DNA of 64,000 nt from Agrobacterium tumefaciens str. B6. GTDB taxonomy: Bacteria; Pseudomonadota; Alphaproteobacteria; Rhizobiales; Rhizobiaceae. The notes under the pieces were generated by a model. It worked only from the letters and a program-made list of their open reading frames with translations, searched no databases and was not told the origin of the DNA. Location: assembly GCF_001541315.1 (NCBI RefSeq), contig NZ_LMVK01000004.1, positions 82,479 through 146,478 on the forward strand, written 5' to 3'. Both the position numbers and the translations under genes were made by a program. Of this stretch, positions 1 to 64,000 are shown piece after piece (position 1 is the stretch's first letter; every line of letters starts with the position of its first letter).

Positions 1-230
1 TCATCATCAACGGCGATTCCGACAAGGTCGCGCCTGAGAAGGACGTGAATGGTCTGGTGGAAAAGCTGAAGACCCAGAAGGGCATCCTCATCACCCACCG
101 CACCCTTCCCGGCGCCAACCACTTCTTCAATGGCAAGGTGGATGAGCTGATGGGCGAATGCGAGGACTACCTCGACCGTCGCCTGAATGGTGAACTGGTG
201 CCGGAACCGGCAGCGAAGCGTATTCGGTGA
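1..230 (+). CDS. alpha/beta hydrolase, C-terminal end only
   Basis: The gene enters from the left edge; the open frame is already running at base 3 and stops at 230. About 75 residues remain. They carry an Asp in a GDSDKVAP context and a later His in GANHFF, the usual spacing and context of the last two members of a Ser-Asp-His triad in dienelactone-hydrolase-like proteins (COG2945 type). The nucleophile elbow would lie outside the window. The internal ATG at 45 is not the start, because the matching sequence begins upstream of it. The substrate cannot be inferred. Confidence 0.75.
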   Translation, partial: IINGDSDKVAPEKDVNGLVEKLKTQKGILITHRTLPGANHFFNGKVDELMGECEDYLDRRLNGELVPEPAAKRIR

Positions 231-293
231 TAAGCCGCGCATCGTCGGGGCAGGTCTTGATCTAGCTACAGTGATCGACGGCGGGCTTGGCTT

Positions 294-449
294 ACCCCCC
301 TCTGCCCTGCCGGGCATCTCCCCCTCAAGGGGGGAGATCGAATCGTGGCGACCTATCGGCCACCTTGAACGTAGCAGCTTAGGTAAAGAGCAGGCGTCTG
401 GCTGATCTCCCCCCTTGAGGGGGAGATGCCCGGCAGGGCAGAGGGGGGT
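294..449. repeat. 46-bp perfect inverted repeat (palindromic intergenic element)
   Basis: Bases 294-339 and 404-449 are exact reverse complements over 46 positions, separated by 64 bases. Each arm itself contains a small palindrome around CCCCTCAAGGGG. The element fills the space between the hydrolase end and the anmK end. C-rich palindromes of this look are scattered through Rhizobiales intergenic DNA. It could form a long hairpin at the convergent gene ends, but no T-tract follows either arm, so I do not call it a simple terminator. Confidence 0.85.
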
Positions 450-471
450 GAGCCACACCCGCCGTCGTCTA

Positions 472-1593
472 TTACGCCCTCACCAAAACCCCACCCGTCA
501 CCGGCTCATTCACACCCGTCGTTCCGGGGTAGGTCAGCGGCAAGCCTTTAAGCGATCGCACGGCCAGATAGGCCCAGGCCTCCGCCTCCATCGCCCCGCC
601 ATCGAAACCCGCCTCTTCCGCCGCAATCACCCGCGCGCCCCCCTTTGCGGCAAGGCTCGCGAATTCTTCCATAATCACCGGGTTGAGACGCCCGCCACCG
701 CAGACCACATAGGTTTTTGCTTCTTCCGGCAGATAGCTCGCCGATTTGAGGATTGCAGCGCCCGTCAGATGCGACAGCGTGCGCGCGCCGTCGGCAAACG
801 AGGCCTCGCCCTTTTGCGGTGGCACAAAATCGCTGCGATCAAGGGAGCGGCGGATATTGGCCGAGAAGAACGGGCTTTCCATGTAGCGGGTGACGAGCGA
901 GGCAACGACACTGCCGCCCGCCGCCGTCCTGCCACCCTTGTCGAAGGCTTTCCCCGTATGCGCCTCGATCCACTGGTCGATCAACATGTTGCCGGGACCG
1001 CTGTCGAAAGCGGCAAGTCGCCCTCCTTCGCCGATATAGGTAAGGTTGGATATGCCACCAATATTGACGAAGACGGCAGGCGTTTCGAACTCTGCCGGCA
1101 GATTGGCGGAGAGCGCCATGTGATAGGCGGGAATGAGCGGCGCGCCCTGCCCGCCATGTACCATGTCGTTCGCCCGCATGTCGTAAACCACATCGATGCC
1201 GGTTTCTTCAGCCAGAAGCGCGCCGTCGCCGATCTGCACGGTCAGCGCCTCATCCGGGCGGTGCAGCACCGTCTGGCCATGAAAACCGATCACATCGATA
1301 TCGCCGGCTTCAAGCCGGTGACGGTGGAGGAAGGATTTGACCGCCGCGGCATGGGCAAGCGTCAGCTTGCGCTCTGCCTCACCAAGATCGCCGGGACGCT
1401 CGCGCCGTTCGCGAATGGATTTGGCTGTCACAAGCGCCTTCTGCCAGATGGCCCGCAGGCCGGCATCATAGGGGAAATAACCGCTCGGCCCGGGCCGCAC
1501 CACGCGTTCGCCATCCGTGCGCAGAAGGGCGATATCGATGCCGTCCATCGATGTTCCGCTCATCAGCCCGATCGCCGTTTTGACCTCGCCCAC
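472..1593 (-). CDS. anmK: anhydro-N-acetylmuramic acid kinase AnmK
   Basis: Cytosolic enzyme that phosphorylates and opens 1,6-anhydro-MurNAc to MurNAc-6-phosphate during recycling of cell-wall muropeptides. The 373-residue length is normal for AnmK. The N-terminus has the family's phosphate-binding [12 protein letters not shown] motif at residues 9-20, and further on are FHGQT and the glycine-rich VNIGGISN and DSGPGN segments of the ASKHA kinase fold. It is transcribed away from tyrS, sharing a 150-bp divergent region. No other recycling genes lie next to it. Confidence 0.95.
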
Positions 1594-1743
1594 GCGCCGC
1601 TCCTTTGCAATATCGAATCATGCTTACACGAATCGCCGTTATTCATGGCCGAAACGGGTGCACTTTTCAAAAAACAATGGTAAAGCCCCCGGCGTTCATT
1701 GGCTGCCAATGACGATAAATATCCAACCAGAAAGAAAAAGGTC

Positions 1744-2997
1744 ATGTCCAGGTTCAAGTCCGATTTCCTCCGCACGCTCGACGAGCGCGGCTTCATTCAC
1801 CAGATCTCCGACGAGTCGGGTCTCGACGAACTGTTCGCCAAGGAAACCGTGACCGCCTATATCGGCTATGATCCGACGGCCTCGAGTTTGCATGTCGGCC
1901 ACCTCACCCAGATCATGATGCTGCACTGGATGCAGAAGACCGGCCATCAGCCGATTTCCCTGATGGGCGGCGGCACCGGCATGGTCGGCGATCCGTCTTT
2001 CAAGGAAGAGGCCCGCAAGCTGATGACGATCGACATGATCGAGGACAACATCACCTCGCTCAAGCACGTCTTCGCCAACTACCTCGATTATGACCGCGCG
2101 GAAAACCCGGCGCTGATGATCAACAATGCCGACTGGCTGCGCGGCCTCAATTACCTCGAGTTCCTGCGCGATGTCGGCCGCCACTTCTCGGTCAACCGCA
2201 TGCTGTCCTTCGACAGCGTGAAGACGCGCCTCGACCGCGAGCAGTCGCTGTCCTTCCTCGAATTCAACTACATGATCCTTCAGGCCTACGACTACGTGGA
2301 ACTGAACCAGCGCACCGGTTGCCGCCTGCAGATGGGCGGTTCCGACCAGTGGGGCAACATCATCAACGGTATCGATCTCGGTCACCGCATGGGGACACCG
2401 CAGCTTTACGCGCTGACCTCGCCGCTCCTCACCACCTCCTCGGGTGCGAAGATGGGCAAGTCGGCATCGGGCGCCGTTTGGCTGAACAAGGATCTGCTGC
2501 CGGTCTATGATTTCTGGCAGTACTGGCGCAACACGGAAGATGCGGATGTCGTTCGCTTCGCGAAGCTCTTCACCACGCTGCCGATGGATGAGATCGCCCG
2601 CATTGCGGCGCTTGGCGGATCGGAGATCAACGAGGCGAAGAAAATCCTCGCGACCGAAGTAACGGCGATCCTGCATGGCCGCGCCGCTGCGGAAGAAGCT
2701 GCGGAAACGGCGCGCAAGACTTTCGAGGAAGGCGCGTTGGCTGAAAACCTGCCCTCCATCGAGGTTCCGGCATCCGAACTCGAAGCCGGCGTCGGCGTTC
2801 TCTCGCTCATCGTGCGCGCCGGTCTCGCCGGTTCGAACGGCGAGGCCCGCCGCCATGTTCAGGGCGGCGCGGTGAAGATCAACGACATCGGCGTTTCCGA
2901 TGAGCGTCAGAGCATTGGTTCCGGTGAAGTGACCGGCGACGGCGTCATCAAGCTCTCGGTCGGCAAGAAGAAGCACGTGCTGGTTCGCCCGGCGTAA
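1744..2997 (+). CDS. tyrS: tyrosyl-tRNA synthetase
   Basis: Class I aminoacyl-tRNA synthetase charging tRNA-Tyr in the cytosol. The HIGH signature appears as HVGH (50-53) and KMSKS as KMGKS (236-240). An S4 RNA-binding domain occupies about the last 65 residues. The 417-residue length fits bacterial TyrRS. The ATG at 1744 is preferred because the homologous sequence begins there; a TTG at 1699 would add 15 non-conserved residues. The Shine-Dalgarno (AAAAGG) is unusually close to the ATG. A strong terminator follows directly. Confidence 0.97.
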
Positions 2998-3020
2998 CGC
3001 CCGCACCAAAGCTGTTATTG

Positions 3021-3045
3021 AGGGCCGCGAAAGCGGCCCTTTTTA
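3021..3045 (+). terminator. rho-independent terminator of tyrS
   Basis: Perfect 8-bp GC-rich stem (3021-3028 with 3033-3040), GAAA loop, then a T-run. The T-run overlaps the stop codon of the convergent AsmA-like gene. Confidence 0.9.
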
Positions 3046-6000
3046 TTGGAACTCGAAGATCTGCCGGAAGACGCCGGGCGCGATGAGCGACAGCGGATTA
3101 ATCGTCAGCTTCGGCTGGTCCGTCTGGCCTGACAGCTTGAAGGTAATGCCGAGCAGACCCCGGTCGCGGCCATTGCCAAGGAAGATGCCGATGAAAGGCA
3201 GTTCCCCGAACAGCCGGTTCAGACCATAGGCAGGCATGAAGGTGCCGGTCATGTCCATGCGGCCGCTCTGGTCCTTCAAGAGCCCCTGGAATGTCGCGCC
3301 GATCTGTTCACCGCGCACGACGCCGTTTTCCACCGCCACCGAACCGTTGACATAAACGAGGCGGGCAAAACCGCGCTGGAATTTTTCCGAACTGACATCG
3401 ATATTGCGGCGCACCGCATTGTTGAGGCTCCTGCCGTCCTCACCCGTCGGTGTGGCGACGATGTCCTGCAGCTTGGCTTCGTTGACGACGGCAAAATTGC
3501 GCAGGTCGAGCGAGCCACTCCAGTCGCTGCCATTGGACGTCGTCAGCGCAAGATTGAGCAGGCCGCCGCGGATGCGGCTGTAGATATTGGCAAAACGGGC
3601 GAGCGAACCCGCATCGCTGCTGGTCAGCGTTACGGTTCCCGTCGCCCCGCGATTGGTGGTCTGGGCGACGACCGCCTGGCCGTTGCCGGTGACACCGCGG
3701 AAATCAACCGAGCGTACCTTGCCGTCCCGCACGCTGACATCGGCGCTGACATTGCCGAGGATTTCGTCGTTGAAACCGTAAACCTTGTCGAACTGCGCCT
3801 TGACGGAAAGTGTGGGCTGCGAGCGGGATGCGCCGTCGCTGCCGCTGGAGGGGCTGCGCAGCTTCGAAATGAAGGGCCTGAGATCGGCGGATTTGCCCGA
3901 TGCATTGATGATATAGCCGTTCTTCGACGCGGCGACCGAAACGGCGTAATTGTCGGAGGGCGAGAGTTGCACGCGGCTGAGATCGGCGGAAATCAGCCCG
4001 TTCTTGCTGAAGGCGATATCGCCGGCAGCGCCGAAACCGTCACCATCGAGTGAGAAGTCGCTGATCGTCGTGCGCCCATCAGCCACTTCCATGGTCAAGG
4101 TGGCATTGGCGGGAAAGCCGATACCCTTGCTCCAGCCGAGCCCGGGCAGAATGATCGACGCCTTGGTCAGATCAAGCCGGATGTCCTGGCGTTTGGGGTC
4201 AGCGCCGTCGATTTCGATCGCCGTCGTGCCGCCGAGGACCGTGGACAGTTCAGGGGCGAGCTTGGCGACCTGCGTCTCATTGAGGGTTGCCTTCAGCGAC
4301 AGTGTCGGCGCGATATCGCTCTTCTTGCGCACCGGCTCCGTCATCACGATGTCCATCGGCACGTCGTCCACGCGGCCCTTGCCCTCCAGTTTGAGCTGGC
4401 GGTCGTCCAACGTCATGAAGCCATCGAGAGCGGTCACCTTGTGGCCGGCGAAGGGCTTCGTCAGCGACAGGTTTTTCAGGTCGAGATCGGCCGTCCAGAC
4501 CGGCGGCGGCGGGTTGTGGCTGGAAAGCAGGCCAACGGTGAGATTCGCGTGGGCTTTGACATCACCGGTGAAATCTTCCGGTTTGAACTGCGTGTCCTTG
4601 AGCGCATTGATGGGTTTGAGTGTCGCAAGCTCGGCCACGGCGTCGGCCGAACCTGAAACGTTCAACTCGAGATTTCCGAGCAGCGGCTTGTCGTAAACAG
4701 CGGAAATGAGAAAGCGGCTGTTCTCCAGCGCGAGCGAGCGGTTCGACGGGAAATAGGTGGTGCCCTGCTTGATATCGACGGCCATCTTGCCGCCGACAAG
4801 GTCAAAATGCGCATCGACATCGCGCAACGGTGGAATGTCGCCGGTGGTATTGAGACGCGTATCATCGATATCGAAGCGGATCTGCATTTCGCTTTCGCCC
4901 AGCACCAGAGGGCAGCCGGGGCCGCACATCCGTCCCTGCGGGATGAAGATCGCGATTGACCCATTGGTTACGGTGCCGCCGTAAAGATTGGATACCACCC
5001 AGTCGCGTGGTTTGTGCGCCATCCAGAACGGCCAGAGCTGCTTGACCGCCGTGGCCTCCATCTTCGGAATCTGTCCGCCGAAACTGATTTCCGGCGAGCC
5101 CTGGCCGAACCGGATTTTCAGCGATCCCGCCATGTCTCCGAGCGGGCCCGTGACATAAAGCGCGGGAACATCGAGCTGTTTCGTCGCCGCCGTAAAATGC
5201 CCGTCCGCCTTCAGGCTGAAAGGAACAGGGGCCTCCCCCGAAGCTTCGGACGAAGCAACGCCATTGTCGATCCGCAACGAAAGACCGAAGCCGTCTTCCG
5301 TATCGCTGATTTCACCGGCGACCGGAATAATAGTCCGGCCGAGCTCCAGCCGCGAATTGTCGATGACGAGGGTGCTTTTTGCAAAGTCATAATGCGCATT
5401 GACGGTGCCTGCCGTGAAGGTCTGGGCTTCGCCGCCAATCCGAAGCGTGCCGTTGCCCATGCCGAGGGAAACGTCCAGGCGCGGCTCCTGCCCCTGCGTG
5501 GCCCGCCGAGCGACAATGTTGACGCCTGTCTTGACGTTCAGACCTTCATGAAGATTGCCGTCGGGATCGTATTTTTCCAGGAACGGGCCGATATCGAAAC
5601 CGTCGATGCGGGCCTCGAAGCCGTTGATCACGCCGCCCGCGCCGGAGGTTTTGAGCGACACGCTGGCAATTTCACCGTTAAACAGCGTTTCGCCATCAAG
5701 CGAATAGCCGCCCTGTTGATCCGGCGTCAGCGACAATTCGCGCACTTCGATGGTGCGCGGCTTGCCCAGCTCGCCGGGCGGCAGGTGAACCGAAACGCTG
5801 GAGATATCGATCTCCTCGGTTCCGCTGCTCAGGAAAGCCTGGGCGAGCTTGTCGAGCTGTCCGAAGGCATCCTGCAATTGCTGCGGTACGGCGTCGAGCT
5901 TGACGCTGGTGAGATCGAACCCGTTACCCTTGGGCAAAAGCGCGGTATCGAGCTCCATCCCGTCAGCTTCGAGGCTTTGCACCGAGACACGGCCGGTCAG

Positions 6001-6426
6001 AAGCGCAAGCGGATCGAGCGCCATGCCGATCGCTCGGGCCCGGCTCAGATGCTGGCCGGATTCCTTCTCAACGATATCCACGTCCTCAGCCACCAGCGCA
6101 AGGCGCAGCCCGGTGGAAAACCTGATCGCCGAAGAACCGATCCGCGCGCTGTAGTGTGGACCGAGCGCCTTTTCCAGCGCCTGCTGCGCCTGGCTGGAAA
6201 GCGTCGCATCGATCGATCCGGTCTCGACGGAAAGAATGATGCCGCCGATGGAGAGGAAGGCCAGCACGAAAAGCGCCGCGAAAATCTTGACGAAGGCTCG
6301 CACCATGGAGCGCGGCGCGGGGCAATGAACGATGATGGGATCTTCGGCCTGCGCCGAAGGAAGATCATGCAGCGCAATGATATCACGCCTGCCGAACTTG
6401 ACCTTTTCACCCCTGACTTCAGCCAT
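3043..6426 (-). CDS. large AsmA/YhdP-like envelope protein (DUF3971)
   Basis: A 1127-residue protein with a short cytoplasmic N-terminus, one membrane segment at about residues 41-63, and a very long beta-rich periplasmic region with repeated, alternating hydrophobic strands. This matches the DUF3971/AsmA-like C-terminal family (YhdP, TamB relatives), proposed to form long bridges that move phospholipids between inner and outer membranes. The ATG at 6426 is chosen because AAGGGC lies just upstream; an in-frame ATG at 6540 would add 38 residues and run into an inverted repeat. It is divergent from bcp. The specific cargo is unknown. Confidence 0.85.
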   Translation of the reverse strand: MAEVRGEKVKFGRRDIIALHDLPSAQAEDPIIVHCPAPRSMVRAFVKIFAALFVLAFLSIGGIILSVETGSIDATLSSQAQQALEKALGPHYSARIGSSAIRFSTGLRLALVAEDVDIVEKESGQHLSRARAIGMALDPLALLTGRVSVQSLEADGMELDTALLPKGNGFDLTSVKLDAVPQQLQDAFGQLDKLAQAFLSSGTEEIDISSVSVHLPPGELGKPRTIEVRELSLTPDQQGGYSLDGETLFNGEIASVSLKTSGAGGVINGFEARIDGFDIGPFLEKYDPDGNLHEGLNVKTGVNIVARRATQGQEPRLDVSLGMGNGTLRIGGEAQTFTAGTVNAHYDFAKSTLVIDNSRLELGRTIIPVAGEISDTEDGFGLSLRIDNGVASSEASGEAPVPFSLKADGHFTAATKQLDVPALYVTGPLGDMAGSLKIRFGQGSPEISFGGQIPKMEATAVKQLWPFWMAHKPRDWVVSNLYGGTVTNGSIAIFIPQGRMCGPGCPLVLGESEMQIRFDIDDTRLNTTGDIPPLRDVDAHFDLVGGKMAVDIKQGTTYFPSNRSLALENSRFLISAVYDKPLLGNLELNVSGSADAVAELATLKPINALKDTQFKPEDFTGDVKAHANLTVGLLSSHNPPPPVWTADLDLKNLSLTKPFAGHKVTALDGFMTLDDRQLKLEGKGRVDDVPMDIVMTEPVRKKSDIAPTLSLKATLNETQVAKLAPELSTVLGGTTAIEIDGADPKRQDIRLDLTKASIILPGLGWSKGIGFPANATLTMEVADGRTTISDFSLDGDGFGAAGDIAFSKNGLISADLSRVQLSPSDNYAVSVAASKNGYIINASGKSADLRPFISKLRSPSSGSDGASRSQPTLSVKAQFDKVYGFNDEILGNVSADVSVRDGKVRSVDFRGVTGNGQAVVAQTTNRGATGTVTLTSSDAGSLARFANIYSRIRGGLLNLALTTSNGSDWSGSLDLRNFAVVNEAKLQDIVATPTGEDGRSLNNAVRRNIDVSSEKFQRGFARLVYVNGSVAVENGVVRGEQIGATFQGLLKDQSGRMDMTGTFMPAYGLNRLFGELPFIGIFLGNGRDRGLLGITFKLSGQTDQPKLTINPLSLIAPGVFRQIFEFQ

Positions 6427-6531
6427 ACGCCCTTGTTTGCCCTTGAATAGCTTTTGTTTCGCCGCAACACCGGAGCGGATGGCGAAAAGTATAAGCGGTT
6501 TCCGTCTGGAATCCCGCTCTAATTCTTTAGC

Positions 6532-6588
6532 CCAGATCACGATTGAGATTTAAGATCGTTTCGACCTCAAATCTCAATCGTGATCTGG
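6532..6588. repeat. 20-bp perfect inverted repeat in a divergent promoter region
   Basis: Bases 6532-6551 and 6569-6588 are exact reverse complements around a 17-base centre. They sit between the AsmA-like gene and bcp, about 70 bp before the bcp start. The low GC of the arms and lack of a T-tract make an operator or cruciform more likely than a terminator. Confidence 0.8.
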
Positions 6589-6660
6589 ACGACGCGCGGT
6601 TTCGCTATATATCGAATGTGGCGACTTTCACTCAACATCCCGGCGAAAGAAAGGTAGATT

Positions 6661-7128
6661 ATGACAGACTTGACGATTGGCGGCACCGCTCCCGATTTTA
6701 CTTTGCCCCGTAACGGTGAAGGGACGGTGACATTGTCCAAACTGCAAGGCAAGGCCGTCATCCTCTATTTCTACCCGAAGGACGACACATCAGGCTGCAC
6801 CGCCGAAGCCATCGACTTCAGCGCGCTGGGCGGCGAATTCGAGGCCGCCAACGCCGTCGTCATCGGCATTTCGCCCGACAGCGTCAAAAGCCACGACAAA
6901 TTCGCGGCAAAACACGCGCTCTCCGTCATGCTGGCCGCCGATGAGGAGAAGAAGGTGGTGGAAGCCTACGGCGTCTGGAAGGAAAAAAGCATGTATGGCA
7001 AAAAATACATGGGTGTCGAACGCACCACCTTCCTCATCGCGCCGGATGGAAAAATCGCGGAAGTCTGGAACAAGGTGAAGGTCGCGGGTCACGCGCAGGC
7101 CGTTCTTGAGGCCGTGAAGAAGCTCTGA
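6661..7128 (+). CDS. bcp: thioredoxin-dependent peroxiredoxin, Bcp/PrxQ type
   Basis: Reduces hydrogen peroxide and organic peroxides using thioredoxin or glutaredoxin. 155 residues, AhpC/TSA fold. The peroxidatic Cys46 lies in YPKDDTSGCT. Many PrxQ proteins carry a resolving Cys five residues later (GCTxxxC); here that position is Asp/Ile and no other Cys is present, so this is the 1-Cys form. The region upstream has a 20-bp inverted repeat and a TATATA-rich stretch that may be the promoter. The DUF455 gene follows after 14 bp and is probably co-transcribed. Confidence 0.95.
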   Translation: MTDLTIGGTAPDFTLPRNGEGTVTLSKLQGKAVILYFYPKDDTSGCTAEAIDFSALGGEFEAANAVVIGISPDSVKSHDKFAAKHALSVMLAADEEKKVVEAYGVWKEKSMYGKKYMGVERTTFLIAPDGKIAEVWNKVKVAGHAQAVLEAVKKL

Positions 7129-7142
7129 GGGGCCAATCCGTC

Positions 7143-7970
7143 GTGACGCCCCCATTCAAGATCATTTCGCTCCGAGGCGGCGCGACGGATGCCATCGTGA
7201 GCGCCGATCTCGACAGAAAAACCGCGCTCGCGCAGGAAACGGCAACGCGCTGGTTTGCGCGCCGCCTGTCGCTGCGCTCCCCGCTCGACCCGCCGCTGCC
7301 CGAACGTCCAGGCAGGCCCGAGAAGCCGAAACTCGTGCCGCCAACCGCCGTGGAACGCCGCTCGCTTCACAGCGTCAAGGGACGGATCGCGCTGCTGCAT
7401 GCCATCGCCCATATCGAACTCAACGCCGTCGATCTCGCACTCGACATCGTCGCCCGATATGCCAGCGAGCCCGTGCCGCATTCCTTTTTCGATGGCTGGA
7501 TGCAGGTCGCCTTCGAAGAGGCAAAACATTTCCGGCTGGTGCGCGACCGCCTGAGAAGCCTCGGCGCCGACTATGGCGATCTGCCGGCCCATGACGGGCT
7601 CTGGCAGGCAGCGCATTCCACCCGCAACGATCTCACCGCACGGCTGGCGGTCGTCCCGCTCATCCTGGAAGCGCGCGGACTGGACGTCACCCCTTCCCTG
7701 CAGGCCAGGATGCGCGAGACCGGCGATCTCGAAAGCGCCGCCGTTCTCGACGTCATCTATAATGATGAAAAGGGCCATGTCGCCATCGGCGCGAAATGGT
7801 TCCGGTTCCTGTGCGCGCGTGAAAAGAAGGACCCGGCCGCAACTTTCAGGCAGCTGGTGCGCGCCAATTTCCGCGGCCCGCTGAAACCGCCCTTCAACGA
7901 CCTTGCCCGAGCCGAGGCCGGTCTTACGCCTTCGTTTTACCGCTCGCTGACCGCCGTCAGCAATAGCTGA
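7143..7970 (+). CDS. DUF455 ferritin-like protein
   Basis: 275 residues. The central part has the paired Glu/His motifs of a di-iron four-helix bundle: an IAHIELNA helix (about residues 90-97), FEEAKHF (about 123-129), an LEARGLD helix (about 177-183) and YNDEKGHV (about 207-214). This identifies DUF455, a ferritin-like family distantly related to the tRNA hydroxylase MiaE. The substrate is not known. The 14-bp spacing to bcp suggests joint expression, so a redox or iron-related role is plausible but inferred. Confidence 0.85.
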   Translation: MTPPFKIISLRGGATDAIVSADLDRKTALAQETATRWFARRLSLRSPLDPPLPERPGRPEKPKLVPPTAVERRSLHSVKGRIALLHAIAHIELNAVDLALDIVARYASEPVPHSFFDGWMQVAFEEAKHFRLVRDRLRSLGADYGDLPAHDGLWQAAHSTRNDLTARLAVVPLILEARGLDVTPSLQARMRETGDLESAAVLDVIYNDEKGHVAIGAKWFRFLCAREKKDPAATFRQLVRANFRGPLKPPFNDLARAEAGLTPSFYRSLTAVSNS

Positions 7971-7996
7971 CACCCGCAACTCACCTCCCGCAAAAC

Positions 7997-8014
7997 TTCG
8001 TTAACCTTAACGAA
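7997..8014. promoter_or_regulatory. palindrome TTCGTTAA-CC-TTAACGAA upstream of the M23 gene
   Basis: Two exact 8-base inverted arms (7997-8004, 8007-8014) centred 51 bp before the GTG start of the M23 peptidase. They include TTAACC/TTAACG half-sites reminiscent of CtrA boxes, and a GATTC (GANTC, CcrM methylation) site follows nearby. The match to the full TTAA-N7-TTAA CtrA consensus is not there, so this is only a candidate operator. Confidence 0.4.
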
Positions 8015-8056
8015 TTATGATTCCCCTTAAGAAATCGGCCAGTCCGGAGAGAGATT

Positions 8057-9355
8057 GTGACTGATACGGCGGAAAACCGGGTATTCGGCAAAAAGCGTGA
8101 GCCGCACGTGCTCATTCTCGCGCGCGGCGACAGGGTGCGGCACATGACCATCCGGCCGTGGATGGCGGCGCTTGCCGGCTGCACGATCGGCCTGTTTTCA
8201 CTCGGCTATCTCGGCGCCACAAGCTATCTCATCTTGCGTGACGACCTCATCGGCGCGACCATGGCGCGCCAGACCCGCATGCAGAACGACTATGAAGACC
8301 GCATCGCGGCACTCCGGGCACAGGTGGACCGTGTCACTTCCCGGCAGCTGCTCGATCAGCAGGTTGTTGAAAAGAAAGTGGAAAAGCTGCTGGAACAGCA
8401 GGCGGCGCTAACCTCGCGGCACGGCCGCATGAGTGAATTGCTGGAGCGCGCCGAAAATTCCGGCATCGCCGCCTCCCCGGCCGCGCCCTCGTCTCTTTCG
8501 AACGCCATGGCGCCGGAAAAACGCGCTGACCTCTCCGGCGGCCTTTCGGCCATTGAAAAGCTGATGGCGCCACGCAGGCCACAGGCGGAAAAGCCCGCCA
8601 CATCAGACAGACGCGCCGCGTATGTACCCGAAGCCGGCGAAACGCCATCCGATCGGGCCGATCGGGTGTTCTCCAAGGTGACACTGTCGCTGAAGGATAT
8701 CGAACGCCAGCAGATATCGCGCATAGCCAGACTGACCAGCGACGCCGAAGACAAGGCGAACGCGATGCAGGACATCATCCGGCAGGCGGGCCTGAAAATC
8801 GAGGAAAGCGGCACGAACGACATAGGCGGTCCCTATGCCGATCCCGAGCGCGGTGAAGGCGATCCCTTCAACCTGTCGCTTACCAATCTCGACAATGCCC
8901 TGAATAGGCTCGACATCGTCAAGGAAACCGCAACCGCCCTGCCCTTCGGCAACCCTGCTCCCGGCCGGGCGATCACAAGCCGATTCGGCAACCGGATGGA
9001 TCCGTTTCTCGGCCGCCCGGCCCTGCATACCGGCATCGATTTTCGCGCCGAGACCGGTGCTGACGTCAAATCCACCGGCGCGGGCAAGGTGACGGTGGCG
9101 GAAAACTCAGGCGGCTACGGCAATATGGTCGAGATCGATCACGGCCAGGGGGTCTCGACGCGATTCGGCCATCTCTCCGCCATTCTGGTGAAAGCCGGCG
9201 ACAAGGTCGAAGCAGGCGACGTCATTGGCCGTGCCGGCAGCACCGGTCGCTCCACCGGTCCGCATGTGCATTATGAGGTGCGCCGCAACGATACGCCTGT
9301 TGATCCCATGCGGTTCCTGATCGCTGGAACGGAACTCAAAACCTATTTAAAATAG
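8057..9355 (+). CDS. membrane-anchored M23-family peptidoglycan peptidase
   Basis: 432 residues: cytoplasmic N-terminus, one membrane helix at about 35-57, a heptad-rich coiled coil at about 70-130, a variable linker, and a C-terminal LytM/M23 domain from about 300. Zinc ligands are intact: His324 and Asp328 (HTGID) and the HVH motif 403-405, so it should cleave peptide cross-bridges rather than only activate others. Start is GTG with a good GGAGAGA ribosome site. The layout is like RgsM, the polar-growth M23 protein of Sinorhizobium, which is a possible orthologue; this is an inference without alignment. Confidence 0.88.
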   Translation: MTDTAENRVFGKKREPHVLILARGDRVRHMTIRPWMAALAGCTIGLFSLGYLGATSYLILRDDLIGATMARQTRMQNDYEDRIAALRAQVDRVTSRQLLDQQVVEKKVEKLLEQQAALTSRHGRMSELLERAENSGIAASPAAPSSLSNAMAPEKRADLSGGLSAIEKLMAPRRPQAEKPATSDRRAAYVPEAGETPSDRADRVFSKVTLSLKDIERQQISRIARLTSDAEDKANAMQDIIRQAGLKIEESGTNDIGGPYADPERGEGDPFNLSLTNLDNALNRLDIVKETATALPFGNPAPGRAITSRFGNRMDPFLGRPALHTGIDFRAETGADVKSTGAGKVTVAENSGGYGNMVEIDHGQGVSTRFGHLSAILVKAGDKVEAGDVIGRAGSTGRSTGPHVHYEVRRNDTPVDPMRFLIAGTELKTYLK

Positions 9356-9471
9356 CAGCACGATTTTAATGCTTTTTTTGCGCTTTTTACGATAAATCGC
9401 TGAAATCTGCACCAAAGGCTGAGAAGCCCCGCCCGAACCCCGCTGTTTCGCGCGCTTTCCCCGTTGTTTCC

Positions 9472-9500
9472 TTGACTTTCCGGCAATTTGGGCATATCCC
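9472..9500 (+). promoter_or_regulatory. sigma70-type promoter for the RhlE helicase
   Basis: TTGACT (9472-9477), 17-base spacer, TATCCC (9495-9500). Transcription would start near 9507, giving a leader of about 70 nt containing a GTGCCG/CGGCAC hairpin (9519-9533). Confidence 0.5.
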
Positions 9501-9574
9501 CGCGCCAAGTCTTTGCAAGTGCCGCAGCGGCACGCAGGTGTTCTTACCGAACCAGAACGGAAAAAGTTCTTCCT

Positions 9575-11080
9575 TTGACAACATTCTCTGATCTTGGCCT
9601 GAGCCAAAAAGTTCTTTCCGCTATTGCAGATGCCGGCTACACGACGCCGACACCCATTCAGGCTGGCGCCATTCCGCCGGCGCTGGAAAAGCGTGATATC
9701 TGCGGTATCGCACAGACCGGCACGGGCAAAACCGCGTCCTTCGTTCTGCCGATGCTCACCCTGCTCGAAAAGGGCCGTGCGCGCGCCAGAATGCCGCGCA
9801 CCCTGATCCTCGAGCCGACCCGTGAGCTTGCAGCACAGGTGGCGGAGAACTTCGAGAAATACGGCAAGAATCACAAGCTGAACGTCGCCCTCCTCATCGG
9901 CGGTGTTTCCTTCGAAGACCAGGACCGCAAGCTGGAGCGCGGCGCCGATGTGCTGATCTGCACGCCCGGCCGCCTTCTCGACCATTGCGAGCGCGGCAAG
10001 CTCCTGATGACCGGCGTGGAAATCCTCGTCATCGACGAAGCCGACCGCATGCTCGACATGGGCTTCATTCCCGATATCGAGCGTATCGCCAAGATGATCC
10101 CCTTCACCCGGCAGACGCTGTTCTTCTCGGCCACCATGCCGCCGGAAATCCAGAAGCTGGCTGACCGGTTCCTTCAGAACCCGACCCGTATCGAAGTCGC
10201 CAAGCCTTCTTCCACGGCAAAGACCGTGACGCAGCGCATCGTCGCCGCGCACAACAAGGACTATGAGAAGCGCGCCGTGCTGCGCGATCTCGTCCGTGCC
10301 GAGGAAGCCGAACTCAAGAACGCGATCATCTTCTGCAACCGCAAGAAGGATGTGGCCGATCTGTTCCGCTCGCTCGACCGCCACGGCTTTTCCGTGGGCG
10401 CGCTGCATGGCGACATGGACCAGCGTTCGCGCACCACGATGCTGCAGAACTTCCGCGACGGAAACCTGTCGCTGCTGGTCGCCTCCGACGTCGCGGCACG
10501 CGGGCTGGATATTCCCGATGTCAGCCACGTCTTCAACTTCGACGTTCCCATTCATGCCGAAGACTATGTCCACCGCATCGGCCGTACCGGTCGTGCGGGC
10601 CGTTCGGGCAAGGCCTTCACCCTCGTCACCAAGAGCGATGCGAAATATCTCGACGCGATCGAAAAGCTGATCGCCGAGAAGATCGAGTGGCTGAGCGGTG
10701 ACCTGTCCTCACTCCCCGCGCCCATGGAAAGCTTCGAGAGCAATTCCAGCCGCCGGGGGCCCAAGGAACGTGGCGGTAGAGGTCGCGACAGGAACCGTCG
10801 CGATGCACCCGCATCGCCGGTCGAAAACATCAATCAGGATGCACAGTCCGCTGTGGATACGGACATTGCGGCTCACGGAGAAGACAAGGTGAAGGCAGAA
10901 CGCAGACCGGAAAAGACCCCGCGCAATTCCGAGCGCAACAGCCGCAACCAGCCGCACGCCAATGACGACAACCGCGACCGCCGCCGCCATTATCGCGACC
11001 ACGACGATGGCCCGACACCGGTTGGTTTCGGCGACGACATTCCCGCCTTCATGCTGATCGTGGCCAACGCTAAGGCTTGA
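9575..11080 (+). CDS. rhlE: DEAD-box ATP-dependent RNA helicase, RhlE type
   Basis: 501 residues from the TTG start. Both RecA-like domains are present: Q motif in TPTPIQ, motif I AQTGTGKT (46-53), DEAD (154-157), SAT, and HRIGRTGRAGR. The last 130 residues are rich in Arg, Asn and Asp, a typical basic RNA-binding tail, ending in a conserved-looking hydrophobic cap. The TTG at 9575 (product beginning MTTFSDLGL) is chosen because helicase homology starts there; the longer frame from 9488 adds non-homologous sequence. RhlE helicases remodel RNA in ribosome assembly and mRNA decay. Confidence 0.9.
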   Translation: MTTFSDLGLSQKVLSAIADAGYTTPTPIQAGAIPPALEKRDICGIAQTGTGKTASFVLPMLTLLEKGRARARMPRTLILEPTRELAAQVAENFEKYGKNHKLNVALLIGGVSFEDQDRKLERGADVLICTPGRLLDHCERGKLLMTGVEILVIDEADRMLDMGFIPDIERIAKMIPFTRQTLFFSATMPPEIQKLADRFLQNPTRIEVAKPSSTAKTVTQRIVAAHNKDYEKRAVLRDLVRAEEAELKNAIIFCNRKKDVADLFRSLDRHGFSVGALHGDMDQRSRTTMLQNFRDGNLSLLVASDVAARGLDIPDVSHVFNFDVPIHAEDYVHRIGRTGRAGRSGKAFTLVTKSDAKYLDAIEKLIAEKIEWLSGDLSSLPAPMESFESNSSRRGPKERGGRGRDRNRRDAPASPVENINQDAQSAVDTDIAAHGEDKVKAERRPEKTPRNSERNSRNQPHANDDNRDRRRHYRDHDDGPTPVGFGDDIPAFMLIVANAKA

Positions 11081-11088
11081 CCAGCGCA

Positions 11089-11514
11089 ATGGACAATATG
11101 ACATCAACCATCAAGCCCGGCCTCGATTTTCCGGGCGTTGGTGTCGGCCTTGTCATATTGCGTAACGAGCGCGTACTTTTATGCCGGCGCCTGAAGGCGC
11201 CGGAAGCCGGATACTGGAGCATTCCGGGCGGCAAGGTCGATCACCTTGAAACTTCCCTCGCCGCAGCACGCCGCGAGGCCGAAGAGGAAACCGGCCTTGA
11301 GATCGGCGACGTCGAATTTCTCTGTCATAGCGAATTTATCGATACGCAAGACCGTCACCACTGGGTTTCGCTGATCTTCGTCACCCGCGACGCGCAGGGT
11401 GAGCCGGCATTGACCGAACCAGACAAACTTTCCGCCATCGGCTGGTTCGATCCGGGTGAACTTCCCGAACCCATCTCCGCCTTTGCCAGGGACGCCCTGG
11501 CCGCCCTGAAATAA
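11089..11514 (+). CDS. Nudix hydrolase
   Basis: About 141 residues. A complete Nudix box is present: GKVDHLE, then seven residues, then REAEEETGL, matching GX5EX7REUXEEXGU, so the metal-dependent pyrophosphohydrolase site is intact. The substrate (nucleotide di- or triphosphate or sugar) is not evident; the length fits MutT/ADP-ribose pyrophosphatase-like members. The start is uncertain: a TTG at 11077 overlaps the helicase stop codon, while ATGs at 11089 and 11098 also fit. The close junction implies one transcript with the helicase gene. Confidence 0.85.
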   Translation: MDNMTSTIKPGLDFPGVGVGLVILRNERVLLCRRLKAPEAGYWSIPGGKVDHLETSLAAARREAEEETGLEIGDVEFLCHSEFIDTQDRHHWVSLIFVTRDAQGEPALTEPDKLSAIGWFDPGELPEPISAFARDALAALK

Positions 11515-11713
11515 GGCCGCACAAGCGGCCAACCGGCCCCGCCTGCAGGCAACAAGGGCGTTCGACGGGCAATTTCACACAGTCATACGATCTATACGCC
11601 GGAGTTGGATTTACCCTCTCCGCGCTATATCTTTTCCAGAAATACAAAAATGAAAGAACGTCTTTGCGCCAGGCTTTCAGAATTCAATTTAAAATTGCTT
11701 AAATTAGCTTCAT

Positions 11714-11746
11714 GTAAAAAACCGCCCCAGTTGCCTGAAGCGGTTT
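11714..11746 (-). terminator. intrinsic terminator reading on the minus strand
   Basis: Seven-bp stem (11719-11725 with 11740-11746), 14-base loop and a run of T on the minus strand. No annotated gene on that strand ends here, which is the main hint for an unannotated RNA upstream. Confidence 0.65.
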
Positions 11747-11857
11747 ATACGTAATGAAAAAAATAGAATATAGAATGTAATATAGTCTGGCAGTGCTTAT
11801 AATCGGAACACTTTCCGAGGCCTGTTACAGCCAATTTCAGTCGTCCCCTGAAACAGT
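11714..11857 (-). ncRNA. candidate small RNA, minus strand
   Basis: Predicted transcript of about 140 nt. A promoter lies upstream: TTGACG (11884-11889, minus), 17-bp spacer, TTAGAT (11861-11866). A 5-prime hairpin pairs TTTCAG with CTGAAA (11835-11853), and the transcript ends in an intrinsic terminator whose stem pairs 11719-11725 with 11740-11746, followed on the minus strand by a T-run. No open frame of note lies inside. I recognise no known sRNA family; expression is unproven. Confidence 0.45.
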
Positions 11858-12389
11858 TACATCTAAGCTAATCATTTACTTTCCGTCAAGCAAATCTTCT
11901 CGCAAATGCGAAAAAAACATGGCGTAAAAGCGGTGAATAATTGGAAGGATTATATATTCGTCATATATATCAATAAATTATGCAATTGATAATAAAATGT
12001 GCATGTTTTTGTGCTGCACTCTGAAAAGCATAAACCTAGCTCAGTCTTTTCTAAACTGTGCTTATACGCGGCACATGTAATAGATTTATGAAGTAACGCA
12101 ACTCACGGCAGGAACACGAAATACCTCCTCGTCCAGTCGGCGCAAAGGAGGAACAACTTCACCGCAAGAACAGCCGCGCCGTGAGACCGGTCGCGCGCAA
12201 TTGCACCGAACGCAAACAATCAAAAGTTGTTGGACTGCTCCGCGCCCTCGAATCGGGCAACTTCCGATCAAAACCGCCGCCCTGCGCTTGGCGATATGCG
12301 ATTAAGATGAAACCGCAGCGATTTTTCCTTTGGAAAACCGGTTGTTGCCGATAAACATCAAGCCGGGACAACAGGATTTCTATCGCGTC

Positions 12390-13469
12390 ATGCTTTCACT
12401 TCGCCTGCTAACGATCATCGCCGGTTTTGCCTTCGCGGGCTCAGCAAGCGCGGCATCGATTGGCATTGTTGCCCCGCAGAACGGTCCTTACGAGCTTCTG
12501 GGCCAGCAGATGCGGCAGGGGGCGAAGGCGGCGGCGGCCAAGCTCGGGCTTGATGTCGTGGAAATCCACGAGAGCTGCGAAGACGGCAGCGGCGGCGCGA
12601 TTGCCGATGGCCTCGTGGCGGCCAAGGTCAGCGCCGCGATCGGGTTTTTATGCACGGAGACGCTTCAGGGCGTTCTGCCGCCATTGAAAGCGGCCGCCAT
12701 TCCCGCGATCACACTTTCCAGCCGCGCGCCGATCCTGATGGAAGATGCGCTGAAATACGGCTGGCCGCTCTTCCGCCTCGCCCCATCAGACCGGGCCGAA
12801 TCGGACAGGATCGCCGAAGTCATCCTGCGCGACTGGAAGGGACACTCCATCGGACTTGTGGATGACGGCACGATCTATAGCCGCGAGCTGGTGGACCGCA
12901 TCCGCTCGGCGCTCGAGGAAAACGGCCTCAAACCCACCTTCACCGATACGATGCGGCCCAACCAGGAACAGCAGGTAGCGCTGGTGCGCCGGCTGGCGCG
13001 CACCGGCATCTCCCATGTCTTCGTGGGCGCAGAGCGCAACGACGTCGCGATCATCGCCCGGGATGCCGCATCCGAAAACCTTCCCTTGACCATCATGGGC
13101 GGCGACGCCATGAACGCCGCCAACAACCCGGTTCCCCTGGTCGCGAATGTGCTGGCCGTCACGCGCCCGGCCTATGACGCCCTACCCTCCGCCCAAGCCA
13201 TCGCCGGCGAATTGCGGGGCGCAGGCATCGAACCTGAGGGCTATATCCTGCCCGCTTATGCCGCGGCCGAACTCACCGCCGCCCTTGCAGAGGCAGTGCA
13301 GGCGCAGTCGAAACCCGGGCCGGAAATATTGGCTGGCGGCGCCGTCTTCAAAACCGTCATCGGCGATCTCGGCTTCAACCCGTCACACGACCTTTCCGAC
13401 AATCCCTATCGCCTGCAGCGCTGGAACGGCCAGCGTTTCGAACCGGCGGACAAGGCGGAAAGACAATAG
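12390..13469 (+). CDS. periplasmic leucine-family-type binding protein (Peripla_BP_6)
   Basis: 359 residues from the ATG at 12390, chosen because it opens a clean signal peptide (hydrophobic core, cleavage after SASA near residue 21). The mature part follows the type I periplasmic binding fold used by branched-chain amino-acid and amide receptors: IGIVAPQNGPYE at the N-terminus and the GGDAMNAANN loop region in the C-lobe. No permease or ATPase gene adjoins, so it is either an orphan receptor or works with a transporter elsewhere. The ligand is unknown. Confidence 0.8.
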   Translation: MLSLRLLTIIAGFAFAGSASAASIGIVAPQNGPYELLGQQMRQGAKAAAAKLGLDVVEIHESCEDGSGGAIADGLVAAKVSAAIGFLCTETLQGVLPPLKAAAIPAITLSSRAPILMEDALKYGWPLFRLAPSDRAESDRIAEVILRDWKGHSIGLVDDGTIYSRELVDRIRSALEENGLKPTFTDTMRPNQEQQVALVRRLARTGISHVFVGAERNDVAIIARDAASENLPLTIMGGDAMNAANNPVPLVANVLAVTRPAYDALPSAQAIAGELRGAGIEPEGYILPAYAAAELTAALAEAVQAQSKPGPEILAGGAVFKTVIGDLGFNPSHDLSDNPYRLQRWNGQRFEPADKAERQ

Positions 13470-13600
13470 GCAACGCGGCAGCAACGGAAATTCGATGAAA
13501 CGCGGCTGAAAACCGCCGGCAACCGCGCGGCCAGCCGTTTCAAACCCGGATACTTGATGTTAAAGGCAGCTTACGCAACGCGTCGAGAGGAGTTTGCCCC

Positions 13601-14278
13601 ATGTCCCTGCCCATCCGCATAGCCCCTTCCATTCTGGCTGCCAATTTCGCCAAGCTCGGACAGGAAGTCGCCGATGTCACGGAAGCAGGCGCGGACTGGA
13701 TCCATCTCGATGTGATGGATGGCCATTTCGTCCCCAATATTTCCTTCGGCCCTGATGTCATCAAGGCGCTGCGCCCGCACAGCATGGCGTTCTTCGACTG
13801 CCATCTGATGATCGCACCCGTTGATCCCTATCTCGAAGCCTTCGCCAAGGCCGGCTGTGACAGCATCACCGTGCACGCGGAAGCAGGGCCTCACCTGCAC
13901 CGCTCGCTGCAGACGATCCGCGGGCTCGGCAGGAAGGCCGGCGTGACGCTGAACCCCGCCACGCCGCTTTCGGTTATCGAGAACGTGCTTGATGATGTCG
14001 ATCTCGTCCTGATCATGAGCGTCAATCCCGGTTTCGGCGGGCAGAAGTTCATTCCGGCCATGCTCGACAAGATCCGCGCGGCAAAGGCAATGATCGGCGA
14101 CCGGCCGATCGAACTGGAAGTGGATGGCGGCGTGACGGCGGAAACCGCGGGCGCAATCGTTGCCGCCGGTGCGAATGCGCTGGTGGCCGGCTCGGCCGTC
14201 TTCAAGGGCGATGGCGTCGCCGACTACCGCAAGACCGTCGCTCAGTTGCGTGCGGCGGCGGAAGCCGGGCGGACGTAG
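13601..14278 (+). CDS. rpe: ribulose-phosphate 3-epimerase
   Basis: Interconverts ribulose-5-phosphate and xylulose-5-phosphate (pentose phosphate and Calvin pathways). 225 residues, TIM barrel. Family motifs seen: [10 protein letters not shown] at the start, [12 protein letters not shown] with metal-binding His and catalytic Asp, [12 protein letters not shown], and EVDGGVT with the second catalytic Asp. A GGAG ribosome site precedes the ATG. A membrane-protein gene follows after 61 bp. Confidence 0.96.
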
Positions 14279-14339
14279 CCCGCCACCGCTGAATGCGGAC
14301 AGGCCGGAGACGGCACAGCAAGGCGTTGGGGGGATTTTC

Positions 14340-14846
14340 ATGGGAAGCGACAGGCGGGGGTTCCGGGACACGGCTTCGGCAGCGCTATTTACGCTGCTCG
14401 GCGCGTTTGTCTGGGCCCTCTGCTCAGCCGCGGCCGCCGCCATCGGCCTCTATGTCAGGAACCGGCTGGAAACCGACCACGCCACCGACATAATCACGCT
14501 TTTCTTCGTGGGCGGCCTTTTCGGCTGGATGCTAGCCATGGCCGCGTTGCACTTCCTCCCCCCGTCCACCGCCCTGCCGCTGCGTTTCGCGGCGGCCTGT
14601 CTTGCCATCGCTTTTTTCACGCTGGCTATCGCGGCGGCGTTCTTCGCTTTCGAGTACCGGATTTTCTATGCGCAATGGCACGCGCCGGCATTCTCCCGCA
14701 TCTGGTTTTTCCAGCAACTCTTCACATCGCTCGGCGCGATTTACCAGTTCTGCGTTCTGGGTCTTGGATTATATCTACCCTTTGCCGCCGTTCCGCTCCT
14801 GCCTGCGGGTGCATTCCTTTGCCGACGTGCGCAACGAGCAACATAG
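14340..14846 (+). CDS. hypothetical four-helix membrane protein
   Basis: 168 residues. Four hydrophobic stretches of about 20 residues (approximately 14-36, 50-70, 80-104, 125-150) predict an integral inner-membrane protein with a short Arg-rich C-terminus. The ATG at 14340 is preceded by a GGGGGGAT ribosome site; the longer in-frame start inside rpe is rejected. No domain is recognised. It lies between rpe and purB on the same strand. Confidence 0.75.
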   Translation: MGSDRRGFRDTASAALFTLLGAFVWALCSAAAAAIGLYVRNRLETDHATDIITLFFVGGLFGWMLAMAALHFLPPSTALPLRFAAACLAIAFFTLAIAAAFFAFEYRIFYAQWHAPAFSRIWFFQQLFTSLGAIYQFCVLGLGLYLPFAAVPLLPAGAFLCRRAQRAT

Positions 14847-14927
14847 GCATGTGGCTTGATAGATTGAGATTACCGGAACACTTTGCTAAACGGGCAGCAA
14901 AATTCCTCCACAAAGAAAGTCATTGCC

Positions 14928-16235
14928 ATGATCCCTCGTTACTCCCGGCCGGAAATGGTCGCCATCTGGTCGCCGGAAACAAAGTTCCGCATCTGGTTCG
15001 AGATCGAGGCACATGCCTGTGACGCGCTGGCCGAACTCGGCGTCATCCCCAAGTCGGCTGCCCAGACCATCTGGGAAAAGGGCGGCAGCGCCACCTTCGA
15101 CGTCGCCCGCATCGATGAAATCGAAGCCGTCACCAAGCATGACGTCATCGCCTTCCTCACCCATCTTGCCGAATTTGTCGGTCCCGACAGCCGTTTCGTG
15201 CATCAGGGCATGACCTCGTCGGACGTGCTTGATACCACGCTCAACATCCAGCTCGTGCGCGCCGCCGATCTTCTGCTCGCCGATATGGACCGGGTTCTGG
15301 CAGCGCTGAAAACCCGCGCCTTCGAACACAAGAACACGGTGCGCATCGGCCGCAGCCACGGCATCCATGCCGAGCCCACCACCATGGGTCTGACCTTTGC
15401 CCGCTTTTATGCCGAGATGCACCGCAACCGCGAGCGCCTCGTCAATGCCCGCGCCGAAATCGCCACGGGCGCGATCTCCGGCGCCGTCGGCACCTTCGCC
15501 AATATCGATCCGCGCGTCGAAGAACATGTCTGCGAAAAGCTCGGCCTCATCCCCGAGCCGGTCTCCACGCAGGTCATCCCGCGTGACCGCCACGCCATGT
15601 TCTTCGCGACCCTCGGCGTCATCGCCTCGTCGATCGAAAACGTCGCCATCGAAATCCGCCACATGCAGCGCACCGAGGTTCTGGAAGCGGAAGAGTTCTT
15701 CTCGCCGGGCCAGAAGGGTTCGTCCGCCATGCCGCACAAGCGCAACCCGGTTCTGACCGAAAACCTCACCGGCCTTGCCCGGCTGGTGCGCATGTCCGTC
15801 GTTCCGGCAATGGAAAACGTTGCACTATGGCACGAGCGCGATATCAGCCACTCCTCGGTCGAGCGCGCCATCGGCCCCGACACGACCGTCACGCTCGACT
15901 TCGCGCTGAACCGTCTGGCCGGCGTCATCGAAAAGCTGGTGATCTACCCGGACAACATGCTGAAGAACATGAACAAGTTCCGCGGCCTCGTGCATTCGCA
16001 GCGCGTTCTGCTGGCGCTGACGCAGGCAGGCGTTTCCCGCGAGGACGCCTATCGTCTCGTCCAGCGCAACGCCATGAAGGTGTGGGAACAGGGCGCCGAC
16101 TTCCTTGAGGAACTGCTGGGCGACGAGGAAGTGCGCGCCGCACTTCCCGAAGAGGTCATCCGCGAAAAGTTCGACCTCGGTTACCACACCAAGCATGTCG
16201 ACACGATCTTCACCCGCGTCTTCGGCAACGCCTGA
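14928..16235 (+). CDS. purB: adenylosuccinate lyase
   Basis: Catalyses two fumarate-releasing steps of purine synthesis: SAICAR to AICAR, and adenylosuccinate to AMP. 435 residues. The fumarase/ASL signature GSSAMPHKRNP is at 264-274, with the catalytic loop Ser265/Ser266, and the TSSDVLDT and GRSHGIHAEP segments are intact. The ATG at 14928 starts the conserved MIPRYSRPEM; the upstream in-frame ATG at 14883 is rejected. First gene of the purine cluster. Confidence 0.97.
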   Translation: MIPRYSRPEMVAIWSPETKFRIWFEIEAHACDALAELGVIPKSAAQTIWEKGGSATFDVARIDEIEAVTKHDVIAFLTHLAEFVGPDSRFVHQGMTSSDVLDTTLNIQLVRAADLLLADMDRVLAALKTRAFEHKNTVRIGRSHGIHAEPTTMGLTFARFYAEMHRNRERLVNARAEIATGAISGAVGTFANIDPRVEEHVCEKLGLIPEPVSTQVIPRDRHAMFFATLGVIASSIENVAIEIRHMQRTEVLEAEEFFSPGQKGSSAMPHKRNPVLTENLTGLARLVRMSVVPAMENVALWHERDISHSSVERAIGPDTTVTLDFALNRLAGVIEKLVIYPDNMLKNMNKFRGLVHSQRVLLALTQAGVSREDAYRLVQRNAMKVWEQGADFLEELLGDEEVRAALPEEVIREKFDLGYHTKHVDTIFTRVFGNA

Positions 16236-16316
16236 GACTTGAGCTGAGTAAGAGACCTTGAAGTTAATGTCGCCGCGACCTTGATCGCGGCGGCATCACA
16301 ACACAGATATGGGCGC

Positions 16317-16880
16317 ATGAAAGTTTCAGAAGCAGATATCCTGATCGTCCCCGGTTATACCAATTCCGGCCCCGACCACTGGCAGAGCCGCTGGGAGCGC
16401 AAGCTTTCCACCGCCCGTCGCGTCGAGCAGGCCGAATGGGCCAAACCCGTGAAGGAAGATTGGGTCGCCCGGCTGGTGGAAGAGGTCAACGCCTCCACCA
16501 AGCCCATCGTCCTCGTCGCCCATTCCCTTGGCGTGCCGACCGTCATCCACGCCCTGCCGGAAATCGGCAAGAAGGTGTCCGGTGCGCTGTTCGTTGCGCC
16601 GCCCGATGTCGCCAATCCCGATATCCGGCCCAAGCACCTGATGACCTTCGGGCCTTACCCGCGCGATCCGCTGCCTTTCCCGACGATCACCATCGCCAGC
16701 CGGAACGATCCTTTCGGCTCCTATGAACACGCCGATGACATTGCCGCCGCCTGGGGTTCGTTGCTGATCGACGCCGGCATGTCCGGCCATATCAACAGCG
16801 AGTCCGGCCATGGTCCGTGGCCGGAAGGCGGCATGGTGTTCGCCCAGTTCCTGAGCAGGCTGAAGGCTGTCGAGCCCTGA
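16317..16880 (+). CDS. RBBP9/YdeN-type serine hydrolase
   Basis: 187 residues, small alpha/beta hydrolase. The N-terminus IVPGYTNSGPDHWQS is characteristic of the RBBP9/YdeN family; the nucleophile elbow is AHSLG, with the terminal His in SGHGPWPEG. The family includes poorly characterised carboxylesterases and aminopeptidases. It sits between purB and purC but has no evident link to purine synthesis. A strong hairpin without a T-tract lies at 16271-16292 just upstream. Confidence 0.85.
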   Translation: MKVSEADILIVPGYTNSGPDHWQSRWERKLSTARRVEQAEWAKPVKEDWVARLVEEVNASTKPIVLVAHSLGVPTVIHALPEIGKKVSGALFVAPPDVANPDIRPKHLMTFGPYPRDPLPFPTITIASRNDPFGSYEHADDIAAAWGSLLIDAGMSGHINSESGHGPWPEGGMVFAQFLSRLKAVEP

Positions 16881-17083
16881 CGGCGGCGGCCGTGCGGGCC
16901 GCCTCCCCTTCGATCTGCCCCGGAAGCCCATTTTCCGGGTGCCGCGGTTTCTCCGGCCTGTCACAAGAATTGAAGGGAAATATGCGAGCCGCATTGTAGA
17001 ATGCACTCTTTTCCTTTATGGGACCGCTTCAAAGACCAAACGCAACGCCACCAGAATCGGCGTCAACCAAGAGACCTGCAATT

Positions 17084-17848
17084 ATGAACCGTCGCCGCCG
17101 TATTTACGAAGGCAAGGCCAAGATCCTCTACGAAGGTCCGGAGCCAGGCACGCTTATCCAGTTCTTCAAGGACGATGCGACCGCCTTCAACAAGAAGAAG
17201 CATGAAGTCATCGACGGCAAGGGTGTGCTGAACAACCGTATCTGCGAATATGTCTTCACGCATCTGAACAAGATCGGCATTCCCACCCACTTCATCCGCC
17301 GCCTCAACATGCGCGAGCAGCTGATCAAGGAAGTGGAGATGATCCCGCTTGAGATCGTCGTGCGCAATGTCGCCGCCGGCTCGCTCTCCAAGCGCCTCGG
17401 CATCGAGGAAGGCGTGGTGCTGCCGCGCTCGATCATCGAGTTTTATTACAAGTCGGATGAGCTGGAAGACCCGATGGTCTCGGAAGAACACATCACGGCT
17501 TTCGGCTGGGCCAACCCCGCCGAGCTTGATGACATCATGGCGCTCGCCATCCGCGTCAACGACTTCCTGTCCGGCCTGTTCCTCGGCGTCGGCATCCAGC
17601 TCGTCGATTTCAAGATCGAATGCGGCCGGCTCTTTGAAGGCGACATGATGCGCATCATCCTCGCCGATGAGATTTCGCCAGACAGCTGCCGCCTGTGGGA
17701 CATCGAGACCCAGAAAAAGATGGACAAGGACCTGTTCCGCCGCGATATGGGCGGACTTGTGGAAGCCTATTCCGAAGTGGCGCGCCGTCTCGGCATCATC
17801 AATGAAAACGAACCGATCCGCGGCACCGGTCCTGTCCTGGTAAAGTAA
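17084..17848 (+). CDS. purC: SAICAR synthetase
   Basis: ATP-dependent ligase joining CAIR and aspartate to form SAICAR in purine synthesis. 254 residues. The start segment [15 protein letters not shown] and the internal [18 protein letters not shown] and LVDFKIECG segments are typical of bacterial PurC. The ATG at 17084 gives the standard N-terminus; the frame opens earlier but homology does not. It heads purC-purS-purQ, whose intergenic gaps are 55 and 20 bp. Confidence 0.97.
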
Positions 17849-17903
17849 TATCGGCCTCGTGAAGTAATATTGGCCTAACAAGGTAAAATCAGGAGAAGAT
17901 CAG

Positions 17904-18146
17904 GTGATCAAGGCACGGGTGACTGTTACGCTGAAGAACGGCGTTCTCGATCCGCAGGGCAAGGCAATCGAAGGCGCGCTCGGCAGCCTCGGTTTCGGTG
18001 GCGTCGGCCATGTCCGTCAGGGCAAGGTCTTCGATCTGGAGCTGGAAGGCGCCGACAAGGCCAAGGCCGAGACCGACCTGAAGGCGATGTGCGAAAAGCT
18101 CCTGGCCAACACGGTCATCGAAAACTACGCTATCGCCATCCTCTGA
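17904..18146 (+). CDS. purS: FGAM synthase subunit PurS
   Basis: 80 residues, GTG start with an AGGAGAAG ribosome site. PurS dimers bridge PurQ and small PurL and help channel ammonia. The [19 protein letters not shown] opening and the ENYAI ending are standard for the family. Its presence goes with the short PurL further along. Confidence 0.96.
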
Positions 18147-18166
18147 AGCCGCAGGAGCCGCCGTCC

Positions 18167-18838
18167 ATGAAATCCGCTGTCGTCCAACTTCCCGGCCTCA
18201 ACCGCGACCGCGACATGATCGCGGCGCTGACGAAAATTTCCGGAAGCGCGCCCGTCACCATCTGGCAGACGGAAACGGATATTCCCGATGTCGATCTCAT
18301 CGTCATTCCGGGCGGCTTCTCCTATGGTGACTACCTGCGTTGCGGCGCCATCGCCGCGCGCATGCCGGTCATGCAGGCCATCCGCGAAAAGGCCGAAAAA
18401 GGCGTCAAGGTTCTCGGCGTCTGCAACGGCTTCCAGATTCTGGTCGAAGCCGGCATGCTGCCCGGTGCGCTGATGCGCAACGCCTCGCTGAAATTCGTCT
18501 GCCGTGAAGTGAAGCTCGAAGTCGCCAACAACGACACCGATTTCACACGCGCTTACGACAAGGGCCAGATCCTGCGCTGCCCAGTCGCCCATCATGACGG
18601 CAACTATTTCGTCGAAGCCGAAGAGCTGAAGGCGCTGGAAGGCAACGGCCAGGTGGTGTTCCGTTATGCCGAGGGGACCAACCCCAACGGCTCGCTGAAC
18701 GACATTGCCGGCGTCATCAACGCCAGGGGCAATGTTCTCGGCATGATGCCGCATCCGGAAAACCTCATCGAAGCCGCCCATGGCGGCAATGACGGCCGCG
18801 GCCTCTTCGCTTCGGCGCTCGGCGTCATCGCAGCCTGA
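18167..18838 (+). CDS. purQ: FGAM synthase glutaminase subunit PurQ
   Basis: Glutamine amidotransferase (class I) that supplies ammonia to PurL. 223 residues. Catalytic Cys86 in GVCNGFQ, with His196 and Glu198 in MPHPENL completing the triad. It follows purS by 20 bp with a GGAG site and ends at a strong terminator. Confidence 0.97.
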
Positions 18839-18845
18839 TAGACCG

Positions 18846-18870
18846 GGCGGGCTTCAGGCCCGCCTTTTTT
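18846..18870 (+). terminator. terminator of purC-purS-purQ
   Basis: Seven-bp GC stem (18846-18852 with 18858-18864), 5-base loop, six Ts. Confidence 0.9.
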
Positions 18871-18916
18871 GATGCCGGCTTTCGGCGCTGTTTCGGCTTT
18901 TCTTCTGGATGACCTG

Positions 18917-19321
18917 ATGCCCCGTCTTCTTCGACACAATGCCCATAAAGCCGCCGGATTGATCCTCGCTGCCGCCGCACTTGCCGCCTGCCAACCGAAA
19001 CCGCAGCCGGCTGCCTCCGTCTCCCGCGCGGCCCTGCCGACCATGGAACGGATCGCGCTTGGCGCGAATGCCTGCTGGTTCAAGTCGGGCGATGCGGCCT
19101 TCAAGGCCTATCGTCTGGCCCCTGAACTCAACTCCTTCTCCGGCCGCCCGCGCATCCTGCTCGTGCCGCGCAACAGCCCGGAATCGCGCCCCATGCTGGT
19201 GGTTCAGGCCGAAGGCAATCCGGCAAAGCTCGACGCTTTCGGACCCGTGATGAACGAAGCCATTTCCGGCCGCATCGCAACCGACGTCAAGCGCTGGGCG
19301 AACGGCGGCAAGGGCTGCTGA
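18917..19321 (+). CDS. small lipoprotein
   Basis: 134 residues. A lipobox LAAC closes a hydrophobic signal segment at about residue 24, so it is probably lipidated and exported. The mature part has two more Cys residues (NACWF and the last residue), which might form a disulfide. No named domain is recognised. The chosen ATG at 18917 gives an n-region MPRLLRHN; an upstream frame overlaps the purQ terminator and is rejected. It is separated from purQ by that terminator and so needs its own promoter. Confidence 0.75.
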   Translation: MPRLLRHNAHKAAGLILAAAALAACQPKPQPAASVSRAALPTMERIALGANACWFKSGDAAFKAYRLAPELNSFSGRPRILLVPRNSPESRPMLVVQAEGNPAKLDAFGPVMNEAISGRIATDVKRWANGGKGC

Positions 19322-19391
19322 TCGACAAGCGCGGAAACGGTCCGCGGCGGGCGCATCGGTTAGTTCTTAGCTTGGGATGCATCGTTTCTAT

Positions 19392-19508
19392 CCTCATCCC
19401 TGTGCTTGTCACAGGGATCCAGCCAGCCCAAGTCCTTGGGCTGAGAGGAGTCCTTCCGTCGCGCAGACGCGCATCGGCTGGATTCCTGTGACAAGCACAG
19501 GAATGAGG
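19392..19508. repeat. 33-bp imperfect inverted repeat (rhizobial palindrome)
   Basis: Arms 19392-19424 and 19476-19508 match as reverse complements at 31 of 33 positions, around a 51-base centre. The arms resemble those of the element at 48863-48937 in their CCTCATCC/GGATCCA content, suggesting one dispersed family. It sits in a 357-bp gap that holds no gene. Confidence 0.8.
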
Positions 19509-19583
19509 GACACGGATGTGCCGGCGCAAGAAATCCCTGTAACGTACTTGTCGATTTGGCAAAGAGGCTCTCGGCAATCCATT

Positions 19584-19623
19584 AAAAAAACCCGCCAGCG
19601 CCGGTTGGGAGTGGCGCGGCGGG
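19584..19623 (-). terminator. terminator of the DUF1127 gene
   Basis: Long GC-rich stem pairing 19591-19600 with 19613-19623 (one bulge), followed by seven Ts on the minus strand. Confidence 0.88.
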
Positions 19624-19678
19624 CTGCCGAATGGCTTGATGGTGCCGGGGAAAGAAGGCACCGCTCTCCGACAAAAAA

Positions 19679-19984
19679 TCAAAGCGACCGGGAGGGCCAG
19701 GAGAGAAGCCGCGATTTTGCGGCCTCGTTGAGGGCCTCATCCCGCGTAACGCCGATATCCTCCAGAAGATCGTCGGACAATTCCCGCAAAGCGAGCCGTC
19801 CCTGCCGTTTCCGGTGCCAATTGAACAAGCCCGCAATCAGGCGACCAATAAGCGTGTGGGCGATCTTGGCCGGAAAGGGCGCCGGTGCGACCATGTCGCC
19901 GGCATCGCGGAACACGCGTTCCCGTTCGTAGCCATCAGGATAGAGTGTATCCGCTGTCGAAAGGTATTGATCCATCTTGCGCAT
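19679..19984 (-). CDS. DUF1127 small protein
   Basis: 101 residues. The C-terminal half (about 48-92) is a DUF1127 helix pair: aromatic/basic LFNWHRKRQGRLALRELSDD followed by LLEDIGVTRDEA. Members are common in alpha-proteobacteria; short Agrobacterium members are linked to phosphate, RNA turnover and stress phenotypes, but none is proven for this one. It has a private terminator and faces a MocR-type regulator across 93 bp, a typical regulator-target arrangement. ATGs at 19984 and 19975 are both possible. Confidence 0.8.
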   Translation of the reverse strand: MRKMDQYLSTADTLYPDGYERERVFRDAGDMVAPAPFPAKIAHTLIGRLIAGLFNWHRKRQGRLALRELSDDLLEDIGVTRDEALNEAAKSRLLSWPSRSL

Positions 19985-19993
19985 ATTGCACCT

Positions 19994-20084
19994 ATTGTCT
20001 CCGTTCGTTGATCCTCAATTAATGCAGACAATAAATACAATTGACTTCCAGACAGATACAATGCATAAATTGTCACCATGACAA
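19994..20084. promoter_or_regulatory. cluster of TTGTC/GACAA half-sites between DUF1127 gene and MocR gene
   Basis: ATTGTCT (19994-20000) and AGACAAT (20026-20032) are inverted; AGACAGAT follows at 20050; TTGTCA-CCA-TGACAA (20070-20084) is a perfect palindrome that covers the MocR start codon. Repeated half-sites in a divergent promoter are typical of MocR/GntR operators, so auto-regulation plus control of the DUF1127 gene is likely but inferred. Confidence 0.45.
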
Positions 20085-21496
20085 ATTGGCTTCCTGACAT
20101 CACCGAGGGCGACGGCCCGATTTATCTTCGCCTCGCCGACAGTATTGAAGGCGCGATTTCCGACGGCACCCTGCAGGCCGGCTCGAAACTGCCGCCCCAG
20201 CGCAATCTTGCTTACGATCTCGGTGTGACAATCGGTACAATCAGCCGGGCCTATGCGCTCATCCACGAACGTGGCCTCGTCAGCGGTGAGGTCGGACGCG
20301 GCACCTATGTCAATGAGCGCAAGACCCCTGCCCCCTCATTGCCCCTGGAACCGGCAGCGGCGGCCTTCGGCAGCACACGCCACGCCATCGACAGCAGCGC
20401 CGAATTCAGGCTGAACACGACGGCGGCACCGGATGTCGGCCAGAGCGGGCTGATCGCCCGGCACATCGAGGCCGTCACCCGTGAGCATGCGTACGATATC
20501 ACCAATTACGCCCGCTCCTTCCCCGACAGCTGGTGCATGGCGGGCGTTCGCTGGCTTTCCCAGAACGGCTGGTCGCCGAAACCGGAAAACATCGTCTCGA
20601 CGCTCGGCGCCCATGCGGCGGTGATGAGTGTGGTGACGGCGATGACCGCGCCGGGCGACCGTATCGTCTTCGAACCCGTCACCTATTCCCACATCAGCCG
20701 CAGCGCCGCCCTTGCCGGTCGGCGGGTGACGCTGGTGGAAGCGGATGAGAACGGCATTGTCCCTGATGATTTCGAGCGCGTCTGCGCCCAGCAGCATCCG
20801 AAGATGATCTTCCTGATGTCGGCCGGCCAGAACCCGACCTGCGCCACCCTGCCGGAAGAGCGCCGCCGCGCGATTGCCGATATTGCCCGCCGTTACGGCG
20901 TGTGGATCATCGAGGACAATCTCTACGGCGCGATGACCCGCGAGGCGATCCCGCTGATCGCCGAATTTGCGCCCGATATCACCTTCGTGGTCGGCGGCCT
21001 GTCGAAATCCGTCGCCGCCGGCGTGCGCGGCGGCTGGGTCGCCTGTCCAGCGCAATATTCCTCTCGTATCCGCATTTCCCACTCGATGCTGACGGGCGGC
21101 CTGCCCTTCATGCTGGCCGAGTTGAACGCGCGCCTCGTCAATAGCGGCGACGCCGATGACATTCGCAAGGACTGCATCGCAGAAATCAATCAACGCGAAG
21201 CGATTGCCCGGCGGGCCTTTGCCGGACTGGATTTCAATTCGCTGCCGGATATCGCCTTCCTGTGGCTGAGACTGCCCGAACCCTGGCTTTCCGGCACCTT
21301 CCGCAATGCGGCGATGAAGGAAGGCGTGCTGATCGACGACGAGGACGAGTTCAAGGCCGGACGGACGGACAAGGTTTTCCACCGCGTCCGCATCAGCTTT
21401 TCAGGCCCCTCCACCCGCGAGGAACTGACGCATGCCTTCGGCGTCCTCCGCCACCTGCTCGATAATGGCTCCGCCGGATATGAGAGCGTGGCATGA
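20078..21496 (+). CDS. MocR-type transcriptional regulator (GntR helix-turn-helix plus aminotransferase domain)
   Basis: 472 residues. Winged HTH of the GntR family at about 15-80 (YLRLADSIEGAI, LPPQRNLAYDLGV, GTISRAYALIHERGLV), then a fold-type I aminotransferase domain with the PLP lysine at Lys310 in GGLSKS. MocR proteins sense PLP, amino acids or related ligands and usually regulate a divergent gene, here the DUF1127 gene. The start codon lies inside a palindrome that could be its own operator. The effector is unknown. Confidence 0.9.
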   Translation: MTNWLPDITEGDGPIYLRLADSIEGAISDGTLQAGSKLPPQRNLAYDLGVTIGTISRAYALIHERGLVSGEVGRGTYVNERKTPAPSLPLEPAAAAFGSTRHAIDSSAEFRLNTTAAPDVGQSGLIARHIEAVTREHAYDITNYARSFPDSWCMAGVRWLSQNGWSPKPENIVSTLGAHAAVMSVVTAMTAPGDRIVFEPVTYSHISRSAALAGRRVTLVEADENGIVPDDFERVCAQQHPKMIFLMSAGQNPTCATLPEERRRAIADIARRYGVWIIEDNLYGAMTREAIPLIAEFAPDITFVVGGLSKSVAAGVRGGWVACPAQYSSRIRISHSMLTGGLPFMLAELNARLVNSGDADDIRKDCIAEINQREAIARRAFAGLDFNSLPDIAFLWLRLPEPWLSGTFRNAAMKEGVLIDDEDEFKAGRTDKVFHRVRISFSGPSTREELTHAFGVLRHLLDNGSAGYESVA

Positions 21497-21650
21497 CCCG
21501 ATGTGCGTTGGCGCGCAGACCGTGCGCCGCCAGCGAATAACGGCATAAACCGCCAATTAACCGGCAAAACAGCGCATTTTCCTGTCGCGCCATTGAGCCT
21601 CTTGCGCTAAAGAACCGGAAACTTTCCTCGGCTCGAACCGCGTGAGACCT

Positions 21651-23885
21651 ATGTCGATTCCAAATTCCATCAAGATCACCCCGGAACTCGTTGCATCCCA
21701 CGGGCTGAAGCCCGACGAATACCAGCGTATCCTCGACCTGATCGGACGGGAGCCCAGCTTTACCGAGCTTGGCATCTTCTCGGCCATGTGGAACGAGCAC
21801 TGCTCCTACAAGTCTTCCAAGAAGTGGCTGAAGACCCTGCCGACAACAGGTCCGCGCGTCATTCAGGGCCCCGGCGAAAACGCCGGCGTGGTTGACATCG
21901 ACGATGGCGACTGCGTCGTCTTCAAGATGGAGAGCCACAACCACCCGTCCTATATCGAGCCCTATCAGGGTGCGGCGACCGGCGTCGGCGGCATCCTGCG
22001 TGACGTCTTCACCATGGGCGCACGCCCGATCGCCGCCATGAATGCGCTGCGTTTCGGCGCGCCTGACCATCCGAAGACCCGCCACCTCGTGGCTGGCGTC
22101 GTCGCCGGTGTCGGCGGATACGGCAACTCCTTCGGCGTGCCGACCGTCGGCGGCGAAGTGGAATTCGATCCGCGTTATAACGGAAACATCCTCGTCAACG
22201 CCTTTGCTGCTGGCCTTGCCAAGTCCAATGCGATCTTCCTTTCGGAAGCCAAGGGCGTCGGCCTGCCGGTGGTATATCTCGGTGCAAAGACCGGCCGTGA
22301 CGGTGTCGGCGGCGCGACCATGGCGTCTGCCGAATTCGACGAGTCCATCGAAGAAAAGCGCCCGACCGTTCAGGTCGGCGACCCCTTCACCGAAAAGTGC
22401 CTGCTGGAAGCCTGCCTCGAACTGATGAAGACCGGCGCGGTCATCGCCATTCAGGACATGGGTGCTGCTGGCCTCACCTGCTCGGCTGTCGAAATGGGCG
22501 CCAAGGGCGACCTCGGCATTGAGCTTGATCTCAACGCCGTACCGGTGCGCGAAGAGCGCATGACGGCCTACGAAATGATGCTATCGGAAAGCCAGGAGCG
22601 CATGCTCATGGTTCTCGAGCCCTCCAAGGAAGAGGTCGCCAAGGCGATCTTCGTTAAATGGGGTCTGGACTTCGCCATCGTCGGCAAGACCACCGACGAC
22701 CTGCGCTTCCGCGTGCTGCACAATGGCGAGGAAGTCGCCAACCTGCCGATCAAGGATCTCGGCGATCAGGCTCCGGAATATGACCGCCCGTGGACGCCCG
22801 CCAAGGTTCAGGCGCCGCTTTCGGAAACCGACGTACCTTCGGCCGATATTGCCGATGCGCTGGTTTCGCTGGTCGGTTCGGCCAACAACTCCTCGCGCCG
22901 CTGGGTGTACGAACAGTACGATACGCTGATCCAGGGCAACTCCCTGCAGCTGCCGGGCGGCGATGCCGGCGTGGTTCGCGTTGAAGGCCATGACAAGAAG
23001 GCGCTTGCCTTCTCCTCCGACGTGACGCCGCGTTATGTCGAGGCTGACCCCTTCGAAGGCGGCAAGCAGGCCGTTGCCGAATGCTGGCGCAACATCACCG
23101 CAACCGGCGCCCTGCCGCTGGCGGCCACCGACAACCTCAATTTCGGCAATCCCGAAAAGCCGGAGATCATGAGCCAGCTCGTTCATGCCATCAAGGGCAT
23201 CGGCGAAGCCTGCCGCGTGCTGGAGTTCCCGATCGTTTCCGGCAACGTCTCGCTCTATAACGAGACCAACGGTCAGGCGATCCTGCCCACCCCCACCATC
23301 GGCGGCGTTGGCTTGCTGAAGGATTGGGGCCGCATGGCGCGCATCCGCTTTGCCGCTGCTGAAGAAGTGGTGCTCTTGGTCGGCGCGCCTGCCGGTCTCG
23401 GCACCCACATCGCCCAGTCGGTTTACATGCGCGACATCCATGGCCGCATCGATGGCCCGGCACCGCACGTCGATCTGGCAGCCGAGAAGAAAAACGGCGA
23501 TTTCGTCCGCACGCTCATCACCGATGGCCTTGCGACAGCGGTTCACGATTGCTCCTCGGGCGGTCTGGCGCTTGCGGTTGCCGAAATGGCAATTTCCTCC
23601 GGCATCGGCGCGACGATCGATGCGGTCGAAGGCCACAATCCGGTCCTCACCTTCTATGGCGAAGACCAGGGTCGTTACGTCCTGACAGTAAAGAAGACAG
23701 ATCTCGACAAGGTCCAGGCAGCGGCGAAGGCGGCGGGCGTTTCCTGCCCCGCAATCGGCGTTACCGGCGGTGCGAGCGTAAAGCTGGGCACGGCGCGGGC
23801 TGTCGAGATTAAAGAATTGCACTTGGCCTATGAATCGTGGTTCCCTCAATTCATGGACGGCGAAACTTTGCTCGCCGCAGAATGA
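21651..23885 (+). CDS. purL: FGAM synthase, small-type PurL
   Basis: Catalytic subunit that turns FGAR into FGAM with ATP and ammonia from PurQ. 744 residues, the small PurL form that needs PurS and PurQ (both at 17.9-18.8 kb). Motifs: [34 protein letters not shown] (shown in part) with catalytic His, and [14 protein letters not shown]. The ATG at 21651 is preferred; a GTG nine bases upstream is possible. No strong ribosome site is visible. Confidence 0.97.
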
Positions 23886-23901
23886 ATTAAGGAGAAACAC
23901 C

Positions 23902-24135
23902 ATGCCCATGAAACCCGGCGACATTGAAGACATGATTAAGGCGGGAATTCCCGGGGCAAAGGTCACGATCCGCGATCTGGCCGGTGACGGCGATCACTAC
24001 GCGGCGGAAGTCGTTGCGGAAGCATTCAAGGGCAAGACCCGCGTGCAGCAGCACCAGATGGTCTATGATGCGCTGAAGGGCAATATGGGCGGCGTTCTGC
24101 ATGCCCTTGCCCTGCAGACTTCGGCTCCCGAATGA
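23902..24135 (+). CDS. BolA-family protein
   Basis: 77 residues, the IbaG/BolA2 length class. The conserved KTRVQQHQMVYDAL segment contains the His that helps bind a [2Fe-2S] cluster with a CGFS glutaredoxin. The matching glutaredoxin GrxD is encoded at 26367. It begins 16 bp after purL with a good AAGGAG site and ends in a clear terminator. Probable role: iron-sulfur cluster handling or iron sensing in the cytosol. Confidence 0.93.
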   Translation: MPMKPGDIEDMIKAGIPGAKVTIRDLAGDGDHYAAEVVAEAFKGKTRVQQHQMVYDALKGNMGGVLHALALQTSAPE

Positions 24136-24214
24136 TTGCGCCCGTGAAAGCGGTGTCGGCAACAGCACGTCTCTGTCCGATCTGCGGCAGAGCGTGAAGA
24201 CTGCGGATTAAATC

Positions 24215-24249
24215 AAAGGCCCGCGTGATGCTCTCACGCGGGCCTTTTC
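24215..24249 (+). terminator. terminator after bolA
   Basis: Perfect 13-bp stem (24216-24228 with 24234-24246), 5-base loop, short T-run. Confidence 0.88.
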
Positions 24250-24276
24250 ATATCGGGCAGAATGCACGAACGCCGC

Positions 24277-25425
24277 TTACAAAACGGGCGGGCTCTGCGA
24301 ATCCAGATCGGCGAAGGATGCGGCCGGCAAAGGCCCCGCCGTCAGCAGGGTAAAATCGTAACCGGATTTGCGATCCGGCCCCAGAACATATTGCCGGTGC
24401 ATGCGCAGGAAGTTGCGCTTGTTCTTTTTATAGCGTTCCGATGACAGCGAATGCTTGAAACGGATCGGTACGATTTTCGGCTGCGGCGCATCCTTGTGGC
24501 CGGTCAGCGCAACCGTGTTGGAGCGGTAGAGGTGGATCGGATCGGTCAGGCACTGGATGTCGAACCATGTCACCTCCGGGTGACGCGCAATCGCACCGAC
24601 GCTCTCACGAAGCCTGTCCGCACTCGACAGGAACGCACATTGCAGTGCCGCCCCGCCTAGCGTCGCGAAAGACAGCTTCCGTCCATCGAGCACATCCGGC
24701 TTAAGCTCCAGCACGCGGCCGATAGTGGCGAGCGCAAGACTGGCGCCCATGCTGTGCGAAACGACCAGAACCTCGTCCGAGGGCTGTTCGAGCGCCGTCA
24801 GAACAAGTGCTGCCCTCTCCTCGATCCAGTCGCGGGCAATCGGTTCATCGCGGCCGACCGCGAGCGCAAACCGCCAGTCCGCATAAAGATGCAGGGTATG
24901 AAACCGCTCCGCGAAAGGCAGGAACGCCTTCACGAAAAACAGGGCGGCAGCGGGAAGGCTGATCGCGAAGAGCCAGAGCGGCAAAGCGAAAAGCCAGGGC
25001 GAAAGTGCAATAGTCGCCGCAAGCGCACCGCCGACAAGCATCAGCAGGAACGGGAAGATGAAGAACAGGCCAAAACGCCAGGCGTGGCGGAAGTAGCGCG
25101 CCGCACCGCCCTCGGCGATGATGCCTGCGCCGGCTTTGAAACCAAGCCAGATCTGCTGCCAGACCGGCGCATCCCGCAATTGCGATATCACCGCATTATG
25201 ATCGTAAACGAAAATGTCGGAGCGCGTCCGCCAGTCGCCGGCCGAAGCTTCAACCGTGAATGTCTCGCCGCCCGGCCTGCTCGTGAGCGGTCCCACCGCA
25301 TAGTCGACATCCCACGTCTTGCCGGCAAGCGCCGCCGCCCGCTGGTAACGCAGATGATGGGCCGCCGCATCGAGCGGATCGAAACCGGGGAAATAAAGAA
25401 CAAGGCGTGACTTGACGGTCGGCAT
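24277..25425 (-). CDS. membrane-associated alpha/beta hydrolase-like protein
   Basis: 382 residues. An N-terminal strand ends in YFPGFDP, a nucleophile elbow VSHSMGAS is at about 223-230, and two adjacent hydrophobic segments lie between about 117 and 166. The order is that of an alpha/beta hydrolase with a membrane insertion. The expected late His is not obvious, so activity is uncertain. It is transcribed against its neighbours and interrupts the bolA-grxD region. Confidence 0.7.
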   Translation of the reverse strand: MPTVKSRLVLYFPGFDPLDAAAHHLRYQRAAALAGKTWDVDYAVGPLTSRPGGETFTVEASAGDWRTRSDIFVYDHNAVISQLRDAPVWQQIWLGFKAGAGIIAEGGAARYFRHAWRFGLFFIFPFLLMLVGGALAATIALSPWLFALPLWLFAISLPAAALFFVKAFLPFAERFHTLHLYADWRFALAVGRDEPIARDWIEERAALVLTALEQPSDEVLVVSHSMGASLALATIGRVLELKPDVLDGRKLSFATLGGAALQCAFLSSADRLRESVGAIARHPEVTWFDIQCLTDPIHLYRSNTVALTGHKDAPQPKIVPIRFKHSLSSERYKKNKRNFLRMHRQYVLGPDRKSGYDFTLLTAGPLPAASFADLDSQSPPVL

Positions 25426-25535
25426 GCATAAACCTTCGGGCTGGAGGCACCCGAAAGGATCGCTTGATACAGTGGGCGATGCACGTATAGTAAAAATCGC
25501 GACCGAAATATGATTTATTTATTGGCGAGGGAAAT

Positions 25536-25784
25536 TTGTCTGGCATCGTCGATCAATTGCTCAACGGCGTCGTCAAGGGCGCTCTGGCCGAAGTGCTGAC
25601 CAAGACCGGTATCCGCAAGACCCGAAGGGCCCGCCAGACGAAAAGCGCCGGTTCCCTTGCCGGCGGCATCGTCGGCTCGGTCCTGGAAGCCGCGATCAAC
25701 GCAGCCGTCAAACCCAAGCCAGCCAAGAAGCAGGTGAGCAAAAGACGCACGGCCGCTGCGCGCAGCCGACAGAGATATCGATGA
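25536..25784 (+). CDS. hypothetical small basic protein
   Basis: 82 residues from a TTG start preceded by GAGGG. The middle (GGIVGSVLEAAINAAV) is a glycine/alanine amphipathic segment, the C-terminus is strongly basic (many Lys and Arg). No family recognised. Its TGA overlaps the next gene's ATG (ATGA), indicating translational coupling and supporting that both are real. Confidence 0.55.
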   Translation: MSGIVDQLLNGVVKGALAEVLTKTGIRKTRRARQTKSAGSLAGGIVGSVLEAAINAAVKPKPAKKQVSKRRTAAARSRQRYR

Positions 25785-26212
25785 TCCGCAACGAGCGGCT
25801 TTGCCTGTTTTTCGCCTGCGCCCTCCTGTTTCTTTCCGCAACACGCATGGGCTTCACCGACGACAGAAGTAACAAAGAGATCAAAATCGGCTTCGCCGTG
25901 CTGCTTCATGATGCTGATCCGATAGCCGGCACTGCGCTTTGCAAAATTGGTCAAACCTGCCGTCTGCTTAAACAGGAAGAGCCTAAATTAATTGTCGATC
26001 TCAAAATCGACCACCAAAACGACCGACTGGTGAGTGAAATGCAGGTGGATTGCGAACGAGATTGTTCGCTAGCGACCGGCCGCTCAGTGATGACACTCCA
26101 GAACCAGAAAGAACTCGATCTTTTCGCTGACGAGACAGGCATATTAGTCCCGCTCGTCTCCAGACCGCGAAAGACGATCGGCAAAATACTTCTGGTCTAT
26201 CCCGACACCTGA
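25781..26212 (+). CDS. hypothetical exported protein
   Basis: 143 residues with a likely signal peptide (hydrophobic 8-20). The mature part contains four Cys residues in two pairs (CKIGQTC and CERDC), suggesting disulfides in the periplasm. The motif region GFAVLLHDADPIAGTALC is not assigned to a family. It overlaps the previous gene by 4 bp. Base use is less GC-rich than that of neighbours. Confidence 0.6.
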   Translation: MIRNERLCLFFACALLFLSATRMGFTDDRSNKEIKIGFAVLLHDADPIAGTALCKIGQTCRLLKQEEPKLIVDLKIDHQNDRLVSEMQVDCERDCSLATGRSVMTLQNQKELDLFADETGILVPLVSRPRKTIGKILLVYPDT

Positions 26213-26366
26213 CCCGCTGCGACGTGGACGCGAAATTTCGATCCCTCTCCAATGATGCCACACCCGCAGTTTTTTACGCTTCCCGGGTGGAAATCGCGCC
26301 GCGACATGTTATCTAGGAACAAACGGAAAGCAGCGGCCTTGAACCGCATGTGAAAGGAATAGGCCT

Positions 26367-26702
26367 ATGAGCGGCATTAACGACATGATCGACAGCGAAG
26401 TGAAGAGCAACGACATCGTTCTTTTCATGAAGGGCACCCCGCAATTTCCGCAGTGCGGTTTTTCCGGACAGGTGGTACAGATCCTCGATTATCTCGGCGT
26501 CGACTACAAGGGCGTCAATGTGCTTGCCGATGCCGACATCCGTCAGGGCATCAAGGACTATTCCAACTGGCCGACCATCCCGCAGCTCTACGTCAAGGGC
26601 GAATTCGTCGGCGGCTGTGACATCGTAAGAGAGATGTTCCAGTCCGGCGAACTGCAAAGCCACTTCCAAGAACAGGGTATCAGCGTCCGCGGCGCGGCCT
26701 GA
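26367..26702 (+). CDS. grxD: monothiol glutaredoxin (CGFS type)
   Basis: 111 residues. Active site CGFS with Cys30, and the GSH-binding [17 protein letters not shown] region. CGFS glutaredoxins bind a bridging [2Fe-2S] cluster with glutathione and partner BolA, which is encoded 2.2 kb upstream. Role: cluster transfer and iron homeostasis. The ribosome site is a weak AAAGG. Confidence 0.95.
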
Positions 26703-26797
26703 TTTCGGCCGGTTCATCCGGCCCACCCTGATTGTCAGAAATGTATGCCAGGCGTTGCTTCATGCAACGCCTTTGCCGTTCTTTTTGGGGCAATCCT

Positions 26798-28048
26798 GTG
26801 ACAGAACTTTCACAATCCACCGCTTCGCGCGCAGGCTCGATGGGGCGCACGGAATTCATCGCGCTTGCCGCGATGCTGATGGCACTGAACGCGCTTGCCA
26901 TCGACATCATGCTGCCGGGTCTTCAGGAAATCGGCGCATCGCTTGGCGTCGTGAATGAAAACCACCGCCAATATGTCATTTCCACCTATCTTCTGGGCTT
27001 CGGCGTCGCGCAGCTTCTATACGGTCCGATCTCGGACCGTTTCGGACGCCGCAAGCCGATGCTCGTCGGACTTGCGATCTATATCGTTTCAGCCCTCGCC
27101 GTAGTCTTCGTACCGTCATTCTCCGGCCTGCTGATCCTGCGCTTCATTCAGGGCATCGGCTCGGCGGCGACACGCGTCATTACCATCTCGATCGTGCGTG
27201 ACATCTATGGCGGCCGCCAGATGGCGGAAGTCATGTCGCTGATCATGATGGTGTTCATGGTCGTTCCGGTCATCGCACCCGGCACCGGTCAGATCGTGCT
27301 GTTTTTCGGTAACTGGCATCTGATCTTCGCCTTCATGGCGGGAATTGCCTCCGTCGTGACGGCCTGGATGTATTTCCGCCTGCCGGAAACCCTGCATCCG
27401 GACGAAGTCCGCCCCTTCCCCCCCCGTTCTATCCTTGGCGGTTTCAAGATCGTGCTCACCAACCGCATCGCGCTTTGTTACACGCTCTCCAGCACCTTCA
27501 TCTTCGGTGCGCTGTTCGGCTTCATCAATTCGGCCGAACAGGTCTATAAGGGCATTTATGGGCTGGGTGCGTGGTTTGCAGCGGCCTTTGCGGGCGTGGC
27601 GCTGTTCATGGCCTTCTCGTCCTTCATCAATGCAAGGCTTGTCGGCCGGTTCGGCATGCGCAAGCTGTCGCACGGATCCCTGCTGGGCTTCATCGCCATC
27701 ACCTTCATCTGGCTGGTGGTGCAGGTGCTTGGCCCGGAACCGATGCCCTTTGCGATCTTCATTGTGTTCTTCGCGCTCGCCATGTTCCAGTTCGGCTGGA
27801 TCGGCTCGAACTTCAACTCGCTCGCCATGGAGCCGCTCGGCCACGTCGCCGGCACGGCCTCCTCCGTCATCGGCTTCATGGGAACGGTCGGCGGCTCTCT
27901 CATCGGCGCCGCCATCGGCCAGGCATTCGACGGTACGGCGCTGCCCATGGTGGCGGGCTTCTTCGTCGTCTCCATCATCGGCCTCGTCTTCGTGCTGATC
28001 GGCGAAAAGGGCGTGCTGTTCCAAGCGCATAACAAACCGACACGGTAA
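26798..28048 (+). CDS. MFS multidrug exporter, Bcr/CflA family
   Basis: About 416 residues with 12 predicted membrane helices. The MFS loop 2-3 motif appears as GPISDRFGRRKP and helix 1 has LAIDIMLPGL, both characteristic of Bcr/CflA proton-driven drug efflux pumps. The GTG at 26798 with GGGG upstream fits the family N-terminus; an ATG at 26732 would add 22 uncharacteristic residues. Substrate unknown. Confidence 0.88.
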   Translation: MTELSQSTASRAGSMGRTEFIALAAMLMALNALAIDIMLPGLQEIGASLGVVNENHRQYVISTYLLGFGVAQLLYGPISDRFGRRKPMLVGLAIYIVSALAVVFVPSFSGLLILRFIQGIGSAATRVITISIVRDIYGGRQMAEVMSLIMMVFMVVPVIAPGTGQIVLFFGNWHLIFAFMAGIASVVTAWMYFRLPETLHPDEVRPFPPRSILGGFKIVLTNRIALCYTLSSTFIFGALFGFINSAEQVYKGIYGLGAWFAAAFAGVALFMAFSSFINARLVGRFGMRKLSHGSLLGFIAITFIWLVVQVLGPEPMPFAIFIVFFALAMFQFGWIGSNFNSLAMEPLGHVAGTASSVIGFMGTVGGSLIGAAIGQAFDGTALPMVAGFFVVSIIGLVFVLIGEKGVLFQAHNKPTR

Positions 28049-28064
28049 GTTCAGGCACACAAAC

Positions 28065-28101
28065 AAAAAGGGCGCGGAACTCGGTTCCACGCCCTTTTTT
28101 T
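28065..28101. terminator. bidirectional terminator between MFS gene and IMPase gene
   Basis: Fourteen-bp stem with one mismatch, TCG loop, T-run on both sides (A-run on the left arm), serving the convergent genes. Confidence 0.85.
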
Positions 28102-28123
28102 GTTGGTTACAGCGACGCTTCCC

Positions 28124-28948
28124 TCAAACCGTAAAAATCTTCTCGCGCAGCAATTCCCACGTCTCCTGATCAGGAGCAAGCAGCAGGCCGCCATCCAGAT
28201 GGCGCGGCAGATAGGGAGAGCCGTCGAGACGGGCGGCATAAGCGCCCGCTTCCTGCGACAGCAGCGTGCCGGCCAGATGGTCCCAGGGCATCAGCTTGTT
28301 ATACATCAGGAAGTGCATATGGCCGCCGCAGAACACGCGGTATTCATGCGCAGCACAGCGATAGCTGGTGAACAACCGCACATCGGCAAGGTTCATGAGA
28401 ATCTTGCGGCGTGTCTCCACATCAAAATAGCCGGTATTGGCGATGCCAACCATCTGCGACAATACAGGCGCCGGCACGACCGACATCTGCGTCTGCGAGC
28501 CATCGGCGGCGCAAAGCCATGCACCGGAGCCCTTTTCGGCAATCGCCCAGTCATTGCCCATCGGATCGAAAATAAGACCGGCAACGGTCTCGCCCTTCGA
28601 GATAACGCTCATCATCACGCCGAAAAGCGGCAGGCCGGAGGCGAAATTATAGGTGCCGTCGATCGGATCGACCACCACGGCAAGATCGGCATCGGCAAGC
28701 TTGCCGAGCAGCGAGGCGTCCGCCGCCACCGCCTCTTCGCCGATGAACAGCGCATCAGGCATGATTTCCTGTACACGGGCGCGGATAAGCCGCTCCGCAG
28801 CCTCGTCGGCCTCGGTCACAAGGTCGATCGCCTCGCTCTTTATCCGCACATCGCCCTCGCCCAGATTGCGGAACCGCGGCAGGATTTCCACTGCCGCCGC
28901 CTCCTGAAGCGCGTTGGCAAGAGAGGCGATGTCGAGTTCGAGAGCCAT
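28124..28948 (-). CDS. inositol monophosphatase family protein (copy 1)
   Basis: 274 residues. All metal-binding motifs are intact: GEE, DPIDGTYNF and PWDHLAG. The family hydrolyses inositol-1-phosphate, 3-prime-phosphoadenosine phosphate, histidinol phosphate or sugar phosphates; which one cannot be told here. It is the last gene of a ttcA-IMPase-IMPase run and is a diverged duplicate of its upstream neighbour (shared LPRFRNL, DLVTEAD, KGETVAG). Confidence 0.9.
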   Translation of the reverse strand: MALELDIASLANALQEAAAVEILPRFRNLGEGDVRIKSEAIDLVTEADEAAERLIRARVQEIMPDALFIGEEAVAADASLLGKLADADLAVVVDPIDGTYNFASGLPLFGVMMSVISKGETVAGLIFDPMGNDWAIAEKGSGAWLCAADGSQTQMSVVPAPVLSQMVGIANTGYFDVETRRKILMNLADVRLFTSYRCAAHEYRVFCGGHMHFLMYNKLMPWDHLAGTLLSQEAGAYAARLDGSPYLPRHLDGGLLLAPDQETWELLREKIFTV

Positions 28949-28978
28949 GGGCGATATCCTTCTTTCTGAGCGTAACGA

Positions 28979-29806
28979 CTATAAAGCGACGATTTCCCGT
29001 CGCAGCATCTTCCAGCTTTCCTTGTCGGGAGCGGACAGGATGCCACCCTCCGTTTGTCCCGGCCGATAGGGCGTATTGTCGAAACGGGCCGTATAACCAC
29101 CCGCCTCCTGATGAACAAGCACGCCGGCGAGATGATCCCACGGCATCAGCTTCTCATGGCCGATGAAATGCAGCTTGCCGGCCGAGGCGAGCCAGTATTC
29201 ATGTGCCGAGCAATTGATTGAAAGCGCCATCTTTATCTTCGCCATATTGGCGGCGATCACCGGACGGCGATCCTGATGGCTGTGGCCCCAGGAGAAAATG
29301 CCGACCATTTCGGACAATGGCACGGGATCGGCGACCTTGAGCTTCGCCTGCGAACCGTTCCTGCGGTTGAGAAACGCGCCCTCGCCTTTCAGGGCGACGA
29401 TGGTGTCACCCATGACAGGATCATGAATGAAACCCGCCACCGTCTCGCCCTTGACTGTAACCGCAAGCAGCGTGCCGAAAGCGGGAAAACCGGAAGCATA
29501 ATTGAAAGTGCCGTCGATGGGATCGATCACGAAAGCAAGCGGCGCATCGGCAAGCGCCGGAATGACGGATTGGTCCGCCTCATAGGTCTCTTCGCCGACT
29601 ATATGGGCCTTCGGGAACCGCTGCAGCAGAGCGGCTGTTATTGCTTTTTCAGCGAGAACATCCGCCTCGGTAACGAGATCGACGGCGGAGGTTTTTTCCG
29701 AGATAGCGCCGGCGCTCAGGTTTCGGAAGCGGGGAAGAATTTCGTTCGCGCCGGCAGCGGCAACGGTGGAAATGAGAAAGTCGATATCTTTATCGGAAAG
29801 GGTCAT
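28979..29806 (-). CDS. inositol monophosphatase family protein (copy 2)
   Basis: 275 residues from the ATG at 29806; the frame extends upstream but overlaps ttcA. It has GEE, DPIDGTFNY and PWDHLAG, so it should be active. It lies 30 bp upstream of the paralogous copy and 16 bp downstream of ttcA. The two copies differ in the residues around the substrate pocket, suggesting different substrates; this is inferred. Confidence 0.9.
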   Translation of the reverse strand: MTLSDKDIDFLISTVAAAGANEILPRFRNLSAGAISEKTSAVDLVTEADVLAEKAITAALLQRFPKAHIVGEETYEADQSVIPALADAPLAFVIDPIDGTFNYASGFPAFGTLLAVTVKGETVAGFIHDPVMGDTIVALKGEGAFLNRRNGSQAKLKVADPVPLSEMVGIFSWGHSHQDRRPVIAANMAKIKMALSINCSAHEYWLASAGKLHFIGHEKLMPWDHLAGVLVHQEAGGYTARFDNTPYRPGQTEGGILSAPDKESWKMLRREIVAL

Positions 29807-29822
29807 CGGGCGGGGCACTTCT

Positions 29823-30749
29823 TCATAAGGGCGAGTTGGCCTCCCTACGCTCTTCAGGTGACGCCCCGGTGACAGAAAGCGCCGAGAAATCAAAAAGCTT
29901 CGGATCGAGCAGATGCGACGGATTGACGTGGGCAAGCGCCCGCAGCATCACGTCCTTGCGGCCGGGCATACGCCTTTCGATGTCTGCCAGCATCTCCTTC
30001 ATGGCATTGCGCTGAAGCCCGTCCTGCGAACCGCAGAGGTCGCAGGGAATGATCGGGAATTCCATCGCCGCCGCGAATTTCGCCATATCATCTTCGGCGC
30101 AATAGGCGAGCGGGCGCAGCACCATCAGGTCACCCTCGTCATTCATCAGCTTTGCCGGCATGCCTGCAAGGCGACCACCATGGAAGAAGTTCATGAAGAA
30201 GGTTTCGAGAATATCCTCGCGGTGATGGCCGAGCAGCAATGCGTCGCAACCCTCTTCCCGCGCGATGCGGTAAAGATTGCCGCGCCGGAGCCGCGAACAG
30301 AGGGAACAATAAGTCCCGCCCGAGGGCACCTTCTCCTTCACCACCGAATAGGTGTCGCGATATTCGATGCGATGGGCAACGCCGATCTTCGCCAGATATT
30401 CCGGCAGCACATGCTTCGGGAAATTCGGCTGGCCCTGATCGAGATTGCAGGCGATCAGCTCTACCGGCAGCAGACCGCGCCATTTGAGATCAAGCAGCAG
30501 CGCCAGAAGACCATAGCTGTCCTTGCCGCCGGAAAGGCCGACAAGCCAACGCTTCTGGCCCTTCAGCATGCCGAAATCTTCAAAGGCCTGACGGACATTG
30601 CGCAGAAGCCGCTTGCGCAGCTTGTTGAACGAGACTGAGCGCGGTGCATTGTCGAACAGGGGATGCGAGCTGCCGTTTTCTTCGGACGGGTCCTGATCTG
30701 CCCCGACCCTGTCGGCGATGTCATCGATCTTGGTGAGAATGTTCATCAT
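29823..30749 (-). CDS. ttcA: tRNA 2-thiocytidine(32) synthetase TtcA
   Basis: Thiolates C32 in several tRNAs. 308 residues. PP-loop SGGKDS (73-78) activates the base with ATP; the [4Fe-4S]-binding cysteines are C148-x2-C151 (CSLC), with a further pair C236/C239 (CDLC). N-terminal extension is acidic. First gene in an operon with the two IMPase genes. Confidence 0.94.
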
Positions 30750-30810
30750 CAGCTCGCTCCGGCACGACTGCCGTTCTTAGTGCAGGCAATGCCCCCATCC
30801 GCCGGCAATA

Positions 30811-31740
30811 TCAAGCCCCGAATACGGACCAGCCGGTTTTCGTCGCCAGCATTTCCAGCGCCTGTGACCCGAGTGCCGAATTGCCGACCTTGTTGAGACC
30901 CGGCGACCAGACCGCAATCGACGCCTTGCCCGGCGCCACCGCCATGATGCCGCCGCCGACGCCGCTCTTGCCCGGCAGGCCGACATGATAGGCGAAATCG
31001 CCCGATCCGTCATAATGGCCGCAGGTCAGCATCAGCGCGTTGATGCGCCGCGCCCGCCGGTCCGAAACGACCGTGTGGCCGGTGAGCGGATTGCGGCCGC
31101 GATTGGCGAGAAATAGCCCGGCCCGCGAAAGCTGCGCGCAGGTCATGGACAGCGCGCATTGGTGAAAATAGACGCCCAGCGTATATTCGACGGGATGGTG
31201 CAGATTGCCGAAGGAGCGCATGAAATTGGCGAGCGCGAAATTGCGAAAACCCGTCGCCTGCTCGGATTTCGCCACCGTGTCGTCGATGCTGATCGTGTCA
31301 TCGTCAGCGAGATAACGCACGAAACGCAGAAGCTCGCCGATTGCCTCACGCGGCTGGTGGCCGGAAAGAACGATATCCGTCACCACGATGGCACCGGCAT
31401 TGACGAAGGGATTGCGCGGAATGCCGTGCTCGTGCTCCAGCTGGACGATGGAGTTGAAGGACGACCCCGACGGTTCGCGCCCTACCCGATTCCACACCGT
31501 TTCCCCCGCCTTGCCGAGCGCCAGCGTCAGCATGAAGACCTTGGAGATGCTCTGGATCGAAAACGGCGTGAGCGCATTGCCGGCCGTATAGGTGGTTCCG
31601 TCGACGGTGGTGATGGCGATGCCGAACTGGTTGGGATCGACCTTGGCAAGTTCGGGAATGTAATCCGCGACCTTCCCCTCACCCAGCCTGGGCACCATGC
31701 TGTCGTAAATGGAATCGACGATCGCCTGAATGTCCTGCAT
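30811..31740 (-). CDS. glsA: glutaminase
   Basis: Hydrolyses glutamine to glutamate and ammonia. 309 residues, serine-dependent beta-lactamase-like family. Catalytic SISK (S64, K67), and the NPFVNAGAI and [19 protein letters not shown] segments (family signatures) are present. It lies between rpsD and ttcA on the same strand but behind the rpsD terminator, so it is probably transcribed separately. Confidence 0.95.
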
Positions 31741-31761
31741 GCAAAGCCTTCCCCAGCAAAC

Positions 31762-31788
31762 AAAAAAGCCGCCCCGAGGGGCGGCTTT
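31762..31788 (-). terminator. terminator of rpsD
   Basis: Eleven-bp stem (31765-31775 with 31778-31788) with a minimal loop and a T-run on the minus strand. Confidence 0.88.
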
Positions 31789-31809
31789 CTCAATACTGAA
31801 ACGCGCCGA

Positions 31810-32427
31810 TTAACGCGAGTAGAATTCGACGACCAGATGCGGTTCCATGACGACCGGGTACGGAACGTCAGACAGAGCCGGGATGCGAGCATAGGTCGCA
31901 ACCATCTTGTTGTGATCGACTTCGATGTAATCAGGAACGTCGCGTTCTGCGAGCTGAACGGCTTCGAGAACGGTCACCAGCTGCTTGGACTTCTGACGAA
32001 CTTCGATAACGTCGCCCGGCTTGCAACGGTAAGAACCGATGTTGACGCGAACGCCGTTAACCGTGACGTGGCCATGGTTGATGAACTGACGCGATGCGAA
32101 AACGGTCGGAACGAACTTGGCGCGGTAGACGATGGCGTCCAGACGCGACTCGAGCAGGCCGATCAGGTTCTCGGAGGTATCGCCCTTGCGACGGTTTGCT
32201 TCGTCGTAGGTGGCGCGGAACTGCTTTTCGCGCAGTTCGCCGTAGTAGCCCTTGAGCTTCTGCTTGGCGCGCAGCTGCGTGCCGAAGTCGCTCATCTTGC
32301 CCTTGCGGCGCTGGCCGTGCTGGCCCGGGCCGTATTCGCGGCGGTTTACCGGGGACTTCGGACGGCCCCAGATGTTTTCGCCCATGCGGCGGTCAATTTT
32401 GTACTTAGCCGATTCGCGCTTGCTCAT
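31810..32427 (-). CDS. rpsD: 30S ribosomal protein S4
   Basis: 205 residues. Primary 16S rRNA-binding protein of the small subunit, with an S4 domain (about 93-155, [12 protein letters not shown]) and the standard N-terminal [18 protein letters not shown] block. It is a single-gene unit here, away from the S13-S11-alpha operon, as in other Rhizobiales. A strong promoter and long leader lie upstream and a terminator follows. Confidence 0.98.
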
Positions 32428-32496
32428 CGTATTTCCTTCTCAAAAGGTTATGCCGGCCTGTTGCCAAACCGGTTTAAGGAAACACGCCCTCCTCTG

Positions 32497-32527
32497 AAGC
32501 CCGTTTCAGGGCCTCTGACAGGCTTCT
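32497..32527 (-). promoter_or_regulatory. hairpin in the rpsD leader
   Basis: In the roughly 210-nt leader, GAAGCCTG and CGGGCTTC (minus strand) pair over 7 of 8 positions, with the purine-rich stretch downstream. S4 represses its own translation in enteric bacteria via a leader structure; whether this hairpin serves that role is a guess. Confidence 0.3.
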
Positions 32528-32645
32528 CACATGCAAATGGAGAAACCACGGGACATGTCGGTGATATTGACCGCCGAACGTCAGTTATTAAACTGCAGGG
32601 CAGTCAACAAAACACACCGGACATCACTGCCCGGCGTTGAGGCGG

Positions 32646-32674
32646 CTTCTAAACACGTTTTACAAATTTGTCAA
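32646..32674 (-). promoter_or_regulatory. promoter of rpsD
   Basis: Perfect TTGACA (32669-32674, minus), 17-bp spacer, TAGAAG (32646-32651). Start near 32639. Confidence 0.65.
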
Positions 32675-32707
32675 ACAAAGCCCGCCGCTTTTTTCTCGAA
32701 CCGGCCC

Positions 32708-32735
32708 TTGAAAAGCCTGAAGGCTCTCCTATCTC
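32708..32735 (+). promoter_or_regulatory. promoter of the terC transcript
   Basis: TTGAAA (32708-32713), 16-bp spacer, TATCTC (32730-32735). It would start transcription near 32742, eight bases before the structured leader. Confidence 0.45.
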
Positions 32736-32741
32736 TCCATC

Positions 32742-32878
32742 GTGATCAGAACTCGGGCCCCTCTGGCGTGTTACCGGACAACACGTGATGTCGAGTTTCT
32801 TTAGGTTGGGGCCCACGCATATTCTTCACGCACGTTCCCCATCCGCAAAGCCAACCTCGTCCGGCTAAAGGTTGACTG
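32742..32878 (+). ncRNA. structured cis-regulatory leader RNA of terC (riboswitch candidate)
   Basis: The 137 bases before terC hold nested pairings: 32750-32755 with 32792-32797, enclosing 32767-32772 with 32780-32785; GGGCCCC (32755-32761) with GGGGCCC (32808-32814), a possible pseudoknot; AGGTTGG (32803-32809) with CCAACCT (32851-32857). The same CAACCT (32852-32857) can pair with AGGTTG (32869-32874), which holds the AAAGG ribosome site 7 bases before the ATG. The last two pairings exclude each other, giving an on/off switch. A terC RNA motif has been proposed by comparative genomics upstream of proteobacterial terC genes; I believe this is an example. Its ligand is unknown to me. Confidence 0.65.
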
Positions 32879-33862
32879 ATGGAGTTCCTCCTCAACGATT
32901 TTCTCGGTACCCCCACATGGATGTGGGCGGTCTTCATTTCTCTCGTCCTTGGCCTCCTGGCGCTCGATCTTGGCGTATTGCACAAGAACTCCAAGGAAAT
33001 CGGCATCCGTGAAAGCCTGCTGATGTCAGGCTTCTATATCGCCATCGGTTTGGCCTTTGGCGGCTGGATCTGGTACCAGTCCGGCCAGCAGTCGGCGATG
33101 GAATATGTCACCGGCTTCGTGGTCGAAAAAAGCCTGGCGATGGACAATATCTTCATCATCGCCATGATCTTCTCCTATTTCGCCATTCCCCGCCAATATC
33201 AGCACCGCGTGCTGCTCTGGGGCATCCTCGGCGTCATCATCCTGCGCGGTATCATGATTGCCGGCGGCGCGGCCATTGTCGAAAACTTCCACTGGGTGCT
33301 TTATCTCTTTGCGGCCTTCCTCGTCTTCACCGGCCTCAAAATGCTGTTCTCGTCCGACCATGACGAGGCCGATATCGGCAATAACCGCATCCTGAAATTC
33401 CTGCGCAGCCGCCTTCCGGTAACGGAAAAGCTGCATGGCGAAAAATTCTTCGTCAAGGAGACGGATGCGACCACCGGCAAGCTGAAGACCTTCGTGACGC
33501 CGCTCTTCCTGGCGCTCATCATGGTCGAAATCGCCGACCTTATCTTCGCGGTCGATTCGATCCCGGCGATCTTCGCGATCACCACCGATCCGTTTATCGT
33601 CTATACCTCGAACATCTTCGCGATCCTCGGCCTGCGCGCCCTTTACTTCGCGCTTGCCGCCCTGATCCACCGATTTGCCTATCTGAAATATGCGCTGGCT
33701 GCGGTTCTGGTTTTCGTTGGTTCCAAGATTTTCGTCGCCGACATGCTCGGCATCGCCAAGATCCCGCCCGCCGTCTCGCTCGGCGTCACCGTCGCCATCC
33801 TCGCAACCGGCATCATCGGTTCGCTGATCGCGACCCGCAAGGAAGCAAAGGCCGTAGAATAA
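32879..33862 (+). CDS. TerC-family integral membrane protein
   Basis: 327 residues with about nine hydrophobic helices. The family motifs EKSLAMDNIF and EIADLIFAVDSIPAI, each with an acidic pair inside the membrane, mark TerC/Alx proteins. Characterised relatives export manganese or metallate membrane-bound secreted enzymes; some were first linked to tellurite resistance. Expression is probably controlled by the structured leader directly upstream. Not next to any ter-gene cluster, so a metal-homeostasis role is more likely than tellurite resistance. Confidence 0.92.
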   Translation: MEFLLNDFLGTPTWMWAVFISLVLGLLALDLGVLHKNSKEIGIRESLLMSGFYIAIGLAFGGWIWYQSGQQSAMEYVTGFVVEKSLAMDNIFIIAMIFSYFAIPRQYQHRVLLWGILGVIILRGIMIAGGAAIVENFHWVLYLFAAFLVFTGLKMLFSSDHDEADIGNNRILKFLRSRLPVTEKLHGEKFFVKETDATTGKLKTFVTPLFLALIMVEIADLIFAVDSIPAIFAITTDPFIVYTSNIFAILGLRALYFALAALIHRFAYLKYALAAVLVFVGSKIFVADMLGIAKIPPAVSLGVTVAILATGIIGSLIATRKEAKAVE

Positions 33863-33901
33863 GGCCTTCAACGGCAAGCGGCAGGGAAACCTGCCGCAAC
33901 C

Positions 33902-35446
33902 TCACTCCGCCGCAAGCCTCGCATCATCCTCCGCCGCATCCGCATCGCCGGGTGCGGTTTTTGCATCGAGATCAGGGAAAGCCACGATGCGCTTGCCGGA
34001 GAAATCGGCATGTACCACCACAAGCTCCTTCTCCTCGAAATAACCGAGAAGACGGCGCGCGCGGCGGGCGGAATGGGTGCCATAGGCGCGGGCGATACGG
34101 GCGTCGGACGGGCAAGGCTCCTCCCCCAGCGCCGCCTTGACCAACAGCAGGAAAACCCCCTGCAGATCGTCGGAAACCGACATCGACAACTCCAGCGCCT
34201 TCTGCCAGCCTTCGCTTGCCGCCATCGTCGCATCCACGCCTGAGCGTGCAATCGCCACCTGCCGGCGGAAATCCGCCAGCGTCATCGGCGTGCCGGGAAT
34301 GCGGCGCATGCGGGCGCGCACCAGAAAATCCTGATAAAGCACGGCGTCGGTGCGATAGGCCGATTGCGGATCGTCGAGAATTTCGACCAGCACAGCGGCG
34401 ATCTTCTCCTCTCGCTCCTCCGGCGTCAGCTCCGGCTGACCTGCACGCGGCGATGGCTCCGGCGAAGGACCGACGGCGGCGGGCGTTGAACGGGAGAGCT
34501 CGGCGAGAATATCGGTCGTCGGACGTGGTGCTGGCGGCGTACGGCGCACGACAGCGCGCGTGAACTCTTCCGGATCAGGCGTGAAGATCAGGTCTTCCAC
34601 ATCCTGGGGCGCATCCGGCAGCGGCATCAGCTTCGGCGAGGACGAGCGCGCCGAGGTTTCCACGGCACCGATAACGATCGGCAGCGGGCGGCGCGATAGC
34701 GCAGGCCCAAGCGCCACGAAATTGCCGCGCTGCAGATCGCGGAACATTTCCGCCTGTCGCCGGTCCATGCCGAGCAGGTCGGCGGCGCGCGCCATGTCGA
34801 TATCGAGGAAGGTGCGGCCCATCAGGAAGTTCGAGGCTTCCGCCGCCACGTTCTTGGCGAGCTTGGCAAGCCGCTGCGTGGCGATGACGCCGGCAAGCCC
34901 GCGTTTACGGCCGCGGCACATCAGATTGGTCATCGCGCCGAGCGACGCCTTGCGCGCATCCTCGGTCACCTCACCGCCGACGGAGGGTGCAAACATCTGC
35001 GCCTCATCCACCACGACCAGCACCGGATACCAATATTCGCGATCCGCATCGAACATGCCGTTGAGGAAAGCGGCTGCGGCACGCATCTGCTGCTCGATAT
35101 CAAGGCCTTCGAGCGTCAGCACGCAGGAGACGCGGTGCTGGCGAATGCGGTTGGCGATGCCCGCAAGCTCGGCTTCCGTGCGCTCGCCATCCACCACCAC
35201 GTGTCCGAATTTATCGGAAAGCGTGACGAAATCGCCCTCGGGATCGATGATGACCTGCTGCACCCATTGCGCCGATTGCTCCAGCAGCCGGCGCAGGAGA
35301 TGCGACTTGCCGGAACCGGAATTGCCCTGCACCAGCAAACGTGTCGCAAGCAATTCTTCAATATCGAGCTTGGCCTGTTGCCCGCCCGATAGGGTTCCCA
35401 TGTCGATGCCGACCTGCAATGTTCCATTCCTCGTGCTGCATGTCAT
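33902..35446 (-). CDS. HerA-like ATPase (DUF87)
   Basis: 514 residues. Walker A GNSGSGKS (41-48), Walker B VVVDEAQ (D147, E148), and a GRKRGLAGVIATQR segment giving the sensor/arginine features of the HerA-FtsK superfamily. The C-terminal third is a Pro-rich linker and a small helical region, different from archaeal HerA. No NurA nuclease gene or phage-defence partner lies next to it, so it is probably a housekeeping or orphan member. Function unknown. Confidence 0.8.
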   Translation of the reverse strand: MTCSTRNGTLQVGIDMGTLSGGQQAKLDIEELLATRLLVQGNSGSGKSHLLRRLLEQSAQWVQQVIIDPEGDFVTLSDKFGHVVVDGERTEAELAGIANRIRQHRVSCVLTLEGLDIEQQMRAAAAFLNGMFDADREYWYPVLVVVDEAQMFAPSVGGEVTEDARKASLGAMTNLMCRGRKRGLAGVIATQRLAKLAKNVAAEASNFLMGRTFLDIDMARAADLLGMDRRQAEMFRDLQRGNFVALGPALSRRPLPIVIGAVETSARSSSPKLMPLPDAPQDVEDLIFTPDPEEFTRAVVRRTPPAPRPTTDILAELSRSTPAAVGPSPEPSPRAGQPELTPEEREEKIAAVLVEILDDPQSAYRTDAVLYQDFLVRARMRRIPGTPMTLADFRRQVAIARSGVDATMAASEGWQKALELSMSVSDDLQGVFLLLVKAALGEEPCPSDARIARAYGTHSARRARRLLGYFEEKELVVVHADFSGKRIVAFPDLDAKTAPGDADAAEDDARLAAE

Positions 35447-35545
35447 CCGGCCGATTCCCTTGGCGGCGGCCGAACATGCTCTTTACCAAAAAATCGCCTG
35501 TTGCGTCTGCCCCATGCCGATAATGCACAGGCAATTACGCCGCAT

Positions 35546-36433
35546 CTACGCGGCCCCGGACGAGACCCGCAAAAATGAAAGCCGCCTGCCGAACACATTC
35601 AGCATCAGGCCGATGATGACCAATGCGGCGCCGACCACTTCGAAGACGGTGATATGCTCCGCAAAAGCGAGATAGGCGCTGATGAAACCGACAATCGGCA
35701 CCAGCAGCGAAAACGGCGCTACCGTTCCGGCCGGATAACGCAGAAGCAGGTAACTCCAGATGCCCGCGCCGACAATGGTCGCTCCATAGGCCATGTAGAT
35801 CACCACGAAAGCCATCGTCGACGTCGCATTGAGCAGGCCTTCCGCGATCGCATCGGGTCCTTCCACCACCAGCGAAAGCAGGATCAACGGCAGAACGGGT
35901 ACAAGGCTCGTCCATGCAACGAAGGAAACCGCGTTCACCTGGCCGATACGGCGATTGACGATGTTGCCGCAGGCCCAGGCAATTGCCGAGCCGACCCCCA
36001 TCAGGAGCGGTATCAGCGCTGCGGCCGTCATGCGCTCCACGCCGATGACCGCCAGCCCGCCAAAAGCGATGATCGCGCCGAGGATCTGTGAAGGCAGCGG
36101 CCGCTCGCCGAGGAACACCACGGCAAGCGCCAGCGTGAAGAAGGCCTGCGACTGCATAACCAGCGAAGCAAGCCCCGCCGGCAGGCCGAGCTTGATGGCC
36201 GGATAAAGCAGGCCGAACTGCACGAAACCCATCGCCATGCCGTAAACGATCATATGCCGCCACGGCACATTGGGTTTTGGCAGGAAAAACACCAAAGGCA
36301 CCGCCGCAAAGAGATAACGCACCCCCGTCAGAAACAAAGGCGGCATATCAGCGACGCCCACCTTGATGACGACAAAGTTGAAGCCCCACAAAAACACGGT
36401 GATCAGGGCGAGAAGTATATGCGGCAGTGCCAT
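35546..36433 (-). CDS. EamA/DMT-family exporter
   Basis: 295 residues with ten predicted membrane helices in two EamA repeats (first about 5-135, second about 150-285). WGFNFVVIKVG near the start and PLPSQILGA between repeats are typical of the O-acetylserine/cysteine exporter branch. The ATG at 36433 gives the standard N-terminus; the longer frame enters the lysE gene. It lies 37 bp behind the LysE-type exporter gene and is probably co-transcribed. Confidence 0.87.
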   Translation of the reverse strand: MALPHILLALITVFLWGFNFVVIKVGVADMPPLFLTGVRYLFAAVPLVFFLPKPNVPWRHMIVYGMAMGFVQFGLLYPAIKLGLPAGLASLVMQSQAFFTLALAVVFLGERPLPSQILGAIIAFGGLAVIGVERMTAAALIPLLMGVGSAIAWACGNIVNRRIGQVNAVSFVAWTSLVPVLPLILLSLVVEGPDAIAEGLLNATSTMAFVVIYMAYGATIVGAGIWSYLLLRYPAGTVAPFSLLVPIVGFISAYLAFAEHITVFEVVGAALVIIGLMLNVFGRRLSFLRVSSGAA

Positions 36434-36470
36434 TTTGTTATGTCCGAATTTCAGGTGATCGAGACGCGCT

Positions 36471-37109
36471 TTACGCCGAAACCGCCCGCTTCCAGCCAAA
36501 GGTGATAAGACCGGCGCCGATCAGGAGACCGCCGCCCGTGCGGTTGACGATGCGCTGGACCTTCGGCTTGCGGATCGTATTGCGGGCGGCACTTGCCAGC
36601 AGTCCATAAAGCGCCGCATTGCAGGTGGCAAGCACCAGGAATGTCGCTTCGAAAATCAGCACCTGCGGCCAGAAGGGCAGCGTCGGCACCAGAAACTGCG
36701 GCAGGAAGGCCACGAAAAACACGATGCTCTTGGGGTTCAGCGCCGTGACGATATAGGCATGCAGGAAGATTTTGAGCGGCCTTTCACGGCCCGTCACGCC
36801 TGTCCCCTCGGCACCTTCTCCGCCAACCGGCGAACGCCACAGCTTGATGCCGAGATAGATGAGGTAAGCCGCACCGATCCATTTCAGACCAGTGAAAAGC
36901 GCCGCCGATGTTGCAAGCAGCGCCCCGAGCCCCAGCATCGAGGCCGTCATGGCGGTGAAATCCCCAAGCGCCACGCCCGTTACCGTCGCGGTGCTCGCCT
37001 TGCGGCCGTGGCCGAGTGCGTAAGAAATTACCAGCAGGATCGTCGGTCCCGGAATGGCAAGCATGATGGCGGATGCGGCCACGAAGGCCAGCCAGTTCTC
37101 CAGTGGCAT
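36471..37109 (-). CDS. LysE/RhtB-family amino-acid exporter
   Basis: 212 residues, six hydrophobic helices. The N-terminal PGPTILLVISYALGHGRKA with the conserved PGP and the central LNPKSIVFFVAFLPQF segment identify the LysE/RhtB family, which exports amino acids or homoserine lactones. AGGAG precedes the ATG. It heads a two-gene unit with the EamA exporter. Confidence 0.92.
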   Translation of the reverse strand: MPLENWLAFVAASAIMLAIPGPTILLVISYALGHGRKASTATVTGVALGDFTAMTASMLGLGALLATSAALFTGLKWIGAAYLIYLGIKLWRSPVGGEGAEGTGVTGRERPLKIFLHAYIVTALNPKSIVFFVAFLPQFLVPTLPFWPQVLIFEATFLVLATCNAALYGLLASAARNTIRKPKVQRIVNRTGGGLLIGAGLITFGWKRAVSA

Positions 37110-37295
37110 AATGAGTCTCCTTTATCCCGAGTCTTGAGCAAGCCACGGAAAATGTTTCGCTTCAAGCCGGATTTTACAAACCGTGCAGCTCTCTCGTAAC
37201 AACCCGAAAAACGTCCGTGGAGGATTTTCTCCGCCGTCGGCGGTCAAAGTTCGATACGGCCCCTCCCGCATGTCTGCGCGGGAGAGGCCATCACA

Positions 37296-37535
37296 TCAAA
37301 ACCGGGGCGCCCAGTGAGGAACCTCCCAATCCCGCCGTCGCTTTACGCGCGAGGGGTCAAGGCCGATATCGACCAGAAGGCGCTCAGGCAGATCGGCAGG
37401 ATCAGTCGGCGGCGCACGCGGCACCAGCGCGGCTGTGAGAACCGCTTGGAGAGTTTTCCAGACGCCGAATGTGACGAACAAGCGATCGACCGCATCCGGC
37501 AGCGCATATGCTACCAATGGTTGATTTTTCTGCAT
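37296..37535 (-). CDS. hypothetical small protein, DUF1127-like
   Basis: 79 residues from ATG 37535. The C-terminal part (DLPERLLVDIGLDPSRV) resembles the end of DUF1127 proteins, while the N-terminal aromatic/basic helix is less typical. No strong ribosome site (GGATGG). It could be a diverged DUF1127 member; a longer start at 37619 adds sequence with no signals. Moderately likely to be real. Confidence 0.5.
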   Translation of the reverse strand: MQKNQPLVAYALPDAVDRLFVTFGVWKTLQAVLTAALVPRAPPTDPADLPERLLVDIGLDPSRVKRRRDWEVPHWAPRF

Positions 37536-37692
37536 GGGAAATCCATCCCGGCGCGGCAAAGCGGCCAGGTCCTTTATCGATGGAAAACGACATGCCGAAA
37601 CGGCGGGCGCAGCAGTCATGCCACGCGGACGCGCAAGTCACATGTCGGACGAAGTGAAAATGCCTAACGGCAGGGAAATCAGGCTTTAAGCC

Positions 37693-37788
37693 TTATCGGA
37701 GGGAGATGCCTCGCATCACATAACCACCGAAGACCATGCCGGAAAAGCCAGACATGCCGTTAAGGCGCATATTCATGTCATTGGTCAT
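37693..37788 (-). CDS. candidate 31-residue small protein
   Basis: Tiny frame encoding a Met- and Gly-rich, weakly hydrophobic peptide ending in RGISLR. GGAGG lies six bases before its ATG, and a promoter is found at the right distance, giving a 31-nt leader. These signals are better than those of many annotated genes here. Conservation in related genomes has not been checked. Its function is unknown. Confidence 0.45.
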   Translation of the reverse strand: MTNDMNMRLNGMSGFSGMVFGGYVMRGISLR

Positions 37789-37825
37789 TCCACGCCTCCA
37801 TTCATAGCGGTTACAGACGAGAAAC

Positions 37826-37853
37826 ATCTTACATAAGAAATCCGGCGCGACAA
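37826..37853 (-). promoter_or_regulatory. promoter of the 31-codon ORF
   Basis: TTGTCG (37848-37853, minus), 16-bp spacer, TAAGAT (37826-37831). Confidence 0.45.
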
Positions 37854-37927
37854 GAGGCCGCAATCTCGAATTGCAAAAGACGGGCAAAACAGATGCAAAA
37901 ATACAACAGGCGGCTGGGCAGCGAAAC

Positions 37928-38749
37928 TCAGGTCAACGAAACGGTGAGACCAAATCCCTGCATCAGCCGCCGGGTGGCAAAATCCGGCTTGCCTGACGTG
38001 AAGACGGCGAAGTCGAAACCATCGGGATGCTCCGCATCCTGCGGCAGCGGCACCAGATGGCGGGCGCGCCTTGCGATCGCCTCGGCCGGGTCCAGCCAGT
38101 CCACCGGCCAGGGCGCCAACCGGCGAAACACATTGGCCATGAAGGGATAATGGGTACAGGCAAGCACGATGATGTCTGTGCGCTTGCCGTCGCTGTCGAT
38201 GAAGCAGGGCTCTATTTCGGCCAGAACCGCCTCGTCCGAGACCGGCTCGCCCCTGATCCAGCTTTCCGCCATGCGTGCCAGATTTTCCGAGCCAACGAGA
38301 CGGACATGGCATTGGGTGGCGAAGGACTGGATGAGATCGCGCGTATAAGCGCGCTTGACGGTGCCCGGTGTCGCCAGCACGGAAACCAGGCCCGAACGGG
38401 TGCGCTCCGCCGCCGGTTTGATGGCGGGCACGGTGCCGACAAAAGTCATCTGCGGAAAGCGGGCGCGAAGATCGGCACCCGCGAGCGTGAAGGCCGTGTT
38501 GCAGGCGATGATGCAGACTTCCGGGCTATAATCCTGCAGCAGCGTTTCGAAGAGCGAGAGAATGCGCGCCTTCAGCGCCTCCTCCTCCCAGCCGCCATAG
38601 GGAAAACCCGCATCGTCGGCCACATAGATGAAACCGCGCTCAGGCATCAGCACGCGCGCCTCGCGCAGAACCGTCAGCCCGCCAATGCCGGAATCGAACA
38701 CCAGCACCGGTTTCAGTACATCGGCGGCCGCCTCACTCGTCTTCAGCAT
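37928..38749 (-). CDS. murI: glutamate racemase
   Basis: Makes D-glutamate for peptidoglycan. 273 residues. DSGIGGLTV at 19-27 and the two catalytic cysteines Cys83 (ACNTAF) and Cys198 (ACTHYP, with His200) are intact. Its start overlaps the end of trmJ by 17 bp, so translation is probably coupled. Confidence 0.96.
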
Positions 38750-39575
38750 GCTCCCCGGTTCCCTTCGCCAATATTCCCTCTGCCGTTCCCGCCCGGCCTG
38801 CCTGCTTGGGCCATTGCCGGGGAAAACGGTCGAGCGAATTGATCACGCCACGGAAAACACTGATTTCCTGCTCGGAAAAACCACGTCTCGACAGCACGGC
38901 GCGCAGATTGTCGACCATTTTCGGCTTTTTTTCGGGCGGATGGAAATAACCACGCGCGTCCAGCGCTTCCTCGATATGTTCGAACAGGCCGAAAACCTGT
39001 TCCTTGGTGGAGGGCCGCTGCTCGACGGATTGGAAAAGCGTCTCGCCCAGATCGTCCATGCCTGACTTCATCCACTCATAGGACATCAAAAGCACGGCCT
39101 GAGCGATATTGAGCGAGGCAAAGGCGGGATTGACCGGGAAGGTCACAATCTCGTCGGCCAGCGCCACTTCCTCGTTGGTCAACCCCCAGCGCTCGCGCCC
39201 GAACAGGATGCCGGTTCTGTCGCCCGTCTTGAACTTTGCACGCAACGTCTCGGCAGCGGTAACGGGCGCACGCACCGGCTTGAAACCGTAACGCTCGCGC
39301 GCGGTCGTGGCATAAACGAAGTTCAGGTCCTTGATCGCCTCTTCCAGCGTCTCGAACACCTTCGTTGCATCGATGACATGATCGGCCTTGGAAGCGGCAG
39401 CGCGCGCTTTCTCGCTCGGCCAGCCGTCACGCGGATTGACCAGGCGCAATTCGGCGAGGCCGAAATTGGCCATCGCCCGCGCCACCATACCAATATTTTC
39501 GCCGAGCTGCGGTTCGACCAGAATGATCGCCGGGCCTTCCGCCACAAGTTCAAGCTCGCTGTTTGTGCCTGCCAT
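38733..39575 (-). CDS. trmJ: tRNA 2-prime-O-methyltransferase TrmJ (TrmH/SPOUT family)
   Basis: 280 residues. SPOUT knot motifs: [21 protein letters not shown] near the start (motif 1, shown only in part here as [10 protein letters not shown]), [13 protein letters not shown] (motif 2) and [12 protein letters not shown] (motif 3). The arrangement matches TrmJ, which methylates the ribose at position 32 of tRNA. The ATG at 39575 starts the homologous region. It overlaps murI downstream. The ttcA gene for C32 thiolation lies 9 kb away. Confidence 0.9.
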
Positions 39576-39691
39576 CGTCTTTTGTCCGTTTTCTGAAGCG
39601 GCGCGTCGATTTTCGAACCGATACGCTAAAGCGCGCCTCACTGGCACAGATCGGCGCTAAAATCAAAGGCGGAGGGGTGTGAGCGTCCTCT

Positions 39692-40222
39692 TCACTCCCC
39701 CTTGATGATCGTCGCCATCTCTTCGCGCAGCGAATCCCTGCCCTCGTCGCCAACGCGATGAATATCGCTGATGACCGGCCGGCCATCCTCCTCGACGACG
39801 TCGAAATGCACTTCGTCAACCGTCGCCTTCATCTCCGCCTCGTCCATGCAGGCCCAGAGCTTGAATTTCGCCGTCACGTCAGTCACGCCGTCCTTCACCG
39901 CACCGGCCGTCACTGAAACTTCCTGCAGCGGGCAGCCATCCTGGGAGTTGGTCACGACATCGTAACCGAAGGGATCACCCTTCTCCCCGCTTTCTGCCTC
40001 GTAGGCCGGCTTCTTGGACGCTTCGTGATATTGTGCGACGAAATCCTTGCTGAACAGGCTGGTCAGCATGTCCTCATCAAAGATGTATTTCCAGTTCTCC
40101 GCATCGCCGGACCAGTTCTTGACGGTGATATCCATCAGCTTCTGGACGGGATCGGTGGGCCCGGCAGCAAGGGCGCTGTGGGAAAAGAGGACGGCGGCAG
40201 TCAGAAGCAGAATATTCCGCAT
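39692..40222 (-). CDS. exported protein, possibly DUF3828-like
   Basis: 176 residues from the ATG at 40222, which begins a clear signal peptide (cleavage after ALA near residue 20). The mature part is acidic with one Cys pair (DGCPLQE and WACMDEAE) and ends with a VDEVHFDVVEEDGRPVISDI strand pattern, like small periplasmic DUF3828/NTF2-like proteins. The frame continues upstream through the icd start, but that is antisense. Function unknown. Confidence 0.7.
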   Translation of the reverse strand: MRNILLLTAAVLFSHSALAAGPTDPVQKLMDITVKNWSGDAENWKYIFDEDMLTSLFSKDFVAQYHEASKKPAYEAESGEKGDPFGYDVVTNSQDGCPLQEVSVTAGAVKDGVTDVTAKFKLWACMDEAEMKATVDEVHFDVVEEDGRPVISDIHRVGDEGRDSLREEMATIIKGE

Positions 40223-40344
40223 GATGTGATCCCGGGATAGGCCCGAAGGCGGGCGAAGCGATTCGCCTGACTGTATTCCGGCATTATGGTTTGGCAATGC
40301 GCAAAGCGTTATTGCGCTGCGCCAAAAAAGCGCCCCCCATGGCT

Positions 40345-40372
40345 TTGCCTCAGACGCTCGCAATGCTATAGC
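40345..40372 (+). promoter_or_regulatory. possible promoter of icd
   Basis: TTGCCT (40345-40350), 16-bp spacer, TATAGC (40367-40372), about 65 bp upstream of the icd ATG. Confidence 0.35.
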
Positions 40373-40436
40373 CGCACCGGATATTTTTCCGAATACCGGC
40401 GTTATCAGACGCCACAGCTTCGAAGGTGAGGAATTC

Positions 40437-41651
40437 ATGGCAAAGATCAAGGTAGCCAATCCGGTCGTCGATCTCGACGGCGACGAAATGACCCGTATCA
40501 TCTGGCAGCTCATCAAGGACAAGCTGATCCTGCCATACCTCGATCTCGACATCGAATATTACGACCTCTCGGTTGAAAACCGCGACGCCACCAACGACCA
40601 GGTCACGGTCGATGCGGCGCACGCCATCAAGAAGCACGGCGTCGGCATCAAGTGCGCCACGATCACCCCGGATGAAGCCCGCGTCGAGGAATTCGGCCTG
40701 AAGCAGATGTGGAAGAGCCCTAACGGCACGATCCGCAACATTCTGGGCGGCGTCATCTTCCGCGAGCCGATCATCTGCAAGAACGTTCCGCGCCTCGTTC
40801 CCGGCTGGACCAAGCCGATCGTTGTCGGCCGTCACGCTTTCGGCGACCAGTACAAGGCAACCGATTTCAAGTTCCCCGGCAAGGGCAAGCTGACGATCAA
40901 GTTCGTCGGTGAAGACGGCCAGGTCATCGAAAAGGACGTCTTCGATGCCCCGAGCGCTGGCGTGGCTCTTGCCATGTACAACCTCGACGAATCCATCCGC
41001 GAATTCGCCCGCGCCTCCATGAATTATGGCCTGATGCGCAAGTGGCCGGTTTACCTCTCCACGAAGAACACCATCCTCAAGGCCTATGACGGCCGCTTCA
41101 AGGATATCTTCGAAGAAGTCTACCAGACCGAGTTCAAGGCGCAGTTCGACGAAGCCGGTATCACCTATGAGCACCGCCTGATCGACGACATGGTCGCTTC
41201 CGCGCTGAAGTGGTCCGGCGGCTATATCTGGGCCTGCAAGAACTACGACGGCGACGTGCAGTCCGACACGGTTGCGCAGGGCTTCGGCTCGCTCGGCCTG
41301 ATGACCTCGGTTCTTCTGTCGCCGGACGGCCGCACAGTCGAAGCCGAAGCTGCGCACGGCACGGTTACGCGCCACTACCGCCAGCACCAGAAGGGTCAGG
41401 AAACCTCGACCAACTCGATCGCCTCGATCTTCGCCTGGACGCGTGGCCTCGCCCACCGCGCCAAGCTGGACGACAATGCCGAGCTCGCAAAGTTCGCAAC
41501 GACGCTCGAAACCGTCTGCGTCGACACCGTTGAAAGCGGCTTCATGACCAAGGATCTGGCCCTCCTCATCGGTCCGGACCAGCCCTGGCTCTCCACCACC
41601 GCCTTCCTCGACAAGATCGACGAGAACCTCAAGAAGGCGATGGCGGCTTAA
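40437..41651 (+). CDS. icd: NADP-dependent isocitrate dehydrogenase
   Basis: TCA-cycle enzyme oxidising isocitrate to 2-oxoglutarate. 404 residues, the eukaryote-like homodimeric type usual in Rhizobiales (begins [20 protein letters not shown]). The substrate-binding [12 protein letters not shown] and the metal/NADP region [14 protein letters not shown] and [11 protein letters not shown] are present. Single gene with its own terminator. Confidence 0.97.
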
Positions 41652-41673
41652 GCCTGCTTTCCCAGCGACTTCA

Positions 41674-41702
41674 AAACCCGGCCTCAGCGCCGGGTTTTTT
41701 GT
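41674..41702 (+). terminator. terminator of icd
   Basis: Nine-bp stem AAACCCGGC/GCCGGGTTT with a short loop and six Ts. Confidence 0.9.
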
Positions 41703-41760
41703 GTGTACCGTAGAGCTGAAACGTCTGGTTTCTTTTTTGTTCACAGTATCTTGATTAGCC

Positions 41761-41808
41761 GTTGTACTAGGCGCAGACTTCGATTCCGCGTGCTGCGGCC
41801 AGTACAAC
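41761..41808. repeat. structured inverted repeat upstream of the GST gene
   Basis: GTTGTACT (41761-41768) and AGTACAAC (41801-41808) are exact inverted arms; inside them CGCAG and CTGCG pair again. It lies in a 350-bp gap between icd and the GST gene that otherwise holds only the icd terminator and no gene. Confidence 0.5.
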
Positions 41809-42001
41809 AATAAGACAAAGCTTAAATAGCATCTACTTGCACATAACTTGCCCGGCACAGTCAAACGTTCATCGGAGCATCGGCGCGGTCTTAGGGAACA
41901 CGCGAAGGATGCTGCGGACTTAAAAAAAGCGAAGCGCAGGCGCGAAATCCGCATTGGTTTTCCCGGGATGCTTCGAGGATTTTGCTTGGGGAGGCAAAAG
42001 C

Positions 42002-42628
42002 ATGAGTGAATTGATCTTCTACACCAACCCTATGTCGCGCGGACGCATCGCGCGGTGGATGCTCGAGGAAGTGGGCGTTCCATACCGAACGGAAATACTG
42101 GGTTTCGAGACCTCGATGAAATCGCCCGCCTACCGGCTGATAAATCCGATGGCGAAGGTGCCCGCCATCAAACACGGAGATACGATCGTCACCGAGGCGG
42201 CAGCGATCTGCGCCTATCTCGCCGATGCCTTTCCCGGCGCGAACCTAGCGCCCACACCCAAGGCACGTGGGCTTTATTATCGCTGGATGTTCTTTGCCGC
42301 AGGCCCGCTGGAAATGGCGGCAAGCATGAAGGCGATGGGTTTCGAAGTGCCGAAGGAGAAGCTGCGCATGGCCGGCTGCGGCAGCTATGCGGATGTGATG
42401 AATACGCTTGAACGGGCCGTCAGCGAAAACCGCTTTATCGCCGGTGATCTCTTTACCGCAGCGGATGTCTATGTCGGTGCCCATATCGGCTGGGGGCTGC
42501 ATTTCGGCACGATCGAAAAACGCCCGGCCTTTCTCGATTACATGGCCCATCTCACCGAACGCCCGGCCTTCAAGCGGGCCGCCCAGCTCGATGAGGAAGC
42601 GGCAAAGGACTTGCAGGCGACGGGCTGA
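42002..42628 (+). CDS. glutathione S-transferase
   Basis: 208 residues. Thioredoxin-like N-domain (about 1-80) with NPMSRGRIARWMLEE, where the Ser near residue 11 is the likely thiolate-activating residue, and a helical C-domain (about 88-205). GGGAGG ribosome site before the ATG at 42002. Bacterial GSTs of this kind conjugate or reduce electrophiles; substrate unknown. Confidence 0.88.
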   Translation: MSELIFYTNPMSRGRIARWMLEEVGVPYRTEILGFETSMKSPAYRLINPMAKVPAIKHGDTIVTEAAAICAYLADAFPGANLAPTPKARGLYYRWMFFAAGPLEMAASMKAMGFEVPKEKLRMAGCGSYADVMNTLERAVSENRFIAGDLFTAADVYVGAHIGWGLHFGTIEKRPAFLDYMAHLTERPAFKRAAQLDEEAAKDLQATG

Positions 42629-42672
42629 AAGACGGGAACCGCTGTTCTGCGCCGGAGGCTTGAACCGGAATC

Positions 42673-42703
42673 AAAAGGGCGGGGGTAAAACCCCGCCCTT
42701 TTT
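42673..42703. terminator. bidirectional terminator between GST gene and alaS
   Basis: Eleven-bp stem (42674-42684 with 42691-42701) flanked by A and T runs, serving convergent genes. Confidence 0.9.
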
Positions 42704-42716
42704 GAATTTGCTCTCA

Positions 42717-45380
<2,664 letters not shown>

Positions 45381-45514
45381 GCCCACACACCGCTCACAGC
45401 TGGAGTCCATCACCGCCACCGGAAATGATGGCTATATTGCAAAATCACTGGCTTTTATCGTCCGCATCCTGCCCTGTCCAGCCATGGAGGCGAAGCAAGA
45501 CATATAGGCAAAGA

Positions 45515-45552
45515 AAAAGGGCCGCGCGAAGAAAAATCGCACGACCCTTTTG
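45515..45552 (-). terminator. terminator of recA
   Basis: Interrupted stem of about 13 bp (AAAGGG..CG.GCG on the minus strand) followed by six Ts. Confidence 0.8.
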
Positions 45553-45610
45553 ATCTATACCAGTTCGACGAAGTCTCCGGACGGCGACATCAGGACCTTC
45601 GCGAAATGCA

Positions 45611-46702
45611 TCAGCCCTCGTCGCTGCCGTCGTCGCCTTCACCGGCGTCCGGGCCGCCATTCTGCAGGAAGCGGTCGGCGATCAGACCGGCATTCTGGCG
45701 CAATGCCAGTTCGATCTCATTTGCCGTTTCCGGATTGTCGCGCAGGAAGGTCTTGGCGTTTTCACGCCCCTGCCCCAGACGCTGACTGTTATAGGAGAAC
45801 CATGCACCGGATTTTTCGACGATACCGGCCTTCACGCCGAGGTCGACGAGCTCACCGGTCTTGGAAACACCCTCGCCATACATGATGTCGAATTCCACCT
45901 GCTTGAAGGGCGGAGCCATCTTGTTCTTGACGACCTTGACGCGGGTCTGGTTGCCGACAACCTCTTCGCGCTCCTTGACGGCGCCGATACGGCGGATGTC
46001 GAGGCGAACGGACGCATAGAACTTGAGAGCGTTACCGCCTGTCGTCGTTTCCGGCGAACCGAACATGACGCCGATCTTCATGCGGATCTGGTTGATGAAG
46101 ATGACCATGCATTTCGACTTGGAGATCGAAGCGGTCAGCTTGCGCAGCGCCTGGCTCATCAGGCGGGCCTGAAGACCCGGCAGGCTGTCACCCATCTCGC
46201 CTTCGATTTCCGCCCGCGGCGTCAGCGCCGCAACGGAGTCGACCACCAGGACATCAACCGCACCGGAACGCACCAGCGTATCGGTGATCTCAAGTGCCTG
46301 CTCGCCCGTATCCGGCTGCGAGATCAGAAGGCCCTGCAAATCCACGCCAAGCTTGCGGGCATAGACCGGATCGAGCGCGTGCTCGGCATCCACGAAGGCG
46401 CAGATGCCGCCCTTCTTTTGGGCTTCCGCAATCGTCTGCAGCGCCAGCGTCGTCTTACCCGAGCTTTCCGGGCCATAAATTTCAACGATGCGCCCCTTCG
46501 GCAAACCGCCGATGCCGAGCGCGATATCCAGGCTGAGAGAACCCGTCGAAACGGTCTCCACCTCAACCACATTTTCATTGGAACCGAGCTTCATAATCGA
46601 TCCCTTGCCGAACGACCGTTCGATCTGGGAGAGCGCCGCTTCCAGTGCCTTGCTTTTATCCACCGATTTATCCTCTACGAGACGCAAAGAATTTTGTGCC
46701 AT
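45611..46702 (-). CDS. recA: RecA recombinase
   Basis: 363 residues. Walker [13 protein letters not shown]-binding loops and the [13 protein letters not shown] region, and the acidic Asp/Glu-Gly C-terminal tail are present. Drives homologous recombination and stimulates LexA self-cleavage. The ATG at 46702 starts [13 protein letters not shown]; longer in-frame starts cross the SOS box. Monocistronic with its own terminator. Confidence 0.98.
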
Positions 46703-46753
46703 CCGAACCACCTTTAGGTTATTGAAGCCGCACAGGCAATGAAGCAGTATGGA

Positions 46754-46788
46754 AACGGTATGTACTCTATTTGTTCTCATTTCGCAAG
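46754..46788 (-). promoter_or_regulatory. recA promoter with overlapping LexA (SOS) box
   Basis: On the minus strand GAACAAATAGAGTAC (46762-46776) matches the alpha-proteobacterial LexA box GAACN7GAAC at seven of eight fixed bases. A -35-like TTGCGA and -10-like TACATA with a 17-bp spacer place the box inside the promoter, as expected for repression. Confidence 0.7.
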
Positions 46789-46948
46789 GCTGAGCCAGCA
46801 TATTGAAAACAAATAGCGATAAGTAGTTTGTTCTGCTTTCGTTTTTCCGTGCCCGGCCCATCGCCGCAAACCGGATGCGAGGTCAGGAAGACGTCAGTTT
46901 AGGCCGAATCGTCCGGTCTTTCCATCCGCCAAAGAGGGAAACGCAAGC

Positions 46949-47890
46949 GTGAAGAAAATACTCGTTCTGGGCGGCGCACATATCGACCGGCGCGGCATGA
47001 TCGAGACTGAGACGGCGCCCGGCGCGAGCAACCCCGGCTCCTGGATGGAAGAGGCCGGCGGCGGCGGTTTCAACGCCGCGCGCAATCTCTCCCGCCTCGG
47101 TTTTCAGGTCCGCATCATTGCTCCGCGCGGCGGTGACGTGACAGGCGAAGCGGTGGCGGAGGCTGCGAAGCAGGCGGGCGTTGAAGACACGCCCTTCACC
47201 TTCCTCGACCGCCGCACGCCGAGCTACACCGCCATTCTGGAGCGTGACGGCAACCTCGTCATCGCGCTTGCGGATATGGACCTCTACAAGCTCTTCACCC
47301 CGCGCCGCCTGAAGATACGCGCCGTGCGCGAAGCCATTACCGCCAGCGATATTCTGCTTTGCGACGCCAATCTGCCGGATGATACGCTGACGGCGCTCGG
47401 CCTCGTTGCCCGCGCCTGCGAAAAACCGCTGGCGGCCATTGCCATATCGCCCGCCAAGGCGGTGAAGCTGAAAGCGGCGCTCGGCGATATCGACATCCTC
47501 TTCATGAACGAGGCGGAAGCCCGCGCGCTGACCGGCGAGACGGCGGCCAATGTCCGCGACTGGCCGGATATTCTGCGCAAGGCCGGGCTTTGCGGCGGCG
47601 TCGTTACCCGCGGCGCAAGCGAAGTCGTTGCCTTCAATGGAACGGAAAAAGCAATCCTCCACCCGCCTCTCATCCGCGAGGTGAAGGATGTCACCGGTGC
47701 GGGCGACGCCATGGCCTCTGGTTATCTCGCCGCCATCGCCGAGGGAAAGACGATTGCGGAGGCCTTGCGACAGGGGGCGGCCGCGGCGGCCATCACCGTG
47801 CAGTCCCCCTTCGCCACCTCGCATGAACTATCAAAAGACAGTGTCGAAGCCATGTTGGGGCTTGTTCCCCAGGCTGAAATGCTGGCATGA
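46949..47890 (+). CDS. psuK: pseudouridine kinase (PfkB family)
   Basis: 313 residues, GTG start. Ribokinase fold with the N-terminal GGGGFNAARNLSRLG motif and the C-terminal VTGAGDAMASGY anion hole/base (catalytic Asp in GAGD). Being fused in an ATGA overlap to psuG, it most likely phosphorylates pseudouridine to pseudouridine 5-prime-phosphate from RNA turnover. Confidence 0.93.
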   Translation: MKKILVLGGAHIDRRGMIETETAPGASNPGSWMEEAGGGGFNAARNLSRLGFQVRIIAPRGGDVTGEAVAEAAKQAGVEDTPFTFLDRRTPSYTAILERDGNLVIALADMDLYKLFTPRRLKIRAVREAITASDILLCDANLPDDTLTALGLVARACEKPLAAIAISPAKAVKLKAALGDIDILFMNEAEARALTGETAANVRDWPDILRKAGLCGGVVTRGASEVVAFNGTEKAILHPPLIREVKDVTGAGDAMASGYLAAIAEGKTIAEALRQGAAAAAITVQSPFATSHELSKDSVEAMLGLVPQAEMLA

Positions 47891-48843
47891 ACCCGCTTTT
47901 GAAAACTGGAACAGATGCCATGACCCGCCCCATCTCCCCGCTCCTGCCCATCGTCTATTCTCAGGAAGTCGCCGCAGCCAAGCAGCGCGGCGCGCCGATC
48001 GTGGCGCTTGAATCGACCATCATCACCCATGGCATGCCCTATCCCGGCAACATCGAGATGGCCGAAAGCGTCGAACAGATCATCCGCGATCAGGGTGCGG
48101 TTCCGGCCACCATCGCCGTCATTCACGGCACGCTGCATATCGGTCTTGAGAAGGACCAGCTTGAGGCGCTTGCCCAGACAACCGACGCCATGAAGGTCTC
48201 GCGCGCCGATATCGCCTTTGCCATCGCCGAGCGCCGCACGGGCGCGACCACGGTTGCAGCCACCATGATCGCCGCCGCCCGCGCCGACATCCGCGTTTTT
48301 GCGACAGGCGGTATCGGCGGCGTGCACAAGGGCGCGGAAGAGACCTTCGACATCTCCGCCGATCTGACCGAGCTTGCCAAGACCGGCGTGATCGTCGTCT
48401 GCGCCGGCGCGAAAGCCATTCTCGATATTCCGAAGACGCTGGAGGTTCTCGAAACCAACGGCGTGCCTGTCGTCACCTTCGGGTCGGAAGAATTCCCGGC
48501 CTTCTGGTCCCGCTCTTCCGGCCTGTCGAGCCCGCTTTCGCTCAATAGCCCGGCGGCGATTGCCAATTTCCAGGCAACCCGCGAACAGCTGGGCATCGAC
48601 GGCGGCATGCTGGTGGCCAATCCCGTGCCGGAAGCAGACGAAATTCCGCGCGAGGAGATGGAAATCTACATCAACCGCGCCATCTCGCACGCCGAGCGCG
48701 ACGAAGTCACCGGCAAGGAAGTCACCCCCTACCTGCTCGGCGATATTTTCCGCCTCACAGATGGCCGCAGCCTGGAGACCAATATTGCGCTGGTGCGCAA
48801 CAATGCGCAGCTTGCTGCTGAGATCGCCGTGGCGCTGAACTGA
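47887..48843 (+). CDS. psuG: pseudouridine-5-prime-phosphate glycosidase
   Basis: Cleaves the C-C bond of pseudouridine 5-prime-phosphate to uracil and ribose 5-phosphate. 318 residues. Conserved segments ALESTIITHGMPYP, GATTVAATM, FATGGIGGVHKGAE and GSEEFPAFWSR are present. ATG 47887 overlaps the psuK stop (ATGA); an alternative ATG at 47920 would break coupling. Confidence 0.95.
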   Translation: MNPLLKTGTDAMTRPISPLLPIVYSQEVAAAKQRGAPIVALESTIITHGMPYPGNIEMAESVEQIIRDQGAVPATIAVIHGTLHIGLEKDQLEALAQTTDAMKVSRADIAFAIAERRTGATTVAATMIAAARADIRVFATGGIGGVHKGAEETFDISADLTELAKTGVIVVCAGAKAILDIPKTLEVLETNGVPVVTFGSEEFPAFWSRSSGLSSPLSLNSPAAIANFQATREQLGIDGGMLVANPVPEADEIPREEMEIYINRAISHAERDEVTGKEVTPYLLGDIFRLTDGRSLETNIALVRNNAQLAAEIAVALN

Positions 48844-48862
48844 AGAAAAAATCGTCTTCTCA

Positions 48863-48937
48863 GTCATCCTCAGGCTTGATCCGAGGATCCACGATGCGCT
48901 CGCAGGAATGGATCCTCGCCTCAAGGGCGAGGATGAC
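48863..48937. repeat. 29-bp imperfect inverted repeat (rhizobial palindrome)
   Basis: Arms 48863-48891 and 48909-48937 match as reverse complements at 24 of 29 positions with a 17-base centre. Similar in content to the 19392-19508 element; GTCATCCTC...GAGGATGAC palindromes recur in rhizobial intergenic DNA. Confidence 0.75.
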
Positions 48938-48966
48938 GGTGTGAAAGCAGAAGGCCTCGCAACCAA

Positions 48967-49010
48967 CAAAAAAGGCCCGGAAAGCTTGCGCTTTCCGGGC
49001 CTTTTTCTTT
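48967..49010. terminator. bidirectional terminator between psuG and the OmpA-family gene
   Basis: Perfect 14-bp stem (48971-48984 with 48991-49004), 6-base loop, A-run left and T-run right. Confidence 0.9.
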
Positions 49011-49027
49011 TCAGTTCCTGAACCTGA

Positions 49028-51295
49028 TCAGTTCTGGGCGACCGGCTTCACCAGCGGCGTCACGCGGCGGATGGTGACGCGGCGGTTCTGCTGTTCCGGG
49101 CCAAGTGTCTGAACCTTCAGGTAACGCTCGCCATAGCCTTGAGTCGCGAGGTTTTCCGGCGGAATACCGTAAACATCGGTCAGCACATTGGCGACGGAAG
49201 CGGCGCGCTCGTCCGAGAGAACGAGGTTGCTTTCATCCGAACCGACGGCATCGGTATGGCCTTCGATCAGGAAGGTTTCCCCCGGGTTCCTGTTGAGCGC
49301 CTTGTTGATGGCATCAGCCACCTTGCGCAGGGAGCGTGCCTGCGCCATCGGAATTTCCGCGCTGCCTGTGGCGAAGGTAATCGTATCGAGGTCGATACGG
49401 CGCACCTTGTCGCGGATACGGGCCGAATAACGCACTTCATCCAGCGAATAGACCCGCTCCACCGGTTCGACGGGCGGCTGTTCCAGGAAGCGATAATAAT
49501 CGCGGTCCGGATCGCTCGACGTGTCGATGATGTAATCGGTCACGGGAATGCGCAGGCGCATCGGTGGCAGGTCGAGGCCGGGATCGCGATAGACATAATC
49601 ACGGTCCGGATCTTCCATCAGCTCCGGTGCATAGAACAGCACATATTCGCGGCCGCGATCGTCGATGCGCGAGCGCTGGATCACGTCGCCATAACGGTTG
49701 CGGATCGTAACCACCTGCGTTCCATCGCGGCGCTCCACGGTTTCGCGGACACGGCCGCCGCCCAAGCGCTCGTAGTAGGGCTCACCACCATCGCGGATGA
49801 AGCGCTGGTTATCATCGCCGCGCACCACGACACGGTCGCCGAATTGCAGGATGATCGGCGCATCGCCGTCACGATCCCGATCGCGCGGGCGGCCTTCGCG
49901 CGGCTGCCATTCGCGCACACCTTCCGGCCGCTCATATTGCGGACGACGATCGACACGTTCGCCCTGCTGGGAGGTGATCGCCTCCATCTTGACGGGCGGT
50001 GGCGGAGCCTTGCCTTCGGCGGCGCCGGCGCGCTGCGCTTCGGCGTCCGATGTCGGAACCTTCACGTCGCCGGCCTGCTCGCGTTCACGACGGCGCTCCT
50101 CGCGGGTCTGGCGGTTGCCGGAGCGTTCCACTTCCTTGTCGCTGTCGAGAACGGCGGCACCCTTGTCGACCGGCAGAATGACGGTATCGGCGGTCTTGGA
50201 CGGGTCCTTGGCAATGGCCTTGGCCTTGTCCAGCTCTTCCTTCGTCATCGGCGGCGCTTCCGTCTGCGGAACAGCGACCTGATTGGGCACGGGTTCGCCG
50301 GCCGGCGCCTGTCCGGTCGTCGTACCGCTCGGCGGCGGAGGCGTCGGCGCGCCTGGCAGCGGGGCTGCAGGTTCAGTTCTACCCTGGCCCTCTACCGGCG
50401 GCTGTTCGGAAGGCTGACGACCCGGTGCGGGATTGGGCTGGGCCTCGGGCGCCGGCGGACGTGCGGGCGTCGGGGCTTCGGTCGGAACCGGTGCTTCCTT
50501 CACTGCCGGCTCCGGGGCGGCAGGCTTTTTCTCCGGAACGGCTTTTTCAGCCGGTTCGGCTTTCTGTTCCGGGGCCTTTTCCTCTACCTGCGGCTTTTTG
50601 GAAGGCGCCGGCTCGCGAGGCTTGGCCGGCTGCTCGGCATTTTCAGGGCGTGCTGCGGGCTCCTGTTCGGCTGCAGGTTCTTTCGCGCGCTCCTTACGGG
50701 GACGCTGCTGCTCACCCTCACCTGCGGGCTGCTCGGCCCGTTCGGGCTTGCGCGGACGTTCCTTCGGCTGCTCCTCGGCAGGTGCGGCTTCGGGTGCCGC
50801 CTCGCGCTGGCGTGCCGGGCGCTGTTCGCCCCCGCCCTGCGGCTCCTGTGCGCGTTCTGGGTTGCGGGGGCGCTCCTGCGGCTGTTCGGCCGGCACGGGC
50901 TCCGGGCGGGCCCCGCGCTGCTGCTGCGGGTCCCGCTGGGGGTCGGGCTGCGGCTCACGCTGGGGGTCCCTCTGCGGCTCGGGGCGCGGTTCGGCGGGCG
51001 CGGCTTCGCGTTTGGGCTCCGGCTCACGCGGCGGCTCCTGTGCACGCTCCTGGCGTTGCGGCTCGGCCTGCGGCTGCGCCTCTTCGGCCTGCTTGCGCCG
51101 CTTGCGCAGTTCTTCTTCCGGGTTCGGCTCTTCCGGCTGTGCCTGCGCCAGAATCACCTGACCGGTCGTCGCCTGTCCGGGAAGCGCCTGCGCCCGCGCG
51201 GCACCGGCAAAACCGGCCGCGGCCGGCTCCACCGCAATCGCCAGCGACATGAGGGGGAAAACCACCCCCGTCAGCAATGTGTTCTTCTTCAGCAT
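49028..51295 (-). CDS. OmpA-family protein with long Pro/Glu/Arg-rich region
   Basis: 755 residues. Signal peptide (about 1-27), then roughly 300 residues of low-complexity Pro-, Glu-, Gln-, Arg- and Ala-rich sequence, a mixed central domain (about 400-600) and a C-terminal OmpA peptidoglycan-binding domain (about 640-745) with EGHTDAVGSDESN and LSDERA. The low-complexity part could span the periplasm. ATG 51295 has a GAGGAAACACC leader; an ATG further up at 51316 is possible. Exact role unknown; probably outer-membrane/cell-wall linkage. Confidence 0.85.
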   Translation of the reverse strand: MLKKNTLLTGVVFPLMSLAIAVEPAAAGFAGAARAQALPGQATTGQVILAQAQPEEPNPEEELRKRRKQAEEAQPQAEPQRQERAQEPPREPEPKREAAPAEPRPEPQRDPQREPQPDPQRDPQQQRGARPEPVPAEQPQERPRNPERAQEPQGGGEQRPARQREAAPEAAPAEEQPKERPRKPERAEQPAGEGEQQRPRKERAKEPAAEQEPAARPENAEQPAKPREPAPSKKPQVEEKAPEQKAEPAEKAVPEKKPAAPEPAVKEAPVPTEAPTPARPPAPEAQPNPAPGRQPSEQPPVEGQGRTEPAAPLPGAPTPPPPSGTTTGQAPAGEPVPNQVAVPQTEAPPMTKEELDKAKAIAKDPSKTADTVILPVDKGAAVLDSDKEVERSGNRQTREERRREREQAGDVKVPTSDAEAQRAGAAEGKAPPPPVKMEAITSQQGERVDRRPQYERPEGVREWQPREGRPRDRDRDGDAPIILQFGDRVVVRGDDNQRFIRDGGEPYYERLGGGRVRETVERRDGTQVVTIRNRYGDVIQRSRIDDRGREYVLFYAPELMEDPDRDYVYRDPGLDLPPMRLRIPVTDYIIDTSSDPDRDYYRFLEQPPVEPVERVYSLDEVRYSARIRDKVRRIDLDTITFATGSAEIPMAQARSLRKVADAINKALNRNPGETFLIEGHTDAVGSDESNLVLSDERAASVANVLTDVYGIPPENLATQGYGERYLKVQTLGPEQQNRRVTIRRVTPLVKPVAQN

Positions 51296-51636
51296 CGGTG
51301 TTTCCTCATCTGCCATTATTGGTCGCCAGTCTTGCGACATCGTGATTCCGGCTGCGCGTGCAGGCGCTGGTCAACGCCCGGCACACACTTCGGTTCCCAT
51401 GATGAACAAAGCGTTCTGTACCGGAAATGAACAGATCAAGGCCTTTTCGTGGAGGCTCTGCGGCACAAACGCGATGGCTAATATTGCAGTTGCATTTTTT
51501 GACCAACCGGATGAATAATTGCATCCGCGCTGAAGGCCACAGGCGGTATCCTCCGTCCTGCCGCGCCCAGCGCCCATGGCGTCCGCACTGAAAACAACAA
51601 CAGACTGCGGATGAACGACCAAAAGAGAGGATCGAA
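51296..51636. other. 341-bp divergent gap between OmpA-family gene and ABC binding-protein gene
   Basis: No gene is supported. A 6-bp inverted pair CGGATG/CATCCG (51508-51513, 51522-51527) lies about 110 bp before the binding-protein start and may be an operator. No convincing -35/-10 pair was found. Confidence 0.4.
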
Positions 51637-52410
51637 ATGCCTATTTCCACCCGTCTGCTCGCAGCCGTATCGATTGCCGCCATCTCGCTGTTGTCGGGCG
51701 CAGCCCTCGCGCAGGACAAGATCGTCATCGGCACCGAAGGCGCCTATCCGCCCTTCAACAATCTCGAAGCCGACGGCACGCTGACCGGCTTCGACATCGA
51801 CATCGCCAAGGCGCTGTGCGAACAAATGAAGGCCGAGTGCACCTTCGTCACCAATGACTGGGACGGCATCATCCCCGCCCTGCAGGCCAAGAAGTTCGAC
51901 GCCATCATCGCGTCCATGTCGATCACGCCGGAACGTCTCCAGAAGGTCGACTTCTCCAAGAAATATTACAACACCCCGCCGGCTATCGCCGTACCGAAGG
52001 ATTCGCCGATCAAGTCCCTCGATGATCTCAAGGGCAAGTCGCTCGGCGCGCAGGGTTCCACCACCCACTCCAACTATGCCGAAAAGCATTTCCCGGATGC
52101 CGACGTGAAGATGTATCCGACCGCCGACGAATATAAGCTCGACATCGCCAATGGCCGCATCGACGCCGTCATCGACGACATCGTCGTGCTTTCGGAATGG
52201 CTGAAGACGGATGCCGGCGCCTGCTGCAAGATCCTGACGCCGCTCAAGGTCGACGTCGAGATCAACGGCAATGGCGCGGGCGTTGCCGTGCGCAAGGGTG
52301 ACACGGCGCTCGCCGACAAGTTCACCGCCGCCATCGCCGGCATCCGCGCCAGCGGCAAGTATCAGGAGATCAACAAAAAATACTTCGATTTCGACGTTTA
52401 CGGCGAGTAA
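51637..52410 (+). CDS. polar amino-acid ABC transporter, periplasmic binding protein
   Basis: 257 residues. Signal peptide cut after GAALA (about 25). Family 3 solute-binding motif GFDIDIAKALCEQM and the YPPFNN region mark lysine/arginine/ornithine- or opine-type receptors. GAGAGGA ribosome site. A strong terminator after it and before the permease genes should raise its level relative to the membrane parts. Confidence 0.9.
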   Translation: MPISTRLLAAVSIAAISLLSGAALAQDKIVIGTEGAYPPFNNLEADGTLTGFDIDIAKALCEQMKAECTFVTNDWDGIIPALQAKKFDAIIASMSITPERLQKVDFSKKYYNTPPAIAVPKDSPIKSLDDLKGKSLGAQGSTTHSNYAEKHFPDADVKMYPTADEYKLDIANGRIDAVIDDIVVLSEWLKTDAGACCKILTPLKVDVEINGNGAGVAVRKGDTALADKFTAAIAGIRASGKYQEINKKYFDFDVYGE

Positions 52411-52435
52411 GCCTGTTCGATCTGTTGAAATCTCG

Positions 52436-52465
52436 TGGCGGAAGGCTTGCCCTTCCGCCATTTTT
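52436..52465 (+). terminator. intra-operon terminator after the binding-protein gene
   Basis: Perfect 10-bp stem (52436-52445 with 52451-52460), 5-base loop, five Ts. Partial read-through would express the permeases at lower level. Confidence 0.88.
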
Positions 52466-52522
52466 GTTTGAAAACGTCACGATAACAATCACGGCGGCTT
52501 AAGACCGCAGGGGAAAACTGGC

Positions 52523-53326
52523 ATGAGCGGAGCATTTTCCGCCATAGGTGCGTTCTGGACCTATGTCTCGACACTTCTCGATCCCTTCTGCGGGCCGGTC
52601 GGTCTCTTCTCGCTTTTCGGAAACGGCACCCTGGTCGCCTGCGGCGATGCTGGCTGGGGCGATGAGATCGCTTTCGGCGTCAAGGTCACGATCTCGCTGG
52701 CGCTTGCCACCCTGCCCGTCGGACTGCTGATCGGTTTTCTCATCGCGCTCGCTGCACAATCGGAAGAAAAATCGCTGCGGCTGGCGACCGGTATCTACAC
52801 CACCATCTTCCGAGGTCTGCCGGAACTCCTGACGCTCTTCATCGTCTATTACGGCATCCAGATGCTGCTGCAATCGGTGGCCGGTTATATCGGCATCACC
52901 GGCCCGGTCGAGATCAACGCTTTCGTGGCGGGCATGGTGGCGCTGTCGGTGGTGTTCTCGTCCTATGCTTCCGAAGTGTTGCTCTCCGCCTTCAAGGCCA
53001 TACCCAGGGGGCAATATGAGGCAGGTGCCGCACTTGGTCTTTCGCGGGGCCGCACCATGGTGCTCATCATCATTCCGCAACTCGTCCGCATCGCCCTGCC
53101 CGGCATGACCAATCTCTGGGTCATCCTCCTGAAAGACACGTCCTACGTCTCGATCATCGGCCTTGCCGATATCATCCGCCAGACCGGCATCGCCGCCCGC
53201 GTCAGCAAGGAAGCCTTCTTCTTTTACAGCATCGCCTGCCTGCTCTATCTCATTCTCGCGCTGCTTTCGTCCATCGGCATCGGTTTCATCGATCGCTGGT
53301 CGCGCAAGTCGGAGGTAAGCCGATGA
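52523..53326 (+). CDS. polar amino-acid ABC transporter, permease 1
   Basis: 267 residues, about five membrane helices. The ATPase-docking EAA loop is YEAGAALGLSRGRTMVLIIIP (shown as EAGAALGLS), and FRGLPELLT is typical of HisQ/OccQ-like subunits. The N-terminus carries an unusual cysteine-containing loop (PFCGP, VACGDA). Overlaps permease 2 by ATGA. Confidence 0.92.
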   Translation: MSGAFSAIGAFWTYVSTLLDPFCGPVGLFSLFGNGTLVACGDAGWGDEIAFGVKVTISLALATLPVGLLIGFLIALAAQSEEKSLRLATGIYTTIFRGLPELLTLFIVYYGIQMLLQSVAGYIGITGPVEINAFVAGMVALSVVFSSYASEVLLSAFKAIPRGQYEAGAALGLSRGRTMVLIIIPQLVRIALPGMTNLWVILLKDTSYVSIIGLADIIRQTGIAARVSKEAFFFYSIACLLYLILALLSSIGIGFIDRWSRKSEVSR

Positions 53327-54153
53327 GCCATGTTCAGGAACTCATTCCCGCGCGCCCTGCCCCGGCGGTAGCGGACAAGCCGCTCAATATTTCCCGCATC
53401 GTCGGCATCGCCGTCATCACGCTCTGGCTGCTGCTCGCCGCCGGGCTGATCTTCGCCATGATCGAAGGCTGGGACTGGGATAAATTCGGGCGTTACGGGC
53501 CGCGTTACATCGATGGTCTCATCACCACCATCACGCTGGTCGGCAGCTCGATCATTCTCGGCGCCATTCTTTCCGTGCCGATCGCCTTCGGCCGCATGTC
53601 GGAAAACCGCGTCATCGGCGCACTCGCCTATGCCTATGTCTATGTCTTTCGCAGCACACCGCTTCTGGCGCAGCTTTTCCTGATCTATTACGGCCTCGGC
53701 AGCTTCCGCCAGGGGCTGGAGACCGTCGGCCTGTGGTGGTTCTTCCGCGAGGCCTGGTATTGCGGCCTCCTGTCGCTCACTCTCAACACCGCCGCCTATC
53801 AGGCCGAAATCCTGCGCGGCGCGATCCGCAGCGTGCCGCGCGGCCAGCACGAGGGGGCCGCCTCGCTCGGCCTGTCGAAACTCGTCACCTTCCGCAAGGT
53901 CATCCTGCCGCAGGCGCTCATCGTCGCGCTGCGTCCCTATGGCAACGAGATCATCCTGATGATCAAGGGTTCGGCGGTGGTCTCCATCGTCACGGTCTTC
54001 GACCTGATGGGGCAGACGCGTTACGCCTTTTCCCGCACCTTCGATTATCAGGCCTATCTCTGGGCGGCGATCTTCTACCTGACGATCGTCGAAACGCTGA
54101 GACATGTCTGGGCATGGCTGGAGGCCCGCCTGACGCGCCATCTCAAGCGCTAA
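53323..54153 (+). CDS. polar amino-acid ABC transporter, permease 2
   Basis: 276 residues, five to six membrane helices. EAA loop HEGAASLGLSKLVTFRKVILP (HisM/OccM type) and FRSTPLLAQLF are present. Coupled to permease 1 through a 4-bp overlap. No ATP-binding gene follows; the pair must use an ATPase encoded elsewhere. Confidence 0.92.
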   Translation: MSHVQELIPARPAPAVADKPLNISRIVGIAVITLWLLLAAGLIFAMIEGWDWDKFGRYGPRYIDGLITTITLVGSSIILGAILSVPIAFGRMSENRVIGALAYAYVYVFRSTPLLAQLFLIYYGLGSFRQGLETVGLWWFFREAWYCGLLSLTLNTAAYQAEILRGAIRSVPRGQHEGAASLGLSKLVTFRKVILPQALIVALRPYGNEIILMIKGSAVVSIVTVFDLMGQTRYAFSRTFDYQAYLWAAIFYLTIVETLRHVWAWLEARLTRHLKR

Positions 54154-54322
54154 GCGGAAAAGTTGGCAGCACTCATCAAGGAAGGCTGCTAACATTTTGA
54201 AAAATATAACTATTTTATGACAATCCATGTCCCTGGCAAGCTTGGATTAACCATGTCGTGTTCCCATATTCGATACAGCGGCAATGCTGTGATCGGCAAT
54301 CATGGAAACGGGAACCGCCGTC

Positions 54323-54589
54323 ATGAACAAGGACATGGAAATGATGCTGAGAGGCTACGGCCTCACCACCGCCCAGATTTTTTATCGCCTGCCGGACCAT
54401 CCGCTGGTTCTCCAGACCTATGTCTGGCAGGACTATGATCTGGCCCCTGATTTCCCCGAAATGCACGGCTTCCTCAAATTCTGGCAGGAAAAGCTCGACG
54501 GGCCTTTGCACTCCGTCCGCTACGTGCACCGGCAGGTGATCTCGGCGCAGGAATGGCGCGCGCTCAAAGGGGAGTTCATCCTCCACTGA
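54323..54589 (+). CDS. usg: Usg-like protein
   Basis: About 88 residues. The MLRGYGLTTAQIFYRLPDHP and LQTYVWQDYDLAPDFP blocks and the HSVR segment are characteristic of the small alpha-proteobacterial Usg family (first named for a gene upstream of trpF in Caulobacter). The fold and function are not known. The start is uncertain: ATG 54302 would add seven residues. Confidence 0.85.
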   Translation: MNKDMEMMLRGYGLTTAQIFYRLPDHPLVLQTYVWQDYDLAPDFPEMHGFLKFWQEKLDGPLHSVRYVHRQVISAQEWRALKGEFILH

Positions 54590-54673
54590 GCCATCGCGCC
54601 ACATAAACATTGCGCCCGCCTCCGATGCGGCTTACAGCAAACTTCAACTGAAGACGCTGACGGATAAGGCACG

Positions 54674-55498
54674 ATGACGAAGAACCAGAAAATCGACGAA
54701 GAGGCGCTTGCCGAGGCCTATAACCGCGCACTCGCGCTTGAAAAATCAGGCGATGTGGATGCGGCGGTGAAGGCCTATGAGGAAGTTCTCGCCATCGATC
54801 CGGACGATCACGGCGGCGCGGCCGTTCGCATCGCCGCCATGGGCCGGGGCGAACAGCCATCGAAAGCACCTGATGCCTATGTCGAAACCCTGTTCGACCA
54901 GCATGCCGAAGCCTTCGAGGATATTCTTGTCGAGCAGCTCGGTTACGCCGTGCCGATGATGGTGCGCCAGCGGCTGCAGACCCTCAACCTCGGCCCCTTC
55001 AAGCGCCTGCTCGATCTCGGCTGCGGCACCGGCCTCACCGGCGAAGCGCTGCGCGATATGGCCGACGATATCACCGGCATTGATATTTCCGAAAACATGG
55101 TCGAGATCGCCCATGAGAAGGACCTTTACGAGACGCTCTATGTCGCCGAAGCAGAGGATTTTCTCGAGGATAATGACGACGAGCCCTTCGACATCATTAC
55201 CGCAACCGACGTGCTGCCCTATCTCGGCGCGCTGGAGCCACTGTTTTTCGGCGCTGCCGAAAACCTCAATGCCGGCGGCCTGCTGATCTTCTCGTCGGAA
55301 ACTCTGCCCGAAGCGACGCTCGCCGGACGCCCCTATATGGTCGGCCCGCACCAGCGTTTCGCCCATGCGGAAACTTATGTCCGCGAAAGACTGGCCGCGA
55401 CCGGTTTCGAGGTTCTCGAAGTGACCGACATCAACGTGCGCATGCAGGACGGCAATCCGACGCCCGGTCATCTGGTGATTGCGAAGCTCAAGGGCTGA
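54674..55498 (+). CDS. TPR-containing SAM-dependent methyltransferase
   Basis: 274 residues. One or two TPR-like helices at about 10-50 (EEALAEAYNRALALEKSGD), then a class I methyltransferase domain with motif I LLDLGCGTGLTGEAL (about 111-125) and GIDISENMVEIA (motif II). Substrate unknown; such proteins are often linked to small-molecule or protein methylation. Confidence 0.88.
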   Translation: MTKNQKIDEEALAEAYNRALALEKSGDVDAAVKAYEEVLAIDPDDHGGAAVRIAAMGRGEQPSKAPDAYVETLFDQHAEAFEDILVEQLGYAVPMMVRQRLQTLNLGPFKRLLDLGCGTGLTGEALRDMADDITGIDISENMVEIAHEKDLYETLYVAEAEDFLEDNDDEPFDIITATDVLPYLGALEPLFFGAAENLNAGGLLIFSSETLPEATLAGRPYMVGPHQRFAHAETYVRERLAATGFEVLEVTDINVRMQDGNPTPGHLVIAKLKG

Positions 55499-55537
55499 TG
55501 CGACATCGGAGGCTTATGCCCCCGACATCTCGGCACC

Positions 55538-55564
55538 TTTCTTCTCCCCGGCGGGGAGAAGAAA
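55538..55564. repeat. 12-bp perfect palindromic hairpin
   Basis: TTTCTTCTCCCC (55538-55549) and GGGGAGAAGAAA (55553-55564) with a 3-base loop, between convergent genes. It lacks a T-tract; CTTCTCCCC palindromes like this are frequent in rhizobial genomes. Confidence 0.7.
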
Positions 55565-55670
55565 CAAGCGGCACGCGCTCGCCCTATATATGGCGAACAC
55601 GGCTCCTGCCTGAATCAAGCTCTCAGCAACATCCGCCAGCGGGTTGAAGAGGCTCAACTTTCCCGCCCTC

Positions 55671-56636
55671 TCAACTCGCCTTCGGACGCCAGACGATATC
55701 CGCCACCTTGAGTTTCTTCGGCACGATCTTCAGATCATAGAATTCGTCTGCAAGTGCCTGCTGATAGGCAATGGCTTCATCCGGAACCAGCGAGACCCGT
55801 CCGAGATCGGCTCCCGGCCGTGTCAGCGAGACCTTGGTGACATCCTCGGGAACGCCGGTGATCGACGCCAGCGATTTTGCCGTTGCATCGATATTGGCCT
55901 GCGCCTTCGCACCCACATTCGCCAGTTCCTTGAGGATCAGCGGCACGAGATCGGGATTGCTCTCCACGAAATCGCCATTGGCGAGGAAGTAACTCCACGG
56001 ATCGACGATGCCCTCGGCGGTCGAAAGAACCCGCGTCGTCGGCTCTTTTTCCGCCACGGCGAAATAAGGATCCCAGATCGACCAGGCATCAATGCTGCCG
56101 CTGCGGAAGGCGGCGGCCGCATCCGGCGGCGCAAGATCGACTGGGGTAATGTCGTTCAAGGTCAATCCCGCCTTTCGCAGCGCCTTGACGGTGACATTAT
56201 GGGCGCTGGAGCCGCGCTTGAAGGCGACCTTCCTGCCTTTCAGGTCTTCCAGCGTCTTCAGCGGTGAATCCTTCTGCACGAGGATGGCCGATCCGCCGGC
56301 CGCCGCCTTGTAGGTGCCGACATAACGAAGATTGCCGCCGGCGGCCTGTGCGAAAAGCGGCGGCACATCGCCAGTCGGGCCAATATCAAGCGCGCCTGCG
56401 CCAAGCGCTTCGAGAAGCGGCGGTCCGGAGGAGAATTCCGACCACCTGACCTCGATGCCGCGATCTTTCAGCAGCGCTTCGAGCGCGCCCTGGCTTTTCG
56501 CAAGCGCTATCACGCCATTCTTCTGCCAGCCAATCCGCAATGTGGTGGTTGCGGCGCTTGCCCGCCGGATATGCGGCAGAAACGCCGCCCCGGTCGCACC
56601 TGCAATCAGTCCCAATGTTCCGCGTCGTGTGAGCAT
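55671..56636 (-). CDS. ssuA: aliphatic sulfonate/nitrate-type ABC binding protein
   Basis: 321 residues. Twin-arginine-like leader (TRRGTLGLIAGATG) and an SsuA/TauA/NrtA-family mature part: IGWQKNGVIALAKSQGALE, GALDIGPTGDVPPLFA, and DAWSIWDPYFA. No ssuB/ssuC or ssuD partner adjoins, so it is an orphan receptor here. The gene symbol rests on best family resemblance. Confidence 0.82.
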   Translation of the reverse strand: MLTRRGTLGLIAGATGAAFLPHIRRASAATTTLRIGWQKNGVIALAKSQGALEALLKDRGIEVRWSEFSSGPPLLEALGAGALDIGPTGDVPPLFAQAAGGNLRYVGTYKAAAGGSAILVQKDSPLKTLEDLKGRKVAFKRGSSAHNVTVKALRKAGLTLNDITPVDLAPPDAAAAFRSGSIDAWSIWDPYFAVAEKEPTTRVLSTAEGIVDPWSYFLANGDFVESNPDLVPLILKELANVGAKAQANIDATAKSLASITGVPEDVTKVSLTRPGADLGRVSLVPDEAIAYQQALADEFYDLKIVPKKLKVADIVWRPKAS

Positions 56637-56853
56637 ATGGATATCCCTCGCTATTCCATCCTTCGACAGTAAAAGCGTAGATATTCGAGAGATTTTATCA
56701 AAATCCCAGTTTGCGCGTAGACAGCGCCGAGAGAATTGAATGTGCGAATTTGCCGTTATGGGCGGAATAAGATTGTCGTGGCCGGGCGGCCGCTATCGGA
56801 TGGCCCTTCCGGCAGGATCAACCCCTGGCAGGGCAGGAAAGGCAACCCGCCAA

Positions 56854-56888
56854 TAAAAATGCCCTCCCCGGCAGCCGGAAAGGGCATT
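56854..56888 (-). terminator. terminator of the Lrp-family gene
   Basis: Eight-bp outer stem AATGCCCT/AGGGCATT with an inner CCGG pair, then a T-rich stretch on the minus strand. Confidence 0.8.
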
Positions 56889-56913
56889 GATCAAAAACCC
56901 AGCCAGCGGCGGA

Positions 56914-57402
56914 TCACTCCTCGCCGGATTTCGGATTATCCAGCAGCATGTAATCGAGCGGCAGTTCGGTCGTATATTTGATCTGCTCCATCGCAAACGC
57001 GGAGGACACGTCGCGAATTTCGATCTTGGCGATCATGCGCTTGTAGAAAGCGTCATAGGCCGCAATGTCAGGCACGACGACCCGCAGCAGGTAATCGACG
57101 TCACCGCTCATGCGATAAAATTCGACGACTTCCGGAAACTCGGAAACCACCTCGGAGAAGCGCTTCAGCCATTCGATGGAATGGGAAGCGGTGCGGATGG
57201 AAACGAAAACCGTGACCTTGGTGTTGACCTTGACCGGATCGAGCAGCGCCACGCGCCGGCGGATGACGCCGTCTTCTTCCATCTTCTGAATACGCCGCCA
57301 ACAGGGCGTCGTGGAAAGGCCGACCTTTTTCGCCAGATCGGCAACGGCCAGCGTGGAATCCTCTTGCAGAATGCGCAAAATCTTACGGTCTAGGCGATCC
57401 AA
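56914..57402 (-). CDS. Lrp/AsnC-family transcriptional regulator
   Basis: 162 residues. N-terminal HTH (about 1-60: LDRKILRILQEDSTLAVADLAKKVGLSTTPCWRRIQ, shown in part) and a RAM ligand domain (about 68-140). TTG start preceded by GGAGGG nine bases away. The AT-rich 70 bp upstream is a likely self-regulatory site. The ligand is probably an amino acid; the target is unknown. It lies against a UDG gene on the same strand. Confidence 0.9.
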   Translation of the reverse strand: MDRLDRKILRILQEDSTLAVADLAKKVGLSTTPCWRRIQKMEEDGVIRRRVALLDPVKVNTKVTVFVSIRTASHSIEWLKRFSEVVSEFPEVVEFYRMSGDVDYLLRVVVPDIAAYDAFYKRMIAKIEIRDVSSAFAMEQIKYTTELPLDYMLLDNPKSGEE

Positions 57403-57472
57403 TGCGTCTACCCTCCTGAATTAATTTCCTTTCAATACACTAATTTTCGCAGAAAAACAGAAAATTGTTTCA

Positions 57473-58117
57473 CTAAAGCCGCATTTCCACATGTTGTCGC
57501 AGAACCGGCAGCAGCTCCTCCGCGAACCATGGGTTCTTTTTTAGCCAGCCGGTGTTGCGCCAGCTCGGATGCGGCAGGGGAAAAATGCCGGGACCGGAAT
57601 TGGCATGGAGATAGCTGCGCCAGTTTTGCACCGTTTCGGTCATGGTTTTGCGCCGCCTTTCACCCAGGTGAAAAGCCTGTGCATATTGGCCGATGGCGAG
57701 GATCAGCTCCACCTGCGGCATTGCCACCATTACCCGCTCGCGCCAGTGCGGCGCACATTCGCGCCGGGGCGGCAGGTCGCTGCCTTTGTCGTCATAACCG
57801 GGAAAACAGAAGCCCATGGGCACGATGGCGAAACGATCCGGGTCATAGAATGTCTCCCGATCGACGTTCAGCCACTGGCGCAGCCTGTCACCCGAGGCAT
57901 CGTTGAAGGGCAACCCCGTTTCGTGCACACGAAGCCCCGGCGCCTGCCCGGCAATCAGGATACGCGCCTTGGTCGACATGACGACCACCGGCCGGGGTTC
58001 GTGCGGCAGGCGATCAGCCATTCCGTTGAGCGGCATATCGCGACAGAGACGACAGCGGGCGATTTCGCCGCGCAACCCGTCCAGCCCATCATCACGCACC
58101 AGCGCTAGCTCAACCAT
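57473..58117 (-). CDS. uracil-DNA glycosylase superfamily protein
   Basis: 214 residues. Motif A is GQAPGLRVHETGLPFND (about 57-73) and the C-terminal HPSWRN resembles UDG motif B. A CRLC pair (C22, C25) near the start could take part in a [4Fe-4S] site like that of family 4/5 or UdgX enzymes, though only two candidates are obvious. It overlaps the SNase gene by eight bases. Uracil removal activity is inferred. Confidence 0.82.
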   Translation of the reverse strand: MVELALVRDDGLDGLRGEIARCRLCRDMPLNGMADRLPHEPRPVVVMSTKARILIAGQAPGLRVHETGLPFNDASGDRLRQWLNVDRETFYDPDRFAIVPMGFCFPGYDDKGSDLPPRRECAPHWRERVMVAMPQVELILAIGQYAQAFHLGERRRKTMTETVQNWRSYLHANSGPGIFPLPHPSWRNTGWLKKNPWFAEELLPVLRQHVEMRL

Positions 58118-58703
58118 GGTCCCATCCCAGAAGATGGCGGATAATGGTGAGGAAACCCGCCGGCGGCGTTTCCAGATCCGCGGCACGGTGTTCCCGCCGC
58201 CATTGCGATGGTTTCTCGAATTCTCCCGCCCAGATGCCGCGCGCCTCCCTGCGCGCCGCCGACTGCTCGCTTGAGAACTGGAAATAACCTGATGCGACCG
58301 CAAAACCCGCCGACACCATTTCCGATGAGACATCCCTGCCGTCTGCGGAACAATAGACGAGCAGCCGCCCGTAACGGTCTCTGGAACTGCCGGAACAGGA
58401 AAAATCCGCCGGCCGGGCCAGCCGTTGCAGGACACGGCGCGCCTCCTCGCCGCACGGCCAGTTTTCGCTGCCGCGCAGACATGTCTGGGCAAGCTCCGGC
58501 GCATCGATACCGAGCAGCCGGAAACGTTCCTCACCCTTTGACAGCGTGTCGCCATCGATCACGAAGAAGCGGCCGCTATAGGTTTCGCTGTTGATCTGAT
58601 CGAGCTTGGCCGCGATCAGAATACCGAGAAAAACCGTGGCGAGAAAAAGCCCGCCATCGCGAAATGCCGAAAAACGCCTGCTTTTGCCTCCATTTCGTCT
58701 CAT
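58110..58703 (-). CDS. staphylococcal-nuclease-like (thermonuclease) protein
   Basis: 197 residues. One N-terminal hydrophobic segment (about 18-36) anchors or exports it; the SNase domain (about 45-160) has DGDTL, RLLGIDAPE and DRYGRLLVY motifs with the usual Asp, Arg and Glu residues. ATG 58703 is chosen over 58733 by position. It overlaps the downstream UDG gene, an unusual nuclease/glycosylase pairing. Confidence 0.87.
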   Translation of the reverse strand: MRRNGGKSRRFSAFRDGGLFLATVFLGILIAAKLDQINSETYSGRFFVIDGDTLSKGEERFRLLGIDAPELAQTCLRGSENWPCGEEARRVLQRLARPADFSCSGSSRDRYGRLLVYCSADGRDVSSEMVSAGFAVASGYFQFSSEQSAARREARGIWAGEFEKPSQWRREHRAADLETPPAGFLTIIRHLLGWDHG

Positions 58704-58810
58704 GTAACAACAAACCCTTGTCAGAAATGGCAAACAAATCCTTTAACGGCAGCATCTTCTTAAGATTTTGCGCGTAGTCTGCAAGGGTTCATGTCACCCG
58801 CGTTGTAACA

Positions 58811-60346
58811 ATGAGTAAAAGCGTCAGCACTTCCACCGACAAGATCATCGTCGACCGCTCGAAAAAACACCGCAACAAGGCGGTTTTCGACACGGTGAAG
58901 ACGACGCGTGAACGCCTGCAACAGGGTGCTGGCGGAACCGAAGCCTATGAACGCGAAATGCTGACCATGCACATCGCCGAGACCCTTCAGGGCGCGATGT
59001 TCATGCCGCTTTTCATCGTGCTCGCCTCCGTCATCGGTCTTTATATCACCCGCGACATCGGGCTGATCATCTGGTCGCTGATTGCGCTCAGCTTCCACGC
59101 CATCGCTCTGGTGCTGGCCAAGAAAGCGGCGAAACAGGAGATCACCGCCGAAAACCTCCAGCACTGGAAAAATCTGTTCCTCGGCATGCAGATCCTCATC
59201 GGCTGCGCATGGGCCATGTTCGCACTGGCCGAACCGGTGCGCAACGACCCGACGCTTGTTCTCTTCTTCAAGGGCGCAACGCTGCTGATCGCGCTTTCGC
59301 TGACCGCCATGGCCAATTTCATGCTGCGGCGGGCGACTTTCATGACATTCCTGCCGGTTATGGCGGCGCTGTGCGTCACCTCGGCCATCTCTCGTGATCC
59401 ATTCGATGTCGGCCTTGCATTGATGTTCGGCATGGCGATCCTCTTTTGTCATCGCATCACCAGCCGGCTCTACCAGACCAGCGTCAAGCTCCTGTCGTCC
59501 CAGACGGAAAAGGACGACCTTATCGCCGAGCTCGAAGTCGCCAACTCGGTTTCGGATGAGGCGCGACGCCGCGCCGAAGAGGCCAATCTGGCCAAATCAC
59601 GTTTTCTCGCTTCCATGTCGCATGAGCTGCGCACCCCGCTCAACGCCATTCTCGGCTTCTCCGAGGTCATGGCGTCAGAAGTGCTCGGCCCGCTCAACAA
59701 CCCGCTCTACAAGGAATATTCCGGCGATATCCACCGCTCCGGCCAGCACCTGCTCGATCTCATCAACGAAATCCTCGACCTGTCGCGCATCGAGGCCGGT
59801 CGCTATGATCTCAATGAGGAATCCATCTCGATGCTGGAAATCGCCGAGGATTGCATCGGCATGATCCAGCTTCGCGCCCGCGCCAAGAATATCAGGATTT
59901 CCCAGAAGTTCGAAAACAGCCTGCCGCAGGTCTGGGCTGACGAAAAATCGATCCGCCAGGTCATTCTCAACCTTCTCTCAAATGCCGTGAAATTCACGCC
60001 GCAGGGCGGTGAAATCCTTGTGAAAGCCGGCTGGACGGCGGGCGGTGGCCAATATGTGTCGATCAGGGATAATGGCCCCGGCATACCCGAAGATGAAATT
60101 CCCGTGGTGCTGTCGGCCTTCGGTCAGGGCTCGATCGCGATCAAGAGCGCCGAACAGGGAACCGGTCTTGGCCTGCCCATCGTTCAGGCCATTCTCGCCA
60201 AGCATGACGGCCAGTTCATCCTGAAATCGAAACTGCGCGAGGGCACCGAGGGCATAGCCATCCTGCCGGCAAAACGCGTGCTGCAGAGCCTGCCGGCCGT
60301 GGAGGAAACCCACGCCATCCAGCCGCGCCGGCGGTCCTTCGCCTGA
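58811..60346 (+). CDS. pdhS2: sensor histidine kinase PdhS2 (PleC/DivJ family)
   Basis: 511 residues. Six or so membrane helices (about 56-215) without a large periplasmic domain, a linker helix, HisKA with His271 in SMSHELRTPLNAILGFSE, and HATPase with N-box NLLSNAVKF, DNGPGI and GTGLGLPI. The H-box is that of the PleC/DivJ/PdhS family that acts on DivK. The phospho-acceptor at exactly 271 and the order of flanking genes match A. tumefaciens PdhS2 (Atu1888), which reciprocally controls motility and biofilm formation. Single gene. Confidence 0.9.
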   Translation: MSKSVSTSTDKIIVDRSKKHRNKAVFDTVKTTRERLQQGAGGTEAYEREMLTMHIAETLQGAMFMPLFIVLASVIGLYITRDIGLIIWSLIALSFHAIALVLAKKAAKQEITAENLQHWKNLFLGMQILIGCAWAMFALAEPVRNDPTLVLFFKGATLLIALSLTAMANFMLRRATFMTFLPVMAALCVTSAISRDPFDVGLALMFGMAILFCHRITSRLYQTSVKLLSSQTEKDDLIAELEVANSVSDEARRRAEEANLAKSRFLASMSHELRTPLNAILGFSEVMASEVLGPLNNPLYKEYSGDIHRSGQHLLDLINEILDLSRIEAGRYDLNEESISMLEIAEDCIGMIQLRARAKNIRISQKFENSLPQVWADEKSIRQVILNLLSNAVKFTPQGGEILVKAGWTAGGGQYVSIRDNGPGIPEDEIPVVLSAFGQGSIAIKSAEQGTGLGLPIVQAILAKHDGQFILKSKLREGTEGIAILPAKRVLQSLPAVEETHAIQPRRRSFA

Positions 60347-60385
60347 AAACCCTGAGCATTAGCCAAAAAAGCGGAGGCGCTCCGC

Positions 60386-60790
60386 TTAGAGGAACAGCGT
60401 CGTCACCAGCGAATACAGCACGAAAAATCCGTTCGCCATCAACAGGCAGAAGACGGCAAAGGAACCGAGGTCCTTGGCATGCCGCCCGACCGAGGAGATT
60501 TCCGGCGAAATGCGATCCACCAGCTCTTCGATCGCGGTATTCAGCGCCTCTACTGAAAACAGCAACAGCATCAGCACCGTGAAGACGAGAAGATGCGCAA
60601 ACGGCGCGCCCACGACCAGAAGCAGGGCGAGCCCGACGCCGAAGGCAAGAACCTCATGCCGGAACGCTGCTTCCTGCCACAGCCGGCCAAGCCCCTGCAC
60701 GGAATAGCGGGCGGCGGCCAAAAGATGCCGCCAGCCTTTTTCCTTGCGAAAGACGGGTTCCGGTTGCTTCTTTTGCGGCGTCACGTCCAT
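60386..60790 (-). CDS. dgkA: diacylglycerol kinase
   Basis: 134 residues from ATG 60790 (a TTG at 60802 overlaps the cobT stop). Three membrane helices and the EALNTAIEELVDR catalytic/metal segment mark the bacterial integral DgkA, which rephosphorylates diacylglycerol. GAGG precedes the ATG. Confidence 0.93.
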   Translation of the reverse strand: MDVTPQKKQPEPVFRKEKGWRHLLAAARYSVQGLGRLWQEAAFRHEVLAFGVGLALLLVVGAPFAHLLVFTVLMLLLFSVEALNTAIEELVDRISPEISSVGRHAKDLGSFAVFCLLMANGFFVLYSLVTTLFL

Positions 60791-60798
60791 CTTCAGCC

Positions 60799-61833
60799 TC
60801 AATGATCGGTGCGGGAACTGATGCGGGTGTCCACACCCGCCGCTTCGAACGTCGCCATGCCGGAATGGCAGGCGGCAGCGGCCTTGACGATGCCGGCGGC
60901 AAGTGCTGCCCCCGTCCCTTCGCCAAGCCGCATGCCAAGCGCCAGCAGCGGCGTCTTGCCGAGCTTTTCAATGGCGGCCAGATGGCCGGGCTCGCCCGAG
61001 ACATGGCCGATCAGGCAATGATCGAGCGCCGAAGGATTGGCGGCCTTGAGAAGAGCGGCAGCGGCCGTCGCCACATAACCGTCAATCAGCACGGGAATAC
61101 GCTGCACGCGGGCGGCGAGGATGGCGCCGGCAATCGCCGCGATCTCGCGTCCGCCAAGACGGCGCATGATTTCCAGCGGATCGGACAGGTGGTCCTTGTG
61201 GAATTCCACGGCAGCTTTCACCGCCGCGATCTTGCGGGCCATGACCTCACCTTCCGAGCCGGTGCCCGGACCGGTCCACTCTTCTGCCGTGCCGCCATAA
61301 AGCGCGAGATTGATCGCCGCCGCAATGGTGGTGTTGCCGATGCCCATTTCGCCGACGCAGAGAAGATCGGTGCCGCCGGCAATCGCCTCCATACCGAAGG
61401 CCATGGTCGCGGCGCAGTCGCGCTCCGAGAGCGCAGGTTCGCAGGTAATGTCGCCGGTCGGGTAATCGAGCGCCAGATCGAAGATTTTCAGGCCAAGATC
61501 ATTGGCGACACAGATCTGGTTGATCGCCGCACCGCCTGCCGCGAAATTTTCCACCATCTGCTGGGTCACGGATGTCGGATAAGGCGTAACGCCGTGCCGG
61601 GTAACACCGTGATTGCCGGCGAAGATCGCCACCAGCGGACGGGTGACGGCCGGAGAACGGCCGGACCAGGCAGCCAGCCACATGGCGATTTCTTCGAGAC
61701 GTCCGAGCGAACCGGCAGGCTTGGTCAGCTGCGCATTGCGCTCCTTGGCCGCCACAAGCGCGTGCGTGTCCGGGCCGGGAAGCTCGCGCAGCAGCGCGCG
61801 GAAATCGTCGAAGGGCAATCCGCTCATGCTCAT
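60799..61833 (-). CDS. cobT: nicotinate-nucleotide-dimethylbenzimidazole phosphoribosyltransferase
   Basis: Makes alpha-ribazole phosphate for the lower ligand of cobalamin. 344 residues. Conserved IFAGNHGVTRHGVTPYP, GMEAIAGGTDLLCVGEMGIGNTTIAAA (in part) and the catalytic Glu in MRLGEGTGAA. Divergent from cobS with a 152-bp shared region; no cobalamin riboswitch is visible. Junction with dgkA suggests one transcript. Confidence 0.95.
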   Translation of the reverse strand: MSMSGLPFDDFRALLRELPGPDTHALVAAKERNAQLTKPAGSLGRLEEIAMWLAAWSGRSPAVTRPLVAIFAGNHGVTRHGVTPYPTSVTQQMVENFAAGGAAINQICVANDLGLKIFDLALDYPTGDITCEPALSERDCAATMAFGMEAIAGGTDLLCVGEMGIGNTTIAAAINLALYGGTAEEWTGPGTGSEGEVMARKIAAVKAAVEFHKDHLSDPLEIMRRLGGREIAAIAGAILAARVQRIPVLIDGYVATAAAALLKAANPSALDHCLIGHVSGEPGHLAAIEKLGKTPLLALGMRLGEGTGAALAAGIVKAAAACHSGMATFEAAGVDTRISSRTDH

Positions 61834-61985
61834 GATATCTGTCTTTCTCGTCGTCGGGTTGGCTGTCGCATCGGCTCATGCGTCCGGAACTTGTGTTTTC
61901 CGGCAAATCGGTCTTTGTTGCGCCTCTCATAATCGCGGATGCGCCGCGGAACAACCGGAAATGCAGCAACTGCAACGGAGAGAGC

Positions 61986-62771
61986 ATGAAGGCCGGGGAT
62001 TTTATAACAGATGTCATGCATTCCCTCGCCTTTCTGAGCCGCCTGCCCGTTCCCTCGCGTTTTTTTGATGATGCCGACAGTGTGTCGATGCGCCGCACTG
62101 CCCGCGCCTTTCCCGCCGCCGGTCTGCTGATCGCCCTGCCCGCCGCTTTCCTCGTTGTGGTTTTTGCGGCCTTCGACGCCTCTCCCCAGCTCACCGGCTG
62201 GCTTGTCATCGGCTTGACGGCGCTCGTGACAGGGGCGCTGCACGAAGACGGCCTGGCCGACATGGCCGACGGTTTCGGCAGCGGTAAGGACAAGGCGCGA
62301 ATGCTTGAGATCATGAAGGACAGCCGCATCGGCAGTTATGGCGCCATCGCCATGATCCTGTCCTTTGCGCTCCGCGCCACCGCACTCGCCGCGCTCATTG
62401 AGACGCTGCCGGCAAAAACCGCCGCCGCCGCCCTGATCGCTGTGCTTGTCATGAGCCGCGCCCTGATGGTTTGGCACTGGCAGTCCCTGCCCGCCGCCAA
62501 AACCTCCGGCATCGCCGCCGGCGCCGGTCAGCCGGGCACAAGCGAGCGCAACATCGCGCTTGTGATCGGGTTGCTGCTTTTCATACTATTTACGCTGCAC
62601 GCCCTGCCGCTCCTGTCGATTGCCCTTGTGCTGGCGGCAGCCTTTCTGGCGGCCATGCTTTTCGGCAGGCTCTGCGACAGGAAGATCGGCGGCCATACCG
62701 GCGACACCATCGGCGCCTGCCAGCAGATCACGGAGATCGTGATTCTTGTCGCCCTTGCCCTTGCAGCATGA
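61986..62771 (+). CDS. cobS: cobalamin synthase (adenosylcobinamide-GDP ribazoletransferase)
   Basis: Integral membrane enzyme joining alpha-ribazole and adenosylcobinamide-GDP, the last step of B12 assembly. 261 residues, about six helices. MHSLAFLSRLPVP near the start and the acidic DGLADMADGFG motif with MKDSRIGSYG are typical. ATG 61986 has GGAGAG upstream; the longer frame has no homology. Confidence 0.94.
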   Translation: MKAGDFITDVMHSLAFLSRLPVPSRFFDDADSVSMRRTARAFPAAGLLIALPAAFLVVVFAAFDASPQLTGWLVIGLTALVTGALHEDGLADMADGFGSGKDKARMLEIMKDSRIGSYGAIAMILSFALRATALAALIETLPAKTAAAALIAVLVMSRALMVWHWQSLPAAKTSGIAAGAGQPGTSERNIALVIGLLLFILFTLHALPLLSIALVLAAAFLAAMLFGRLCDRKIGGHTGDTIGACQQITEIVILVALALAA

Positions 62772-62790
62772 CGGCCTGATATAAATCATC

Positions 62791-62982
62791 ATGGAAACAC
62801 CCTGCATCCACATCTGTCGCCTCGATGAAACCAGCAGCCTCTGCATCGGCTGTGGGCGAATGCTGGATGAAATTGGCGGCTGGGCAGGGTATAGCGACGA
62901 GAAGCGCCGCGAGATCATGCGGTTGCTGCCGCAAAGACTGGCAAACCTGCCCAAGACCGCCAAGGAGACGCATACCGCATGA
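62791..62982 (+). CDS. DUF1289 protein
   Basis: 63 residues. A conserved cysteine cluster (PCIHICRLDETSSLCIGCGR) with four Cys, characteristic of DUF1289, likely binds zinc or an iron-sulfur cluster. Function unknown. Its stop overlaps the next gene's ATG (ATGA). Confidence 0.9.
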   Translation: METPCIHICRLDETSSLCIGCGRMLDEIGGWAGYSDEKRREIMRLLPQRLANLPKTAKETHTA

Positions 62983-63686
62983 ACAGGCTGACCATCGTTC
63001 TCCTTCTGCTGGCCATCGGCCTTGGCCTGTTGCTCATCAATCATGACGGTGGGCGAACGCTCGGCATCGATAATGATCAATTCGCCCATGTTCTCTATCT
63101 TCTGCCCATTGCCGCTCTCCTGTCCGCCGGCATATTGGCCGGAAGCCGCGGCAGTTTCGGCACCGTCATCCGCCAGCTCGCCGTCTGGCTGGTCATCATT
63201 CTCGGCCTCGTCTCGCTTTATCTCTATCGCTACGATCTGCAATCCTTCGGCGATCGACTGCTGGGCGGCCTGATACCCGGCCGCGCCGTGGTGGTCACCA
63301 CATCGGGCGGCGAGCAGGAAATCGTGCTGCATAAATCGATGAGCGGCCATTTCGAGGCGAATGTCGGTCTCGAAGGCAAGACGATCCACATGCTGGTCGA
63401 TACCGGCGCAAGCTCGGTGGTGCTCGCCAATGCAGATGCCGCCGCAATCGGCATCGACACCACAAACCTCCGCTATACCGTACCGGTCATGACTGCGAAT
63501 GGCCGCACGGCGGCAGCTCCCGTCACCCTGTCGGAAATCAGCATTGGCCCGATCGTGCGGCGCAACATCCCGGCCCTCGTCGCCCAGGATGGCCAATTGG
63601 GCCAGAGCCTGCTCGGCATGAGCTTCCTGTCGACGCTCGGTTCGCTGCAGATGCAGACCGATGAACTGCGGCTGCGCGACCGGTAA
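62979..63686 (+). CDS. membrane-anchored retropepsin-like aspartic protease
   Basis: 235 residues. Three hydrophobic segments (about 1-15, 28-50, 60-83) and a C-terminal domain (about 115-235) with the single catalytic motif MLVDTGASSVVL. One DTGA per chain means it acts as a dimer, as in the clan AA family TIGR02281. The ATGA overlap couples it to the DUF1289 gene. Physiological substrate unknown. Confidence 0.88.
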   Translation: MNRLTIVLLLLAIGLGLLLINHDGGRTLGIDNDQFAHVLYLLPIAALLSAGILAGSRGSFGTVIRQLAVWLVIILGLVSLYLYRYDLQSFGDRLLGGLIPGRAVVVTTSGGEQEIVLHKSMSGHFEANVGLEGKTIHMLVDTGASSVVLANADAAAIGIDTTNLRYTVPVMTANGRTAAAPVTLSEISIGPIVRRNIPALVAQDGQLGQSLLGMSFLSTLGSLQMQTDELRLRDR

Positions 63687-63748
63687 CCCCCTGCCCTTTG
63701 CGGTTCATTCTGCGGTTTTCCCGAGCCATTGGCCCCGGAAAGGAAATA

Positions 63749-63813
63749 CCCCAATGCGACCGCAACGGGGATATTCTTTTCGCACATTGGGGCAATGGGC
63801 GGGCCATTGCCCC
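63749..63813. repeat. overlapping inverted repeats upstream of the FMN riboswitch
   Basis: CCCCAATG (63749-63756) pairs with CATTGGGG (63785-63792), while GGGGCAATGG (63789-63798) pairs perfectly with CCATTGCCCC (63804-63813). The two hairpins share bases and the second covers the -35 of the next promoter. It may end the protease transcript, but no T-tract follows. Confidence 0.5.
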
Positions 63814-63836
63814 TTGATTCCTTCCCATTTGATAAT
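63807..63836 (+). promoter_or_regulatory. promoter of the FMN-riboswitch transcript
   Basis: TTGCCC (63807-63812), 18-bp spacer, GATAAT (63831-63836). Confidence 0.5.
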
Positions 63837-63850
63837 TTATGTTGGCCTTG

Positions 63851-63995
63851 TTCTCAGGGCGGGGTGCAATTCCCCACCGGCGGTATCGGGATTTTTCCCG
63901 GAGCCCGCGAGCGCTTCCGGTCTCCAAAGCCGGAAGGTCAGCAGATCCGGTGAGAGGCCGGAGCCGACGGTATAGTCCGGATGGAAGAGGACAAG
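63851..63995 (+). ncRNA. FMN riboswitch (RFN element)
   Basis: The conserved order of blocks is intact: TTCTCAGGGCGGGGTGCAAT, CCCCACCGGCGGTAT, the GCCCGCGAGCG segment, a variable arm, GGTCAGCAGATCCGGTGAGA, GGCCGGAGCCGACGGTATAG and TCCGGATGGAAGAGGAC. The aptamer binds FMN and shuts down a riboflavin synthesis or transport gene; the target lies just beyond the right edge. Expected to be a rib gene (such as ribB or ribH) in this group. Confidence 0.96.
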
Positions 63996-64000
63996 GCATA

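Follow-up and report, generated by a model that had tools for sequence, protein, structure and literature searches.

A bacterial RNA motif found upstream of terC genes, the terC RNA (RF03067), is said to come from the work of Weinberg and others in 2017. The leader described here shares with it the stem P1, the internal loop GGGCCCCUCUG, the hairpin P2, the sequence GAUGUCG and the position upstream of terC. It differs in that the Rfam model lacks two further hairpins, P3 and P4, and a contact between the P2 loop and the ribosome site; all three lie outside the model, whose match ends at 32803. The loop contact is therefore new relative to Rfam, and since it may have been drawn earlier, in the original description of the motif, we claim no priority for it. 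In SAM-II and preQ1-II riboswitches, the Shine-Dalgarno region is engaged by a loop. The predicted contact of our leader resembles these pseudoknotted translational riboswitches in this respect, but its partner lies just upstream of the Shine-Dalgarno and within a hairpin loop, and no relationship is claimed. The yybP-ykoY riboswitch (RF00080), located before alx and mntP in Escherichia coli, is likewise the leader of a terC-family gene and has a link to manganese and alkaline pH, according to two papers (PMC3874183, PMC9603457). It differs from our leader, which gives no RF00080 match. Among the literature matches listed, which were drawn mostly from outside the subscription journals and include two papers on OLE RNA, none dealt with the terC RNA, which is an orphan as far as we have seen, its signal not being known to us.

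The leader and its RNA family

The window, that is, the whole stretch of 64,000 nucleotides of Agrobacterium tumefaciens str. B6 DNA that was analysed, carries a terC coding sequence of 327 aa on its forward strand (32879..33862; Pfam TerC, 1.1e-52), with the ATG at 32879, as the first-pass annotation had placed it. A DNA search recovered orthologous leaders from 39 of 39 same-genus genomes, and their alignment contains 35 distinct rows. Upstream on the same strand is a predicted sigma-70-type promoter (32707..32734), from whose position the RNA is predicted to start near 32741. Its -35-like hexamer CTTGAA (32707-32712) is kept in all 39 leaders, and the -10-like CTATCT (32729-32734) is conserved in part (A32731 in 39/39, T32732 in 35/39, T32734 in 38/39, the other positions varying), in keeping with the earlier proposal of a promoter just before the structure.

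In a covariance-model search, nucleotides 32745-32803 of the forward strand match the terC RNA over its full length (model positions 1-59 of 59), with 49.2 bits against a gathering score of 39.9. The match lies upstream of a terC-family gene and on its strand, and both P1 and P2 show covariation in the same-genus leaders. The core of the leader is thus an already catalogued RNA family and not a new one, which settles the earlier guess of a new RNA; the suggestion that the signal sensed may be new now becomes a question about what a known orphan family senses. The same suggestion had come with the statement that no yybP-ykoY core is visible, and this is borne out by the Rfam comparison that had been proposed as a check: RF00080 was found neither in the window, nor in a low-threshold scan of 32600-32950, nor elsewhere in the genome. 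An RsmV match at 32866 scores 11.5 bits against a cut-off of 100 and is put down to chance. At the far end of the window lies an FMN riboswitch aptamer (RF00050; 63846-63996, forward strand, 118.3 bits).

Three terC RNA copies are present in this genome: the window leader before terC, one preceding a TerC-DUF475 gene (L001), and one preceding a 103-codon ORF followed by exoD (L002). In the family, 144 of 247 genomes have an RF03067 match (140 over the cut-off). The figure is 98 of 297 in the order, where RF00080 is matched in 15 (11 over the cut-off), and 31 of 240 in the class. When named genomes were scanned with a pattern, at least 119 stretches (L210-L328) came back. The 80 matches listed are mostly from Alphaproteobacteria, the other records being six from Pseudomonas, one from Arenimonas and one from an Oscillospiraceae member; the last may be a chance match.

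Stems of the leader and competing pairings

P1 (32749-32755/32792-32798) is paired in 100% of alignment cells, and one of its pairs changes from A-U to G-C on both sides in 14 of the 35 distinct sequences. The segment GGGCCCCUCUG (32755..32765), made up of the last P1 base and the conserved internal-loop strand, belongs to the RF03067 consensus; it is the hallmark of the family and is invariant in 39/39 same-genus leaders. Above it, P2 (32766..32786, pairing 32766-32772 with 32780-32786) is paired in 99.6% of cells, with two pairs changed on both sides. Together P1 and P2 span about 32749-32798, inside the RF03067 match, and correspond to the nested hairpin noticed in the first-pass annotation. 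The accessory hairpin P3 (32804-32811/32837-32844) is paired in 91.1% of cells across the 35 distinct sequences; its pair 32806/32842 is changed on both sides in five of them and unpaired in 25, the window included. P4 (32849-32857/32869-32877) is nearly invariant: seven pairs never vary, one U-A becomes U-G in 2/35, and the C32851.A32875 mismatch is unpaired in 35/35. Its frame AGCCAACC...GGTTGACT is found in all 39 same-genus leaders, and P4 itself has been seen in the genus and in two leaders from outside it, L212 and L378. The 3' strand of P4 takes in the AGG of the Shine-Dalgarno AAAGG (32867-32871), giving the 5' strand the place of an anti-Shine-Dalgarno; in the folding ensemble, G32870 and G32871 are unpaired with a probability of 0.16. 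This hairpin includes the downstream pairing recognised earlier, of CAACCT (32852-32857) with AGGTTG (32869-32874). The leader is structured and probably controls terC translation.

Two further pairings had been proposed along with these hairpins, each of which could make the leader a two-state switch. One would let CAACCT leave AGGTTG (the sequestering, off state) for the upstream AGGTTGG at 32803-32809 (the antisequestering, on state). Both pairings can form, and taken alone the upstream one is computed at -8.1 kcal/mol against -6.4 for P4, but its probability in the ensemble is 0. The helix 32803-32809 x 32851-32857 shows no covariation; of its seven pairs, one is lost in 5/35 distinct sequences and another in 1/35. 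The upstream strand 32804-32811 pairs instead with 32837-32844 as P3, with the compensatory changes at 32806/32842, and it is missing from L212 and L378, which keep P4. We therefore regard this switch as very improbable: the structured terC leader with its ribosome-site hairpin stands, and the mutually exclusive partner is unsupported by the 39 orthologous leaders. The other pairing, GGGCCCC with GGGGCCC (32755-32761 x 32808-32814), put forward earlier as a possible pseudoknot, could act as an anti-aptamer in a lineage-specific switch, the GGGG of P3 pairing either with the internal loop, which destroys P1, or with the CCCC of P3. When the single sequence is folded, this helix comes out strongest (pairing probability 0.97-0.99), and GGGG 32808-32811 is invariant. 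The fold that contains it and excludes P1 reaches -39.7 kcal/mol versus -27.8 for P1-P4 without the kissing pair of the P2 and P4 loops described below; as this pair is computed to be worth about -12.1 kcal/mol, no penalties counted, the two totals come close and two states are energetically plausible. Yet the contact does not covary in the 39 orthologues, one position on its CCC side is deleted in 19/35, and two of its pairs are disrupted, in 3/35 and 1/35. The CCCC of the internal loop is part of the family consensus and so is conserved for other reasons; moreover, the family has no excess of downstream matches to GGGCCCCUCUG, and P3 is absent in L212 and L378. An anti-aptamer of this kind is thus unlikely. 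The alignment of orthologous leaders that had been suggested as a check yields compensation in P1, P2 and P3, and none for the upstream pairing or the GGGCCCC/GGGGCCC contact. Since the whole leader is no more stable than its shuffles (z +1.08), folding energy alone would have revealed no structure.

Complementarity between the P2 loop and the ribosome site

CCGGAC of the P2 loop (32774-32779) and GUCCGG of the P4 loop (32859-32864) are perfectly complementary. This match, like the membership in the terC RNA family, had been missed in the first-pass annotation. Both strands are present in 39/39 members of the genus, with the second located 13-14 nt before the ATG (14 nt in the window). The genus evidence for this pair is one of conservation and not of covariation; because the pair is invariant there, it was tested across the family.

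The P2 apical segment of every terC RNA was compared with the downstream sequence, the control being loops swapped between loci, and near-duplicates were removed by k-mer overlap before each test. The first set of 209 copies gave 198 unique ones and 126 representatives. In the named set (L210-L289), 78 of the 80 loci had enough downstream sequence and gave 73 representatives, and the combined set, which includes all of the at least 119 named stretches L210-L328, went from 358 to 265 non-redundant terC RNAs. Over the whole 110 nt downstream, positions disregarded, the excess is weak (mean -11.0 vs -9.8). Between 15 and 30 nt after the motif, a range picked after viewing the first set and then checked on the named set, 22 of the 126 first-set representatives have a match of at least 6 bp, against a swap mean of 4.3 and a maximum of 12 in 2000 swaps; the overlapping ranges 8-23 and 23-38 give 13 vs 3.5 and 7 vs 3.0, respectively, and P2 loops alone give a similar result. 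The named set has 11/73 vs 2.3 (maximum 9 in 5000 swaps). Some of its copies resembled the first set (14 in L210-L289, 22 in L210-L328), and once these are removed the counts are 9/62 vs 1.8 for L210-L289 (maximum 8, p 0.0002) and 11/92 vs 2.8 for L210-L328 (maximum 9, p 0.0002). In the combined set, 40 of the 265 reach 6 bp at 15-30 nt, against a mean of 8.7 and a maximum of 21 in 5000 swaps, while the within-locus controls give 9 (direct), 6 (reversed) and 13 (complement). At 7 bp or more, 24 matches stand against 3, 2 and 3 for the same controls, and other downstream positions are near the controls. An ATG follows the helix by 11-18 nt in 28 of the 40 positives, compared with a fraction of 0.196 at the same offsets in 225 negatives, so that the match forms a sequence link from the conserved core to the start site. 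From the excess over swaps and controls and from this spacing, it follows that the contact exceeds what composition would give, that its two strands change in step, and that it is tied to the ribosome site.

The same test on other segments of the motif in the 126 representatives (the 5' P1 strand, GGGCCCCUCUG and the 3' P1 strand) found no significant excess. This speaks against a family-wide pairing of GGGCCCCUCUG with the Shine-Dalgarno, and against a pairing of either P1 strand with it, an idea prompted by GGUCCGGC in front of some start codons; at best, the 5' P1 strand has 9/126 vs 5.4 swapped, which is also the lowest p (0.08). In the group with a tetraloop on P2, at 12-30 nt and 5 bp, loops alone match in 4/49 (p 0.19) and a longer segment in 13/49 (p 0.005), and at 6 bp the count is 4/49 (p 0.08); the effect there is weak at most. 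Two other stretches, raised at 5 bp, lose their excess at 6 bp and are taken as chance: 35-53, when the longer segment is used in the large-loop group (18/77 vs 9.9, p 0.008), and 90-105 in the named set (15/73, p 0.003). The TerC-DUF475 class has by eye a 4-bp CGGC/GCCG match, below the 6-bp threshold. Since 40/265 reach 6 bp at 15-30 nt and the other members, by eye for instance the TerC-DUF475 and tetraloop-P2 classes, do not, the contact is one expression platform among several.

A DNA search of 247 family genomes found leaders of the window type in 14, four of them within the genus; at three of the loci matched by this search (L382, L385, L386) the terC motif is absent. Two leaders from other genera, L212 (Aliirhizobium terrae, with a TerC gene downstream) and L378, keep P4 and the loop pair and lack P3. 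Their loop pairs, UCCGGAC/GUCCGGA in L212 and CCGGAC/GUCCGG in L378, lie 22 and 19 nt beyond the motif, respectively, in agreement with the rest of the family. P3 thus appears to have been inserted between P1 and P4 in the lineage of the window and to stand outside the general design, and the loop contact would be older. In further genera, the loop pair reads GCCGGAU/AUCCGGC (L379) or GCCGGAUC/GAUCCGGC (L381, L383), and the resulting GCCGGAU(C)/(G)AUCCGGC amounts to a compensatory change from C-G to U-A together with additional pairs. Over 21 selected rows, the loop pair is paired in 89.1% of cells vs 75.4% when shuffled, with 23 cells changed on both sides, figures that serve as an illustration and not as proof, as the rows were picked with the contact visible and four were shifted by the aligner.

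Downstream genes, proposed signal and mechanism

One downstream ORF was assigned to each locus by codon-position GC, and four of the 80 named loci had none. TerC is the largest group in both sets. The 132 genes of the first set comprise 95 TerC, 7 Tim44, 6 DUF475 (L001 matching both TerC and DUF475), 5 YegS/DAGK, 5 ATPase inhibitor zeta, 4 TerB, 3 DUF4112, 2 ExoD and 2 HlyD. Among the 76 of the named set are 46 TerC, 8 DUF475, 4 YegS/DAGK, 3 TerB, two each of Bax1-I, DUF4112 and Tim44, and one each of NhaA, MnhE, M48 and others. In L260 (Tateyamaria), a terC RNA with the loop pair is directly followed by an MnhE gene and then by MrpF, MnhG and an MnhB-related gene, which together make up an Mrp antiporter operon. 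In L240, a 58-codon DUF465 gene comes first and NhaA second. nhaA and Mrp are thus found at one locus each in the 76 genes of the named set, and are absent from the 132 of the first.

Several classes of copies have features of their own. The 103-codon ORF (MxADIxAWxxTLFxxxP... or similar) follows the terC RNA in six loci (L002, L199, L200, L202, L204, L251), with the same length in all of them and no Pfam match in L002. In the TerC-DUF475 class (L001, L012, L013, L014, L134, L135), the terC RNA is followed after 36-37 nt by the start of an ORF of 30-35 codons, whose end in L012, L013, L134 and L135 is no more than a few bases from the terC start; it possibly encodes a leader peptide coupled to terC. 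A second hairpin, GACYGCAUCG...CGAUG, mostly followed by GGGUCC, comes directly after the terC RNA in L005, L025, L027, L028, L036, L104, L121 and L337, and is apparently a different expression platform. Seven loci (L011, L053, L055, L068, L126, L130, L132) have GGAGAAGGUCCGGC as their ribosome site right before the ATG, where GGUCCGGC is a possible partner for GCCGGGCC, a segment of the motif whose family-wide excess is not significant. Finally, GGGCCC and then AGCGGGY occur soon after the motif in L030, L046, L060, L084, L099, L107, L223 and L286, and also in L140; in this class, 8/8 copies searched precede genes for Tim44-domain proteins.

The genes point to a signal when set beside the literature. 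exoD mutants of Sinorhizobium meliloti are alkali-sensitive (PMC1403797, PMC3233446), the leader of E. coli alx, which encodes a TerC relative, permits translation under alkali (PMC3874183), and alkaline pH and manganese act jointly on yybP-ykoY switches (PMC9603457). From these reports and from the association with exoD, the Mrp operon and nhaA, we infer a role for terC RNAs in alkaline or cation stress; the main rival for the signal is Mn2+.

The contact of the P2 loop with the ribosome-site region is predicted to gate terC translation. The reading we favour, with moderate confidence, is that of a terC RNA whose P2 loop docks on the loop of the ribosome-site hairpin, docking blocking translation and alkaline or cation stress releasing it. 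Behind it stand the family membership, the covariation of P1 and P2, the conservation of P4, and a loop complementarity that exceeds chance in some family members and keeps a set distance to the start codon. In the RNA, the P2 and P4 loops would form a kissing pair; leaders that lack P4 would have an H-type pseudoknot instead. Docking of P2 on the P4 loop, or in other leaders on the bases just in front of the Shine-Dalgarno, would impede the entry of the ribosome; it would also stabilise P4 and lower translation, the docked state presumably being the off state. The conserved internal loop GGGCCCCUCUG may be the sensor, and a change in it, or deprotonation of the C.A mismatch of P4, could lead to undocking in response to a signal tied to alkaline pH or to the accompanying ions. 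A bolder version, which we think unlikely, makes terC RNAs a widespread alphaproteobacterial alkaline-pH sensor for a TerC/ExoD/Mrp/NhaA regulon. In the lineage of the window, the ribosome-site hairpin itself would then do the sensing, with the invariant C32851.A32875 as a protonated A+.C pair: at neutral pH this pair would close P4, locked in place by the P2-P4 kissing pair, and alkali would open it.

The strongest competitor is a riboswitch binding a metabolite or Mn2+, in which the ligand would form the loop contact as an aptamer lock, in place of a block released by a signal. TerC proteins handle manganese, and another terC gene is under a manganese-responsive riboswitch, according to one report (PMC10550928). 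The predominance of TerC downstream (95/132 and 46/76) and an internal loop without variation in the genus, a common trait of aptamer cores, also fit this explanation. However, genes for ExoD, Mrp, NhaA, Tim44, YegS-like, ATPase inhibitor zeta and DUF4112 proteins lie downstream as well, and to our knowledge none of these is a manganese exporter. In addition, a substrate should switch its exporter on, and a ribosome-site contact more easily switches it off. Such a riboswitch is therefore possible, but we consider it clearly less probable than the docking of the P2 loop. That the element is a DNA operator, with inverted repeats bound by a protein, is the least likely explanation of all. Stem covariation alone fails to separate a DNA inverted repeat from an RNA stem, but here the element follows a conserved promoter-like site, precedes the start codon and shares the strand of the gene, and the loop match is tied to that codon. 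Furthermore, three divergent loci hold two terC RNAs, one per orientation (L360 in G608, L361 in G696, L362 in G695). In L360 and L362, the TerC and DUF4112 genes diverge, each with its own copy, and L361 has TerC on one side. A shared operator would need no second copy, which argues for RNA.

In the lineage of the window, the predicted contact between the sensor hairpin and the ribosome site says how the terC RNA probably acts. The loop contact extends the terC motif past the Rfam model and provides the exact bases for compensatory mutants. The presence of exoD, the Mrp antiporter operon and nhaA beside many terC genes offers a testable signal for this orphan RNA, namely alkaline or cation stress.
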